A stretch of DNA of 39,806 nt from Candidatus Limnocylindrus primus. GTDB lineage: Bacteria > Chloroflexota > Limnocylindria > Limnocylindrales > Limnocylindraceae. Made by a program: the position numbers and the translations under genes. Shown here piece by piece: positions 1-39,806 of the stretch; within the stretch, counting starts at the first letter, position 1, and every line of letters starts with the position of its first letter. The stretch is taken from the NCBI GenBank assembly GCA_003670475.1, contig QWRJ01000001.1, positions 1 to 39,806 of the forward strand. The letters run 5' to 3'. The notes under the pieces were generated by a model. That model was given only the letters and a program-made list of their open reading frames with translations. It did not search any database and was not told the origin of the DNA.

Positions 1-1
1 C

Positions 2-283
2 GCCGCGAAACTCGGCATCGTGCGGCCGTATGTGGGGCATGGGATCGGACGCGCCATGCATGAGGCCCCCCAGGTGCCGAACTATCGGACGGGGCGGAAG
101 AGCCTTACCCTCGCCCCTGGCCACTGTCTGGCGATTGAGCCGATGCTCACCCTCGGCTCCCCAGAGGTGGGGGTGATGGACGATGAGTGGACCGTTGTAA
201 CAATCGATGGGGGCCTTGCCGCCCACTTCGAGGATTCGATCGCGATCACCCCAGAGGGGTCGCTCCTCCTGACCAGGCCCTGA
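2..283 (+). CDS. map: Methionine aminopeptidase, type I (C-terminal part)
   Basis: The gene enters from the left edge, so only about the last 93 residues are visible, in frame from base 2. The enzyme removes the initiator methionine from nascent proteins in the cytoplasm and uses two metal ions. The visible part has the family pattern: GHGIGRAMHEAP supplies a metal-ligand His and the substrate-contact His, AIEPM contains a ligand Glu, and DEWTVVTIDGGLAAHFEDS followed by an IAIT block carries the last ligand Glu region. The position just upstream of infA and rpmJ is the classic place for map at the end of the secY-adk-map part of the ribosomal protein cluster. The ORF track start at base 20 is an internal codon. 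The identification is safe; start and length cannot be given. Confidence 0.95.
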   Translation, partial: AAKLGIVRPYVGHGIGRAMHEAPQVPNYRTGRKSLTLAPGHCLAIEPMLTLGSPEVGVMDDEWTVVTIDGGLAAHFEDSIAITPEGSLLLTRP

Positions 284-318
284 GCGTGGCGGAGCTCCGC
301 CCCACGAAGGGGGCTTCG

Positions 319-347
319 TTGCGAGGGGGGCTGGGCTCTGCTATCCT
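319..347 (+). promoter_or_regulatory. Putative sigma-70-type promoter for the infA-rpmJ-rps-rpoA genes
   Basis: TTGCGA at 319-324 and TATCCT at 342-347 are separated by exactly 17 bp, each matching consensus at four of six positions. It lies in the 146-bp gap after map and about 80 bp ahead of infA. No closer promoter is visible, so it could drive the whole translation cluster. The call rests on sequence pattern only. Confidence 0.45.
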
Positions 348-380
348 CCGCGTTCGTGCGTTTGGGGGCTCTCCCCACTC

Positions 381-402
381 GTCCCCTGGCTCGCCAGGGG
401 AC
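381..402. promoter_or_regulatory. Perfect 9-bp stem, 4-nt loop hairpin in the infA leader
   Basis: GTCCCCTGG and CCAGGGGAC flank the loop CTCG, giving a very stable GC-rich hairpin. It lies after the putative promoter and 28 nt before the infA start. No T-run follows, so it is not a standard intrinsic terminator. It could be a leader structure used in feedback control or RNA stability, or a weak terminator for map read-through. Confidence 0.45.
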
Positions 403-429
403 AGCACCGCAGTCTGAAACGGGGGGTTG

Positions 430-648
430 TTGGCGAAGAAGGATTCGATCGAAGTCGAAGGTACCGTGGTTGAGCCACTGCCGAACACATCGTTCGTCAT
501 TGAACTCGAAAATGGCCATCGGATTCGTGCCTATATCAGCGGGAAGCTTCGGACGAATTTCATCCGAATCCTTCCAGGTGATCGGGTAAAGGTCGAACTC
601 TCGCCATACGATCTGACACAGGGTCGGATCACCTACCGGTTGAAGTAG
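430..648 (+). CDS. infA: Translation initiation factor IF-1
   Basis: IF-1 is a small OB-fold protein that binds the A site of the 30S subunit during initiation. The 72-residue product has the usual family length and text: [13 protein letters not shown], then [38 protein letters not shown]. The ORF track begins at TTG 427, but the next TTG at 430 gives the standard Met-Ala-Lys-Lys-Asp N-terminus and better spacing from the GGGGGG run at 421-426, so 430 is preferred. Both candidate starts are TTG, which is a weak codon. It precedes rpmJ by 16 nt and probably heads the operon downstream of the putative promoter at 319-347. Confidence 0.95.
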
Positions 649-664
649 CAGCACAGGAGACGAC

Positions 665-778
665 GTGAAGGTTTCTGCCTCGGTAAAGGTTCGATGCGAC
701 AAGTGCCTCGTGATTAAGCGGCACGGACGCGTCATGGTCATTTGCGAAAACCCGAAGCATAAGCAGCGGCAGGGATAG
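665..778 (+). CDS. rpmJ: 50S ribosomal protein L36
   Basis: This 37-codon gene is below the size limit of the ORF track but is clear. It starts at GTG 665 behind AGGAGA and ends with TAG at 776-778. The product begins [14 protein letters not shown] and ends [11 protein letters not shown]. The zinc ligands CxxC, a later Cys and His identify the zinc-binding (C+) form of L36, a component of the large subunit near the peptidyl transferase region. The length of 37 residues is exactly typical. It sits between infA and rpsM as in most bacteria, only 3 nt before the rpsM start. Confidence 0.95.
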
Positions 779-781
779 CAG

Positions 782-1159
782 ATGGCACGTATCGCTGGCG
801 TTGATATTCCGCGCGAGAAGCGCGTCGAGATCGCCCTCACCTACATCTTCGGCGTTGGCCTTACCACCAGCCAGAAGATCCTGAAGCAGACCTCCATCAG
901 CCCAGACATCCGCGTCAAGGACCTCTCCGAAGAGCAGATCAATCGCCTTCGCGAAGTGGTCGACAAGGGGCAGAAGATCGAGGGCGACCTGCGCCGTGAG
1001 ATCGCCATGAACATCAAGCGTCTCATTGAGGTCGGCACCTACCGTGGCACGCGCCACCGTAAGAACTTGCCGTCGCGTGGTCAGCGCACCAAGACGAATG
1101 CACGTCAACGCCGAGGCGCACGTAAGACCGTCGCCGGCAAGAAGATTGAGAAGAAGTAA
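782..1159 (+). CDS. rpsM: 30S ribosomal protein S13
   Basis: S13 is located in the head of the small subunit, contacts 16S rRNA and the P-site tRNA, and forms intersubunit bridges with L5 and 23S rRNA. The 125-residue product starts [21 protein letters not shown], contains the helix-two-turn-helix segment, and has the strongly conserved [28 protein letters not shown] block followed by a basic tail. The ATG start lies 3 nt after the rpmJ stop, so the two are almost certainly translated together. Order and spacing match the conserved rpmJ-rpsM-rpsK-rpsD-rpoA block. Confidence 0.98.
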
Positions 1160-1175
1160 GGCGAGGGAGTAGACG

Positions 1176-1574
1176 ATGGCTGAGATGGAGAAGCGCCCAG
1201 CGAAGACGCGTCGCCGCGAGAAGAAGAACGTCCCTGTGGGGCAGGCACACATTGCCGCCTCGTTCAACAACACCCTGATCTCCATCACCGATCCAACGGG
1301 CGCCGTGCTCTCATGGGGCTCGGGCGGCGTTGCCGGCTTCAAGGGCTCGCGCAAGAGCACGCCGTACGCCGCATCGCTCGGCGCCGAAGCTGCCGCACGC
1401 AAGGCGATGGAGCATGGCCTCCGCTCCGTTGAAGTCTTTGTCAAGGGTCCAGGTGCCGGTCGCGAGCAGGCGATCCGCGGCCTACAGACCGCAGGTCTCG
1501 ACATCACCGCCATCACCGATGTGACGCCGCTGCCGCATAACGGCTGCCGTCCTCCAAAGAAGCGTCGAGTCTAG
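1176..1574 (+). CDS. rpsK: 30S ribosomal protein S11
   Basis: S11 lies on the platform of the small subunit next to the mRNA exit path. The 132-residue product has a basic N-terminal tail ([11 protein letters not shown]), the [15 protein letters not shown] block, [13 protein letters not shown], and ends in the family signature [30 protein letters not shown] purine stretch precedes the ATG. It is spaced 16 nt after rpsM and 12 nt before rpsD, in the standard order. Nothing unusual was seen. Confidence 0.98.
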
Positions 1575-1586
1575 GAAGGGAGACCC

Positions 1587-2213
1587 ATGGGTCGCGATAC
1601 CGGTCCAGTCTGCCGTCAGTGCCGCCGCGAGGGGGCGAAGCTCTTCTTGAAGGGCGCGCGTTGCTATACGAAGAAGTGCTCCTTTGAGCGCCGTCCAACA
1701 CCTCCAGGCATGCACGCGGTACGCCGCCGCAAGGTGGGCGACTATGGTCTCCAGCTGCGCGAGAAGCAGAAGATGCGCCGCGTCTATCGCCTCGGCGAGA
1801 CGCAGTTCCGTCGACTCTTTGAAGAGGCGGAGCGCGGCACCGACGTGACCGGCGAGCACCTCCTGCGACTCCTCGAACTGCGTTTTGACAACGTGGTCTT
1901 CCGCCTCGGCTTCGCCACCTCGCGCGACCAGGCTCGACAGTTCATCACCCACGGTCACTTTGCCGTGAATGGTGGTGCGGTGGACATCCCTTCATACGCC
2001 CTGAAGCCTGGCGACCAGGTCTCGTTGCGCGCTGGGCGTGCCGAGCTCACGCCATTCAAGGAGGCGGCTGAGACCCTAAAGAGCGCCGCAACGCAGGAGT
2101 GGCTGCGCATTGATGCACCAAAGCTCACCGGCCATGTGGTGGCGGTTCCGCGCCGCGATCAGATGCCGGGCGATTTCAACGAGCAACTCGTCGTTGAGTT
2201 CTACTCGCGATAA
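1587..2213 (+). CDS. rpsD: 30S ribosomal protein S4 (zinc-binding type)
   Basis: S4 is a primary 16S rRNA-binding protein that nucleates assembly of the small-subunit body, and in several bacteria it also represses its own operon. The 208-residue product starts MGRDTGPVCRQCRREG and has a further RCYTKKC, giving four cysteines, the zinc-containing (C+) form. The RNA-binding S4 domain is seen as LELRFDNVVFRLGFATSRDQARQ followed by GHFAVNGG. GGAAGGGAGACCC precedes the ATG as a Shine-Dalgarno sequence. The C-terminus NEQLVVEFYSR is typical. It precedes rpoA by 14 nt. Confidence 0.98.
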   Translation: MGRDTGPVCRQCRREGAKLFLKGARCYTKKCSFERRPTPPGMHAVRRRKVGDYGLQLREKQKMRRVYRLGETQFRRLFEEAERGTDVTGEHLLRLLELRFDNVVFRLGFATSRDQARQFITHGHFAVNGGAVDIPSYALKPGDQVSLRAGRAELTPFKEAAETLKSAATQEWLRIDAPKLTGHVVAVPRRDQMPGDFNEQLVVEFYSR

Positions 2214-2227
2214 GAGAGGAGAGGCAG

Positions 2228-3241
2228 ATGACAGACGCAGTGACTTCACGAATCGCCCCGCTCGAGGAGCTCGGCTCCTACGGCAAGTACGAGGCTGGCC
2301 CATTCGCCCCTGGCTACGGCGTCACGCTCGGCAACGCCCTGCGTCGCGTACTGCTCGGGTCGCTTGAAGGGGCGGCGGTCACCGCCGTGCAGATCACCGG
2401 CGTCCAGCAGGAGTTCTCTGCACTCCCAGGCGTCCGCGAGGATGTCGTCCAGATCCTCCTCAACGTTAAGAAGATCCGACTCCGCAGCTTCGCCACCGGC
2501 CGCGTTGAGCTGACCCTCAACAAGAAGGGGGCAGGCCCAGTGACCGCTGGCGACATCACGCCAAACGGCCAGGTGGAGATCGTCAACCCAGAGCAGATCC
2601 TTATGACGCTCGACTCAGACAAGACGGCGATCGAAGCCTTCCTTGTTGTTGAGACTGGCGTCGGCTATGTCTCCGCTGATCGCCTTGAGGCGGATCCAGA
2701 CGGTGAGGCACGACCACGCGGTGTGATGGCGGTTGATGCCATCTTCACGCCAGTGCGCAAGGTGAACTTCACCGTTGAGAACACGCGCGTCGGCCAGGAT
2801 GTTGACCGCGAGAAGTTGATCCTTGAGATCGAGACCGACGGCACCATCACGCCAGAGGAGGCGGTGCGCAAGGCGGCGGCAATCCTCGTTGGCCAGTTCT
2901 CCGCATTCTCCGGCCTTGGCGAAGCGCCAGCACCGGCACCAGCCGCTGCGGTTGGTGGCAATCTGCTCGACGCGTCCATTGAAGACCTCGACCTTCCGAT
3001 GCGCGCCTACAACTCGTTGAAGCGTGCCGGGATCGTCAAGGTTGGCCAGCTCCTCACCGCGCTCGATGGCGGCGAGGCCGAACTCCTGAAGCTGCGCAAC
3101 TTTGGACAGAAGAGCCTCACCGAAGTTCGCGAGAAGCTCGTGGAGCGCGGCTTCGATGTGCCAGAGAGCACGCTGCCCCTCGATGCCTTTGACGACGAAG
3201 AGGGCGAAGATGGCGACGACGACGCGGAAGTGAAGGCCTGA
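2228..3241 (+). CDS. rpoA: DNA-directed RNA polymerase subunit alpha
   Basis: The alpha subunit dimerises to scaffold beta and beta' and contacts promoter DNA and regulators through its C-terminal domain. The 337-residue product has the N-terminal assembly domain (GPFAPGYGVTLGNALRRVLL; then TAVQITGVQQEFSALPGV) and, after an Ala/Pro linker near residue 240, the C-terminal domain with LPMRAYNSLKRAGI and LRNFGQKSLTEVREKL. The tail ends in an acidic run DDEEGEDGDDDAEVKA, which is longer than the usual short tail. GAGAGGAGAGGCAG is the ribosome binding site. It is followed by rplQ with a 1-nt gap. Confidence 0.98.
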   Translation: MTDAVTSRIAPLEELGSYGKYEAGPFAPGYGVTLGNALRRVLLGSLEGAAVTAVQITGVQQEFSALPGVREDVVQILLNVKKIRLRSFATGRVELTLNKKGAGPVTAGDITPNGQVEIVNPEQILMTLDSDKTAIEAFLVVETGVGYVSADRLEADPDGEARPRGVMAVDAIFTPVRKVNFTVENTRVGQDVDREKLILEIETDGTITPEEAVRKAAAILVGQFSAFSGLGEAPAPAPAAAVGGNLLDASIEDLDLPMRAYNSLKRAGIVKVGQLLTALDGGEAELLKLRNFGQKSLTEVREKLVERGFDVPESTLPLDAFDDEEGEDGDDDAEVKA

Positions 3242-3242
3242 G

Positions 3243-3599
3243 ATGACGTCGCACGCGATTGGTGGTCGCAAGCTCTCTCGAAAGCAGGGGCCCCGACTCG
3301 CCCTGTATAAGAACCTGATCGTCTCGGTCTTGCGCTACGAGCGCATCCAGACGACCGAGGCGAAGGCGAAGGAGATTCGTCCGCAGGTTGAGCAGATCAT
3401 CACGCTCGCCAAGAAGGGTGGCCTCAGCGCGCGCCGCGCGGTGATCGCCGCGCTCCCGAACGAGCCGCTCGTCGTGGATAAGCTTTTCGATGAGATCGTG
3501 CCAAAGTATGCGGACCGCACCTCTGGCTACTGCAGGATCACCAAGATCGGCATCCGCCAGGGTGACTCTTCGCCGCTCGTCCAGATTGAGCTCGTCTAG
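3243..3599 (+). CDS. rplQ: 50S ribosomal protein L17
   Basis: L17 sits near the exit tunnel side of the large subunit. The 118-residue product starts MTSHAIGGRKLSRKQGPRLA, the usual N-terminus (with short variation), followed by LIVSVLRYERIQTTEAKAKEIRP and a C-terminal YCRITKIGIRQGDSSPLVQIEL block. The ATG comes 1 nt after the rpoA stop, so translation is probably coupled. Length is typical. The stop TAG forms part of the TAGGAGG that serves rplM. Confidence 0.98.
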   Translation: MTSHAIGGRKLSRKQGPRLALYKNLIVSVLRYERIQTTEAKAKEIRPQVEQIITLAKKGGLSARRAVIAALPNEPLVVDKLFDEIVPKYADRTSGYCRITKIGIRQGDSSPLVQIELV

Positions 3600-3608
3600 G
3601 AGGTTGAT

Positions 3609-4040
3609 GTGAATATGAAGACGTGGACGCCTCGCGCCGCAGAGATTGAGCGCAACTGGTACGTGGTTGACGCTGAGGGGCAGACGCTCGGTCGCCTCGC
3701 AACGAAGATTGCCACCACCCTCCTCGGCAAGGGGAAGCCAACCTACGCCGACCATATGGATACTGGCGACTTCGTGATCGTGATCAACGCTGAGAAGCTT
3801 GTGGTGACGGGCGACCGCCTGCTCAGCAAGAAGTATCACTCGCACTCAGGACACCCGGGCGGCCATAAGGAAGAGGTGCTCGGCGACCTTATCCAGCGCA
3901 AGCCGACCGAGGCGATCCGACGCGCCGTCAAGGGGATGCTTCCAAAGACGAAGCTCGCCAACGCGCAGATCACCAAGTTGAAGATCTACGCTGGCCCTGA
4001 TCATCCACACGCACCACAGCAGCCGAAGCCCCTCGCATGA
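3609..4040 (+). CDS. rplM: 50S ribosomal protein L13
   Basis: L13 is an early assembly protein of the large subunit. The product is 143 residues from GTG 3609 or 141 from ATG 3615. The GTG is preferred because GGAGG at 3599-3603 is 5 nt away, while the ATG would be 11 nt away. Recognisable blocks are [41 protein letters not shown] and the [12 protein letters not shown] loop, then RAVKGMLPK. It starts 9 nt after rplQ and overlaps the possible upstream ATG of rpsI by ATGA, following the conserved rplQ-rplM-rpsI order. Confidence 0.96.
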
Positions 4041-4057
4041 GTCCGAAGGAGAAGAGT

Positions 4058-4456
4058 GTGAGCAACCTGCCGTACTACCAGGGCACTGGCCGCCGCAAGA
4101 CCTCCATCGCACGCGTGCGCCTGGTTGCGGGTGAGGGACAGATCGTCATCAACGGACGCACCTACGTGGAGCACTTCGGCGGCGCCATCCCGCAGGCCGA
4201 GGTCTTCGCTCCGTACCGCGTCACTGGCACCGAGGGTCGCTTCAACGCGATGGTGAAGGTTGAGGGTGGTGGCATCTCTGGACAGGCCGGCGCAATCCGC
4301 CACGGCATCTCGCGCGCACTCCTCTCCGCAGACCCTGAGGCCTTCCGACTCCCACTTCGCCAGGCCGGCTTCCTGACGCGCGACCCGCGCGCCAAGGAGC
4401 GAAAGAAGTACGGTCTGCGACGCGCTCGCAAGGCGAAGCAGTTCACGAAGCGCTGA
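4058..4456 (+). CDS. rpsI: 30S ribosomal protein S9
   Basis: S9 reaches the P-site tRNA with its basic C-terminal tail. The product has [18 protein letters not shown] near the N-terminus, then [20 protein letters not shown], and ends [16 protein letters not shown], the expected tail. Two starts compete: ATG 4037, which overlaps the rplM stop as ATGA (139 residues), and GTG 4058 (132 residues), which is 5 nt after GAAGGAGA. The second gives normal family length and a good ribosome binding site, so it is used here. This is the last ribosomal protein gene of the cluster. Confidence 0.95.
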
Positions 4457-4459
4457 TCT

Positions 4460-4473
4460 AGCGCAGCTGCGCT
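4460..4473. promoter_or_regulatory. 14-bp perfect palindrome just before glmM
   Basis: AGCGCAGCTGCGCT is its own reverse complement. It starts 4 nt after the rpsI stop and ends 4 nt before the glmM ATG, where a ribosome binding site would be expected and none is visible. As RNA it folds into a 5-bp stem with an AGCT loop. It could tune glmM translation or act as a DNA operator; function is unknown. Confidence 0.35.
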
Positions 4474-4477
4474 GCTG

Positions 4478-5848
4478 ATGGCCGCGGTCCGCTTCGGCAC
4501 CGACGGAATCCGCGGCATCGCGGGCGAGAGCCTTACCGATTCAATCGCCTACGCGCTCGGGCGCGCCCTTGCTGCGCACTTCCCAGGTGGAACCATCCTG
4601 ATCGGTCGCGACACGCGACCGAGCGGCGCAGGGCTCAGCGCTGCACTTGCGGCGGGGGCGAACGCCGCTGGTGCACACGCGATCGATCTTGGCGTCATTC
4701 CAACACCTGGGCTCGCCGCAGTTGTTGCGGGTGAGCCGACCGCATCATGCGGCGTGGTGGTTACCGCATCGCATAACCCAGTGGAGTACAACGGGCTAAA
4801 GGTGCTCGGCCGCGATGGCCGCAAGGTAGCGGATGTCGTGGAGCGTGAGCTTGAGGCGGCGATTGACGCTGAACTTGCACGCGGTGTTGAGACCGCGTCG
4901 GATCAGGTGCGTGGTGCGAGTTCGACAGTTGAAGGGGAGTCGTATCGTGCGCGATACACCGCACAGCTCGCCGCCACCGCCGCCGTAGCGGCACCAGACT
5001 CCGCCGCTGCAGCTCTCCGCGTGCTTGTTGACGCTGCGAATGGTGCGGGGGCGCCGTTCGCCGTGGCAGCACTCGCCGCAACCGGTGCCAACGTTGAGGG
5101 GATGGCGCTCGGAGACGGCGTCATTAATGATGCGGTTGGTGCCACCTCGCCGGAAGCGTTGGGCGCGCGGGTTCTTGCTAGTGGTGTGGATCTTGGGATC
5201 GCCCTAGACGGCGACGCCGATCGTTGCGCCGTAGTGGATGAGCGCGGTCAGCTGGTTGACGGCGACGTGGTGATTGCTCTCATCGCGCTCGACCGCAAGG
5301 CGCGTGGCCTTCCACACTCGGATCAGGTGGTGGCGACGATCTTGACGAACAGTGGCATTGAGCGGCAGCTCGCCGCGGCGGGGATTAGGCTCAAGCGCAC
5401 CCCGGTAGGGGATCGCCATATCGCTGAGGCGCTCGCCGGTAAGAGGGAAGGGTTCGGCGGTGAGAAGAGCGGCCACCTCCTCTTCCCAGAACATGCACCG
5501 ACCGGCGATGGGCTGATTAGCGCGATTGAGGTGATTGCGCTCTGTGCGCGAGCGAAGCGACCACTCTCACAACTTGCAGCGGCGCTTCCGCTTGATCCAC
5601 AGGTGCAGCGAGTGATTCACGTGGAGGAGGGCGAGGCGGAGACGCTCCTTGCGGACCCACGGTTTACCCAGGTGGTGCGCGAGGTGGAGGCGCTCCTTGG
5701 GGCAGGGGGCGGCCGCATCCTGGTGCGTCCGTCAGGCACTGAGCCGCTCCTTCGCGTCATGGCGGAGGGACCCGATGCTGCGGCGGTAGCGTCGGCAGCG
5801 GAGCGCCTTCTTGGCGCCGCCGCCAGCCTCCTCAGTCGTCGCTCCTGA
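4478..5848 (+). CDS. glmM: Phosphoglucosamine mutase
   Basis: GlmM converts glucosamine-6-phosphate to glucosamine-1-phosphate, feeding GlmU (also in this window) and peptidoglycan synthesis. The 456-residue length is typical. The start VRFGTDGIRGIAGESLT is the GlmM signature, and TASHNP at residues 96-101 carries the phosphoserine nucleophile Ser98. The metal-binding loop is DGDADR, the sugar-binding loop is GEKSGH, and RPSGTEPLLRVMAEG is the phosphate-binding C-terminal loop. The start ATG lies 21 nt after rpsI without a clear Shine-Dalgarno sequence. acpS and alr follow on the same strand, giving a small envelope and lipid precursor group. Confidence 0.97.
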   Translation: MAAVRFGTDGIRGIAGESLTDSIAYALGRALAAHFPGGTILIGRDTRPSGAGLSAALAAGANAAGAHAIDLGVIPTPGLAAVVAGEPTASCGVVVTASHNPVEYNGLKVLGRDGRKVADVVERELEAAIDAELARGVETASDQVRGASSTVEGESYRARYTAQLAATAAVAAPDSAAAALRVLVDAANGAGAPFAVAALAATGANVEGMALGDGVINDAVGATSPEALGARVLASGVDLGIALDGDADRCAVVDERGQLVDGDVVIALIALDRKARGLPHSDQVVATILTNSGIERQLAAAGIRLKRTPVGDRHIAEALAGKREGFGGEKSGHLLFPEHAPTGDGLISAIEVIALCARAKRPLSQLAAALPLDPQVQRVIHVEEGEAETLLADPRFTQVVREVEALLGAGGGRILVRPSGTEPLLRVMAEGPDAAAVASAAERLLGAAASLLSRRS

Positions 5849-5856
5849 GCGAGCGG

Positions 5857-5862
5857 TAGACT
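5857..5862 (+). promoter_or_regulatory. -10-like hexamer for a probably leaderless acpS transcript
   Basis: TAGACT is followed after 6 nt by the acpS ATG at 5869. There is no AGGAG-like sequence in the 20-nt gap after glmM. Transcription starting about 7 nt after the hexamer would begin at or next to the start codon. No convincing -35 is seen 17 bp upstream. Confidence 0.4.
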
Positions 5863-5868
5863 ACGCGC

Positions 5869-6276
5869 ATGTTGCGCGACACGTCGTTCCAGCACGAGCT
5901 CCCCGCGCTGGGGGTCGACATCGTGCGTGTGGAGCGGATTGCCGCCGTCCTTCAGCGTCACCCCGCCCGCTTTGAGGCGCGCGTCTTGACCGGAGCTGAG
6001 CGCTCCTATGTCCGCGCACGACCAGAGAACTTGGCTGGTCGCTGGGCGGCGAAAGAGGCGGTCTCCAAGGTGCTCGGCCTTGGGGTTCGAGGGATCGGCT
6101 GGCGTGAGATCGAGATTGAGCTACTCGCCACAGGCCAGCCAACGGTGCGCCTCCACGGTAACGCGGCGCTACGTGCGGATCAGCTCGGCATTGAAGCGAT
6201 CGCCGTCTCGATCAGCCATGAGCGCGAATACGCCATCGCTGTCGCCTTCGGTCAGCACACCGTACGCGAGGCATAA
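5869..6276 (+). CDS. acpS: Holo-[acyl-carrier-protein] synthase
   Basis: AcpS transfers the 4'-phosphopantetheine arm from CoA to a serine of apo-acyl carrier protein, needed for fatty acid synthesis. The 135-residue product is of normal length with a slightly long N-terminus. Asp17 in GVDIVRVERI and Glu63 in AGRWAAKEAVSKVLG are the magnesium ligands, and SISHEREYAIAVA is the C-terminal signature. The gene starts 20 nt after glmM and shows no ribosome binding site, but has a -10-like TAGACT 6 nt before its ATG, suggesting its own leaderless promoter. It ends 2 nt before alr. Confidence 0.95.
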   Translation: MLRDTSFQHELPALGVDIVRVERIAAVLQRHPARFEARVLTGAERSYVRARPENLAGRWAAKEAVSKVLGLGVRGIGWREIEIELLATGQPTVRLHGNAALRADQLGIEAIAVSISHEREYAIAVAFGQHTVREA

Positions 6277-6278
6277 GT

Positions 6279-7505
6279 ATGGGAATTCCCGAGGCGCTTC
6301 TCGCCGCGGGACTGCCACCACTCGCCCGCGCCGCATGGGTCGAGGTCAGCCTTGATGCGATCGCGAACAATGTGCGCAGTCTGAAGGCGCGCCTTCCAGA
6401 GGGTGGCCACATTGATGTCGTGCTGAAGTCAAACGCCTATGGTCTTGGCGCCGTCCAGATCGCTCGTGCCTCCATCGCCGCTGGCGCGCGCGCCGTGCTG
6501 GTGGCGACCGTTGATGAGGCGATTCAGCTACGACGCGCAGGGATCAGCGCACCGCTCCGTGTCCTCTGGCGCGTGCCGAGCGAGTACCTGCGTGAAGCGG
6601 CGCAACTCGAGATCGGCGTCCCCGCAACTTCTCCCGCCGTCGTCACTGAACTCCTCGCTGCAGATCTTCATGGCCTGTCGCCACTGATCGTTGATGTGGA
6701 GGTTGATACGGGACTCGGTCGTGACGGCATCCTGCCTGACGAACTAGAAAAACAACTGACGCTACTGCGCGCCGCGAGCGATCGCATCACGCTCCGCGGC
6801 ATCTGGAGTCATCTCACCGCCGCAGAGGATGCCCCTCGATCTGAGCGACAGGCTGAACGACTGAACGAAGTGTCTGATCAGCTCGCCGATCCTGCAGCTG
6901 GTGGCCTCAGCGTGGGGCTCGAGCGACACCTCGTCGGCTCTGGCGGACTACTCACCATGGGTGGCACGCAGCACGTTGCGCGCGTGGGGATCGCCCTCTT
7001 CGGCGTGGTGCCGAATGCGCTGCGCTCCACCTCTTCTGCCGCTGACATTGGCCTTGCTTCGGTCTATCAGCTGATCGCCCGACCGATTCGAATCGCAACG
7101 CTTCCTGCGGGACACGGCGTGGGCTACGGCCCGCACTTCGTCGCAAAGCGTCCATCACGCATCATCACCCTGCCGATCGGCTATGCGGATGGAATCTCGT
7201 ACCACGACAAGGATCGCGCTGAGGTGCTCGTTCGTGGGGTGCGGCTTCCGGTGGTCGGCACGATCGCGATGGACTCGATCACGATTGACGCAACAGATCA
7301 CCCAGCGAAGGATCTCAGCCCGTTGGATGACGTCATTTTCATTGGTCGATCCGGCGACGAAGTGATTGAGCCAGTTGATGTTGCGCGTCGTCGCGAGACC
7401 ATCACCAATGAGGTCTCAACGAGCTTTACTAACCGACTTGCGCGTGTCTACACACGTGCTGGACTCCCAGTTGCGGTCGCCACGCTGATCGAGGCCACCC
7501 CATGA
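6279..7505 (+). CDS. alr: Alanine racemase
   Basis: Alr is a PLP enzyme that interconverts L- and D-alanine for peptidoglycan. The 408-residue product has the PLP lysine Lys50 in VVLKSNAYGLGA, the barrel segments DVEVDTGLGRDG and RGIWSHLTAAED, ARVGIALFGV, and the C-terminal beta domain with HGVGYGPHF (second catalytic Tyr) and GTIAMDSITID. ITLPIGYADG is also characteristic. The sequence around the lysine (KSNAYGLG rather than KANAYGHG) is a common variation. It starts 2 nt after acpS. Its stop codon lies inside a 17-bp tandem repeat that connects it to the next gene by ATGA overlaps. Confidence 0.95.
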   Translation: MGIPEALLAAGLPPLARAAWVEVSLDAIANNVRSLKARLPEGGHIDVVLKSNAYGLGAVQIARASIAAGARAVLVATVDEAIQLRRAGISAPLRVLWRVPSEYLREAAQLEIGVPATSPAVVTELLAADLHGLSPLIVDVEVDTGLGRDGILPDELEKQLTLLRAASDRITLRGIWSHLTAAEDAPRSERQAERLNEVSDQLADPAAGGLSVGLERHLVGSGGLLTMGGTQHVARVGIALFGVVPNALRSTSSAADIGLASVYQLIARPIRIATLPAGHGVGYGPHFVAKRPSRIITLPIGYADGISYHDKDRAEVLVRGVRLPVVGTIAMDSITIDATDHPAKDLSPLDDVIFIGRSGDEVIEPVDVARRRETITNEVSTSFTNRLARVYTRAGLPVAVATLIEATP

Positions 7506-7537
7506 TCAAGGCCACCCCATGATTACGGTCGCCCCAT
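7487..7537 (+). repeat. Three tandem copies of a 17-bp unit across the alr stop
   Basis: The units are GATCGAGGCCACCCCAT, GATCAAGGCCACCCCAT and GATTACGGTCGCCCCAT. Units 1 and 2 differ at one base; unit 3 has diverged at several. Each unit boundary creates ATGA. Because 17 is not a multiple of three, each ATG falls in a new frame that is closed by the TGA of the next junction. The result is a chain from the alr stop, through two mini-ORFs, to the start of the 577-residue protein. Confidence 0.9.
7502..7522 (+). other. Six-codon mini-ORF (MIKATP) in the alr relay
   Basis: ATG 7502 overlaps the alr stop TGA (7503-7505). The reading frame has six codons and ends at TGA 7520-7522, which overlaps the next ATG. 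It probably serves to pass ribosomes along rather than to make a useful peptide. The function is inferred from geometry only. Confidence 0.45.
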
Positions 7538-7539
7538 GA
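7519..7539 (+). other. Six-codon mini-ORF (MITVAP) in the alr relay
   Basis: ATG 7519 overlaps the stop of the previous mini-ORF. Six codons later its TGA at 7537-7539 overlaps ATG 7536, the start of the 577-residue protein. It is the second link in the stop-start chain created by the tandem repeat. Confidence 0.45.
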
Positions 7540-9269
7540 GCAAGAGCCTGCGCGAGGGGACTGAGCTTCGCCACGCGGCGTCACTCCTGCTCTTGGTCGA
7601 AGGGCTCGACACGATCTCGGCCGCACTCGTGCGCGAGGGTGGAGGGAGTGAGGCACTGCTTAGCGCGCTTCGCGTTCCGCGTGGCGGTTCAATCGAGGCG
7701 CTTGGCGCGACGCTCGCCGCAAGCGCAGGTCTCTCGGGAGTGACAGAAGAGGTGCGGGGTGGTGCGGCGGAGGCTGCTGTCGCCGCTGGCCGCCTCGCAG
7801 AGCGTCTCGGCATTCCGATCCGCGTGGTTGAGGTGGAGGGTGATGCTTCGCGCATGCTGCTTGCGGGGACGGATCGCTCAGCACTCTCCTTTGAGGTGGC
7901 GGCGGCGGCACTCGTTCCGCTTGACCCTACCGAGCGACGACGGCGCGCGGATGGCGTCCTCGCCCTCCTTGGGCGCACCGATCGCTCCGCGATTAGTGAC
8001 GCACTCGGAGACCTTGCCGATGCGCCGCTTCGCGACCGAGACGATGAGCGCGAACAGATTCGTGCCGCGGCGACCGTCGATGCGCTGCGCCGACTCGGCG
8101 AGGCGCTCAGCGGAGAGGATTTCGGCGAGGCGGAGACGGATGCCGCACCACTCTTGGTCGTTGGGAGTGCCGCGAGCCTCATTGCAACCGGGGCGCTCCC
8201 GCTCACCGTCCTGGTCCCACTGATCGCTCCGGGGCGCACTAGGATCCTCCTTGAGCCGTATGGCGTCTTCGCAGCGCTCGGCGACAGCGGACTCGACGAC
8301 GAGCGCGCCGCATCGCTGCTCGGCTCACTCATGAGCGACCTGCTCCTCCCTGGCGGCGATCTCTTCCTGATTGACGGCGGCGCAGGAGACGAGGTGACCC
8401 TGCAGATCAACGGCGAGCCGCAGGTGCTCCTCCGCGGCAGTTCGCTCGTCCTTCCACTGCGGAGCGGGGAGTCAACTGAGGTGGAGATCAGTGCGAGTGA
8501 CCTGCAGCTGCGCACAGAGATGCACGGCGGGATCAGTCGCGCCGCGGTGGTCTTTGGCGATGCGCAGGTTGATCTGAGCCCCGATGCGCAGAACACGCTC
8601 TCGGCAGCAGCAGCTGCAGCGGTCGCCGCCGCACCCATCCCTGCGCCAATCCATCTTCTCCCAGTTGGTGGCGGTGCGACGGGGCATCGGAGCGCGCGCC
8701 TCCTCCTTGGTGACGCAGTAGAGGGCAACGTGCACTTCAGTGAAGCCGAACCGGATGCAGATGGTTGGGAGTCGGCACGTACCGCTGGGCTTCTCGCCAT
8801 CGTGCAGGCATCGCCAGAGACGGTGCTTCGCGCACGGGCTGTTGGTGTTCGTGGCGTGATCGTCTGCGGGCTGAGCGATGGCGAGCGTGATGCGCTCGCC
8901 GCCTCACTCGAGCGCCGCATTGCCGCAGCGGTTGCAACGGAACCGTTCGGACTCCTGATCATGACCTCGCGTCGAATGAGTGAGAGCGGCCAGAGTTCGG
9001 TCACTGCACTCCTTCGTAGCCTGCATGGTGGCCGCGTCACACTAAGTGCTGAGCCGATCGGCCTCTTGATGGCGAGCGCCTCAGTGCTCCGAGAGGCGAG
9101 CGCGGCGCAGGCTGGTGACGTGCGCGTCATCGGTGGTGCGTATGAGGGCACCTTCGGCACCTGGGAAGGCCTCGCTGATCCACGCGCGGATGATCCGCTT
9201 GGCGCGGTGCGGATTAACGGGGTCCTACGCGCAATCCCACTCGGTGATCTGCAGCGCATCACCGCGTGA
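7536..9269 (+). CDS. Hypothetical protein with weak MutL/GlmL-like and KOW-like parts
   Basis: I do not recognise this 577-residue protein as a named gene. No signal peptide or clear membrane segment is present. Residues 205-250 (PLLVVGSAASLIATG, then RTRILLEPYGVFAALG) faintly resemble the C-terminal part of the MutL/GlmL (glutamate mutase-associated) family, and a beta-rich stretch (about 285-345) follows. An Ala-rich linker lies at 355-372. Residues 373-480 form an alpha/beta part with GVRGVIVCGLSDGE. The C-terminus VRVIGGAYEGTFGTW...IPLGDLQRI looks like a KOW-type small barrel. The N-terminal ATPase motif expected of MutL is not visible. It is tied to alr by the ATGA relay and to tsaE by a GTGA overlap, so it is expressed with cell-wall and tRNA-modification genes. 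Function unknown. Confidence 0.7.
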   Translation: MSKSLREGTELRHAASLLLLVEGLDTISAALVREGGGSEALLSALRVPRGGSIEALGATLAASAGLSGVTEEVRGGAAEAAVAAGRLAERLGIPIRVVEVEGDASRMLLAGTDRSALSFEVAAAALVPLDPTERRRRADGVLALLGRTDRSAISDALGDLADAPLRDRDDEREQIRAAATVDALRRLGEALSGEDFGEAETDAAPLLVVGSAASLIATGALPLTVLVPLIAPGRTRILLEPYGVFAALGDSGLDDERAASLLGSLMSDLLLPGGDLFLIDGGAGDEVTLQINGEPQVLLRGSSLVLPLRSGESTEVEISASDLQLRTEMHGGISRAAVVFGDAQVDLSPDAQNTLSAAAAAAVAAAPIPAPIHLLPVGGGATGHRSARLLLGDAVEGNVHFSEAEPDADGWESARTAGLLAIVQASPETVLRARAVGVRGVIVCGLSDGERDALAASLERRIAAAVATEPFGLLIMTSRRMSESGQSSVTALLRSLHGGRVTLSAEPIGLLMASASVLREASAAQAGDVRVIGGAYEGTFGTWEGLADPRADDPLGAVRINGVLRAIPLGDLQRITA

Positions 9270-9766
9270 GCGCGCTGAACCTCACACTCTCTACGCTCGA
9301 TCAGACGCAGCAGTTCGGCGCACTCCTTGCGGGGCTACTCCAGCCAGGCGATCGGCTCTTCCTCATCGGTGAGATCGGTGCTGGGAAGACGACCCTCGCC
9401 CGCGCGATTGGTGCCGCGCTGCAGGCAGATCCGCCACTCACTTCGCCAACATTTGTCCTGATGTCCGAACATCTCGGCACGATGCCGATCTGGCACGGCG
9501 ATGCGTACCGACTCCCTGATGGGAGTGACCCACTTGCGCATGGACTGATTGACGAGCGACAGGCGAGCGGCCTCACGATTATGGAGTGGCCCAATCTGCT
9601 GCACTGGCCGACTAGTGGCGGTGGTGCGGCGCAGATCACGATCAGCTTGCGGTCTGGTGCGACTGAGGAGCAGCGCATCGCGCAGGTTGATTGGCTAGAT
9701 GCAGTTCGATTTCAGCGCCTCCGCGACGCGTTGCACGCGGCTGGACTGGAGCTGCACGATGTCTAG
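9266..9766 (+). CDS. tsaE: tRNA t6A37 biosynthesis ATPase TsaE
   Basis: TsaE is the P-loop ATPase that works with TsaB and TsaD to add threonylcarbamoyl to A37 of ANN-decoding tRNAs. The 166-residue product has Walker A GEIGAGKTT at 35-43, SPTFVLMSEH at 60-69, the HGDAYRL motif with Asp79, and IMEWP. It starts at GTG 9266, overlapping the stop of the preceding gene as GTGA, with no separate ribosome binding site. Its end overlaps tsaB by 8 nt. The tsaE-tsaB-rimI-tsaD order is common and supports the call. The residues after about 130 are less conserved. Confidence 0.93.
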   Translation: MSALNLTLSTLDQTQQFGALLAGLLQPGDRLFLIGEIGAGKTTLARAIGAALQADPPLTSPTFVLMSEHLGTMPIWHGDAYRLPDGSDPLAHGLIDERQASGLTIMEWPNLLHWPTSGGGAAQITISLRSGATEEQRIAQVDWLDAVRFQRLRDALHAAGLELHDV

Positions 9767-10379
9767 TGCCGCTCCACGAACTCCGACACTCCTCATCCTG
9801 GATGGATCGTTCGGCGAGGGTTGCGTTGCGCTGCTCCACCTTGATGGCGCAGCGGCTAGTCGCTTTGAGAGCGCCCCTGAGCTGAGACCGCATCAGCCAC
9901 TCGTCGCACGGGCGGCGGCGCTCCTCCCCGATGCGTCGTCACGGAGCCAGATTGTCGCCGTGCTGGTCGGCGTTGGCCCAGGGAGCTACACGGGGCTGCG
10001 CGCGGCGGCGAGCCTCGCCGCTGGTGTGGCCGCAGCGCTTAACATCCCCGTCATTCAAGTGCCATCGGATCGTGCCCTGCTGCTGGCGCGCGATGCGTCG
10101 GGCCAGACTGATCCGGTCGTCCTCCCGCTTGGAGTGCGTGAGGTGCTGGTCGTGGATGCTGCGGGGAGTCGGATCGCCGAACGAAGCGGTGCCCCAGCGG
10201 GGGCTGACCTGGAACGCATCGCCCCACACCTCCCAGCGGCGCTCGCCAGTACCGCTGCCGAAGCAATTGATCTGTTGCGGGTACATGAGTGGCGCACGGA
10301 GTCCGGTCGCGAGGCGAGTGAGATTGCAATCCGCTACCCCGCGCCACCGCGTGGCGCAGAGGGGGGAGTGGCTCGATGA
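9759..10379 (+). CDS. tsaB: tRNA t6A37 biosynthesis protein TsaB
   Basis: TsaB is the non-catalytic ASKHA-fold partner that dimerises with TsaD in t6A synthesis. The ORF track starts at 9699, but the family N-terminus TLLILDGSFGEGCVALL fits a start at ATG 9759, which overlaps the tsaE stop by 8 nt and yields 206 residues. The signature VGVGPGSYTGLRAAASLAAGVA with IPVIQVPS is clear. The second half is variable, as is usual in this family. rimI overlaps it by ATGA. Confidence 0.92.
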   Translation: MSSAAPRTPTLLILDGSFGEGCVALLHLDGAAASRFESAPELRPHQPLVARAAALLPDASSRSQIVAVLVGVGPGSYTGLRAAASLAAGVAAALNIPVIQVPSDRALLLARDASGQTDPVVLPLGVREVLVVDAAGSRIAERSGAPAGADLERIAPHLPAALASTAAEAIDLLRVHEWRTESGREASEIAIRYPAPPRGAEGGVAR

Positions 10380-10951
10380 AGCGTGCCGACTATGCGATGC
10401 GCCGTATGACGCTCGAAGATCTCCCCGCCATGCGCACAATTGAAGAGGCGAGCTTCACCGCCCCATGGCCGGGGAGTGCCTATGAGTCAGAGCTCACCAC
10501 GAATCGTCTCGCTCGCTACGTGGGGGCGTGGCGCGGCGACGAGCTGCTCGGATTCGGCGGCATCTGGCTGATGGTTGACGAGGCGCATGTGACGACGATC
10601 GCGGTGCAGCCGCGCCTGCGTGGCGAGGGGATTGGGACGGCGCTGATGCTTGAGCTGCTCAGCGAGTCACGTCGCGGTGATGCGCGTGTCACAACCCTTG
10701 ACGTGCGCGTCTCAAATATTGAGGCGCAGCGACTCTACGCGCGGCTCGGCTTCCTTGAGGAGGGGCTACGGAAGCGGTATTACGAAGATAATGGTGAAGA
10801 CGCGCTGATCATGACCACCGCTGAGTTGAGCGATCCAGGGCAAGAGGCGCGCGAGCGGCTCGCCCTTGCCGCACTTGACGCGGGTGAGCGGCTTCCCTCT
10901 GCTGAAGCCTTCGCCGTTGCGGCGCTCGGCGCGAACCAGAGGCGCAGATGA
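10376..10951 (+). CDS. rimI: GNAT-family N-acetyltransferase, RimI-like
   Basis: RimI acetylates the N-terminal alanine of ribosomal protein S18 in E. coli; the call here rests on the fold and on its place between tsaB and tsaD. The acetyl-CoA loop is VQPRLRGEGIGTALM, followed by LDVRVSNIEAQRLYARLGF and RKRYYEDNGEDALIM, all typical of RimI. The protein is 191 residues, about 40 longer than classical RimI, because of an Ala/Glu-rich C-terminal tail (from AELSDPGQEARERL onward). That tail has no recognised motif. It overlaps both neighbours by ATGA. Confidence 0.88.
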   Translation: MKRADYAMRRMTLEDLPAMRTIEEASFTAPWPGSAYESELTTNRLARYVGAWRGDELLGFGGIWLMVDEAHVTTIAVQPRLRGEGIGTALMLELLSESRRGDARVTTLDVRVSNIEAQRLYARLGFLEEGLRKRYYEDNGEDALIMTTAELSDPGQEARERLALAALDAGERLPSAEAFAVAALGANQRRR

Positions 10952-12087
10952 GTCGCGAGCGGTTGATCCTTGCGGTTGAGTCGAGCTGCGATGAGTCGGC
11001 GGTCGCCCTGGTGCGCGACGGCGGCGAGGTGCTTGCCGAACGAATCGCGAGCCAGAGCGATCTGCACGCCGCGACTGGTGGTGTAATCCCCGAGGTTGCA
11101 GCGCGGGAGCATCACCGCTGGGTGCCAAAACTCATTGGCGAAGTGATGGCTGAGGCTGCAACCCTCGGCGTGGCGAACGAGATTGATGCTGTGGCGGTGA
11201 CAACGGGACCAGGCCTGATCGGCTCGCTCCTTGTTGGCGCGGGTTTTGCATCGGCGTGGGCGTGGGGGCGTGGCCTCCCGGTTGTTCCAACGAATCACCT
11301 TGAGGGGCACTTTCGCGCCGCGTGGCTGCGCAGCGCTGGTGCGTCAGCAGCGAGTGCGCCAACCCTTCCGGCGATCGGGCTGATCGTCTCTGGCGGGCAC
11401 ACGCTGCTGGTCCGTGTTGACACAGATGGGAGAACGGAACGGCTCGGCGGAACGATTGATGACGCTGCGGGCGAGGCCTTCGACAAGATTGCGCGACTCC
11501 TCGGGCTCCCGTATCCAGGGGGCGCCGCGCTCTCGGCGCTCGCCGCAGGTGCAGTGCGAGGGGGTGAGCTACCTGGCGGACTGCGGCGTCTCCCCATGGC
11601 GCAGACGGACGGTGAGTACGATCTCTCCTTTAGCGGCGTGAAGACGGCTGCGGCGCGCATGGCGCTCGCCGCGATCGGTGAACCCGCTGCGTCACCCGGT
11701 CGTGCTGCGGCACTAGCCGCAACACTCCGTGATCACCCAGTGCCCGCCGCCGCCGCTGCTGCCATAGCCGCCGCCGCGCAAGACGCGATCATCGCCGCAC
11801 TTGTCTCCCGCGTGGATCGTGCACTCGCCGCCACCCCTGGCGCCTCGCTCGTTGTTGGTGGTGGGGTTGCCGCTAACGTGCCGCTACGAGAAGCACTCGC
11901 CGCCGTTGCGGCACGTCACGGCCGCACGCTCAACGTTCCGCCAGTGCGCTGGTGCACCGATAATGCCGCCATGATCGGTGCCGCCGCACACGCCGCACTG
12001 CGCGAAGGGCGCGCGCAGTTGCAGGACCCCGCACGTGGCGTGAGCGTCGCCGCCTCCTGGCAGTTCGGAGCGGAGGCACCGGTATGA
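10948..12087 (+). CDS. tsaD: tRNA t6A37 threonylcarbamoyltransferase TsaD
   Basis: TsaD transfers the threonylcarbamoyl group from threonylcarbamoyl-AMP to A37 of tRNA. The 379-residue product has ILAVESSCDESAVALV at the N-terminus, the metal-binding histidine region EVAAREHHRW, TTGPGLIGSLLVG, NHLEGHFRAAWL, SGGHTLLV, and SFSGVKTA. The C-terminal nucleotide-binding part is GGGVAANVPLR followed by WCTDNAAMIG. The length is slightly above the usual 340 because of Ala-rich loops around residues 245-290. It is coupled on both sides by ATGA overlaps, to rimI and to the rsmA-ispE fusion. Confidence 0.95.
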   Translation: MSRERLILAVESSCDESAVALVRDGGEVLAERIASQSDLHAATGGVIPEVAAREHHRWVPKLIGEVMAEAATLGVANEIDAVAVTTGPGLIGSLLVGAGFASAWAWGRGLPVVPTNHLEGHFRAAWLRSAGASAASAPTLPAIGLIVSGGHTLLVRVDTDGRTERLGGTIDDAAGEAFDKIARLLGLPYPGGAALSALAAGAVRGGELPGGLRRLPMAQTDGEYDLSFSGVKTAAARMALAAIGEPAASPGRAAALAATLRDHPVPAAAAAAIAAAAQDAIIAALVSRVDRALAATPGASLVVGGGVAANVPLREALAAVAARHGRTLNVPPVRWCTDNAAMIGAAAHAALREGRAQLQDPARGVSVAASWQFGAEAPV

Positions 12088-13988
12088 GCCCAACACCAGG
12101 CCGACCGGCGCGACGGGGGGCGCCGAGAGGCGCCGCGAAGGGGGTCGTGGAGGGGCATCTTGCCAAGCGACGGCTGAGCCAGAGCTTCCTTGTTGACCTT
12201 GAGGCGCGAGACGCGATCGTTGCCGCCGGTTCCGCAGCACACGGCGAGACGGTCCTTGAGATTGGACCAGGACTCGGCACGCTTACAGAGGGGTTGCTCG
12301 CAACAGGTGCACACGTCGTTGCGATTGAACTCGATGACGATCTGCTGCCGCGGCTCCAGGAGCGTTTCGCTGCGGAGATTGCCGCTGGTCAACTCACGCT
12401 CGTCCATGGTGATGCACTGAATGTGGACCTTGAGCCACTCCTTCCAGCGAGTGGTGGCTGGCGCGTCATCGCGAACATCCCGTATCACATCACCAGTCCG
12501 CTCCTGCATCGGCTCCTGCTGCTGCCGAATCCGGCACAACGAATCGTGCTGCTCGTTCAGCGTGAGGTTGCGGAACGGATCGCGGCAGAGGTGGGCGACT
12601 GGTCGTATCTCACCGCATTTGTCCGCGCACGTGTGGAGGCAACGATTGTGCGCACGGTGCGACGTGAGTCGTTTGATCCGATCCCAGCGGTTGACTCAGC
12701 GGTGCTTGTCCTTGATCGGCTCTCCGCCGATGCGGCGCTGAGCCTCTCGGAGGAGGATGAGGAGCAGCTCTGGCGACTGGTGCAGGCGGGCTTCCGCGAG
12801 CGACGGAAGAAGCTGCGCAACGCGCTGCCGCGTGCACTCCCAACCCCTGTTGATCAGGTGATGGCGGCGCTGGATCGTTCGGATATCGATCCAGACCTCC
12901 GCGCCCAGGCGCTCGGCGTGGAGGAGTGGGTGCGGCTACTGCGCGCACTTGGAGGCATTCCAGGTGCGCCGACGCGTGCGCCTCGCATGATGCGCACCGA
13001 GCCTGGCGAGGCGCCGACACGGCGTACACGCGTTGGCGCAGGACGCGTGAACTGGGTGGAACTTGATGCGCCAGGGAAGGTGAACCTCACGCTCGCCGTG
13101 CTCGGCCAACGCAGCGACGGCTATCACAACCTGCACTCGGTTGTGGCACCGCTCCGTCTCGCTGATCACCTCACGCTGCGGCTCCGTTCAGCGGGGGAGA
13201 GTGAGGACGAGCTGCACTGCGCTGGGCTCCCAATTCCCGGGACGGCGGAGAATCTGATTTATGTTGCGCTGCGTGAACTGCGCGCCGCACTTGGACCAGG
13301 GGCGCCGCTCCCGCCCCTCTCCGTCGTTCTGGAGAAGCGCCTCCCCGTTGCCGCAGGTCTCGGTGGTGGATCAAGCGATGCGGCGGCTGCGCTGCGTGGC
13401 GCGCTGCAACTCTGCAACCTGAAGATGGAGCCGCGTCAACTAATGGAGGTTGCGGCACGGATCGGTTCCGATGTTCCACTCTTCCTCCCCGAAGGTCCGG
13501 TGCTGATGGAGGGGCGTGGCGAAGAGATCACGCCGCTCACGCGATGGTCAGAGCCGACCCCTGGTGTCCTGCTGGTGAGTGCCAGCGAAGGGATCAAGAC
13601 CCCCGACGTGTTCGCCGCGTTCGCTGGCGGGATTCGTGGTGAGTCGTATGGTGCGGCGCTGGTCAGCTCGCAGCACCTGGCGCAGGAGTTGACCACTGGG
13701 CTCTCAACGGCGGAGCTGCTGTTGCGCTCCTCCACGCTCGCCTCGGCGAACGACCTGCTCGCCCCTGCGCGTGCGATCACGCCATGGCTCAGGCCGCTCG
13801 ATCACGCCCTGCGCCGCGTGCTTGGACAACCCCTCTCGCTCTCAGGATCGGGGCCAACCCTCTTCCTCCTCTATCCTTCGCTCTACGATGCTTCAGCGGC
13901 TGGAGCGCTGCTCGAGGCGGCGGTTGCCCGCGGTGAGCTGGAGCTACCGCCAGGTGGCGTGACGATCACTGCGACAGAGTTGGCATAG
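12084..13988 (+). CDS. RsmA (KsgA) 16S rRNA dimethyltransferase fused to IspE kinase
   Basis: One open frame of 634 residues encodes two enzymes normally made separately. Residues about 22-288 are RsmA, which dimethylates A1518 and A1519 of 16S rRNA: LSQSFLVD, VLEIGPGLGTLTEGLL (SAM site), IANIPYHITSPLL (catalytic NIPY), VQREVAERIAA and FRERRKKLRNAL. Residues 289-322 are a Pro/Arg/Thr-rich linker (IPGAPTRAPRMMRTEPGEAP). Residues about 323-634 are IspE, the GHMP kinase that phosphorylates 4-diphosphocytidyl-2-C-methylerythritol in the MEP pathway: APGKVNLTLAVLGQRSDGYH, VAAGLGGGSSDAAAALRGA (ATP loop) and SLSGSGPTLFLLY. Both halves keep their catalytic motifs. The genes are often adjacent in bacteria, so this looks like a stop-loss fusion. 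Translation is coupled to tsaD by ATGA. Confidence 0.93.
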   Translation: MSPTPGRPARRGAPRGAAKGVVEGHLAKRRLSQSFLVDLEARDAIVAAGSAAHGETVLEIGPGLGTLTEGLLATGAHVVAIELDDDLLPRLQERFAAEIAAGQLTLVHGDALNVDLEPLLPASGGWRVIANIPYHITSPLLHRLLLLPNPAQRIVLLVQREVAERIAAEVGDWSYLTAFVRARVEATIVRTVRRESFDPIPAVDSAVLVLDRLSADAALSLSEEDEEQLWRLVQAGFRERRKKLRNALPRALPTPVDQVMAALDRSDIDPDLRAQALGVEEWVRLLRALGGIPGAPTRAPRMMRTEPGEAPTRRTRVGAGRVNWVELDAPGKVNLTLAVLGQRSDGYHNLHSVVAPLRLADHLTLRLRSAGESEDELHCAGLPIPGTAENLIYVALRELRAALGPGAPLPPLSVVLEKRLPVAAGLGGGSSDAAAALRGALQLCNLKMEPRQLMEVAARIGSDVPLFLPEGPVLMEGRGEEITPLTRWSEPTPGVLLVSASEGIKTPDVFAAFAGGIRGESYGAALVSSQHLAQELTTGLSTAELLLRSSTLASANDLLAPARAITPWLRPLDHALRRVLGQPLSLSGSGPTLFLLYPSLYDASAAGALLEAAVARGELELPPGGVTITATELA

Positions 13989-14004
13989 CGAGAGGAGTAC
14001 TTCG

Positions 14005-14385
14005 ATGGGTAAGGCGATTAACGGACCTGGGGTTGCGCCAGCGATCGGACCATATAGTGCGGCGATCACCTCTGGCGATCTCCTCTTCTGCTCTGGCCAG
14101 CTCGGCATGGACCCTGCCACTGGCGACCTTCGTGACGGCGTTACAGCGCAGGCGGAGCAGGCGCTCGTGAACCTGCGCGCACTACTCGCCGCCGCTGGGT
14201 TCGGTGTTGAGCACGTGGTGAAGTGCACCATCTTCCTGACGAACCTCGCCGACTTTGCCACCGTGAATGAGATCTACGGTCGCACCTTCTCGGAGCCGTA
14301 CCCCGCACGCTCAACCGTGCAGGTGGCGGGGCTCCCCAAGGGGGGGCTCGTGGAGATTGAGGCGATCGCCCAGAGGGTCGGCTAG
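14005..14385 (+). CDS. ridA: RidA family enamine/imine deaminase
   Basis: RidA proteins hydrolyse reactive 2-aminoacrylate and related enamines made by PLP enzymes. The 126-residue product is of normal length: AINGPGVAPAIGPYSAAITSGDLLFCSGQLG, the central block VEHVVKCTIFLTN, and YPARSTVQVAGLPKGGLVEIEAIA, which carries the conserved active-site Arg. The start has a clear GAGAGGAG ribosome binding site, the strongest in this stretch, consistent with independent initiation 16 nt after the fusion gene. Its TAG stop is part of the -10-like hexamer ahead of glmU. Confidence 0.94.
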   Translation: MGKAINGPGVAPAIGPYSAAITSGDLLFCSGQLGMDPATGDLRDGVTAQAEQALVNLRALLAAAGFGVEHVVKCTIFLTNLADFATVNEIYGRTFSEPYPARSTVQVAGLPKGGLVEIEAIAQRVG

Positions 14386-14388
14386 ACT
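14383..14388 (+). promoter_or_regulatory. -10-like hexamer for a possibly leaderless glmU transcript
   Basis: TAGACT lies 9 nt before the glmU ATG at 14398, and no Shine-Dalgarno sequence is seen near that ATG. The same hexamer precedes acpS. Here its first three bases are also the ridA stop, so coincidence is possible. TTGAGG at 14357-14362 is 20 bp upstream, which is too far for a good -35. Confidence 0.3.
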
Positions 14389-14397
14389 CTTCTCCAG

Positions 14398-15774
14398 ATG
14401 ACACCCTCAAGTACTGGGCCGGAGCGCCTTTCGGGCGTGACGGCCATCATCCTCGCCGCTGGAGTCGGCTCGCGCATGGGCGCCGCCGAACCGAAGGTTC
14501 TGCACCCACTTCTTGGTCGTCCGATGGCCCTCTGGGTGCTGGAGTCGATCCACACCGTGGTGAGCGATCCTGCGATCCTCCTCCTCTCACCGGCCACTGC
14601 GGCACTCCATGCGCTTGCCCCAAAGGGGACGCTGCGCGCCGAGCAGCCTGAGCCGCGCGGCACCGGTGATGCGGTGCGCTGCGCACTCCCTGCGCTGCCA
14701 GCCGGCGCAACCGAGATTCTGATTGCCTGCGGCGATACACCGCTCCTTGAGCCGAGCACGATCAGTGCGCTGATCGCTGCGCGCCGCGCGGCCAAGGTAC
14801 CGCTCGCCCTCGCCGCCTTCCACGCTGACGATCCGACTGGGTACGGCCGTGTGGAACTGAACGACGCCGGTCGCGCCACGCGCATCACTGAAGAGCGCGA
14901 CGCGTCGCCTGAAGTTCGAGAGAGCGATCTCGTCAACGCGGGACTCTACGTTGTTGATCGCGCCTGGCTTGAGACGGCGTTGAAGGGGCTCACCGCATCC
15001 AAAGCAACGGGCGAGATCTACCTCACCGACCTTGTCGCCGCCGCAGCAGCGGCTGGCAGCCCAGCCCCGATTCTCCTTGGGAGCGAGGCAGACCTTGAAG
15101 GGGTGAATGATCGCCGCCAGTTCGCCGACGCGGCAGCGGCGCTCCGTGAGCGGGTCAACGCGGGGCATATGGAGCGCGGCGTTGGGATGGTTGATCCGAC
15201 GACGATCTGGATCGATCCTACGGTTGAGATTGCTGCAGACGTGGCGATTGAGCCAAACGTGATGATCAGTGGCACCACCACGATCGGGGCGCGCAGTCGC
15301 ATCGAGTCTGGCTCGCGCATCCACCAGAGTCAGATTGGTGCAGGCTGCACGATTCGCTCGAGCGATATCAGCGAATCGCGTCTACACGACGACGTGGAGG
15401 TTGGGCCCTTTGCGCACATTCGTCCAGGCTGTGACATTGGCGCCGGCGCGCATGTGGGGAATTACGCCGAGCTGAAGGCGACGACACTCGGCGTGCGCGT
15501 CAAGGTCGGTCATCACAGCTATCTCGGCGATACCACCGTTGGTGAGGCGGCGAACATCGGCGCAGGGACGATCACCGCGAACTATGACGGTGTGGCAAAG
15601 CATGCGACCTCAATCGGCGCGGGTGCCTTCACGGGGATTGGCACACTGATCGTTGCACCAGTGAAGATGGGGTCAAAGTCGAAGACTGGCGCAGGGACGG
15701 TGCTCCTTGAGGACCTTCCAGACGGCGCACTTGCGGTAGGGGTTCCGGCGCGCGTCATCACTAGAAAAGGGTGA
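14398..15774 (+). CDS. glmU: Bifunctional UDP-GlcNAc pyrophosphorylase / GlcN-1-P acetyltransferase
   Basis: GlmU acetylates glucosamine-1-phosphate and couples it to UTP, giving UDP-GlcNAc for peptidoglycan. The 458-residue protein has the N-terminal nucleotidyltransferase domain (AIILAAGVGSRMGAAEPKVLHPLLGRP; GTGDAVRCAL; ACGDTPLL; GYGRVELND; EGVNDRRQFADA) and from about residue 250 the left-handed beta-helix acyltransferase (VMISGTTTIGARSRI, HIRPGCDIGAGAHVGNYAELK, GHHSYLGD, NIGAGTITANYDG). All main motifs are present. It complements glmM upstream. The ATG lacks a Shine-Dalgarno sequence and has a -10-like TAGACT 9 nt upstream. Confidence 0.97.
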   Translation: MTPSSTGPERLSGVTAIILAAGVGSRMGAAEPKVLHPLLGRPMALWVLESIHTVVSDPAILLLSPATAALHALAPKGTLRAEQPEPRGTGDAVRCALPALPAGATEILIACGDTPLLEPSTISALIAARRAAKVPLALAAFHADDPTGYGRVELNDAGRATRITEERDASPEVRESDLVNAGLYVVDRAWLETALKGLTASKATGEIYLTDLVAAAAAAGSPAPILLGSEADLEGVNDRRQFADAAAALRERVNAGHMERGVGMVDPTTIWIDPTVEIAADVAIEPNVMISGTTTIGARSRIESGSRIHQSQIGAGCTIRSSDISESRLHDDVEVGPFAHIRPGCDIGAGAHVGNYAELKATTLGVRVKVGHHSYLGDTTVGEAANIGAGTITANYDGVAKHATSIGAGAFTGIGTLIVAPVKMGSKSKTGAGTVLLEDLPDGALAVGVPARVITRKG

Positions 15775-15779
15775 TCTGA

Positions 15780-17108
15780 ATGCTTGCTGATCTTGGGCTG
15801 ATCCTGCTCCTGATTCTCCTCAACGGTCTCTTCGTTGCGGCGGAGATCGCCTTCGTCACCGTCCGTCGCACACGCCTTGACGAGCTCGCCGATGAGGGGG
15901 ATCGGCGCGCTGCGCGCGCGCTGCGCCTCCTCAAAGATCCAGGGCGCTTCTTGGCCGTGATCCAGGTTGCGATCACCTTCCTCGGCGCCCTCGCTTCGGC
16001 GGTTGCTGCGGTGAGCATCGTTGAGCTGCTTGCGACGCCGCTCAGCGGCGTCTCGTGGATTGGGGAGCGGGCTGGCGTGATCGCGCTCCTCGTTGTGACC
16101 CTCCTCGTCTCGGTCGTCTCCATCGTCCTTGGTGAACTGATTCCGAAGGGATTCGCCTTGGCAAACCCTGATCGGATCGCACTCGTCGCCTCAGGACCAA
16201 TCTCCCTCTTTGCAAAGATCGTGAGCCCACTCGTCGCACTCCTTGTCCTCCTCACCAAGGTGATCTCTAAACCGTTCGGCATTGACCCAACGCGCACTCC
16301 AGAGCTCTCCGCCGCGGAGATTCGCCTCATCGTTGAGCAGGGGAGCCAGCAGGGTGTCCTTGAGGCGGAAGAGGAGCAGATGATCTCCGCTGTGATGTCG
16401 CTCAGTGACTCAAAGCTGCACGAGGTGATGGTGCCGCGCATCGACATCGTTGCGATCGATCAAGAGGCAACGTTCGATGAGGCGGTCGAAGTTGTCCTCA
16501 AAGAGGGGCACAGCCGAACACCGCTCTACCGCGAGTCGGTCGACCATATCGTCGGCATCCTGTATGCGAAGGATCTGCTGCGACTGATCGCCGCGGGCGG
16601 GACGCGACCGCGCCTCCGCGACATCATGCGCCCAGCACTCTTCGTCCCTGAGTCACAGTCGGTTGATGACCTGCTGCACGAGCTACAGCGCCGCAAGGTG
16701 CACATGGCGGTTGTCTTGGACGAGTACGGCGGCACCGCCGGCCTCGTCACCATTGAGGATCTCCTTGAAGAGATCGTTGGAGAGATTCAGGACGAGTTCG
16801 ACGAAGAGGAGCCGATGAAGGTGGAGATCGGGCCAGGCGAGGTGATCCTGGATGGTCGCGCCGCTATTGATGATCTCACCGAACTCGTTGAGCCTGCACT
16901 TGAGCTCGAGGACGACGAGGAGTACGACACGCTCGGCGGCTTTGTCTACCACCGCATCGGTCGCGTTCCCGTTGTTGGCGACGCCGTAGTGATTGAGCCG
17001 TTCGTGATCACGGTGATTAAGGTGAGCGGTCGCCGTGTTGGGAAGGTGCGCGTCCGCTGGACGCCGATCAGCACTGCTGCCGCGTCAAACGGAGACGAAG
17101 GGAAGTAG
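15780..17108 (+). CDS. CNNM/CBS-domain membrane protein (HlyC/CorC family)
   Basis: This 442-residue protein is a member of the DUF21 (CNNM)-CBS-CorC_HlyC family, related to proteins implicated in magnesium or cobalt efflux. Residues 1-165 hold a DUF21 domain with about four membrane segments, including [20 protein letters not shown] and [18 protein letters not shown]. Two CBS domains follow ([20 protein letters not shown], then [46 protein letters not shown]). The C-terminal CorC_HlyC domain begins near [15 protein letters not shown]. Older annotations call such proteins hemolysins; no hemolysis is implied. It starts 5 nt after glmU and converges with the prenyl synthase gene. Confidence 0.9.
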
Positions 17109-17114
17109 GCTGCG

Positions 17115-17129
17115 CTCCGCTATGCGGAG
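17115..17129. terminator. Small hairpin between convergent genes
   Basis: CTCCGC-TAT-GCGGAG forms a perfect 6-bp stem with a 3-nt loop in the 11-bp gap and the end of the convergent prenyl synthase gene. There is no U-run on either strand, so it is only a possible bidirectional terminator. Confidence 0.3.
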
Positions 17130-18172
17130 ATGACGCGCGTCAGGATCTCTTCTAGTCGCTCGATCGCTCGCGGGTTCATCGCCTTCACGCTGTGGATCTC
17201 CTTCAGGGCGCGCTCACGCCAGATCGCCGCCTGCTCACGCGTGTAGGCCTCAGCGCCTGTGCGCTCAAGCACGGCGAGTCCAGCCGCAATGAGTGCCGCG
17301 TCAGGGTTCGGCGTGGAGAAGAGTCGGTCGAGCGTCCCGCGATCTTCGGTGTTGGCGTGCTCCGCCGCGTAGAGGACGGGGAGCGTCTTCTTATGACGCG
17401 CTAGGTCTGACGGCTCTTTCCCTGTTGCCGCCTCGTTCCCCCAGATGCCGAGGAGATCATCATTGATCTGGAAGGCGAGCCCCAACGCCCAACCGAAGGC
17501 ACGGAAGCGAGCAATCACCTCGTTGTCATCGGTTGCAAGCACCGCCGCTGACTCAACGCCGCCAGAGATGAGTGCAGCGGTCTTGCGGCCGATCATCTCG
17601 AAGTAGTGCTCCACGCTCTGCATTTCGTTCTTCTGGCTTGCGGCAATATCAATGAACTGACCTTCGCAGAGGCGGAGGCAGGTCTCGTCATAGATCTTCA
17701 TCATGCGGATCACCTTTGCGTCGGAGAAGCCGAGCGCGCTCAGGCGGTGCGTCGCGACGCGGCTGATGGTGAAGAGGGCGTCACCCGTGTTGATGGCATG
17801 GGGGATCCCCTCACGCACCCAGAGGGTGGGTCGTCCACGGCGCTCTGCGTCGCTGTCTTCGATGTCGTCATGCACCAAGCTGAAGTTATGGCCGAGCTCA
17901 ACGGCTGCGGCTCCAGGGATGGCGCGCTCCCAGTCGCTGGAGAGCGATGCGTAGGTGAGCAGCCCGAGGAGTGGCCGCATTCGCTTCCCAAGCCGTGCGG
18001 TCGGATCGCCGTAGCCCATGTGATAGCGGATCTGGTCGTACATGTTTGCGGTGATCGGCTCCTCCCACTCCGCGAAGAGCGCAAGGATCGCCTTGTCTGT
18101 TGCGGCGATGAGCACGTCAAGATCTAGCTCGAGCAGGTTCGCGCCAGAGGGTGTGCCCCGTAACTCCGTCAT
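17120..18172 (-). CDS. Polyprenyl diphosphate synthase (GGPP/FPP synthase type)
   Basis: The enzyme condenses IPP with allylic diphosphates. The 350-residue product has the first Asp-rich motif DDIED at residues 102-106 with RRGRPTLW after it, the GGVESAAVL and FGWALGLAFQINDDLLGIWG second motif, and GKEPSDLARHKKTLPVLYA. There is no two-residue insertion in the first motif, and Phe97 lies five residues before it, a pattern known from GGPP-forming type I enzymes; I infer GGPP or a longer product, but chain length is not certain. It is divergent from recO across only 22 bp. A -10-like TAGCAT lies 6 nt before its ATG and there is no ribosome binding site, so it may be leaderless. With IspE it points to the MEP route of isoprenoid synthesis. 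Confidence 0.9.
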   Translation of the reverse strand: MTELRGTPSGANLLELDLDVLIAATDKAILALFAEWEEPITANMYDQIRYHMGYGDPTARLGKRMRPLLGLLTYASLSSDWERAIPGAAAVELGHNFSLVHDDIEDSDAERRGRPTLWVREGIPHAINTGDALFTISRVATHRLSALGFSDAKVIRMMKIYDETCLRLCEGQFIDIAASQKNEMQSVEHYFEMIGRKTAALISGGVESAAVLATDDNEVIARFRAFGWALGLAFQINDDLLGIWGNEAATGKEPSDLARHKKTLPVLYAAEHANTEDRGTLDRLFSTPNPDAALIAAGLAVLERTGAEAYTREQAAIWRERALKEIHSVKAMNPRAIERLEEILTRVISA

Positions 18173-18178
18173 ACCCCA

Positions 18179-18188
18179 ATGCTACCCT
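18179..18188. promoter_or_regulatory. Overlapping divergent -10-like elements for the prenyl synthase gene and recO
   Basis: In ATGCTACCCT, the forward strand reads TACCCT (18183-18188), 6 nt before the recO ATG at 18195. The reverse strand reads TAGCAT (18184-18179), 6 nt before the prenyl synthase ATG at 18172. The two hexamers share the TA at 18183-18184. The whole intergenic region is 22 bp, leaving no space for leaders, so both transcripts would be leaderless. Confidence 0.45.
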
Positions 18189-18194
18189 GACCCC

Positions 18195-18941
18195 ATGCCT
18201 GAACGCCGAACCTCACGGACGCTGGCGGTTGTGACCTCCCGATTTCGATTAGGTGAGGCGGATCGCGTCCTTACCCTCCTCTCGCCGGATCGCGGCAAGT
18301 TCAAGGCGATCGCGAAGGGGGTGCGTAAGCCAACGAGTCGGCTCGGTGGCGGCGTGGAGCCGTTCGCCGAACTTGAGGTTGCGCTCGCCGCCGGTCGCAC
18401 CTTCGACATCGTGACGCAGGTGCAGTCGCGTCGCGTCTGGCTCGGGCTCCGCGAACGGCTAAAGAGCAGCGCCGTCGCCTGGTACGCGGCGGAGCTCGTT
18501 GAGCGCGCCACCAGTGAAGAGCAGCCTGAGCCGCAACTCTACGAGCTCCTCATCCACGCCTGGGATCTCCTTGAAGCGGGCGCCTCCGATGAGCTCGTTG
18601 CGCGCTGGGTTGAGCTCGGACTTCTTGATGCGGCAGGACACGGCCCCGAGCTTGATCAGTGTCTTGATTGCGGGCGCGCGCCAGTTGAGGGGGAGGGTCT
18701 GCGCTGGGATGAGGTGGCGGGCGGTATCCGTTGTGCAGCACATGGTGAGGGGCTTCCGCTTAGTAGTGATGCGCTGCGCCTCCTGCGCGCGCTGCGACGC
18801 TTCCCCCCAGAGCAACTCACTCAACTTCGTCTCCCCACAGGACCACTCGCGGAGGCGGATCGCGCCCTCCGTGGCTCTATCCTGTTGCTCTACGGACATG
18901 AGCCGAAGAGTCGAAGCTTCCTTGATGAGGTGATGGCATGA
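18195..18941 (+). CDS. recO: DNA repair protein RecO
   Basis: RecO works with RecF and RecR to load RecA on SSB-coated single-stranded DNA. The ORF track starts at 18042, inside the divergent gene; ATG 18195 gives MPERRTSRTLAVVTSRFRL, matching the N-terminal OB fold, and a 248-residue protein of normal length. Recognisable parts are GEADRVLTLLSPDRGKFKAIAKGVRKPTSRLGG, the zinc-binding CLDCG with a later RCAAHGEG, and a helical C-terminus. No ribosome binding site precedes the ATG, but TACCCT lies 6 nt upstream. Confidence 0.94.
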   Translation: MPERRTSRTLAVVTSRFRLGEADRVLTLLSPDRGKFKAIAKGVRKPTSRLGGGVEPFAELEVALAAGRTFDIVTQVQSRRVWLGLRERLKSSAVAWYAAELVERATSEEQPEPQLYELLIHAWDLLEAGASDELVARWVELGLLDAAGHGPELDQCLDCGRAPVEGEGLRWDEVAGGIRCAAHGEGLPLSSDALRLLRALRRFPPEQLTQLRLPTGPLAEADRALRGSILLLYGHEPKSRSFLDEVMA

Positions 18942-18954
18942 GTGAGGTGGCGGC

Positions 18955-19335
18955 ATGAACAGCGTGAGCGATCTACTCCTCGTGGCGTTCGGTGGCGGTG
19001 CTGGCGCGCTGCTGCGCGGTGGTATCGACACGCTCGCGACACGCTTCGGTCTTGCGGCACCACTCGCCACACTCTCCATCAACCTCCTCGGCTCCTTCTT
19101 CGCTGGCCTCGTTGCTGTGCTGCTGATCGATCGCAGCCTTCTCCCTGAGGCGGCGCGACCACTCCTCCTGATCGGCCTACTCGGTGGCTTCACCACCTTC
19201 TCCACCTTTGCGCTGCAGCTCGCACGGATGAGCGACGCAGGGGAGGCGCTTCCGCTCCTCGCCTATGCGGCGGGGTCGCTCCTTCTCGGGTTCGCCGCTG
19301 CTGTTGCGGGGATCGCTCTCGGGCGTGCCCTCTAG
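18955..19335 (+). CDS. crcB: Fluoride channel CrcB/Fluc
   Basis: CrcB (Fluc) forms a dimeric fluoride channel in the inner membrane. The 126-residue product is of normal length with four hydrophobic segments, the SINLLGSFFAGL motif and GLLGGFTTFSTFALQ, which are the hallmark channel motifs. The start is ATG 18955, preceded by GAGGTGG, 13 nt after recO. No fluoride riboswitch is visible ahead of it; the gene simply follows recO. It ends 30 nt before glyS. Confidence 0.93.
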   Translation: MNSVSDLLLVAFGGGAGALLRGGIDTLATRFGLAAPLATLSINLLGSFFAGLVAVLLIDRSLLPEAARPLLLIGLLGGFTTFSTFALQLARMSDAGEALPLLAYAAGSLLLGFAAAVAGIALGRAL

Positions 19336-19351
19336 CGTGCGACGGATCGGG

Positions 19352-19357
19352 TAGGCT
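19352..19357 (+). promoter_or_regulatory. -10-like hexamer for a probably leaderless glyS transcript
   Basis: TAGGCT is followed by 8 nt and then the glyS ATG at 19366. There is no Shine-Dalgarno sequence in the 30-nt gap after crcB. It fits the pattern seen at acpS, recO and the prenyl synthase gene. No -35 element is convincing. Confidence 0.38.
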
Positions 19358-19365
19358 TCCACTTC

Positions 19366-20799
19366 ATGAGCATCACCGCCGATCCTTCGATCACGCTCGC
19401 CGGCACGCTGGCCGCCGACGCCACCCCCGCGGTCGCAGATCTCGACGTCATCGTCTCGCTCGCAAAGCGTCGCGGCTTCGTCTTCCCAAGCTCGGAGATC
19501 TACGGCGGGATCAACGCCGTCTGGGATTACGGCCCACTCGGCGTGGAGCTGAAGAATAATGTGAAGCGTGCCTGGTGGCGCAGCATCGTCCAGGAGCGCA
19601 ACGACGTGGTGGGCCTTGACGCAGGCATCTTGATGCACCCACAGGTGTGGCGCACCTCAGGGCACGTCGGCTCGTTCAGCGATCCGCTCGTTGAGTGCAC
19701 CGCCTGCAAGCGTCGCTACCGCCTAGATGAACTCCCAGGGACAGATGCGCTCACCACACTGCAACTTGCCGAGGCTGACATTGTCACGAAGCTCGGCCTC
19801 GTCTGCCCCGACTGCGAGGGGAGCCTCACCCCACCGCGTCGATTCAACCTGATGTTCAAGACCTTCATGGGCCCAGTAGAGGAGGATGCCTCGGTCATCT
19901 ACCTCCGTCCGGAGACGGCACAGGGTGCATATGTTCAGCACAAGAACGTTCGCGATGCTGCACGAAAGAAGATCCCATTCGGTATTGCGCAGATTGGGAA
20001 GTCCTTCCGCAACGAGATCAGCCCAGGGAACTTCGTCTTCCGCATGCGCGAGTTTGAGCAGATGGAGCTGCAGATGTTCGTGCGGCCAGAGGAGGGTGCG
20101 ACCGCCGCCTTTGATGAGTGGCTCCCACGCCGACTTGAGTGGTACAAGGCGTACGGCGTCTCGCCAGAGCGGCTCCGCGCGCGCGAGCATGCGCCTGATG
20201 AGCTCGCTCATTACGCAAAGCGCGCCATTGACGTTGAGTACCGCTTCCCATTCGGCTGGAAGGAGCTTGAGGGGGTGCATAACCGTGGCGACTTTGATCT
20301 CTCCCGTCACGCGGCCGAGAGCGGCGAGAGCCTCTCGTACTTTGATCCAGCAACAGAGCAGACCTTCACGCCGTGGGTTGTTGAGGCGGCTGCTGGCGCC
20401 GACCGCGCCGCGTTCACCTTCCTGATCGACGCCTATCGTGAAGAGATCGTGCGCGATGAGAAGCGCGTCGTTCTCGGACTGCACCCAGAGCTCGCGCCGT
20501 ACAAGGTGGCGGTACTGCCGCTACTGAAGAAGCGCGACGATCTCGTAGAGCTCGCGCATAAGATTCGTAACGGCCTCTCACGTGAGTTCACGGCGGTCTA
20601 CGACGACACGGCCGCCATCGGGAAACTCTACCGCCGTCAGGATGAGATCGGCACGCCGTGGTGCATCTGTGTTGACGTTGACTCAATGGACGACCACGCG
20701 GTTACGGTGCGCGATCGCGACAGTATGGAGCAGGAGCGGGTCAGCGTGGATCGACTTGAGGAGTACTTCCTTAGCAAGTTGCGCGCCGCGCGCCCGTAG
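19366..20799 (+). CDS. glyS: Glycyl-tRNA synthetase, homodimeric class II
   Basis: This enzyme charges tRNA-Gly. The 477-residue product is the single-chain (alpha2) form rather than the separate GlyQ/GlyS subunits. Motifs include RGFVFPSSEIYGGINAVWDYGP, TSGHVGSFSDPLVECTACK with a second CPDCEG (zinc-type cysteine pairs in the insertion), MFKTFMGPVEEDASVIYLRPETAQG, GKSFRNEISPGNFVFRMREFEQMELQ, and the anticodon-binding C-terminus LAPYKVAVLPLLKK. Translation starts at ATG 19366 without a ribosome binding site. It ends 3 bp before the end of the convergent reductase gene, so there is no room for a separate terminator. Confidence 0.95.
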   Translation: MSITADPSITLAGTLAADATPAVADLDVIVSLAKRRGFVFPSSEIYGGINAVWDYGPLGVELKNNVKRAWWRSIVQERNDVVGLDAGILMHPQVWRTSGHVGSFSDPLVECTACKRRYRLDELPGTDALTTLQLAEADIVTKLGLVCPDCEGSLTPPRRFNLMFKTFMGPVEEDASVIYLRPETAQGAYVQHKNVRDAARKKIPFGIAQIGKSFRNEISPGNFVFRMREFEQMELQMFVRPEEGATAAFDEWLPRRLEWYKAYGVSPERLRAREHAPDELAHYAKRAIDVEYRFPFGWKELEGVHNRGDFDLSRHAAESGESLSYFDPATEQTFTPWVVEAAAGADRAAFTFLIDAYREEIVRDEKRVVLGLHPELAPYKVAVLPLLKKRDDLVELAHKIRNGLSREFTAVYDDTAAIGKLYRRQDEIGTPWCICVDVDSMDDHAVTVRDRDSMEQERVSVDRLEEYFLSKLRAARP

Positions 20800-20802
20800 C
20801 GC

Positions 20803-21642
20803 TTACTCGGTCGGTTCGGTAGCCCCAGTCGCTCCGGTCGCGCCAGTCGGCTGCTTCCCCGCCGGCCAGTAGAGTTCCTTATGAATCGCCTCCTCAGGAA
20901 GTCCATACGCGCGGAGCTTCAGCTCCGCCGCAACAATCATCTCGGGGTTGCCACAGAGGTAGGCGACCGCACCGGCTGGGTCAACACCGAGATCCTTCAG
21001 TGCTGACTGGATTACCGTCTCTACGCGTCCTGTTCGTCCGGTCCACCCTGCGTTCGCAGGATCGTTCGGACGAGAGATTGATGGCACGTAGGTGGCTGGA
21101 TACTCGCCGCTCGCGTTCCAGCCATTCAGCAGTTCGGCGTAGCCGATATCTGCGACGTAGCTCACCCCGTTCAGGTAGATCGCTCGACGTGGTCGACCAT
21201 CGGCGAGCAGCGTGCGTGCCATGGAGACGAATGGGGCAATGCCGGTTCCGGACGAGATGAAGAGATGGATGCGGTCGTCATCTGGTTGAAGGGTGAACTT
21301 CCCCTTCGGTGCGAGGACGCGGAGTCCATGCCCAACTGGAAGCGCAAAGGCGAGTGGCGTGAATGCGCCACCACGAACGAGTCGGAGATAGAGTTCGTAG
21401 CCGCCGGTCAGGTCGCGTGCGGATGATGCGATCGAGTAGGGGCGCTGCATCCACTTTTCGCCAACCTTCACACCAATCGTCACGTACTGTCCCGGCTCAA
21501 ACGGCGTTGGTGTGCCGGTCGGCTTGATCCAGACACGCGCGAGGGTATCGGTGTCATCGATGCGGGCGGCGAGCGTCGCGTTGTAGCCAGGGTCCTGCGC
21601 AAGGATGCCGAGCGACGCTGGATCTGAGCTGCTACCGCTCAT
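20803..21642 (-). CDS. Ferredoxin/flavodoxin-NADP+ reductase-like flavoprotein
   Basis: The 279-residue product is an FAD/NAD(P)-binding oxidoreductase of the ferredoxin-NADP reductase superfamily, shuttling electrons between NAD(P)H and a small carrier or enzyme; the partner is unknown. The FAD-binding motif is RPYSIASSA after FEPGQYVTIGV, the pyridine-nucleotide part is FISSGTGIAPFVSMA, and AYLCGNPEMI is the C-terminal cofactor motif. The tail after KELYWPAG is low-complexity (TGATGATGATEPTE) from a short in-frame 9-nt repeat. No iron-sulfur cysteines are present. The ATG has a GGAGGT ribosome binding site. It is divergent from dnaG across 215 bp. Confidence 0.87.
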   Translation of the reverse strand: MSGSSSDPASLGILAQDPGYNATLAARIDDTDTLARVWIKPTGTPTPFEPGQYVTIGVKVGEKWMQRPYSIASSARDLTGGYELYLRLVRGGAFTPLAFALPVGHGLRVLAPKGKFTLQPDDDRIHLFISSGTGIAPFVSMARTLLADGRPRRAIYLNGVSYVADIGYAELLNGWNASGEYPATYVPSISRPNDPANAGWTGRTGRVETVIQSALKDLGVDPAGAVAYLCGNPEMIVAAELKLRAYGLPEEAIHKELYWPAGKQPTGATGATGATEPTE

Positions 21643-21666
21643 CGCTACCTCCGCTACACGACCCGC

Positions 21667-21683
21667 GCGCCATTACGTGGCGC
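21667..21683. promoter_or_regulatory. Perfect 6-bp inverted repeat between the reductase gene and dnaG
   Basis: GCGCCA-TTACG-TGGCGC is a perfect inverted repeat, 24 bp from the reductase start codon on the reverse side. It could be an operator for the divergent pair or a leader hairpin. A second inverted repeat, GCCGCC/GGCGGC (21725-21730 and 21742-21747), lies closer to dnaG. Confidence 0.3.
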
Positions 21684-21752
21684 CTCCCGCTGAGTGTAGG
21701 GGAGCCCCCGCGTGCTCGCCCCGTGCCGCCTGGCCAGACCTGGCGGCGGCTG

Positions 21753-21822
21753 TTGACGGTGGGGGGTGTGGGTGGCATCCTTCCGCGGATAGGACTTGAC
21801 ACCCACGGGCAGCCGCTATGCC
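21753..21822 (+). promoter_or_regulatory. Candidate promoters for dnaG-rpoD
   Basis: Two candidates are seen. TTGACG (21753-21758) is followed 17 bp later by CATCCT (21776-21781), similar to the infA arrangement. A perfect -35, TTGACA (21796-21801), has TATGCC (21817-21822) after a short 15-bp spacer. GTGGGTG upstream and CACCCAC (overlapping the second -35 region) could pair as RNA around a TCCGCGGA palindrome. I cannot tell which is used. Confidence 0.35.
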
Positions 21823-21857
21823 CGCCACCGAAGCCCTTTGAGGAGGTCAGCCAGCCG

Positions 21858-23777
21858 ATGGCTTCAGGGAGCGTCGCCGAAGTCAAGAGTCGACTCGCCG
21901 TCGCCGACGTTGTCGGCGAGACGGTCCAACTGCGCAAGGCTGGAACCACCTTTAAGGGCCTCTGCCCATTCCACGGGGAGAAGACGCCATCGTTTGTCGT
22001 GACGCCGGCGCGAGACTCGTGGAAGTGCTTCGGCTGTGGGAAGGGGGGCGACATCTTCACCTTTGTCATGGAGCGCGACAACCTCCCATTCGGTGAGGCG
22101 CTCACACTCCTCGCCGCCAAGGCGGGCGTCGTCCTAGATGAGCGCAGTCGCGCAGAGGATGTGCGCCGCGCTCGGCTGCGCGAAGTGCTTGAAGGCGCGG
22201 TCAGCTTCTATCACGCCATCCTTCTCTCGCACGACTTAGGGAAGCCGGCGCTTGAATATCTGCACAGTCGCGGTTTCACCGATGCAACGATTGAGTCGCA
22301 GCGCATCGGTTGGGCACCAGAGTCGTGGGACGCCTGCTCCAAGGCACTCGCCGCAAAGCGTGGTGCAACGCCAGAGGAGCTTGATGCTGTTGGACTGACA
22401 ACAGATCGTGGCGGGGGTCGTGGTGCCTACGATCGATTCCGCGCGCGGATCATCTTCCCGATTCGCGATGCAAACGGAAAGATCACTGGGCTCGGTGGTC
22501 GCCTCCTCCCCGTTGATGACACGCGTGGCGATCACGGCCCGAAGTATCTGAACAGCGCCGCAACGCCGCTCTTTGATAAGTCGCGCACCCTTTATCTGAT
22601 TGACAAGGCGAAGGCGGCGATTCGTAAGAGCGGCACCGCCGTGCTAGTTGAGGGATACACCGATGCGCTGATGGCACATCAGTCGGGCTTTGAGAACGTC
22701 GTCGCAAGCATGGGGACGGCGCTTACCCCAGCACAGGTGGCGCTGCTGTTGCGTTACGGTTCAAAGATCGTCCTCGCCTATGACGTTGATGCCGCCGGTG
22801 CAAAGGCGGGCGCATTTGGGGCAACAGAACTTCTTCGCCTTGTGACTGAACTTGCAGGCGTCGCTGACGGCCCGTCACTCGTTGATGTTGGGATCGTGAA
22901 GCTTCCTGACGGGAAGGACCCTGACGAAGTGGTACGCGATGAGCCTGACCTCTGGCGTGCCGCCGTTGAGCGACCGATCCCCGTTGTTGAATACCTGATT
23001 GAAGAGGCGGCGAGCGCGCACGACCTGCGCGATCTCGGTGGACGGAAGCGTGCCGTTGACGCGATTAAGCCAACGCTGCGCATCCTGCGCGACCCAGTGA
23101 TTCGCGACGGCTACGCCGCCGCCGCCGCGCGGAGGATCGGCGTGGACGAATCTACGATCCGTGAGGCGATCCGCCGCCCTGGCGGAGATGCCCCAACGTC
23201 ACTTCAGGACGGGAAGATCTCGGCCGACAGCGTGCGCGCCGCCGACCTTGAAGGGGACCTTGGCGCCATCCTGGCTGGGGTTTCGCCCCCTGAGGCTGAA
23301 CTGCTACGCCTCCTCCTCCTCGCGCCTACGGAGCGTCTGCGGGTCCGTGAGACACTAGGGGACGAACTCTTCTCTAGCGGGCTTGCCCGCTCGCTCTGGC
23401 ACGGCCTTCGTGCTGGGCTGGACGCGACGCTAGAGGCTGGTGGAGCCCCCACTTCGCTAGAGCAACTTCCGGCGGCGATCCAGGGGGAAGAGCGACGGCT
23501 TGCACAGGCGTTGCTCGCACGTGACGGGCAGTCGGTAAGCGTTGAACGAGTACGGATCGGTATTGATCAGACAGCGTTACGACTCGAGGCGGACCGACTT
23601 GATGAGGCGATGGCCTGGTCGCGTTCGGAGATCGCAGAGGCGGAACGCGCAACGGACGCGCCGCGCGTCCGTGAACTTATGGAGCGAGAGCGTGATCTCG
23701 GTGTAAAGCGAAAGGTCTTGGATCGGCGGCTGATGGCCTCCGGCGTGATGACAGCAGGGAAGGGGGGCCTACGATGA
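21858..23777 (+). CDS. dnaG: DNA primase
   Basis: DnaG makes RNA primers at the replication fork. The ORF track starts at 21723, but ATG 21858 is preceded by GAGGAGGT and gives the family N-terminus, with a 639-residue product. The CHC2 zinc finger is Cys36, His39, Cys57 and Cys60 ([23 protein letters not shown]). FSRAL-type catalytic core text includes [32 protein letters not shown], the TOPRIM part [16 protein letters not shown], and [12 protein letters not shown]. The C-terminal helicase-binding region (after about 440) is variable. It overlaps rpoD by ATGA, the macromolecular synthesis operon arrangement. Confidence 0.95.
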
Positions 23778-25876
23778 CCGCAAAGAAGCCAGCTCCAGTC
23801 GCGAAGCCCGTCGTAAAGCCGGCCGCACCAGCGAAGCTTGTGACAAAGCCCGTCACGAAGCCCGTAGCCAAGCCTGCCCCGAAGCCTGCCGCCACGAAGG
23901 CACCTGCGAAGAAGGCGGCTCTGTCGAAGCTTCCGCAGAAGTCAGCAGCGTCCCCCAAAAAGGCTGCACCAAAAAAGATTGCGCCGAAGAAGGCCGTCCC
24001 AGTGAAGACCGCTGCAAAGCCAGCAGCTAAGCCCGCCACTAAGCCAGTAGTAAAGCCAAAAGGAAAGGCAACGCCAAAGCCGGCTGCGAAAACGCCTCCG
24101 AAGCCCACCGCGAAGGTGACCGCGAAGGTTGTCGCCGCAAAAGCAGCTACGAAGCCAGGCGCGAAGGCCCTTGTGAAGGCGAAGGTGGCGCCGCTCGCCA
24201 CCGTCGCGCCAAAGGGGAAGGGCTCAGCGCCGAAGGGTGGTGCAGCGAAGAAGGGGGCGGCTGCGGAGCCAGATCCAACGGCGAAGCTTGCCGGGATCGC
24301 TGAGCCTGGCGCTGGCGATCTTGCTGAGATTGAGGCGGACGGCGTAGAGATCCTTGATCCAGAGGCCGCCGCCGCGGCGCTGCTGGAGGTTGCAGCGCCT
24401 GAGGTGGCGAAGGTCGCAGAGGTGGTCGCCGAGACGGTGACCGAGTCCGTCGGCATTGACGATCCGGTCCGCATGTACTTGAAGGAGATCGGTCGCGTTG
24501 GGCTGCTTACCGCAGAAGAGGAGGTCGTCCTCGCCAAGATGATCGAGCTCGGCGAGCAGATGGCGGACGAGCCGTGGAAGGCGATCTACAACCTCCACCA
24601 GTGGACGTACCACGAGACGGAACTGAAGACGCGCAAGAAGAAGGAGTGGTATCGCTTCGACCCGATCATTGCCGAGAAGGCGCACGTCACCTTCCGAGAG
24701 GCGATCGCCTTCTACGTCAAGGGGCATAAGCTCGGCGAGTGCAAGATCACGGGCTTTGACAAGGCGGTCCGCGAAGTGGCGGCACTCCCTGGGAGCGACA
24801 CGGCGCAGAAGAACCTGCTTGTCGCCAAGAGCTTGGTGAAGGCCTTCAACGATCCGAACCGTCGCAACCTTGCGGCGAGGACGAGCGAGCTCGTTGACTT
24901 CGCCTTCCAGGCGGTGAGCTCGGGTGACTTGAACAGCCGTGATAACCCGGTGCTCAGCAAGCTCTTCGTCTGGTCGCGCGATGAGATCGCCTGGCCAGCA
25001 ATGGAGGCGTACGTGCAGTCAGGAAAGTATGTGAGCGCAACGGGAGAGGACTGGCTTCGTGAGGGCGGCTGGGATCCTGAGAACCCAGCGCTCGGCAAGC
25101 TTCGTGGCCGTGAAGGGGCCGTCGTGCAGCTCGGCTGGCGCGGTCGGGAGGAACTGACCAAGGCAAACTTGCGCCTCGTCGTTTCGATTGCAAAGAAGTA
25201 CATCGGCCGCGGCATGAGCTTCCTTGATCTCATCCAGGAGGGGAACATCGGCCTCATCCGCGCGGTGGAGAAGTTTGAGTACATCAAGGGCTTCAAGTTC
25301 TCTACCTATGCAACCTGGTGGATTCGCCAGGCAATCACGCGTGCGATTGCCGACCAGGCGCGCACGATCCGCATTCCGGTGCACATGTACGAGCAGTTAA
25401 ATCGGCTGACGCGTATTCAGCGGCAGCTCTTTCAGGAGCTTGGCCGTGAGGCAACGGATGAGGAGATCGCCACCGAGTTGACCAAGGTGACCGAGACTGA
25501 GGTGACGGCCGAGCGCGTCCGGGAGATGCGTAAGGTGAGCCAGGAGCCAGTCTCGTTGGAGACCCCGATCGGCGAAGAGGAAGATAGTCACCTCGGTGAC
25601 TTCATTGAGGATAAGGCGGCGAAGAAGCCAGATGAGGCGGCGAACAGTCAGCTGCTCAGCGAGCAGATTGTTGCAACGCTTGAGTCACTCAGTGCGCGCG
25701 AACAGCGCGTACTGCGACTACGCTTCGGCCTTGAAGATGGGCGACAGCGCACGCTGGAAGAGGTGGGCGCCGAGTTCAACGTGACGCGTGAGCGCATCCG
25801 CCAGATCGAGGCGAAGGCGCTGCGTAAGTTGCGGCACCCATCACGCTCGCGCAAGCTGCGCGACTATCTCGACTAG
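23774..25876 (+). CDS. rpoD: Primary sigma factor RpoD (sigma-70/sigma-A)
   Basis: RpoD directs RNA polymerase to housekeeping promoters. The 700-residue product is built as follows: residues 1-164 are a Lys/Ala/Pro-rich tail with many AKP and KPA repeats; 165-227 an acidic, Ala-rich linker; 229-262 region 1.2 ([23 protein letters not shown]); 263-452 a long insert without recognised motif; 453-540 region 2 with [23 protein letters not shown] and [12 protein letters not shown] (-10 recognition and melting); about 541-615 region 3; 635-700 region 4 ([38 protein letters not shown]). It starts at the ATGA overlap with dnaG. Region 1.1 as known from E. coli is not evident. HPr follows after 4 bp. 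Confidence 0.96.
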
Positions 25877-25880
25877 TCGC

Positions 25881-26144
25881 ATGGCCACGCACCAGACGAG
25901 CGCACTGGTTCCCAACGGCGTCGGGCTGCATGCCCGCCCTGCGGCACTCTTCGTCCAGCAGGCGTCTGGCTTCAGCTCCACGATCCGGCTCACCTGCGGC
26001 GAACGGACTGCGGACGGGAAGTCCATTCTCGGCGTCCTGCAGCTCGGCGCCTCTGCAGGGAGCGCAGTAGAGATCCGCGCAGAGGGGGACGACGCCGAGG
26101 CAGCCGCAGAGGCGCTCGCCGCCTTCATCCGTGCGATCGCCTAG
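25881..26144 (+). CDS. ptsH: Phosphocarrier protein HPr
   Basis: HPr carries phosphate from enzyme I (phosphoenolpyruvate-dependent) to EIIA proteins. The ORF track begins at 25788 inside rpoD; ATG 25881 gives the right N-terminus and 87 residues. His17 lies in the active-site sequence GVGLHARPAALF. Ser48 in DGKSILGVLQLGA corresponds to the regulatory serine of Firmicutes-type HPr, so regulation by an HPr kinase is possible but no kinase is in the window. It starts only 4 nt after rpoD, so it may be read through from dnaG-rpoD. EIIB, EIIA and EIIC genes follow. Confidence 0.93.
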   Translation: MATHQTSALVPNGVGLHARPAALFVQQASGFSSTIRLTCGERTADGKSILGVLQLGASAGSAVEIRAEGDDAEAAAEALAAFIRAIA

Positions 26145-26200
26145 CGTCGTTCTGTAGGGCGCGCCAGCGCGCTCGGAGTCGGAGAGTTCGGGGCAGACTG

Positions 26201-26230
26201 TTGGTTGCTGGGTGATCACCCAGATAAACA
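26201..26230 (+). promoter_or_regulatory. Putative PTS promoter with palindromic operator in its spacer
   Basis: CTGGGTGATCACCCAG (26208-26223) is a perfect 16-bp palindrome. It lies between a -35-like TTGGTT (26201-26206) and a -10-like TAAACA (26225-26230), 18 bp apart, and about 20 bp ahead of the EIIB start. A dimeric repressor or activator could bind here. It can also fold as RNA, but it would be upstream of the expected transcript start. Confidence 0.45.
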
Positions 26231-26246
26231 AGTCGATGGAGGGGAT

Positions 26247-26498
26247 ATGGGCACAGATATCGTCGCCGCAGCGAAGGGCGTGATTAAAGGACTCGGCGGG
26301 GCAAAGAACATCAAGTCGAGCGAGCCCTGCATCACACGGATTCGGTGCGACCTTGTTGACATGAAGAAGATGGACGAGGCGACACTGAAGAAGGCTGGGG
26401 CGATTGCCGTTGTGAAGTTTGGGAAGGGTGTCCAGGTGGTGATGGGAACCCTCTCTGACAACATCGAATCTGAGATGCGCCGTCAGATGAAGCGCTGA
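26247..26498 (+). CDS. PTS EIIB component, glucose/GlcNAc family
   Basis: This is a single-domain EIIB that passes phosphate from EIIA to the sugar on EIIC. The ORF track begins at 26205, but ATG 26247 follows GGAGG with about 4 nt spacing and gives 83 residues. Cys28 in EPCITRIRCDL is the phosphorylated cysteine with the conserved C-I-T-R-x-R context. The rest (LKKAGAIAVVKFGKGVQVVMGTLSDNIESEM) is typical of the glucose superfamily. In most bacteria this domain is fused to EIIC; here it is separate and precedes EIIA. The start lies 102 nt after HPr behind a palindromic operator candidate. Confidence 0.92.
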   Translation: MGTDIVAAAKGVIKGLGGAKNIKSSEPCITRIRCDLVDMKKMDEATLKKAGAIAVVKFGKGVQVVMGTLSDNIESEMRRQMKR

Positions 26499-26966
26499 GT
26501 GGCGGAGCGGGTCACCCTGCTCGCCCCCTTCGCGGGGCGGGTCGTCCCACTGAGCGACCTCCCCGACCCCGTCTTCGCACAGGGGATCATGGGTAGTGGG
26601 GTCGCGATTGACCCCGAGGAGGTCTCGCTGCTGACCGCTGCCTCCCCCTGCGCGGGGAGCGTGGCGAAGCTCTTTCCAGGCGGGCACGGGGTGGCGATTG
26701 AGAGTGCCGCTGGCCCCATCCTCCTTCACCTTGGTCTCGACACGGTCGCCCTGAAGGGAGTCGGCCTCACCGCGCTGGTGGGGGATGGTGATCTGATCGT
26801 CGCCGGTCAGCCCCTCGTCGAACTCGCAGCCGCCAGCATCCGTGCTGGTGGGACCTCGCTCCTCACCCCGATCGTTGCGATCGGTGGACAGCGGGTTGAG
26901 CTCCTCGCTACCGCAGGGGGGCAGGTTAAGGCGGGGGAGCCGCTCCTCACCGTTCACCCCGCCTAG
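26499..26966 (+). CDS. PTS EIIA component, glucose family
   Basis: EIIA accepts phosphate from HPr and passes it to EIIB. The 155-residue product has the glucose-family core: GSGVAIDPEE, LTAASPCAGSVAKLFPGGHGVAIES with His63, and GPILLHLGLDTVALKG with the phosphorylated His77, followed by VGDGDLIVAGQPLVEL. The start is GTG 26499 directly after the EIIB stop, so translation is probably coupled. No fused domain is present. By family, EIIA may also sense sugar status, but no target is seen. Confidence 0.93.
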   Translation: MAERVTLLAPFAGRVVPLSDLPDPVFAQGIMGSGVAIDPEEVSLLTAASPCAGSVAKLFPGGHGVAIESAAGPILLHLGLDTVALKGVGLTALVGDGDLIVAGQPLVELAAASIRAGGTSLLTPIVAIGGQRVELLATAGGQVKAGEPLLTVHPA

Positions 26967-26986
26967 CCACGAGGCCCTAAGCACGA

Positions 26987-27008
26987 TTTGGCCCCTGGCT
27001 GGGCCAAA
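26987..27008. promoter_or_regulatory. 8-bp perfect inverted repeat after EIIA
   Basis: TTTGGCCC and GGGCCAAA flank the 6-nt loop CTGGCT. An A-rich stretch follows rather than a T-run, so termination on the forward strand is doubtful. It lies 26 bp before the -35 of the EIIC promoter candidate and may be an operator or attenuator. Confidence 0.35.
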
Positions 27009-27033
27009 AGATAAGGGACCTTAATGAAACCCC

Positions 27034-27062
27034 TTGCCATACCGCTACCTGGGGAGTAGGGT
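27034..27062 (+). promoter_or_regulatory. Putative promoter of the EIIC gene
   Basis: TTGCCA (27034-27039) and TAGGGT (27057-27062) are spaced by exactly 17 bp, one of the best-spaced pairs in the window. The gap holding it is 163 bp. The EIIC gene therefore may be expressed independently of HPr, EIIB and EIIA. Confidence 0.45.
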
Positions 27063-27070
27063 TATCCACA
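27062..27070 (+). promoter_or_regulatory. TTATCCACA, a perfect DnaA-box match
   Basis: The nonamer matches the E. coli consensus DnaA box exactly and overlaps the end of the -10 of the EIIC promoter candidate. No second exact box was noticed nearby, so it does not look like an origin. It may be chance or a regulatory DnaA site. Confidence 0.25.
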
Positions 27071-27129
27071 AGCGGGAGCCGTCCTGACCGCAAGGGCAGG
27101 GCCTCACGCTTAAGTGGAGGTACAGAGGA

Positions 27130-28359
27130 ATGTTGGAGTACATGCAGAAGATCGGGAAGGCGTTAATGCTTCCGATCGCAGTGCTTCCGGCGGCGGCGCT
27201 GTTGCTTCGCCTCGGAGTACTTTTCAGTGGTGGTGACGCGGGCCAGGGCTTCGCGGGTCTCGCCACAGACACACCGCTTCTTGCGGTGTGGAAGGTCATG
27301 GCACTCGCTGGAGACACCGTCTTCGGCGCACTGCCAATCTTGTTCGCAGTCGGTGTGGCCGTTGGTCTCACCGAGGGTTCCGGCGTTGCCGCCCTTGGCG
27401 GTACGGTCGGTATCTTGATTCTCAATGCAATCAACAAGCAGGGTTCGATCAGCGACATCCTGAATGCGACCCCAGACGCAGCCCCTCTCAAGATGGGCGT
27501 GTTCGGCGGTATCATTATCGGTGTTGTTGCTGCGTGGGCCTACAACAATTACAAGGATATGAAGCTGCCGAGCTACCTCGGCTTCTTCGCCGGTCGTCGC
27601 TTTGTCCCAATCATTACGGCGCTTGCGTCGGTGGGTGTGGGCATCGTGGCAGCCGTCGTCTGGCCGCCAATCGGGCAGGCCATCCAGAGCTTTGGCGACA
27701 TGATCGTCACGTTGGGCGGTATCGGACTCGTCCTTTACGGCTTCGCCAACCGCATGCTGCTCCTCGTGGGCTTGCATCACATCCTGAACACGTTCGTTTG
27801 GTTCCAGCTCGGAAGCTTCACTAAGGCCGACGGCACTGTTGTGAACGGCGACCTTAACCGCTTCTTCGCTGGCGACCCAACCGCAGGCCCATTCATGGCG
27901 GGTTGGTTCGTGGTGATGATGTTCGGCCTTCCGGCCGCGGCATACGCCATTTACCAAGCTGCAGACAAGAGCGAGAAGAAGGCAACTGGCTCCATCATGG
28001 GCTCGGCGGGCTTCACCTCGTTCCTCACCGGTATCACTGAGCCGATTGAGTTCAGCTTCGCTTACGCGGCACCGGCACTCTTCGCAGTGCACGGTCTCCT
28101 CGCCGGCGTGGCACTCGCCATCTGCGCACAGCTCGACTGGGTGCAGGGCTTCGGCTTCTCGGCAGGCTTGATCGACTACCTGCTCAACTTCACGTTGGCG
28201 TCAAGCGCGTCAGCGGGTGGGAGCACGGGACCCCTCGGGATCCTGGGCTTGGGCGTTGTCTTCGCTGCGCTGTACTACGTACTGTTCGCAGCGGTGATCA
28301 AGAGCCAGAACCTTGCCACCCCTGGCCGCACGCCAGTCAAGGGGAAGGGCCGACGCTAA
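27130..28359 (+). CDS. PTS EIIC permease, GlcNAc (NagE)/glucose family
   Basis: This integral membrane permease translocates and helps phosphorylate its sugar. The 409-residue product has only EIIC, with about ten hydrophobic segments. Text close to NagE includes GLHHILNTFVWFQLGSF, NGDLNRFFAGDPTAGPFM, VMMFGLPAAAYAIYQAA, FLTGITEPIEFSFAYAAPALFAVHGLLAG and GFSFSAGLIDYLLNF (approximate). The NGDLNRFFAGD segment favours N-acetylglucosamine over glucose, but this is an inference. GGAGG is 8-12 nt upstream of the ATG. No nagA or nagB lies nearby and enzyme I is absent from the window. Confidence 0.9.
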   Translation: MLEYMQKIGKALMLPIAVLPAAALLLRLGVLFSGGDAGQGFAGLATDTPLLAVWKVMALAGDTVFGALPILFAVGVAVGLTEGSGVAALGGTVGILILNAINKQGSISDILNATPDAAPLKMGVFGGIIIGVVAAWAYNNYKDMKLPSYLGFFAGRRFVPIITALASVGVGIVAAVVWPPIGQAIQSFGDMIVTLGGIGLVLYGFANRMLLLVGLHHILNTFVWFQLGSFTKADGTVVNGDLNRFFAGDPTAGPFMAGWFVVMMFGLPAAAYAIYQAADKSEKKATGSIMGSAGFTSFLTGITEPIEFSFAYAAPALFAVHGLLAGVALAICAQLDWVQGFGFSAGLIDYLLNFTLASSASAGGSTGPLGILGLGVVFAALYYVLFAAVIKSQNLATPGRTPVKGKGRR

Positions 28360-28405
28360 CTCGTGATCCAATCCGTCTCGGCTCTCTAGGCTTAGGCGGA
28401 AACGC

Positions 28406-28693
28406 GTGGACGATCTAATCGTCCTGGGGCTGGTAGTCGCCGTTTGGTGGCTACCAGCCCTACGCGTTATTCGAGACATGGATCTCATCCCTGGCATCCC
28501 GCGACCACTCTTCTGGTCGGTCTTGCCGGTGATCGGCCTCCCGATCGTGGGGCCGCTCTTCTACGCCACCTGGCTGCGCCGCAGGCTCTTCAACATCGGC
28601 GCTAACGCTCTGCAACTCCGCGAAGAGCGGAACCGTGCCCGCCGCGCCCGAGGGGCGGGCGAGGAGCACGGCGATCCCTCTCGTCGACGCTGA
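28406..28693 (+). CDS. Small membrane protein, PLDc_N-like
   Basis: This 95-residue product has two hydrophobic segments: LIVLGLVVAVWWLPALRVI and LFWSVLPVIGLPIVGPLFYATWL. The second resembles the PLDc_N type of short membrane domain (W-x-PVxG-PLxY). The C-terminal third is basic and hydrophilic (REERNRARRARG...PSRRR). The start is GTG 28406 with AGGCGGA upstream. A strong 10-bp inverted repeat lies inside the first 20 codons. No function can be assigned. It is 46 nt after the EIIC stop. Confidence 0.65.
   Translation: MDDLIVLGLVVAVWWLPALRVIRDMDLIPGIPRPLFWSVLPVIGLPIVGPLFYATWLRRRLFNIGANALQLREERNRARRARGAGEEHGDPSRRR
28427..28460. repeat. 10-bp perfect inverted repeat inside the small membrane gene
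   Basis: GGGCTGGTAG and CTACCAGCCC are perfect reverse complements separated by 14 nt, and the loop has a further CGCC/GGTG pairing. The hairpin covers codons about 8-19 of the small membrane protein, about 70-100 nt after the EIIC stop. It could stabilise or terminate the EIIC message or control translation here. Confidence 0.5.
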
Positions 28694-28738
28694 CCCTGCT
28701 ACCATTTCGCCCTCGGCAGCCTCGCGCTGCTGACCTGT

Positions 28739-28813
28739 TCCGGCGTAGCTCAGTGGTAGAGCGGGCGGCTGTTAACCGCTAGGTCGTAGGTTCGAGCCCT
28801 ACCGCCGGAGCCA
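28739..28813 (+). tRNA. tRNA-Asn (GTT), with encoded CCA
   Basis: The cloverleaf folds cleanly: acceptor TCCGGCG/CGCCGGA, D arm GCTC-AGTGGTA-GAGC, anticodon stem GGCGG/CCGCT (one G-U) with loop CTGTTAA, T arm GTAGG-TTCGAGC-CCTAC, discriminator G and genomic CCA at 28811-28813. The anticodon GTT reads AAC and AAU. TACCAT at 28700-28705 is a possible -10 element, without a clear -35. Confidence 0.97.
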
Positions 28814-28850
28814 GCAACATTGATTCTGTATTGAGCGGCAGGAGGACCAG

Positions 28851-29219
28851 ATGGTTGGCACAGGCCTCAGCGAAACCCCCGCCGCCTACCGCACCAAACT
28901 CGTTGCGCAGGACGATGCGCAGCTTGACGCCTGGGTTGCCGGATCACTCCGCGATATCGCCAAGCGGAGGGGTGTGGTGCAGTCAGTGCATGAGTTGAGC
29001 AAGGCAACCGGCCTTGATGACGATGCGCTCGCTGGCGCCTTCACCCTTGGCGGTGGTGCCGCTGCAACGATGGGGCGCGATGCTGAGGGGCAACTGATCT
29101 TCCCCGCCGTGGCGCTCTGGGCCTTCGTGCCGGGGATCCGCGCCTACGAGCCGAAGCTCGGCCGCGATCGACTGATCAACTTCCTGGTCGCGACCTTCGA
29201 GGAGGTCGTCTACATCTAG
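28851..29219 (+). CDS. Hypothetical protein, 122 residues
   Basis: I do not recognise this protein. It starts with a good GGCAGGAGGACCAG ribosome binding site at ATG 28851. It has no signal peptide or membrane segment. The first half is helical and charged (LDAWVAGSLRDIAKRRGVVQSVHELSKATGLDDDALAGAF), reminiscent of a helix-turn-helix-like stretch, and the second half is hydrophobic and aromatic (LIFPAVALWAFVPGIRAY, then NFLVATFEEVVYI). It sits between tRNA-Asn and the convergent parB. Codon use matches its neighbours, so it is likely a real gene. Confidence 0.7.
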   Translation: MVGTGLSETPAAYRTKLVAQDDAQLDAWVAGSLRDIAKRRGVVQSVHELSKATGLDDDALAGAFTLGGGAAATMGRDAEGQLIFPAVALWAFVPGIRAYEPKLGRDRLINFLVATFEEVVYI

Positions 29220-29264
29220 CGCTGATCTCCTGCGCGCCTCTTGCGCGACCGGCGAGGGTTCGGG

Positions 29265-30329
29265 CTATTCGCCCTTCTGGCGAAGGATCGCGGCGAGGTT
29301 ATCTAACTTGTTGCGCGCGATCTGCAACCACTTCGCCATGTTCGTGCGATCAAGGTGGTTCAACTTGACAGAGCCGTCTGCGCGATCAATCGCATGCAGG
29401 ATGGTGGCGAGCTCTTCAATGGCGTTACCGAGTGACTCGCGTGCGGCGGTGAGACCTGCGTCGCTTGCCGCAGGGAGCGCCGCACGGAGTGGGGCGCTGG
29501 TGAGCGGCGTCGCTTCAATAATTGGCGCAAAGACCTGCGTCTGGGCTGGTGCTGGTGTATCAACGGCAAACGGAGTTGGGGTTGCAGCTGCGGCAGGAGC
29601 CACTGCTGGTGCGCCGAGGCTTGGGTGCTCGCTCTCTCCACGGACAGCCTCCTTCAGTCGCGCAAGTGAGAGCTCGCCGCGTGCGATCTGCGCTGCGAGT
29701 TCGGCGCGACGGGCAGGGTCATCAATCTTCATCAGTTCGTAGGCGTGACTGATCGTGTCGGAGCGTTCGGCAACGAGGGCGCGCACATCGGCTGGCGCGG
29801 CGACAAGGCGGAGGCGATTCTCAATGTAGCCCTTATCTTTGCCGAGTTTGTTGGCGAGCTTGCGGATGCTATAGCCGAGCTCGCTCGTCATGCGCGCGAA
29901 GATTGCCGCTTCATCAAGTGGCGAGAGGTTCTCACGCTGTAGGTTCTCGATCACGGCGATCTCGATCGCCTGCTCGTCGCTCATCTCCTCAATGATCGCG
30001 GGGATCAGGGCGAGGGCGAGTGCGGTAACGGCGCGCCAGCGGCGCTCACCAGCAACGATCTCGTAGCGGCCGCGTTCGAGCGGGCGCACAAGGATCGGCT
30101 GGAGGACGCCATGCTCGCGGATGCTCGCCGTAAGGTCGTCTAGTGCGGCGGGGTCGGCGGCGATGCGCGGCTGCTTCGGATTTGGCGTGATGCGGTCAAC
30201 GGCGATCTGGCGGACGGCGCGATCGTGCTGCTCGCCCTCTGGCTTGAGGAGCGAGAGGACGGAGTCGCTTAGCTTTTCCTCCTGGGCGAGGCGCTGGCTT
30301 GCCGCTGCGCGAAAATCAGGCTTGGCCAC
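29265..30329 (-). CDS. parB: Chromosome partitioning protein ParB
   Basis: ParB binds parS sites near the origin, spreads as a CTP-dependent clamp, and drives ParA-based segregation. The 354-residue product has the N-terminal CTP-binding part (IREHGVLQPILVRP, GERRWRA at 94-100, IENLQREN at 127-134), the helix-turn-helix region (LGYSIRKLANKLGKDKGYIENRLRL), then an Ala/Pro/Thr-rich linker about 231-290 and a helical C-terminal part (about 293-354) for dimerisation. The start is GTG 30329, overlapping the end of parA by 14 nt. No parS site (TGTTTCACGTGAAACA-like) was seen in the window. Confidence 0.95.
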   Translation of the reverse strand: MAKPDFRAAASQRLAQEEKLSDSVLSLLKPEGEQHDRAVRQIAVDRITPNPKQPRIAADPAALDDLTASIREHGVLQPILVRPLERGRYEIVAGERRWRAVTALALALIPAIIEEMSDEQAIEIAVIENLQRENLSPLDEAAIFARMTSELGYSIRKLANKLGKDKGYIENRLRLVAAPADVRALVAERSDTISHAYELMKIDDPARRAELAAQIARGELSLARLKEAVRGESEHPSLGAPAVAPAAAATPTPFAVDTPAPAQTQVFAPIIEATPLTSAPLRAALPAASDAGLTAARESLGNAIEELATILHAIDRADGSVKLNHLDRTNMAKWLQIARNKLDNLAAILRQKGE

Positions 30330-31089
30330 GTGCGATCACCTCCGCTGCTAACTCGCGATACATCTCCGCTGCGTCGGAGACTGGCGCATACACGGTGATC
30401 GGCTTCCCGGTGAGTGGCGCTTCGCCGAGGCGCACCGTTGAGCCGATGATTGTCTTGAATACTGGCGCATCGGCGTAGCCCTGCATCTCAGCGAGCATCT
30501 CCTTGCCGAGCACGGTGCGCTGATCAACGAAGGTGGGGAGGAGTCCGAGTACGGTGAGATCCTTGTTCAGCTTGGAGTGGATCGTCTTGACCACATTGAG
30601 CAGGTTCTTCAGTCCCTTCAGCGCGTAGTACTGCGCCTGCACTGGGATGATGACTGCATCCGCCGCCACGAGCCCGTTGATGGTGAGGAGGCCGAGCGTT
30701 GGTGGGCAGTCGATGAGGATGTAGTCGTAGGCGCCGCGCGTGCCATCATCAAGGGCCTCACGCAGCGCGTACTCGCGCCCCATCGCGTTGAAGAGGTCCA
30801 CCTCTGCCGAAGCGAGGTCGAGGGTTGCTGGGGCAACGTGGATTCCGGGGAAGTCGCTGTGCAGGATGATCGGTGCCATAGAGCGCTCCTGCGAGACGAG
30901 CACGTCAGCAGTTGAGCGGGAGACATCGGCGAGGTTGAAGCCGAGCCCAGCGGTGAGGTTCGCCTGGGCATCCATGTCGATGGCGAGCACCTTCAGGCCG
31001 CGCTCAGCGAGCGCTCCAGCGAGGTTGACGACCGTGGTCGTCTTTCCGACGCCACCCTTCTGGTTGGCGACCGCAATGACCTTCCCCAT
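30316..31089 (-). CDS. parA: Chromosome partitioning ATPase ParA
   Basis: ParA is a deviant-Walker ATPase that binds nucleoid DNA and moves ParB complexes. The ORF track begins at 31140, but ATG 31089 follows GAGGGAG and gives MGKVIAVANQKGGVGKTTT, the usual start, for 257 residues. The Walker A motif is KGGVGKTTT, with IDMDAQANLTAGLG, LIDCPPTLGLLTINGL and IPVQAQYYALKGL. The gene precedes parB in one transcription unit. TAGGAT about 50 nt upstream of the start on the reverse strand is a possible -10. Confidence 0.95.
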   Translation of the reverse strand: MGKVIAVANQKGGVGKTTTVVNLAGALAERGLKVLAIDMDAQANLTAGLGFNLADVSRSTADVLVSQERSMAPIILHSDFPGIHVAPATLDLASAEVDLFNAMGREYALREALDDGTRGAYDYILIDCPPTLGLLTINGLVAADAVIIPVQAQYYALKGLKNLLNVVKTIHSKLNKDLTVLGLLPTFVDQRTVLGKEMLAEMQGYADAPVFKTIIGSTVRLGEAPLTGKPITVYAPVSDAAEMYRELAAEVIARGQA

Positions 31090-31294
31090 GTAACTCCCTC
31101 CGCGAGCGCTGGCGGTGTGCCGCCTGTGCGCCTTGCGCATCCTACCCCCTTGTCTTTGTTCGTAGCGGCGTCTGTGCGCTGTCTGCGTACACGGACGTCA
31201 CGGCTGTCTGGCAGGGTGGGGGTGTGGGAGAATCTCAGGGATCGGTGGGGGTGACTGCCGCTGTAACAAATAGAGATCTAACAATGGGGGGGTC

Positions 31295-32899
31295 ATGGCG
31301 GGAGACGGGGAGCGAGAGGCGGCGCGGACGACGACCAGCTCTGGAATCCCGCTCGCCCAGGAGTACGGCCCAGAGAGCGCGACGGGTCGCTTAGAGGCTG
31401 AGATTGGGGCGGCTGGGGCATACCCGTACACCCGCGGTGTCCAGTCAACGATGTACCGCGGCCGCCTCTGGACGATGCGCCAGTACGCCGGCTTCTCTAC
31501 CGCCCGAGAGTCGAACGCCCGCTACCGCTACCTCCTGGAGCAGGGACAGACGGGACTCTCGGTCGCCTTCGACCTGCCGACCCAGATGGGCTACGACTCC
31601 GACGCCCCTGAGGCGGAGGGGGAGGTTGGACGCGTCGGGGTGGCGATCGACTCGCTCGCCGACATGGAGCAGCTCTTCGATGGGATCCCGCTCGACAAGG
31701 TTTCGACCTCAATGACGATCAACTCCACCGCGCCGATCCTGCTCGCCTTCTACGTGGCGGTTGCCGAGCGACAGGGGGTGCCGCGTAGCGCGCTCGCTGG
31801 GACAACGCAGAACGATGTGCTGAAGGAGTACATCGCACGCGGCACCTATATCTTCCCGCCAGAGCCGTCCATGCGCCTGATCACCGACGTCTTTGAGTGG
31901 TGCAGCGCCGAGCTGCCGAAGTGGAATACGATCAGCATCTCTGGCTATCACATGCGCGAGGCGGGGGCGACCGCAGCGCAGGAGCTCGCCTTCACCTTCG
32001 CCGATGCGATCGCGTATGTAGACGCGGCGATTGCGCGCGGCATGGAGGTGGACGCGATCGGGCCGCGCCTCTCCTTCTTCTTCGCCGCTTGGACCGACAT
32101 CCTGGAGGAGACGGCAAAGTTCCGCGCTGCGCGGAGGATCTGGGCGCGACTGATGCGCGAACGATTCGGTGCGAAGAGTGAGAAGTCGCTCCACTGCCGA
32201 TTCCATGTTCAGACCGCAGGATCTGCGCTGACGGCGCAATCGATTGACAACAATGTGGTGCGCGCTGCGTATCAGGCGCTTGCTGCAATCTTCGGCGGCG
32301 CGCAGAGCCTGCACGTCAACGGGAAAGATGAAGCGCTCGCGCTACCAACAGAAGAGTCGGCGCGTCTCGCACTGCGAACACAACAGGTCCTTGCGCACGA
32401 AGCGGGCGTTATTGGAACAGTTGATCCACTCGGTGGAAGTTGGGCGATTGAAGCGCTCACCGACAAGATTGAAGCCGAAGCGCTGGAACTGATCGCTGAG
32501 ACAGATCGGCTCGGCGGCGCCGTTGCCGCAATCTCTGCCGGCTTCCCACAACGTGCCATTCAGGATGCCGCCTTCGCATATCAGCGCGAAGTAGAGCGCG
32601 GCGATCGTGTGATTGTTGGCGTAAACCGTTTTGTTGACGAAGAGGTGAGCACGCCGCCGATCGCCCGCATCGATCCGGCGCGCGAGAAGGAGCAGGTTGC
32701 CTCGCTTACAGCGTTCCGCGCAGCACGAAACGCGGCTGCGGCCGCTGCGGCACTCGCTGCAATTGAAACTGCGGCGAAGGGGAACACCAATCTGATGCCG
32801 CTCCTGATTGACGGCGTCAAGACGGGGCTCACTGTTGGTGAGATTAGTGGTGCACTGCGCAAGATCTGGGGCGAGTATCGAGAGTCACTCGTTCTATGA
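31295..32899 (+). CDS. mutA: Methylmalonyl-CoA mutase large-subunit-type protein
   Basis: The enzyme rearranges (R)-methylmalonyl-CoA and succinyl-CoA with adenosylcobalamin. The 534-residue product is the catalytic barrel only; the B12-binding domain must be a separate subunit that is not in the window. [54 protein letters not shown] and [14 protein letters not shown] are clear. Using a constant offset of 25 to the P. shermanii enzyme as I remember it, Tyr89, Arg207, Gln197 and His244 are kept (Tyr64, Arg182, Gln172, His219), which fits methylmalonyl-CoA. Tyr75 is replaced by Gln50, and the usual HTNS is HVNG. mce overlaps it by ATGA. A GGGGGGG run precedes the ATG. Confidence 0.9.
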
Positions 32900-33393
32900 G
32901 CGCGGCGCAGCATGAGGTCGGACTAGGCGGCCTCCCAATCAACGGTCGTATTCATCACGTCGCCACGGTCGTGCGCGATCTCGATGCCGCTGTGAAATTC
33001 CACGCTGAGGTGCTCGGCCTGCCGCTCGAACAGATCGCCGATGTCCCGTCACAAGAGGTGCGCATCGCCTTTCTCACCGCGGGTGACTCTAAGATTGAAC
33101 TTGTGGCGCCAACGAACAGTACGAGCGGCGTCGCGCGCTTCCTCGAGACAAAAGGTGAGGGCTTTCACCACCTCTGCTTAGAGGTCGCCGACATTGATGC
33201 AGAGCTGCAGCGACTCGCAGCCACGGGGATTCAACTGATCAACGTAGTGGCGGTTGAGGGTGTTGAGGGGCCGGTCGCCTTCCTCCATCCGAAGAGTTGC
33301 CACGGCATCTTGGTGGAGCTGATTGAGGCGCCAGGTGGTCCAGCATGGAAGCGACTCGGTTACGGAGATCCAGCGCAGCTGCGGATTCGCTAG
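32896..33393 (+). CDS. mce: Methylmalonyl-CoA epimerase
   Basis: The epimerase interconverts (S)- and (R)-methylmalonyl-CoA. The 165-residue product is a VOC-fold protein with a short N-terminal addition: [20 protein letters not shown] carries the first metal His, [20 protein letters not shown] carries the second, and [10 protein letters not shown] carries the Glu ligand. The CHGILVEL segment is typical. It overlaps the mutA stop as ATGA, so both are translated together. Its stop shares the CTAG sequence with the stop of the convergent sucD. Confidence 0.93.
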
Positions 33394-34289
33394 GCCTTCT
33401 TGTAGCCCGCTTCGATAAGGAGGCGGGGGAGTTCAGTAGGGGAGCCAGCCACCTTGAAGCCCGCCGCCTCAAGCGCGGCGATCTTGTCCACCGCACGCCC
33501 TGAGGCGCCAGAGACGATCGCTCCTGCGTGGCCCATGCGGCGCCCCTCAGGGGCGGCACGTCCAGCGATAAATGCGACGCGTGGGAGGTGCTTCAGGTGC
33601 TCAGCGGCCCAGGCGGCCGCCTCCTCCTCTGCAGATCCGCCGATCTCGCCGATCAAAACGATCGCGCGCGTGCCTTTGTCTGCGGCGAAGAGCTCGAGCG
33701 CTTCGCGGAAGGTGGTGCCGATGATCGGATCGCCGCCAATGCCGAGGCAGGTCGACTGACCGATCCCCGCATCCGTCATTGACTGCACCGCTTCGTATGT
33801 CAGCGTTCCGGAGCGGCTCACCACGCCAACATCGCCGGGGAGATGGATTGACGCAGGGATGATGCCAACCTTGGTGCCGCTCCCGTTTGCGCCAGGTGAT
33901 GTTGCACCAGGGCAGTTCGGTCCAATCAGGTGTGCGCCGTGCGCACGAACGATGGCGAGCGCGCCAACCATGTCGTGGACGGGGATCCCTTCGGTGATAC
34001 AGAAGATGACTTTGATGCCAGCTTCGGCCGCTTCGGCGATCGCATCTCCCGCGCTTGCTGCTGGAACGAAGATGCAGCTCGTGTTCGCGCCGGTCTCGCG
34101 CACCGCATCGGCCACGGTGTCAAACATCGGGACGCTGTTATCAAGTGCGCGCTCGCCACCGCGACCCGGCGTGACGCCGGCAACGATCTTCGTGCCGTAC
34201 GCCGCCATCTGCGCGGCATGGAATCCGCCTTCGCGACCGGTGAGCCCCTGAACAACGAGACGCGTCTGCTCTCCAACTAGGATGCTCAT
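33390..34289 (-). CDS. sucD: Succinyl-CoA ligase, alpha subunit
   Basis: SucD and SucC convert succinyl-CoA, ADP or GDP and phosphate to succinate, nucleotide triphosphate and CoA. The 299-residue product has the CoA-binding N-terminal fold ([21 protein letters not shown]), the central [13 protein letters not shown] and [25 protein letters not shown] blocks, and the phosphorylated His254 in [13 protein letters not shown]. It overlaps the sucC stop by 4 nt (ATGA) and is the last gene of the sucC-sucD unit. Confidence 0.96.
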
Positions 34290-35458
34290 TGCGTCCCTCC
34301 TGCGGCGAGTGCCACCGCCTTCTCCGCCGCCTCATCAAGGCTGGCCGCAGTTGCAAATCCACCAGCGGTGAGAAGTTCCGCCGCCTCTTTCGCGTTGGTG
34401 CCAACGATGCGAACCACCATCGGAACGGTGCGCTCCTGCTGTCCGCGTGCTTCAATCAGGCCGCGCGCCACTTCGTCGCCGCGCGTGATGCCACCGAAGA
34501 TGTTGACCAGGATCGCCTTCACGCCCTTGTCCGCAAGGATGATGCGCATCGCGGCGGCAACCTTGTCGGCGCGCGCCCCACCACCGATGTCAAGGAAGTT
34601 TGCCGGCGTGCCACCAGCGCGTGTCACAAGGTCAAGCGTGGTCATGGCGAGGCCTGCGCCGTTGACCATGCAGCCGATGCTGCCGTCGAGTCGGATATAG
34701 GCGATTCCCATCTCGCGCGCCTCGCGATCGATCGGATCCTCACTATCTTCGTCGCGCCACGCCTCAAGTTCCGGGTGGCGCTCAAGGGCGGAGTCGTCAA
34801 TGGTGATCTTTGCGTCAAGGCAGACGAGTCGCTCACCACCAGGAAGTTCTGGCGCAGGGACAACCGCGAGAGGATTCACCTCCACAAGATCTGCGTCAGA
34901 TTCACGCGCAACGCGAACGAGTCCTGTCGCAATCGCCACGAACTGCTTGAGCAGATCGCCACGTGCGCCGATGCGGAGGCCGAGGCGTCGCGCCTGGAAG
35001 GGGAGGAGTCCTGCATGCGGGTGCGCGTTCTCGCGGATAATCGCGGTTGGATCCTTAGCGGCAACCTCTTCAATCTCCATGCCGCCAGCGGCGGATGCCA
35101 TCAGCAGAATGCCGCGGCTGCTGCGGTCGATCAGTGCGGAGAGGTAGATCTCGCGCAGGATCTCTGCCGCTGGTGCTACGAGCACGCGGCGCACGGGGAG
35201 ATCCTTAATCGTGAGGGCGAGGATCTGCGCGGCGATCGTCTCCGCCTCTTCGGCGGTGGCGGCGAGCTTGACGCCCCCCGCCTTTCCGCGCCCGCCAACG
35301 AGGACCTGCGCCTTAATTACAACCTGTTTAGCGCCGCTTGCGAAGAGTCGCTCCGCAACGGCTCGGGCTGCGGCTGGCGTAGCGGCGACTTCACCATCGG
35401 GGACGGGGAGGCCAGCGCGGCGTAGGAGTTCCCGTGCCTCAGCCTCATGCAGTTTCAT
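34286..35458 (-). CDS. sucC: Succinyl-CoA ligase, beta subunit
   Basis: SucC is the nucleotide-binding subunit. ATG 35458 (rather than the 35485 start in the ORF track) follows GGAGG and gives [16 protein letters not shown], the family N-terminus, with 390 residues. The ATP-grasp domain shows [31 protein letters not shown] and [10 protein letters not shown]. The C-terminal part has [33 protein letters not shown] and [11 protein letters not shown]. It is divergent from sdhC across 146 bp; TACACT on the reverse strand at about 35508-35513 is a possible -10. Confidence 0.96.
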
Positions 35459-35604
35459 CTCGCCTCCGCTCGCTGGATCGGGCATCTGCCCGAGTCGTCA
35501 TGGGGGAGTGTACGCGTGCAGACTTTAATCGGCGCGGGTAGGATTGACGTGAGCGAAACACGGTAGGGTGCGAGGCAAAATTGAGAGCAAGGAAGGGGTC
35601 GCAC

Positions 35605-36018
35605 GTGGCTCAAGGATCTAGCCCTCTCGCCTCCCCCCAGAAGCTACGCAACTACCCGTCCTATCGGGGTGGCGAGGGGATGGTTGCCTGGGCCTTCCAT
35701 CGAATCTCGGGCATCGGAGTGTGGGCCTTCATCGTCCTCCACGTGTTCGACATCTGGTTGATTGGTGCCAACCCTGAACTGTACGACGACCTCGGCAAGT
35801 TCTATGCGAGTCCCGCAGGTCGTGTGATGGAGACGCTTCTTGGAGCGGCGCTCTTCTATCACGCGCTCAACGGCATGCGCATTGTGGTGATGGACTTCTG
35901 GCCGGCGCTCACCGCCTACCACCGCCAGTTGTGGCGCGTAGTTTGGATCGTCTTCTTCGCGCTCGGACTCCCCGGCGCGTACATCATCTTGAAGCCCATT
36001 TGGGAGGTTGCAGGATGA
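35605..36018 (+). CDS. sdhC: Succinate dehydrogenase cytochrome b subunit SdhC
   Basis: SdhC is a membrane anchor that binds heme and quinone in complex II. GTG 35605 follows AAGGAAGGGG at 6 nt spacing and gives 137 residues; the TTG at 35581 in the ORF track would add eight basic residues without support. The family pattern is AFHRISGIGVWAFIVLHVFDIWL, FYHALNGMRIVVMDFWP and a third membrane segment near WRVVWIVFFALGLPGAYII. The H-x-x-SG and H-x-x-NG-x-R motifs are the heme and quinone region. sdhD overlaps by ATGA. Confidence 0.92.
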   Translation: MAQGSSPLASPQKLRNYPSYRGGEGMVAWAFHRISGIGVWAFIVLHVFDIWLIGANPELYDDLGKFYASPAGRVMETLLGAALFYHALNGMRIVVMDFWPALTAYHRQLWRVVWIVFFALGLPGAYIILKPIWEVAG

Positions 36019-36404
36019 GCGCCCAGAAATATTCAGTCTCCGGTCGTCCTCGCCCGACAGGGTCGCAAGTGGATCTCTACGTCTGGTGGGCGGTACGAAT
36101 CAGCTCTCTTGCACTCTTTGTTCTTGCACTCGCGCACTTTGCGATGACGCACTTCGTCTTTGACCCTGGAGATCAGAGCGCTGAGTGGGTACGCCAGACA
36201 CGCTGGAGTTCGGTCGCCCTCCGCGCGTTGGACTGGGGGATGTTGATGGCAGTGCTCGTGCATGGATTTCTCGGCATGAGGACGGTCATGCAGGACTATG
36301 TCCCTTCGCGCATTAAGCGTGGGTCGCTCATTGGCCTGTACGGGATCGCGCTCCTCTTATTCGTGCTTGGTACCCAGGTCGTCGTCACGCTGCCAATGGA
36401 TTAG
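36015..36404 (+). CDS. sdhD: Succinate dehydrogenase membrane anchor SdhD
   Basis: SdhD is the second membrane subunit of complex II. The true start is ATG 36015, overlapping the sdhC stop, and not 35931; the product has 129 residues and three membrane segments (VRISSLALFVLALAHFAMTHF; ALDWGMLMAVLVHGFLGMRTVM; GLYGIALLLFVLGTQVVV). The VHGFLGMRTVMQDY segment is the usual heme-ligand and Arg-Asp motif. It ends 7 nt before sdhA. Confidence 0.9.
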   Translation: MSAQKYSVSGRPRPTGSQVDLYVWWAVRISSLALFVLALAHFAMTHFVFDPGDQSAEWVRQTRWSSVALRALDWGMLMAVLVHGFLGMRTVMQDYVPSRIKRGSLIGLYGIALLLFVLGTQVVVTLPMD

Positions 36405-36411
36405 TGACTCT

Positions 36412-38193
36412 ATGAGTAGTGCACTTCGAGCGGAGGCGGGTCAGATCGATGTCGACGCGATCGTCATCGGTGCTGGCGGTGCTGGTCTTTGGGCCGCGCT
36501 TGAGTTGGCACGCGAAGGGATCCCAACGGCGGTGCTCACGAAGCTGTATCCAACGCGCTCTCACACTGGCGCTGCACAGGGTGGCGTCTGCGCCGCACTC
36601 GGCAATGTTGAAGAGGACCACTGGGAGTGGCACATGTTTGACACCATCAAGGGTGGCGACTACCTAACCGACCAGGATGCCGCCGAGGTGCTAGCCCGCG
36701 AAGCGATCCCTGCGGTCATTGAACTCGAGCGCATGGGACTCCCATTCAATCGCACCCCGGACGGAAAGATTGACCAGCGTCGCTTCGGTGGCCACACGCG
36801 CAACTACGGCGAAGGACCAGTTCGACGTAGCTGCTATGCGGCTGATCGTACTGGCCACATGATTCTGCAGACGCTCTATCAGCAGTGCATTAAGGCGGGC
36901 GTAAAGTTTTATGACGAGTACCACGTTGTGGATCTCCTCTTTGAGGGCGGCAGTGCAGATCAGGGTGGACGCTGCAGCGGCGTGGTTGGCTACAAGATCG
37001 CTGACGGTTCGCTCCACGTGCTGCGTGCCAAGGCGGTACTCCTTGCAACCGGCGGATATGGACGCGCCTGGCGCGTAACCTCCAACGCGCACTCACTCGC
37101 TGGCGACGGCATGGCGCTCGCCTGGCGTCAGGGTGTGCCACTGATGGACATGGAGTTCTATCAGTTCCATCCCACAGGGATTGTTGGGATCGGCATTCTC
37201 CTCTCTGAGGCGGCGCGCGGTGAGGGTGGCTACCTGCTGAATAACGAAGGGAAGCGGTTTATGGAGGACTACGCGCCGAAGCTGATGGAGCTTGCCCCGC
37301 GCGACATGATCTCGCGCGCCATGTATCAGGAGATTCGCGCCGGCCGCGGCATTGATGGGAAGGACTACGTTTACCTTGATGTACGACACCTTGGCCGCAA
37401 GGTGATTGAAGAGAAGCTCCCCGACATCACCGACTTTGCCCGCGTCTATCAGGGCGTAGAGCCGATCAGCGAGCCGGTCCCAGTGCAGCCAACGGCGCAC
37501 TACGCGATGGGTGGCGTGCCAACAAACCTTGAGACCGAGGTGCTTGCGAACGCCGCGGGCGCCGTCGTCCCTGGCCTCTTCGCGGCGGGCGAGGTTGCAT
37601 GCGTTAGCGTCCACGGCGCAAACCGGCTTGGGACGAACTCTCTTGTCGATCTTCTCGTCTTTGGCAAGCGTGCAGGGAAGCGGATGGCAGCGATCTGCAA
37701 GTCGACCACCGCCCCGAAGCACGTTGCGGGGGCCGAGCGGGCGATCCGTGAGGAGATGCTCGCCCTATCGACCCGACCTGAGGGGGTCCGCCCAGCGGAG
37801 ATCCGCCGTGCGCTGGCCGACGTGATGATGGAGAGCGTTGGCGTCTATCGAGACGAGGCGCTCCTCACCAGCGCGGTGAGTGAGATCCAGCGGCTGAAGG
37901 GGGAGTACCAGCACGTGCGCGTTGAGGACACGGGGAGCGTTTTCAATACGGATCTGCTCGAGGCGCGTGAGCTCGGTTACCTGCTCGATGTATCTGAGGC
38001 AACCGCCGTCTCCGCACTGGCGCGAAAAGAGTCGCGTGGCGCGCACAGCCGCGAAGACTATCCAGAGCGCGATGATGCGAAGTTCCTGGCGCATACAATG
38101 GTCTGGCGCGGCACTGATCAGGCACCTGCCACCAAGATTGACTATAAGCCAGTGACGATCACCAAGTTTGAGCCGAAGCCGCGCGTGTATTAG
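36412..38193 (+). CDS. sdhA: Succinate dehydrogenase flavoprotein subunit
   Basis: SdhA oxidises succinate to fumarate with covalently bound FAD and passes electrons to SdhB. The ORF track begins at 36298, but ATG 36412 gives the proper N-terminus and 593 residues. FAD binding is seen as DAIVIGAGGAGLWAALELA, with His51 in RSHTGAAQGGVCAA as the expected covalent FAD site. Other blocks are HPTGIVGIGILLSEAARGEGG, YAMGGVPTN, and SVHGANRLGTNSLVDLLVFG. The C-terminal helical part ends in the usual way. The gene lies 7 nt after sdhD and 8 nt before sdhB. Confidence 0.97.
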   Translation: MSSALRAEAGQIDVDAIVIGAGGAGLWAALELAREGIPTAVLTKLYPTRSHTGAAQGGVCAALGNVEEDHWEWHMFDTIKGGDYLTDQDAAEVLAREAIPAVIELERMGLPFNRTPDGKIDQRRFGGHTRNYGEGPVRRSCYAADRTGHMILQTLYQQCIKAGVKFYDEYHVVDLLFEGGSADQGGRCSGVVGYKIADGSLHVLRAKAVLLATGGYGRAWRVTSNAHSLAGDGMALAWRQGVPLMDMEFYQFHPTGIVGIGILLSEAARGEGGYLLNNEGKRFMEDYAPKLMELAPRDMISRAMYQEIRAGRGIDGKDYVYLDVRHLGRKVIEEKLPDITDFARVYQGVEPISEPVPVQPTAHYAMGGVPTNLETEVLANAAGAVVPGLFAAGEVACVSVHGANRLGTNSLVDLLVFGKRAGKRMAAICKSTTAPKHVAGAERAIREEMLALSTRPEGVRPAEIRRALADVMMESVGVYRDEALLTSAVSEIQRLKGEYQHVRVEDTGSVFNTDLLEARELGYLLDVSEATAVSALARKESRGAHSREDYPERDDAKFLAHTMVWRGTDQAPATKIDYKPVTITKFEPKPRVY

Positions 38194-38201
38194 GAGGCGT
38201 G

Positions 38202-38897
38202 ATGGATGTTGAACTGAAGATCCACCGTTTCGATCCCGAGCGAGACAGCGCGCCGCACTGGGAGACGTATCGCGTTCCGGTTGAGCCGATGGATCGCGTC
38301 CTTGACGTGCTGACGCGTGCCAAGGAGCTGCTCGACGGCAGCATCACCTTCCGTCGCTCTTGCGCTCACGGTGTCTGTGGCTCCGATGCCCTCCTCATCA
38401 ACGGGCGCAATCGCTTGGCTTGCAAGGTGCGCGTGGAGCAACTCGGCAAGAGCATCAGCGTGGCGCCGCTCCCTGGCCTTCCCGTGGTGAAGGACCTTGT
38501 GGTGGATATGGATGAGTTCTTCGGCAAGTACCGATCCGTGCTTCCGTTCCTGATCGCCGATGAGCCAGAGGGGACAGGGGAGCGCTTGCAATCGCAGCAG
38601 CAGCGCGATGTCTATGACGACACCACAAAGTGCATCCTCTGCGCGGCGTGCACGAGCTCCTGCCCAAGCTTCTGGGCCCAGCCCGAATATGTTGGCCCTG
38701 CGGCGATCGTCAATGCGCACCGATTTATCTTTGACTCGCGCGACCAGGGGGCAGACGAGCGCCTTGAGATCTTAAGCAACGAAGACGGAGTTTGGCGCTG
38801 CCGCACCACCTTTAACTGCGTTGATGCCTGCCCTCGCGGAATCAACATTACAAAGGCGATCCTTGAGGTCTCTTCGGCGATCGGCTCACGCGGCTAG
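38202..38897 (+). CDS. sdhB: Succinate dehydrogenase iron-sulfur subunit
   Basis: SdhB carries electrons from SdhA through [2Fe-2S], [4Fe-4S] and [3Fe-4S] clusters to quinone. The start ATG 38202 is 4 nt after GGAGG; the GTG 38199 in the ORF track is too close to it. The 231-residue product has the [2Fe-2S] loop with Cys54, Cys59, Asp62 and Cys74 (Asp in this position is also known from E. coli), then CILCAACTSSCPSFW and CVDACPRGINITKAI. All expected ligands are present. The next gene begins 6 nt after the stop, in the same frame. Confidence 0.97.
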   Translation: MDVELKIHRFDPERDSAPHWETYRVPVEPMDRVLDVLTRAKELLDGSITFRRSCAHGVCGSDALLINGRNRLACKVRVEQLGKSISVAPLPGLPVVKDLVVDMDEFFGKYRSVLPFLIADEPEGTGERLQSQQQRDVYDDTTKCILCAACTSSCPSFWAQPEYVGPAAIVNAHRFIFDSRDQGADERLEILSNEDGVWRCRTTFNCVDACPRGINITKAILEVSSAIGSRG

Positions 38898-38903
38898 CGC
38901 GCG

Positions 38904-39806
38904 ATGCGCTCGCTGATCGGCAGGACAGACGGTGCCTGCCGCGGGAATCCTGGCCCTGCATCCATTGGCGTTGCACTCTATGACGCATCACGCAATGGGT
39001 CTGACCGACCAGATGCGCCCCCCGACGCAACCATCTCCGCCGCGATCGGGACGACGACGAACAATGTGGCGGAGTGGAAGGCGGTCATCTCGGCGATTGA
39101 ACTTGCGGCCGAGCTCGGCGCATCTGAGCTGCGACTTCTACTAGATAGCAAGCTCGTTGTTGAGCAGCTCAACGGCCGTTGGCGCGTGCGTGATGCGAAG
39201 CTTGCACCGCTCTGTGATGAGGCGCGCGCGCGACTTGAGAGTTTCACGGCGTGGAGCGCAGCACACGTCCCCCGCGAGCAGAATGGCCAAGCTGATGCGC
39301 TCGCCAATGAAGGTCTGGACCGTGCACTGCGCGGTGGGCCGGCATGGGTGGTGCGTCGACCAGATGATGTGGTGCGATCTCGCGGCGCATCAGATCGAGC
39401 AGCGGATCGCACAGCGGGCAACACTTCAGCAACGGAGGCGGATGGTGCCGCTACGCGGCTCACACTCCTCGGCACGGGAGCATCGCGTGGTGTGCCACGG
39501 GTTGGCTGCCGCTGCGAGGTCTGCCTCTCAAAGGATGCACGTAACCAGCGCCTGCGTAGTTCGCTTCTCCTGGAGTGGCGTGACCCGGCAACGAAGACCT
39601 CGTGTGCGGTGGTGATTGATCCCGGGATGGACCTGCGGGAGCAGGCGCTTCGCGTTGGACTAGAGCGTCTTGATGGCGCACTGATCACACACATTCACGT
39701 GGATCACACTGGAGGCATTGACGAGCTGCGCGCCTACACCGATGCGCAAGATGTGGTGATGGAGGTCGGCGCTGGGCCTGAGACCTGTGTTGAGCTGATG
39801 CGCCGC
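38904..39806 (+). CDS. Fusion of RNase HI and MBL-fold hydrolase (runs off window)
   Basis: This ORF is absent from the ORF track because no stop is reached; 301 codons are open to the last base. Residues 1-140 are a short bacterial RNase HI: TDGACRGNPGPASIG, NNVAEWKAVISAIELA, LLLDSKLVVEQLNG and HVPREQNGQADALANEGLD, with the catalytic Asp9, Glu57, Asp81 and Asp131 all present. Residues 141-184 are a polar, Ala/Asp/Thr-rich linker. Residues 185-301 begin a metallo-beta-lactamase fold: LTLLGTGASRGVPRVGCRCEVC, then THIHVDHTGG with His263, His265, Asp267 and His268 as the metal site. It resembles the PhnP / RNase Z-like MBL group that begins GTG-x-S-x-G-x-P. The likely function is RNA removal from RNA-DNA hybrids plus a phosphodiesterase; the second activity is unknown. 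It lies 6 nt after sdhB without a ribosome binding site. Confidence 0.88.
   Translation, partial: MRSLIGRTDGACRGNPGPASIGVALYDASRNGSDRPDAPPDATISAAIGTTTNNVAEWKAVISAIELAAELGASELRLLLDSKLVVEQLNGRWRVRDAKLAPLCDEARARLESFTAWSAAHVPREQNGQADALANEGLDRALRGGPAWVVRRPDDVVRSRGASDRAADRTAGNTSATEADGAATRLTLLGTGASRGVPRVGCRCEVCLSKDARNQRLRSSLLLEWRDPATKTSCAVVIDPGMDLREQALRVGLERLDGALITHIHVDHTGGIDELRAYTDAQDVVMEVGAGPETCVELMRR

Follow-up and report, generated by a model that had tools for sequence, protein, structure and literature searches.

A conserved fusion of RNase HI to a PhnP-like metallo-beta-lactamase-fold domain in Limnocylindria

The window, the whole stretch of 39,806 nt that was analysed (positions 1 to 39,806 of contig QWRJ01000001.1 from Candidatus Limnocylindrus primus, GenBank assembly GCA_003670475.1), has a GC content of approximately 63–66% and ends within a gene that joins an RNase HI to a metallo-beta-lactamase (MBL)-fold domain. 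The gene occupies positions 38904–39806 of the forward strand, on which all of the window features described here lie, and starts 6 nt after sdhB (38199–38897), a conserved upstream neighbour that forms part of the context and lies outside the fusion. From 38904 the frame is open up to the end of the window, which includes the first 301 of 443 codons, and it runs on to contig position 40235. Extension of the sequence along the source contig (109,850 bp) to the stop codon, at L002:10236, gave a protein of 443 aa encoded on one contig. The 903 bp given in the initial annotation thus make up about two thirds of the gene, from its start, which is a minor correction. A scaffold gap of 10 N (L002:9808–9817) is found in the MBL half, exactly where the window ends. 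The reading frame across it is considered reliable, since relatives without a gap are open at this point and keep the frame. The RNase P RNA gene, rnpB, begins about 13 nt past the stop codon of the fusion gene (contig 40248–40590).

The RNase HI domain (residues 8–137; 38925–39314) was detected using Pfam and the NCBIfam model for a bifunctional RNase H/acid phosphatase. The Pfam matches were to RVT_3 (3.5e-19) and RNase_H (5.7e-11), with scores of 69 bits for PF13456 (cut-off 21.6) and 43 bits for PF00075 (cut-off 25.8). The four catalytic residues, D9 (38928–38930), E57 (39072–39074), D81 (39144–39146) and D131 (39294–39296), are invariant across 12 fused homologues. The family profile and the DEDD residues place this half in RNase HI (COG0328/RVT_3), with cleavage of the RNA in RNA-DNA hybrids as the predicted activity, and bear out the earlier description of a complete RNase HI. 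Its nearest named relatives are from Chloroflexi metagenome-assembled genomes. One RNase HI copy per genome, plus a separate RNase HII, was found in nearly all of the genus. Genome G011 contained two RNase HI copies and is possibly a mixed bin.

The linker between the domains (39351–39455) varies in length and sequence, with 30–65 aa across the fusions, and no conserved ATG, GTG or TTG codon with a Shine-Dalgarno site was found in it. An internal start giving a separate MBL protein was rejected on this basis. The dN/dS values were 0.04–0.09 for the RNase H domain, 0.06–0.14 for the MBL domain and 0.19–0.84 for the linker. Purifying selection acts on both domains and the linker is loose.

The complete MBL domain spans residues ~185–443, with Pfam and NCBIfam matches over about 185–438, and its N-terminal part lies in the window (39453–39806). 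Residues 236–411 matched Lactamase_B_2 (5.4e-27; PF12706, 95 bits, cut-off 27), and the metal-ligand motifs HIHVDH, VHG, TDV, PHPTH and THLDH are all present. The N-terminal GxGxSxGxP...CxCxxC signature, which corresponds to the third metal site in PhnP, was found as GTGASRGVPRVGCRCEVC. The cysteines of C202xC204xxC207 (39507–39524) are invariant in the same homologues and probably form a structural zinc site, a role that we take from PhnP. The metal-binding motif H263xH265xD267H268 (39690–39707) is intact, and both this motif and the PhnP-like start had been recognized in the initial annotation. Across the 12 fused homologues, H268 is replaced by alanine in the sister-family genera and the other catalytic and motif residues listed are invariant. 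The MBL domains of L017–L021, from genera g2 and g4, have the form HxHxDA and have lost one metal-ligand histidine; the own genus (g1) keeps HxHxDH, as does every stand-alone MBL homologue examined. Judging from this substitution, the MBL activity may differ between lineages.

The closest sequence relatives of the MBL half are uncharacterised COG1235-type proteins (6b9v and 3py5), followed by PhnP; among solved structures the best match was 6b9v (255 bits), and PhnP (3g1p) scored 71 bits. The curated cut-offs were not reached for PhnP proper (TIGR03307, 75.7 bits against 272) or for the GPMC-system MBL (NF038231, 218 bits against 360). The RNase Z model gave only a partial match of 20 bits, far below its cut-off of 293, and Pfam and NCBIfam searches detected no beta-CASP or RMMBL domain in the MBL half, ruling out an RNase J or RNase Z. 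The C-P lyase protein PhnJ was absent from all 19 genomes of the genus, with the E. coli control positive, and a role for the MBL in the C-P lyase pathway is therefore unlikely. The domain is acidic to neutral (net charge -6 to 0), and the idea of a basic nucleic-acid grip was rejected for this reason. From what is known of the family, the MBL half is likely to be a phosphodiesterase-type hydrolase.

The same uninterrupted frame was found in 22 genomes from three genera (g1, g2 and g4). When a fusion profile was run over the 126 genomes of the order, the full fusion was present in 13 own-genus genomes, five of six g2 genomes and all four g4 genomes, and in one further own-genus genome it was broken at contig ends. 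Five own-genus genomes lack the fusion. This most likely reflects missing data, as these genomes are 60–82% complete and contain no significant RNase H match at all. The other genera of family f2 with a profile match have no MBL of this type. In the class, this MBL type was found in 23 of 177 genomes, always fused, and no stand-alone copy was detected in any of the 177. In a phylum-wide sample of 400 Chloroflexota genomes, the MBL was common in other families as a stand-alone gene of ~260 aa with the RNase HI encoded separately, and the fusion was limited to g1, g2 and g4. None of the best 80 RNase H relatives in GTDB had an MBL of this type in the locus, and a search of phages and plasmids recovered no full-length match. 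The bacteria carrying the fusion are Chloroflexota of freshwater and soil. The own genus, the only one of its family within the order, has reduced genomes of 0.8–1.2 Mb, and the adjoining family includes many genera with genomes mostly of 2–4 Mb. The class Limnocylindria has been described as including the single-genus family Limnocylindraceae (Limnocylindrus; median 1.3 Mb, 63% GC) and a sister family, CSP1-4 (PMC13212565).

The gene order sdhB-rnhA-rnpB is conserved throughout the class, and the adjacency of rnpB and rnhA is older than the fusion. Genes for META-domain lipoproteins (L165, L166 and L168) and a MurT/GatD pair (L181), all assigned by eye from sequence, lie unfused between rnhA and rnpB. 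In L206 (2958–3863) a SnoaL_2 domain (2.7e-14) is joined in frame to RNase HI, and in L182 (2411–4162) a SAM-dependent methyltransferase (Methyltransf_25, 1.5e-17) is joined in the same way. In genus g18 (L178:2393–4444, L204:2749–4167 and L205:2986–4671), RNase HI is in frame with a rubredoxin-like zinc ribbon and a divergent MBL that includes the motif SHPHFY. Pfam support for this MBL in the three genomes is weak (3e-4 at best) and under the curated cut-off, and the protein seems to represent a second RNase HI-MBL fusion of independent origin. Hence, the slot between rnhA and rnpB repeatedly takes up genes, some of which stay separate and some of which become an in-frame extension of RNase HI. 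That sister genera carry other, unrelated domains joined at this site, or none, speaks against a dedicated pairing of functions. The partner changes among genera and RNase HI and rnpB remain constant, as expected if genes are captured by the slot, and no dedicated partnership is needed to explain the pattern.

We consider it likely, though well short of certain, that the protein consists of a housekeeping RNase HI and a PhnP-like MBL on a flexible linker, two enzymes that were joined by capture of a gene in this slot. The parts of this explanation that were observed are the single frame, the conserved architecture, the catalytic residues and the purifying selection on both domains. In an ancestor within the order, a stand-alone MBL gene would have entered the space that separates rnhA from rnpB, and the rnhA stop codon would then have been lost, making the chain continuous. 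What the physical link would provide is co-expression in fixed proportions, and not a reaction common to both domains. The fusion was probably born by chance at a site that has accepted several different partners, and the halves need not work together. Against such independence, no MBL of this type in the class has left the fusion, and the fused MBL has been retained in genomes that have halved in size, so being joined could matter.

Several other explanations were weighed. An error of assembly or binning, or a frameshift that made one gene out of two, has next to no chance of being correct. In this one genome the 10-N gap does interrupt the MBL half, but it lies downstream of the fusion joint, and gap-free genomes show the same continuous frame. 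There is no stop or conserved internal start between the domains, and the frame shared by independent genomes refutes this reading. The initial annotation had proposed a genuine fusion in one frame; with 22 one-frame genomes and purifying selection, the fusion is genuine and conserved, well beyond chance, and its presence in three genera means that the halves are not always separate genes in relatives. Whether it arose once or twice is a different matter. There is a small chance of two separate fusion events, one in the own genus and one in g2/g4, in which similar MBLs were recruited twice, and this would be compatible with slot capture. The HxHxDH and HxHxDA sites and the differing linkers point in this direction, as does the finding that g1 and g4 are not directly grouped in the unconstrained trees of RNase H and of the concatenated data. 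However, in the MBL tree the fused MBLs group together apart from stand-alone Chloroflexota MBLs (SH-aLRT 95), and trees constrained to a single clade of fused genomes were equal or better, with p-AU values of 0.66 for RNase H alone and 0.63 for RNase H plus SdhB. The simplest reading is a single capture with later retention or loss, though the trees fall short of proof.

A functional coupling of the two domains, with the MBL acting on RNase H products or ligands and channelling the removal of RNA primers or R-loops into nucleotide recycling, is unlikely but deserves consideration. Variants of this proposal include the trimming of released oligoribonucleotides and the hydrolysis of cyclic or linear dinucleotides. 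In its favour, purifying selection acts on both domains, each a phosphodiester-type hydrolase; in three genera the two are always inherited together; and the fusion adjoins rnpB, which is also an RNA-processing gene. However, RNase H products carry 5'-phosphate and 3'-OH ends, no cyclic phosphate is made and such ends are not substrates of PhnP, so that processing of the products by the MBL is chemically unsupported. The MBL also lacks the hallmarks of beta-CASP proteins and RNase Z, and its stand-alone relatives had no RNA-processing neighbours, nor any consistent context, in the loci read. In most of the order RNase HI is retained with no MBL attached, and the adjacency to rnpB predates the fusion. 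The suggestion in the initial annotation that the MBL processes RNA ends released by RNase H therefore found no support in the end chemistry, the model scores, the absence of C-P lyase or the variety of partners. A non-catalytic MBL that helps RNase HI to grip its substrate or release its product, a role suggested for CobC in Rv2228c, is a decidedly slim prospect. When isolated, the 140-aa RNase H domain of Rv2228c is reported to work more slowly than the intact protein (PMC7466739), and the fused MBL of g2/g4, unlike all of the stand-alone homologues examined, has lost a metal-ligand histidine. Against this, the charge of the MBL is ill suited to gripping nucleic acids, the long linker shows no conservation, sister genera manage without an MBL and the own genus has retained the full HxHxDH site. 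It also appears doubtful that two things hold at once, namely that the rnhA 3' end upstream of rnpB is a fusion hot spot in Limnocylindrales, at which RNase HI carries at least four unrelated partner types, and that the MBL has become coupled in three genera to give a new bifunctional class of R-loop- or primer-processing proteins. Capture of independent enzymes by the slot remains the explanation we prefer.

No published description of an RNase HI-MBL fusion was found in the open literature searched, in agreement with the initial annotation, and the MBL is, within that literature, an undescribed partner that extends the small set of cellular proteins in which RNase HI is fused to another domain. 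For annotators, it means that an abundant freshwater lineage has its sole RNase HI within a protein of two domains. The significance lies more in the recurrence of fusions at a single locus than in the proposed RNA-processing machine. Several distinct C-terminal fusions at one locus in one order amount to a natural experiment on function versus drift, a question on multidomain proteins that the mycobacterial RNase HI-CobC has already posed.

The stand-alone RNase HI of other Limnocylindrales (sdhB-rnhA-rnpB) is orthologous and has the same neighbourhood as the fusion, but stops 10–35 residues past the RNase H domain. The other C-terminal rnhA fusions of the order (g18, L206 and L182) involve the same RNase HI and the same site before rnpB, with different partners. 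Among PhnP/COG1235 MBL hydrolases (TIGR03307; NF038231 MBL_Geo_Pelo; PRK02113; 6b9v, 3py5 and 3g1p), the MBL half aligns over the full length and shares the CxCxxC, HxHxDH (own genus), PHPTH and THxxH motifs. It differs in being joined to RNase HI, in scoring below all of the curated cut-offs, in the HxHxDA form in g2/g4 and in the lack of C-P lyase in the genus. The RNase HI-CobC (alpha-ribazole/acid phosphatase) proteins of Actinomycetales (SCO2299, Rv2228c and MSMEG_4305; NF005567) start with an RNase HI of the same subtype, followed by a variable linker and an unrelated C-terminal phosphate-ester hydrolase, with purifying selection on both domains. However, their C-terminal domain is a histidine phosphatase, whereas no such domain was found in the Limnocylindria protein, where the C-terminal half is an MBL-fold metallo-hydrolase and the NF005567 model (136 bits) covers residues 4–193 only. 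The two fusions also occur in different phyla and are of independent origin. In MSMEG_4305, both domains are under purifying selection and the linker is variable, and the domains are functionally dissociated in vivo, leading the authors to favour fixation by drift (PMC7466739). The Limnocylindria fusion shows the same signature, and MSMEG_4305 is its best precedent.
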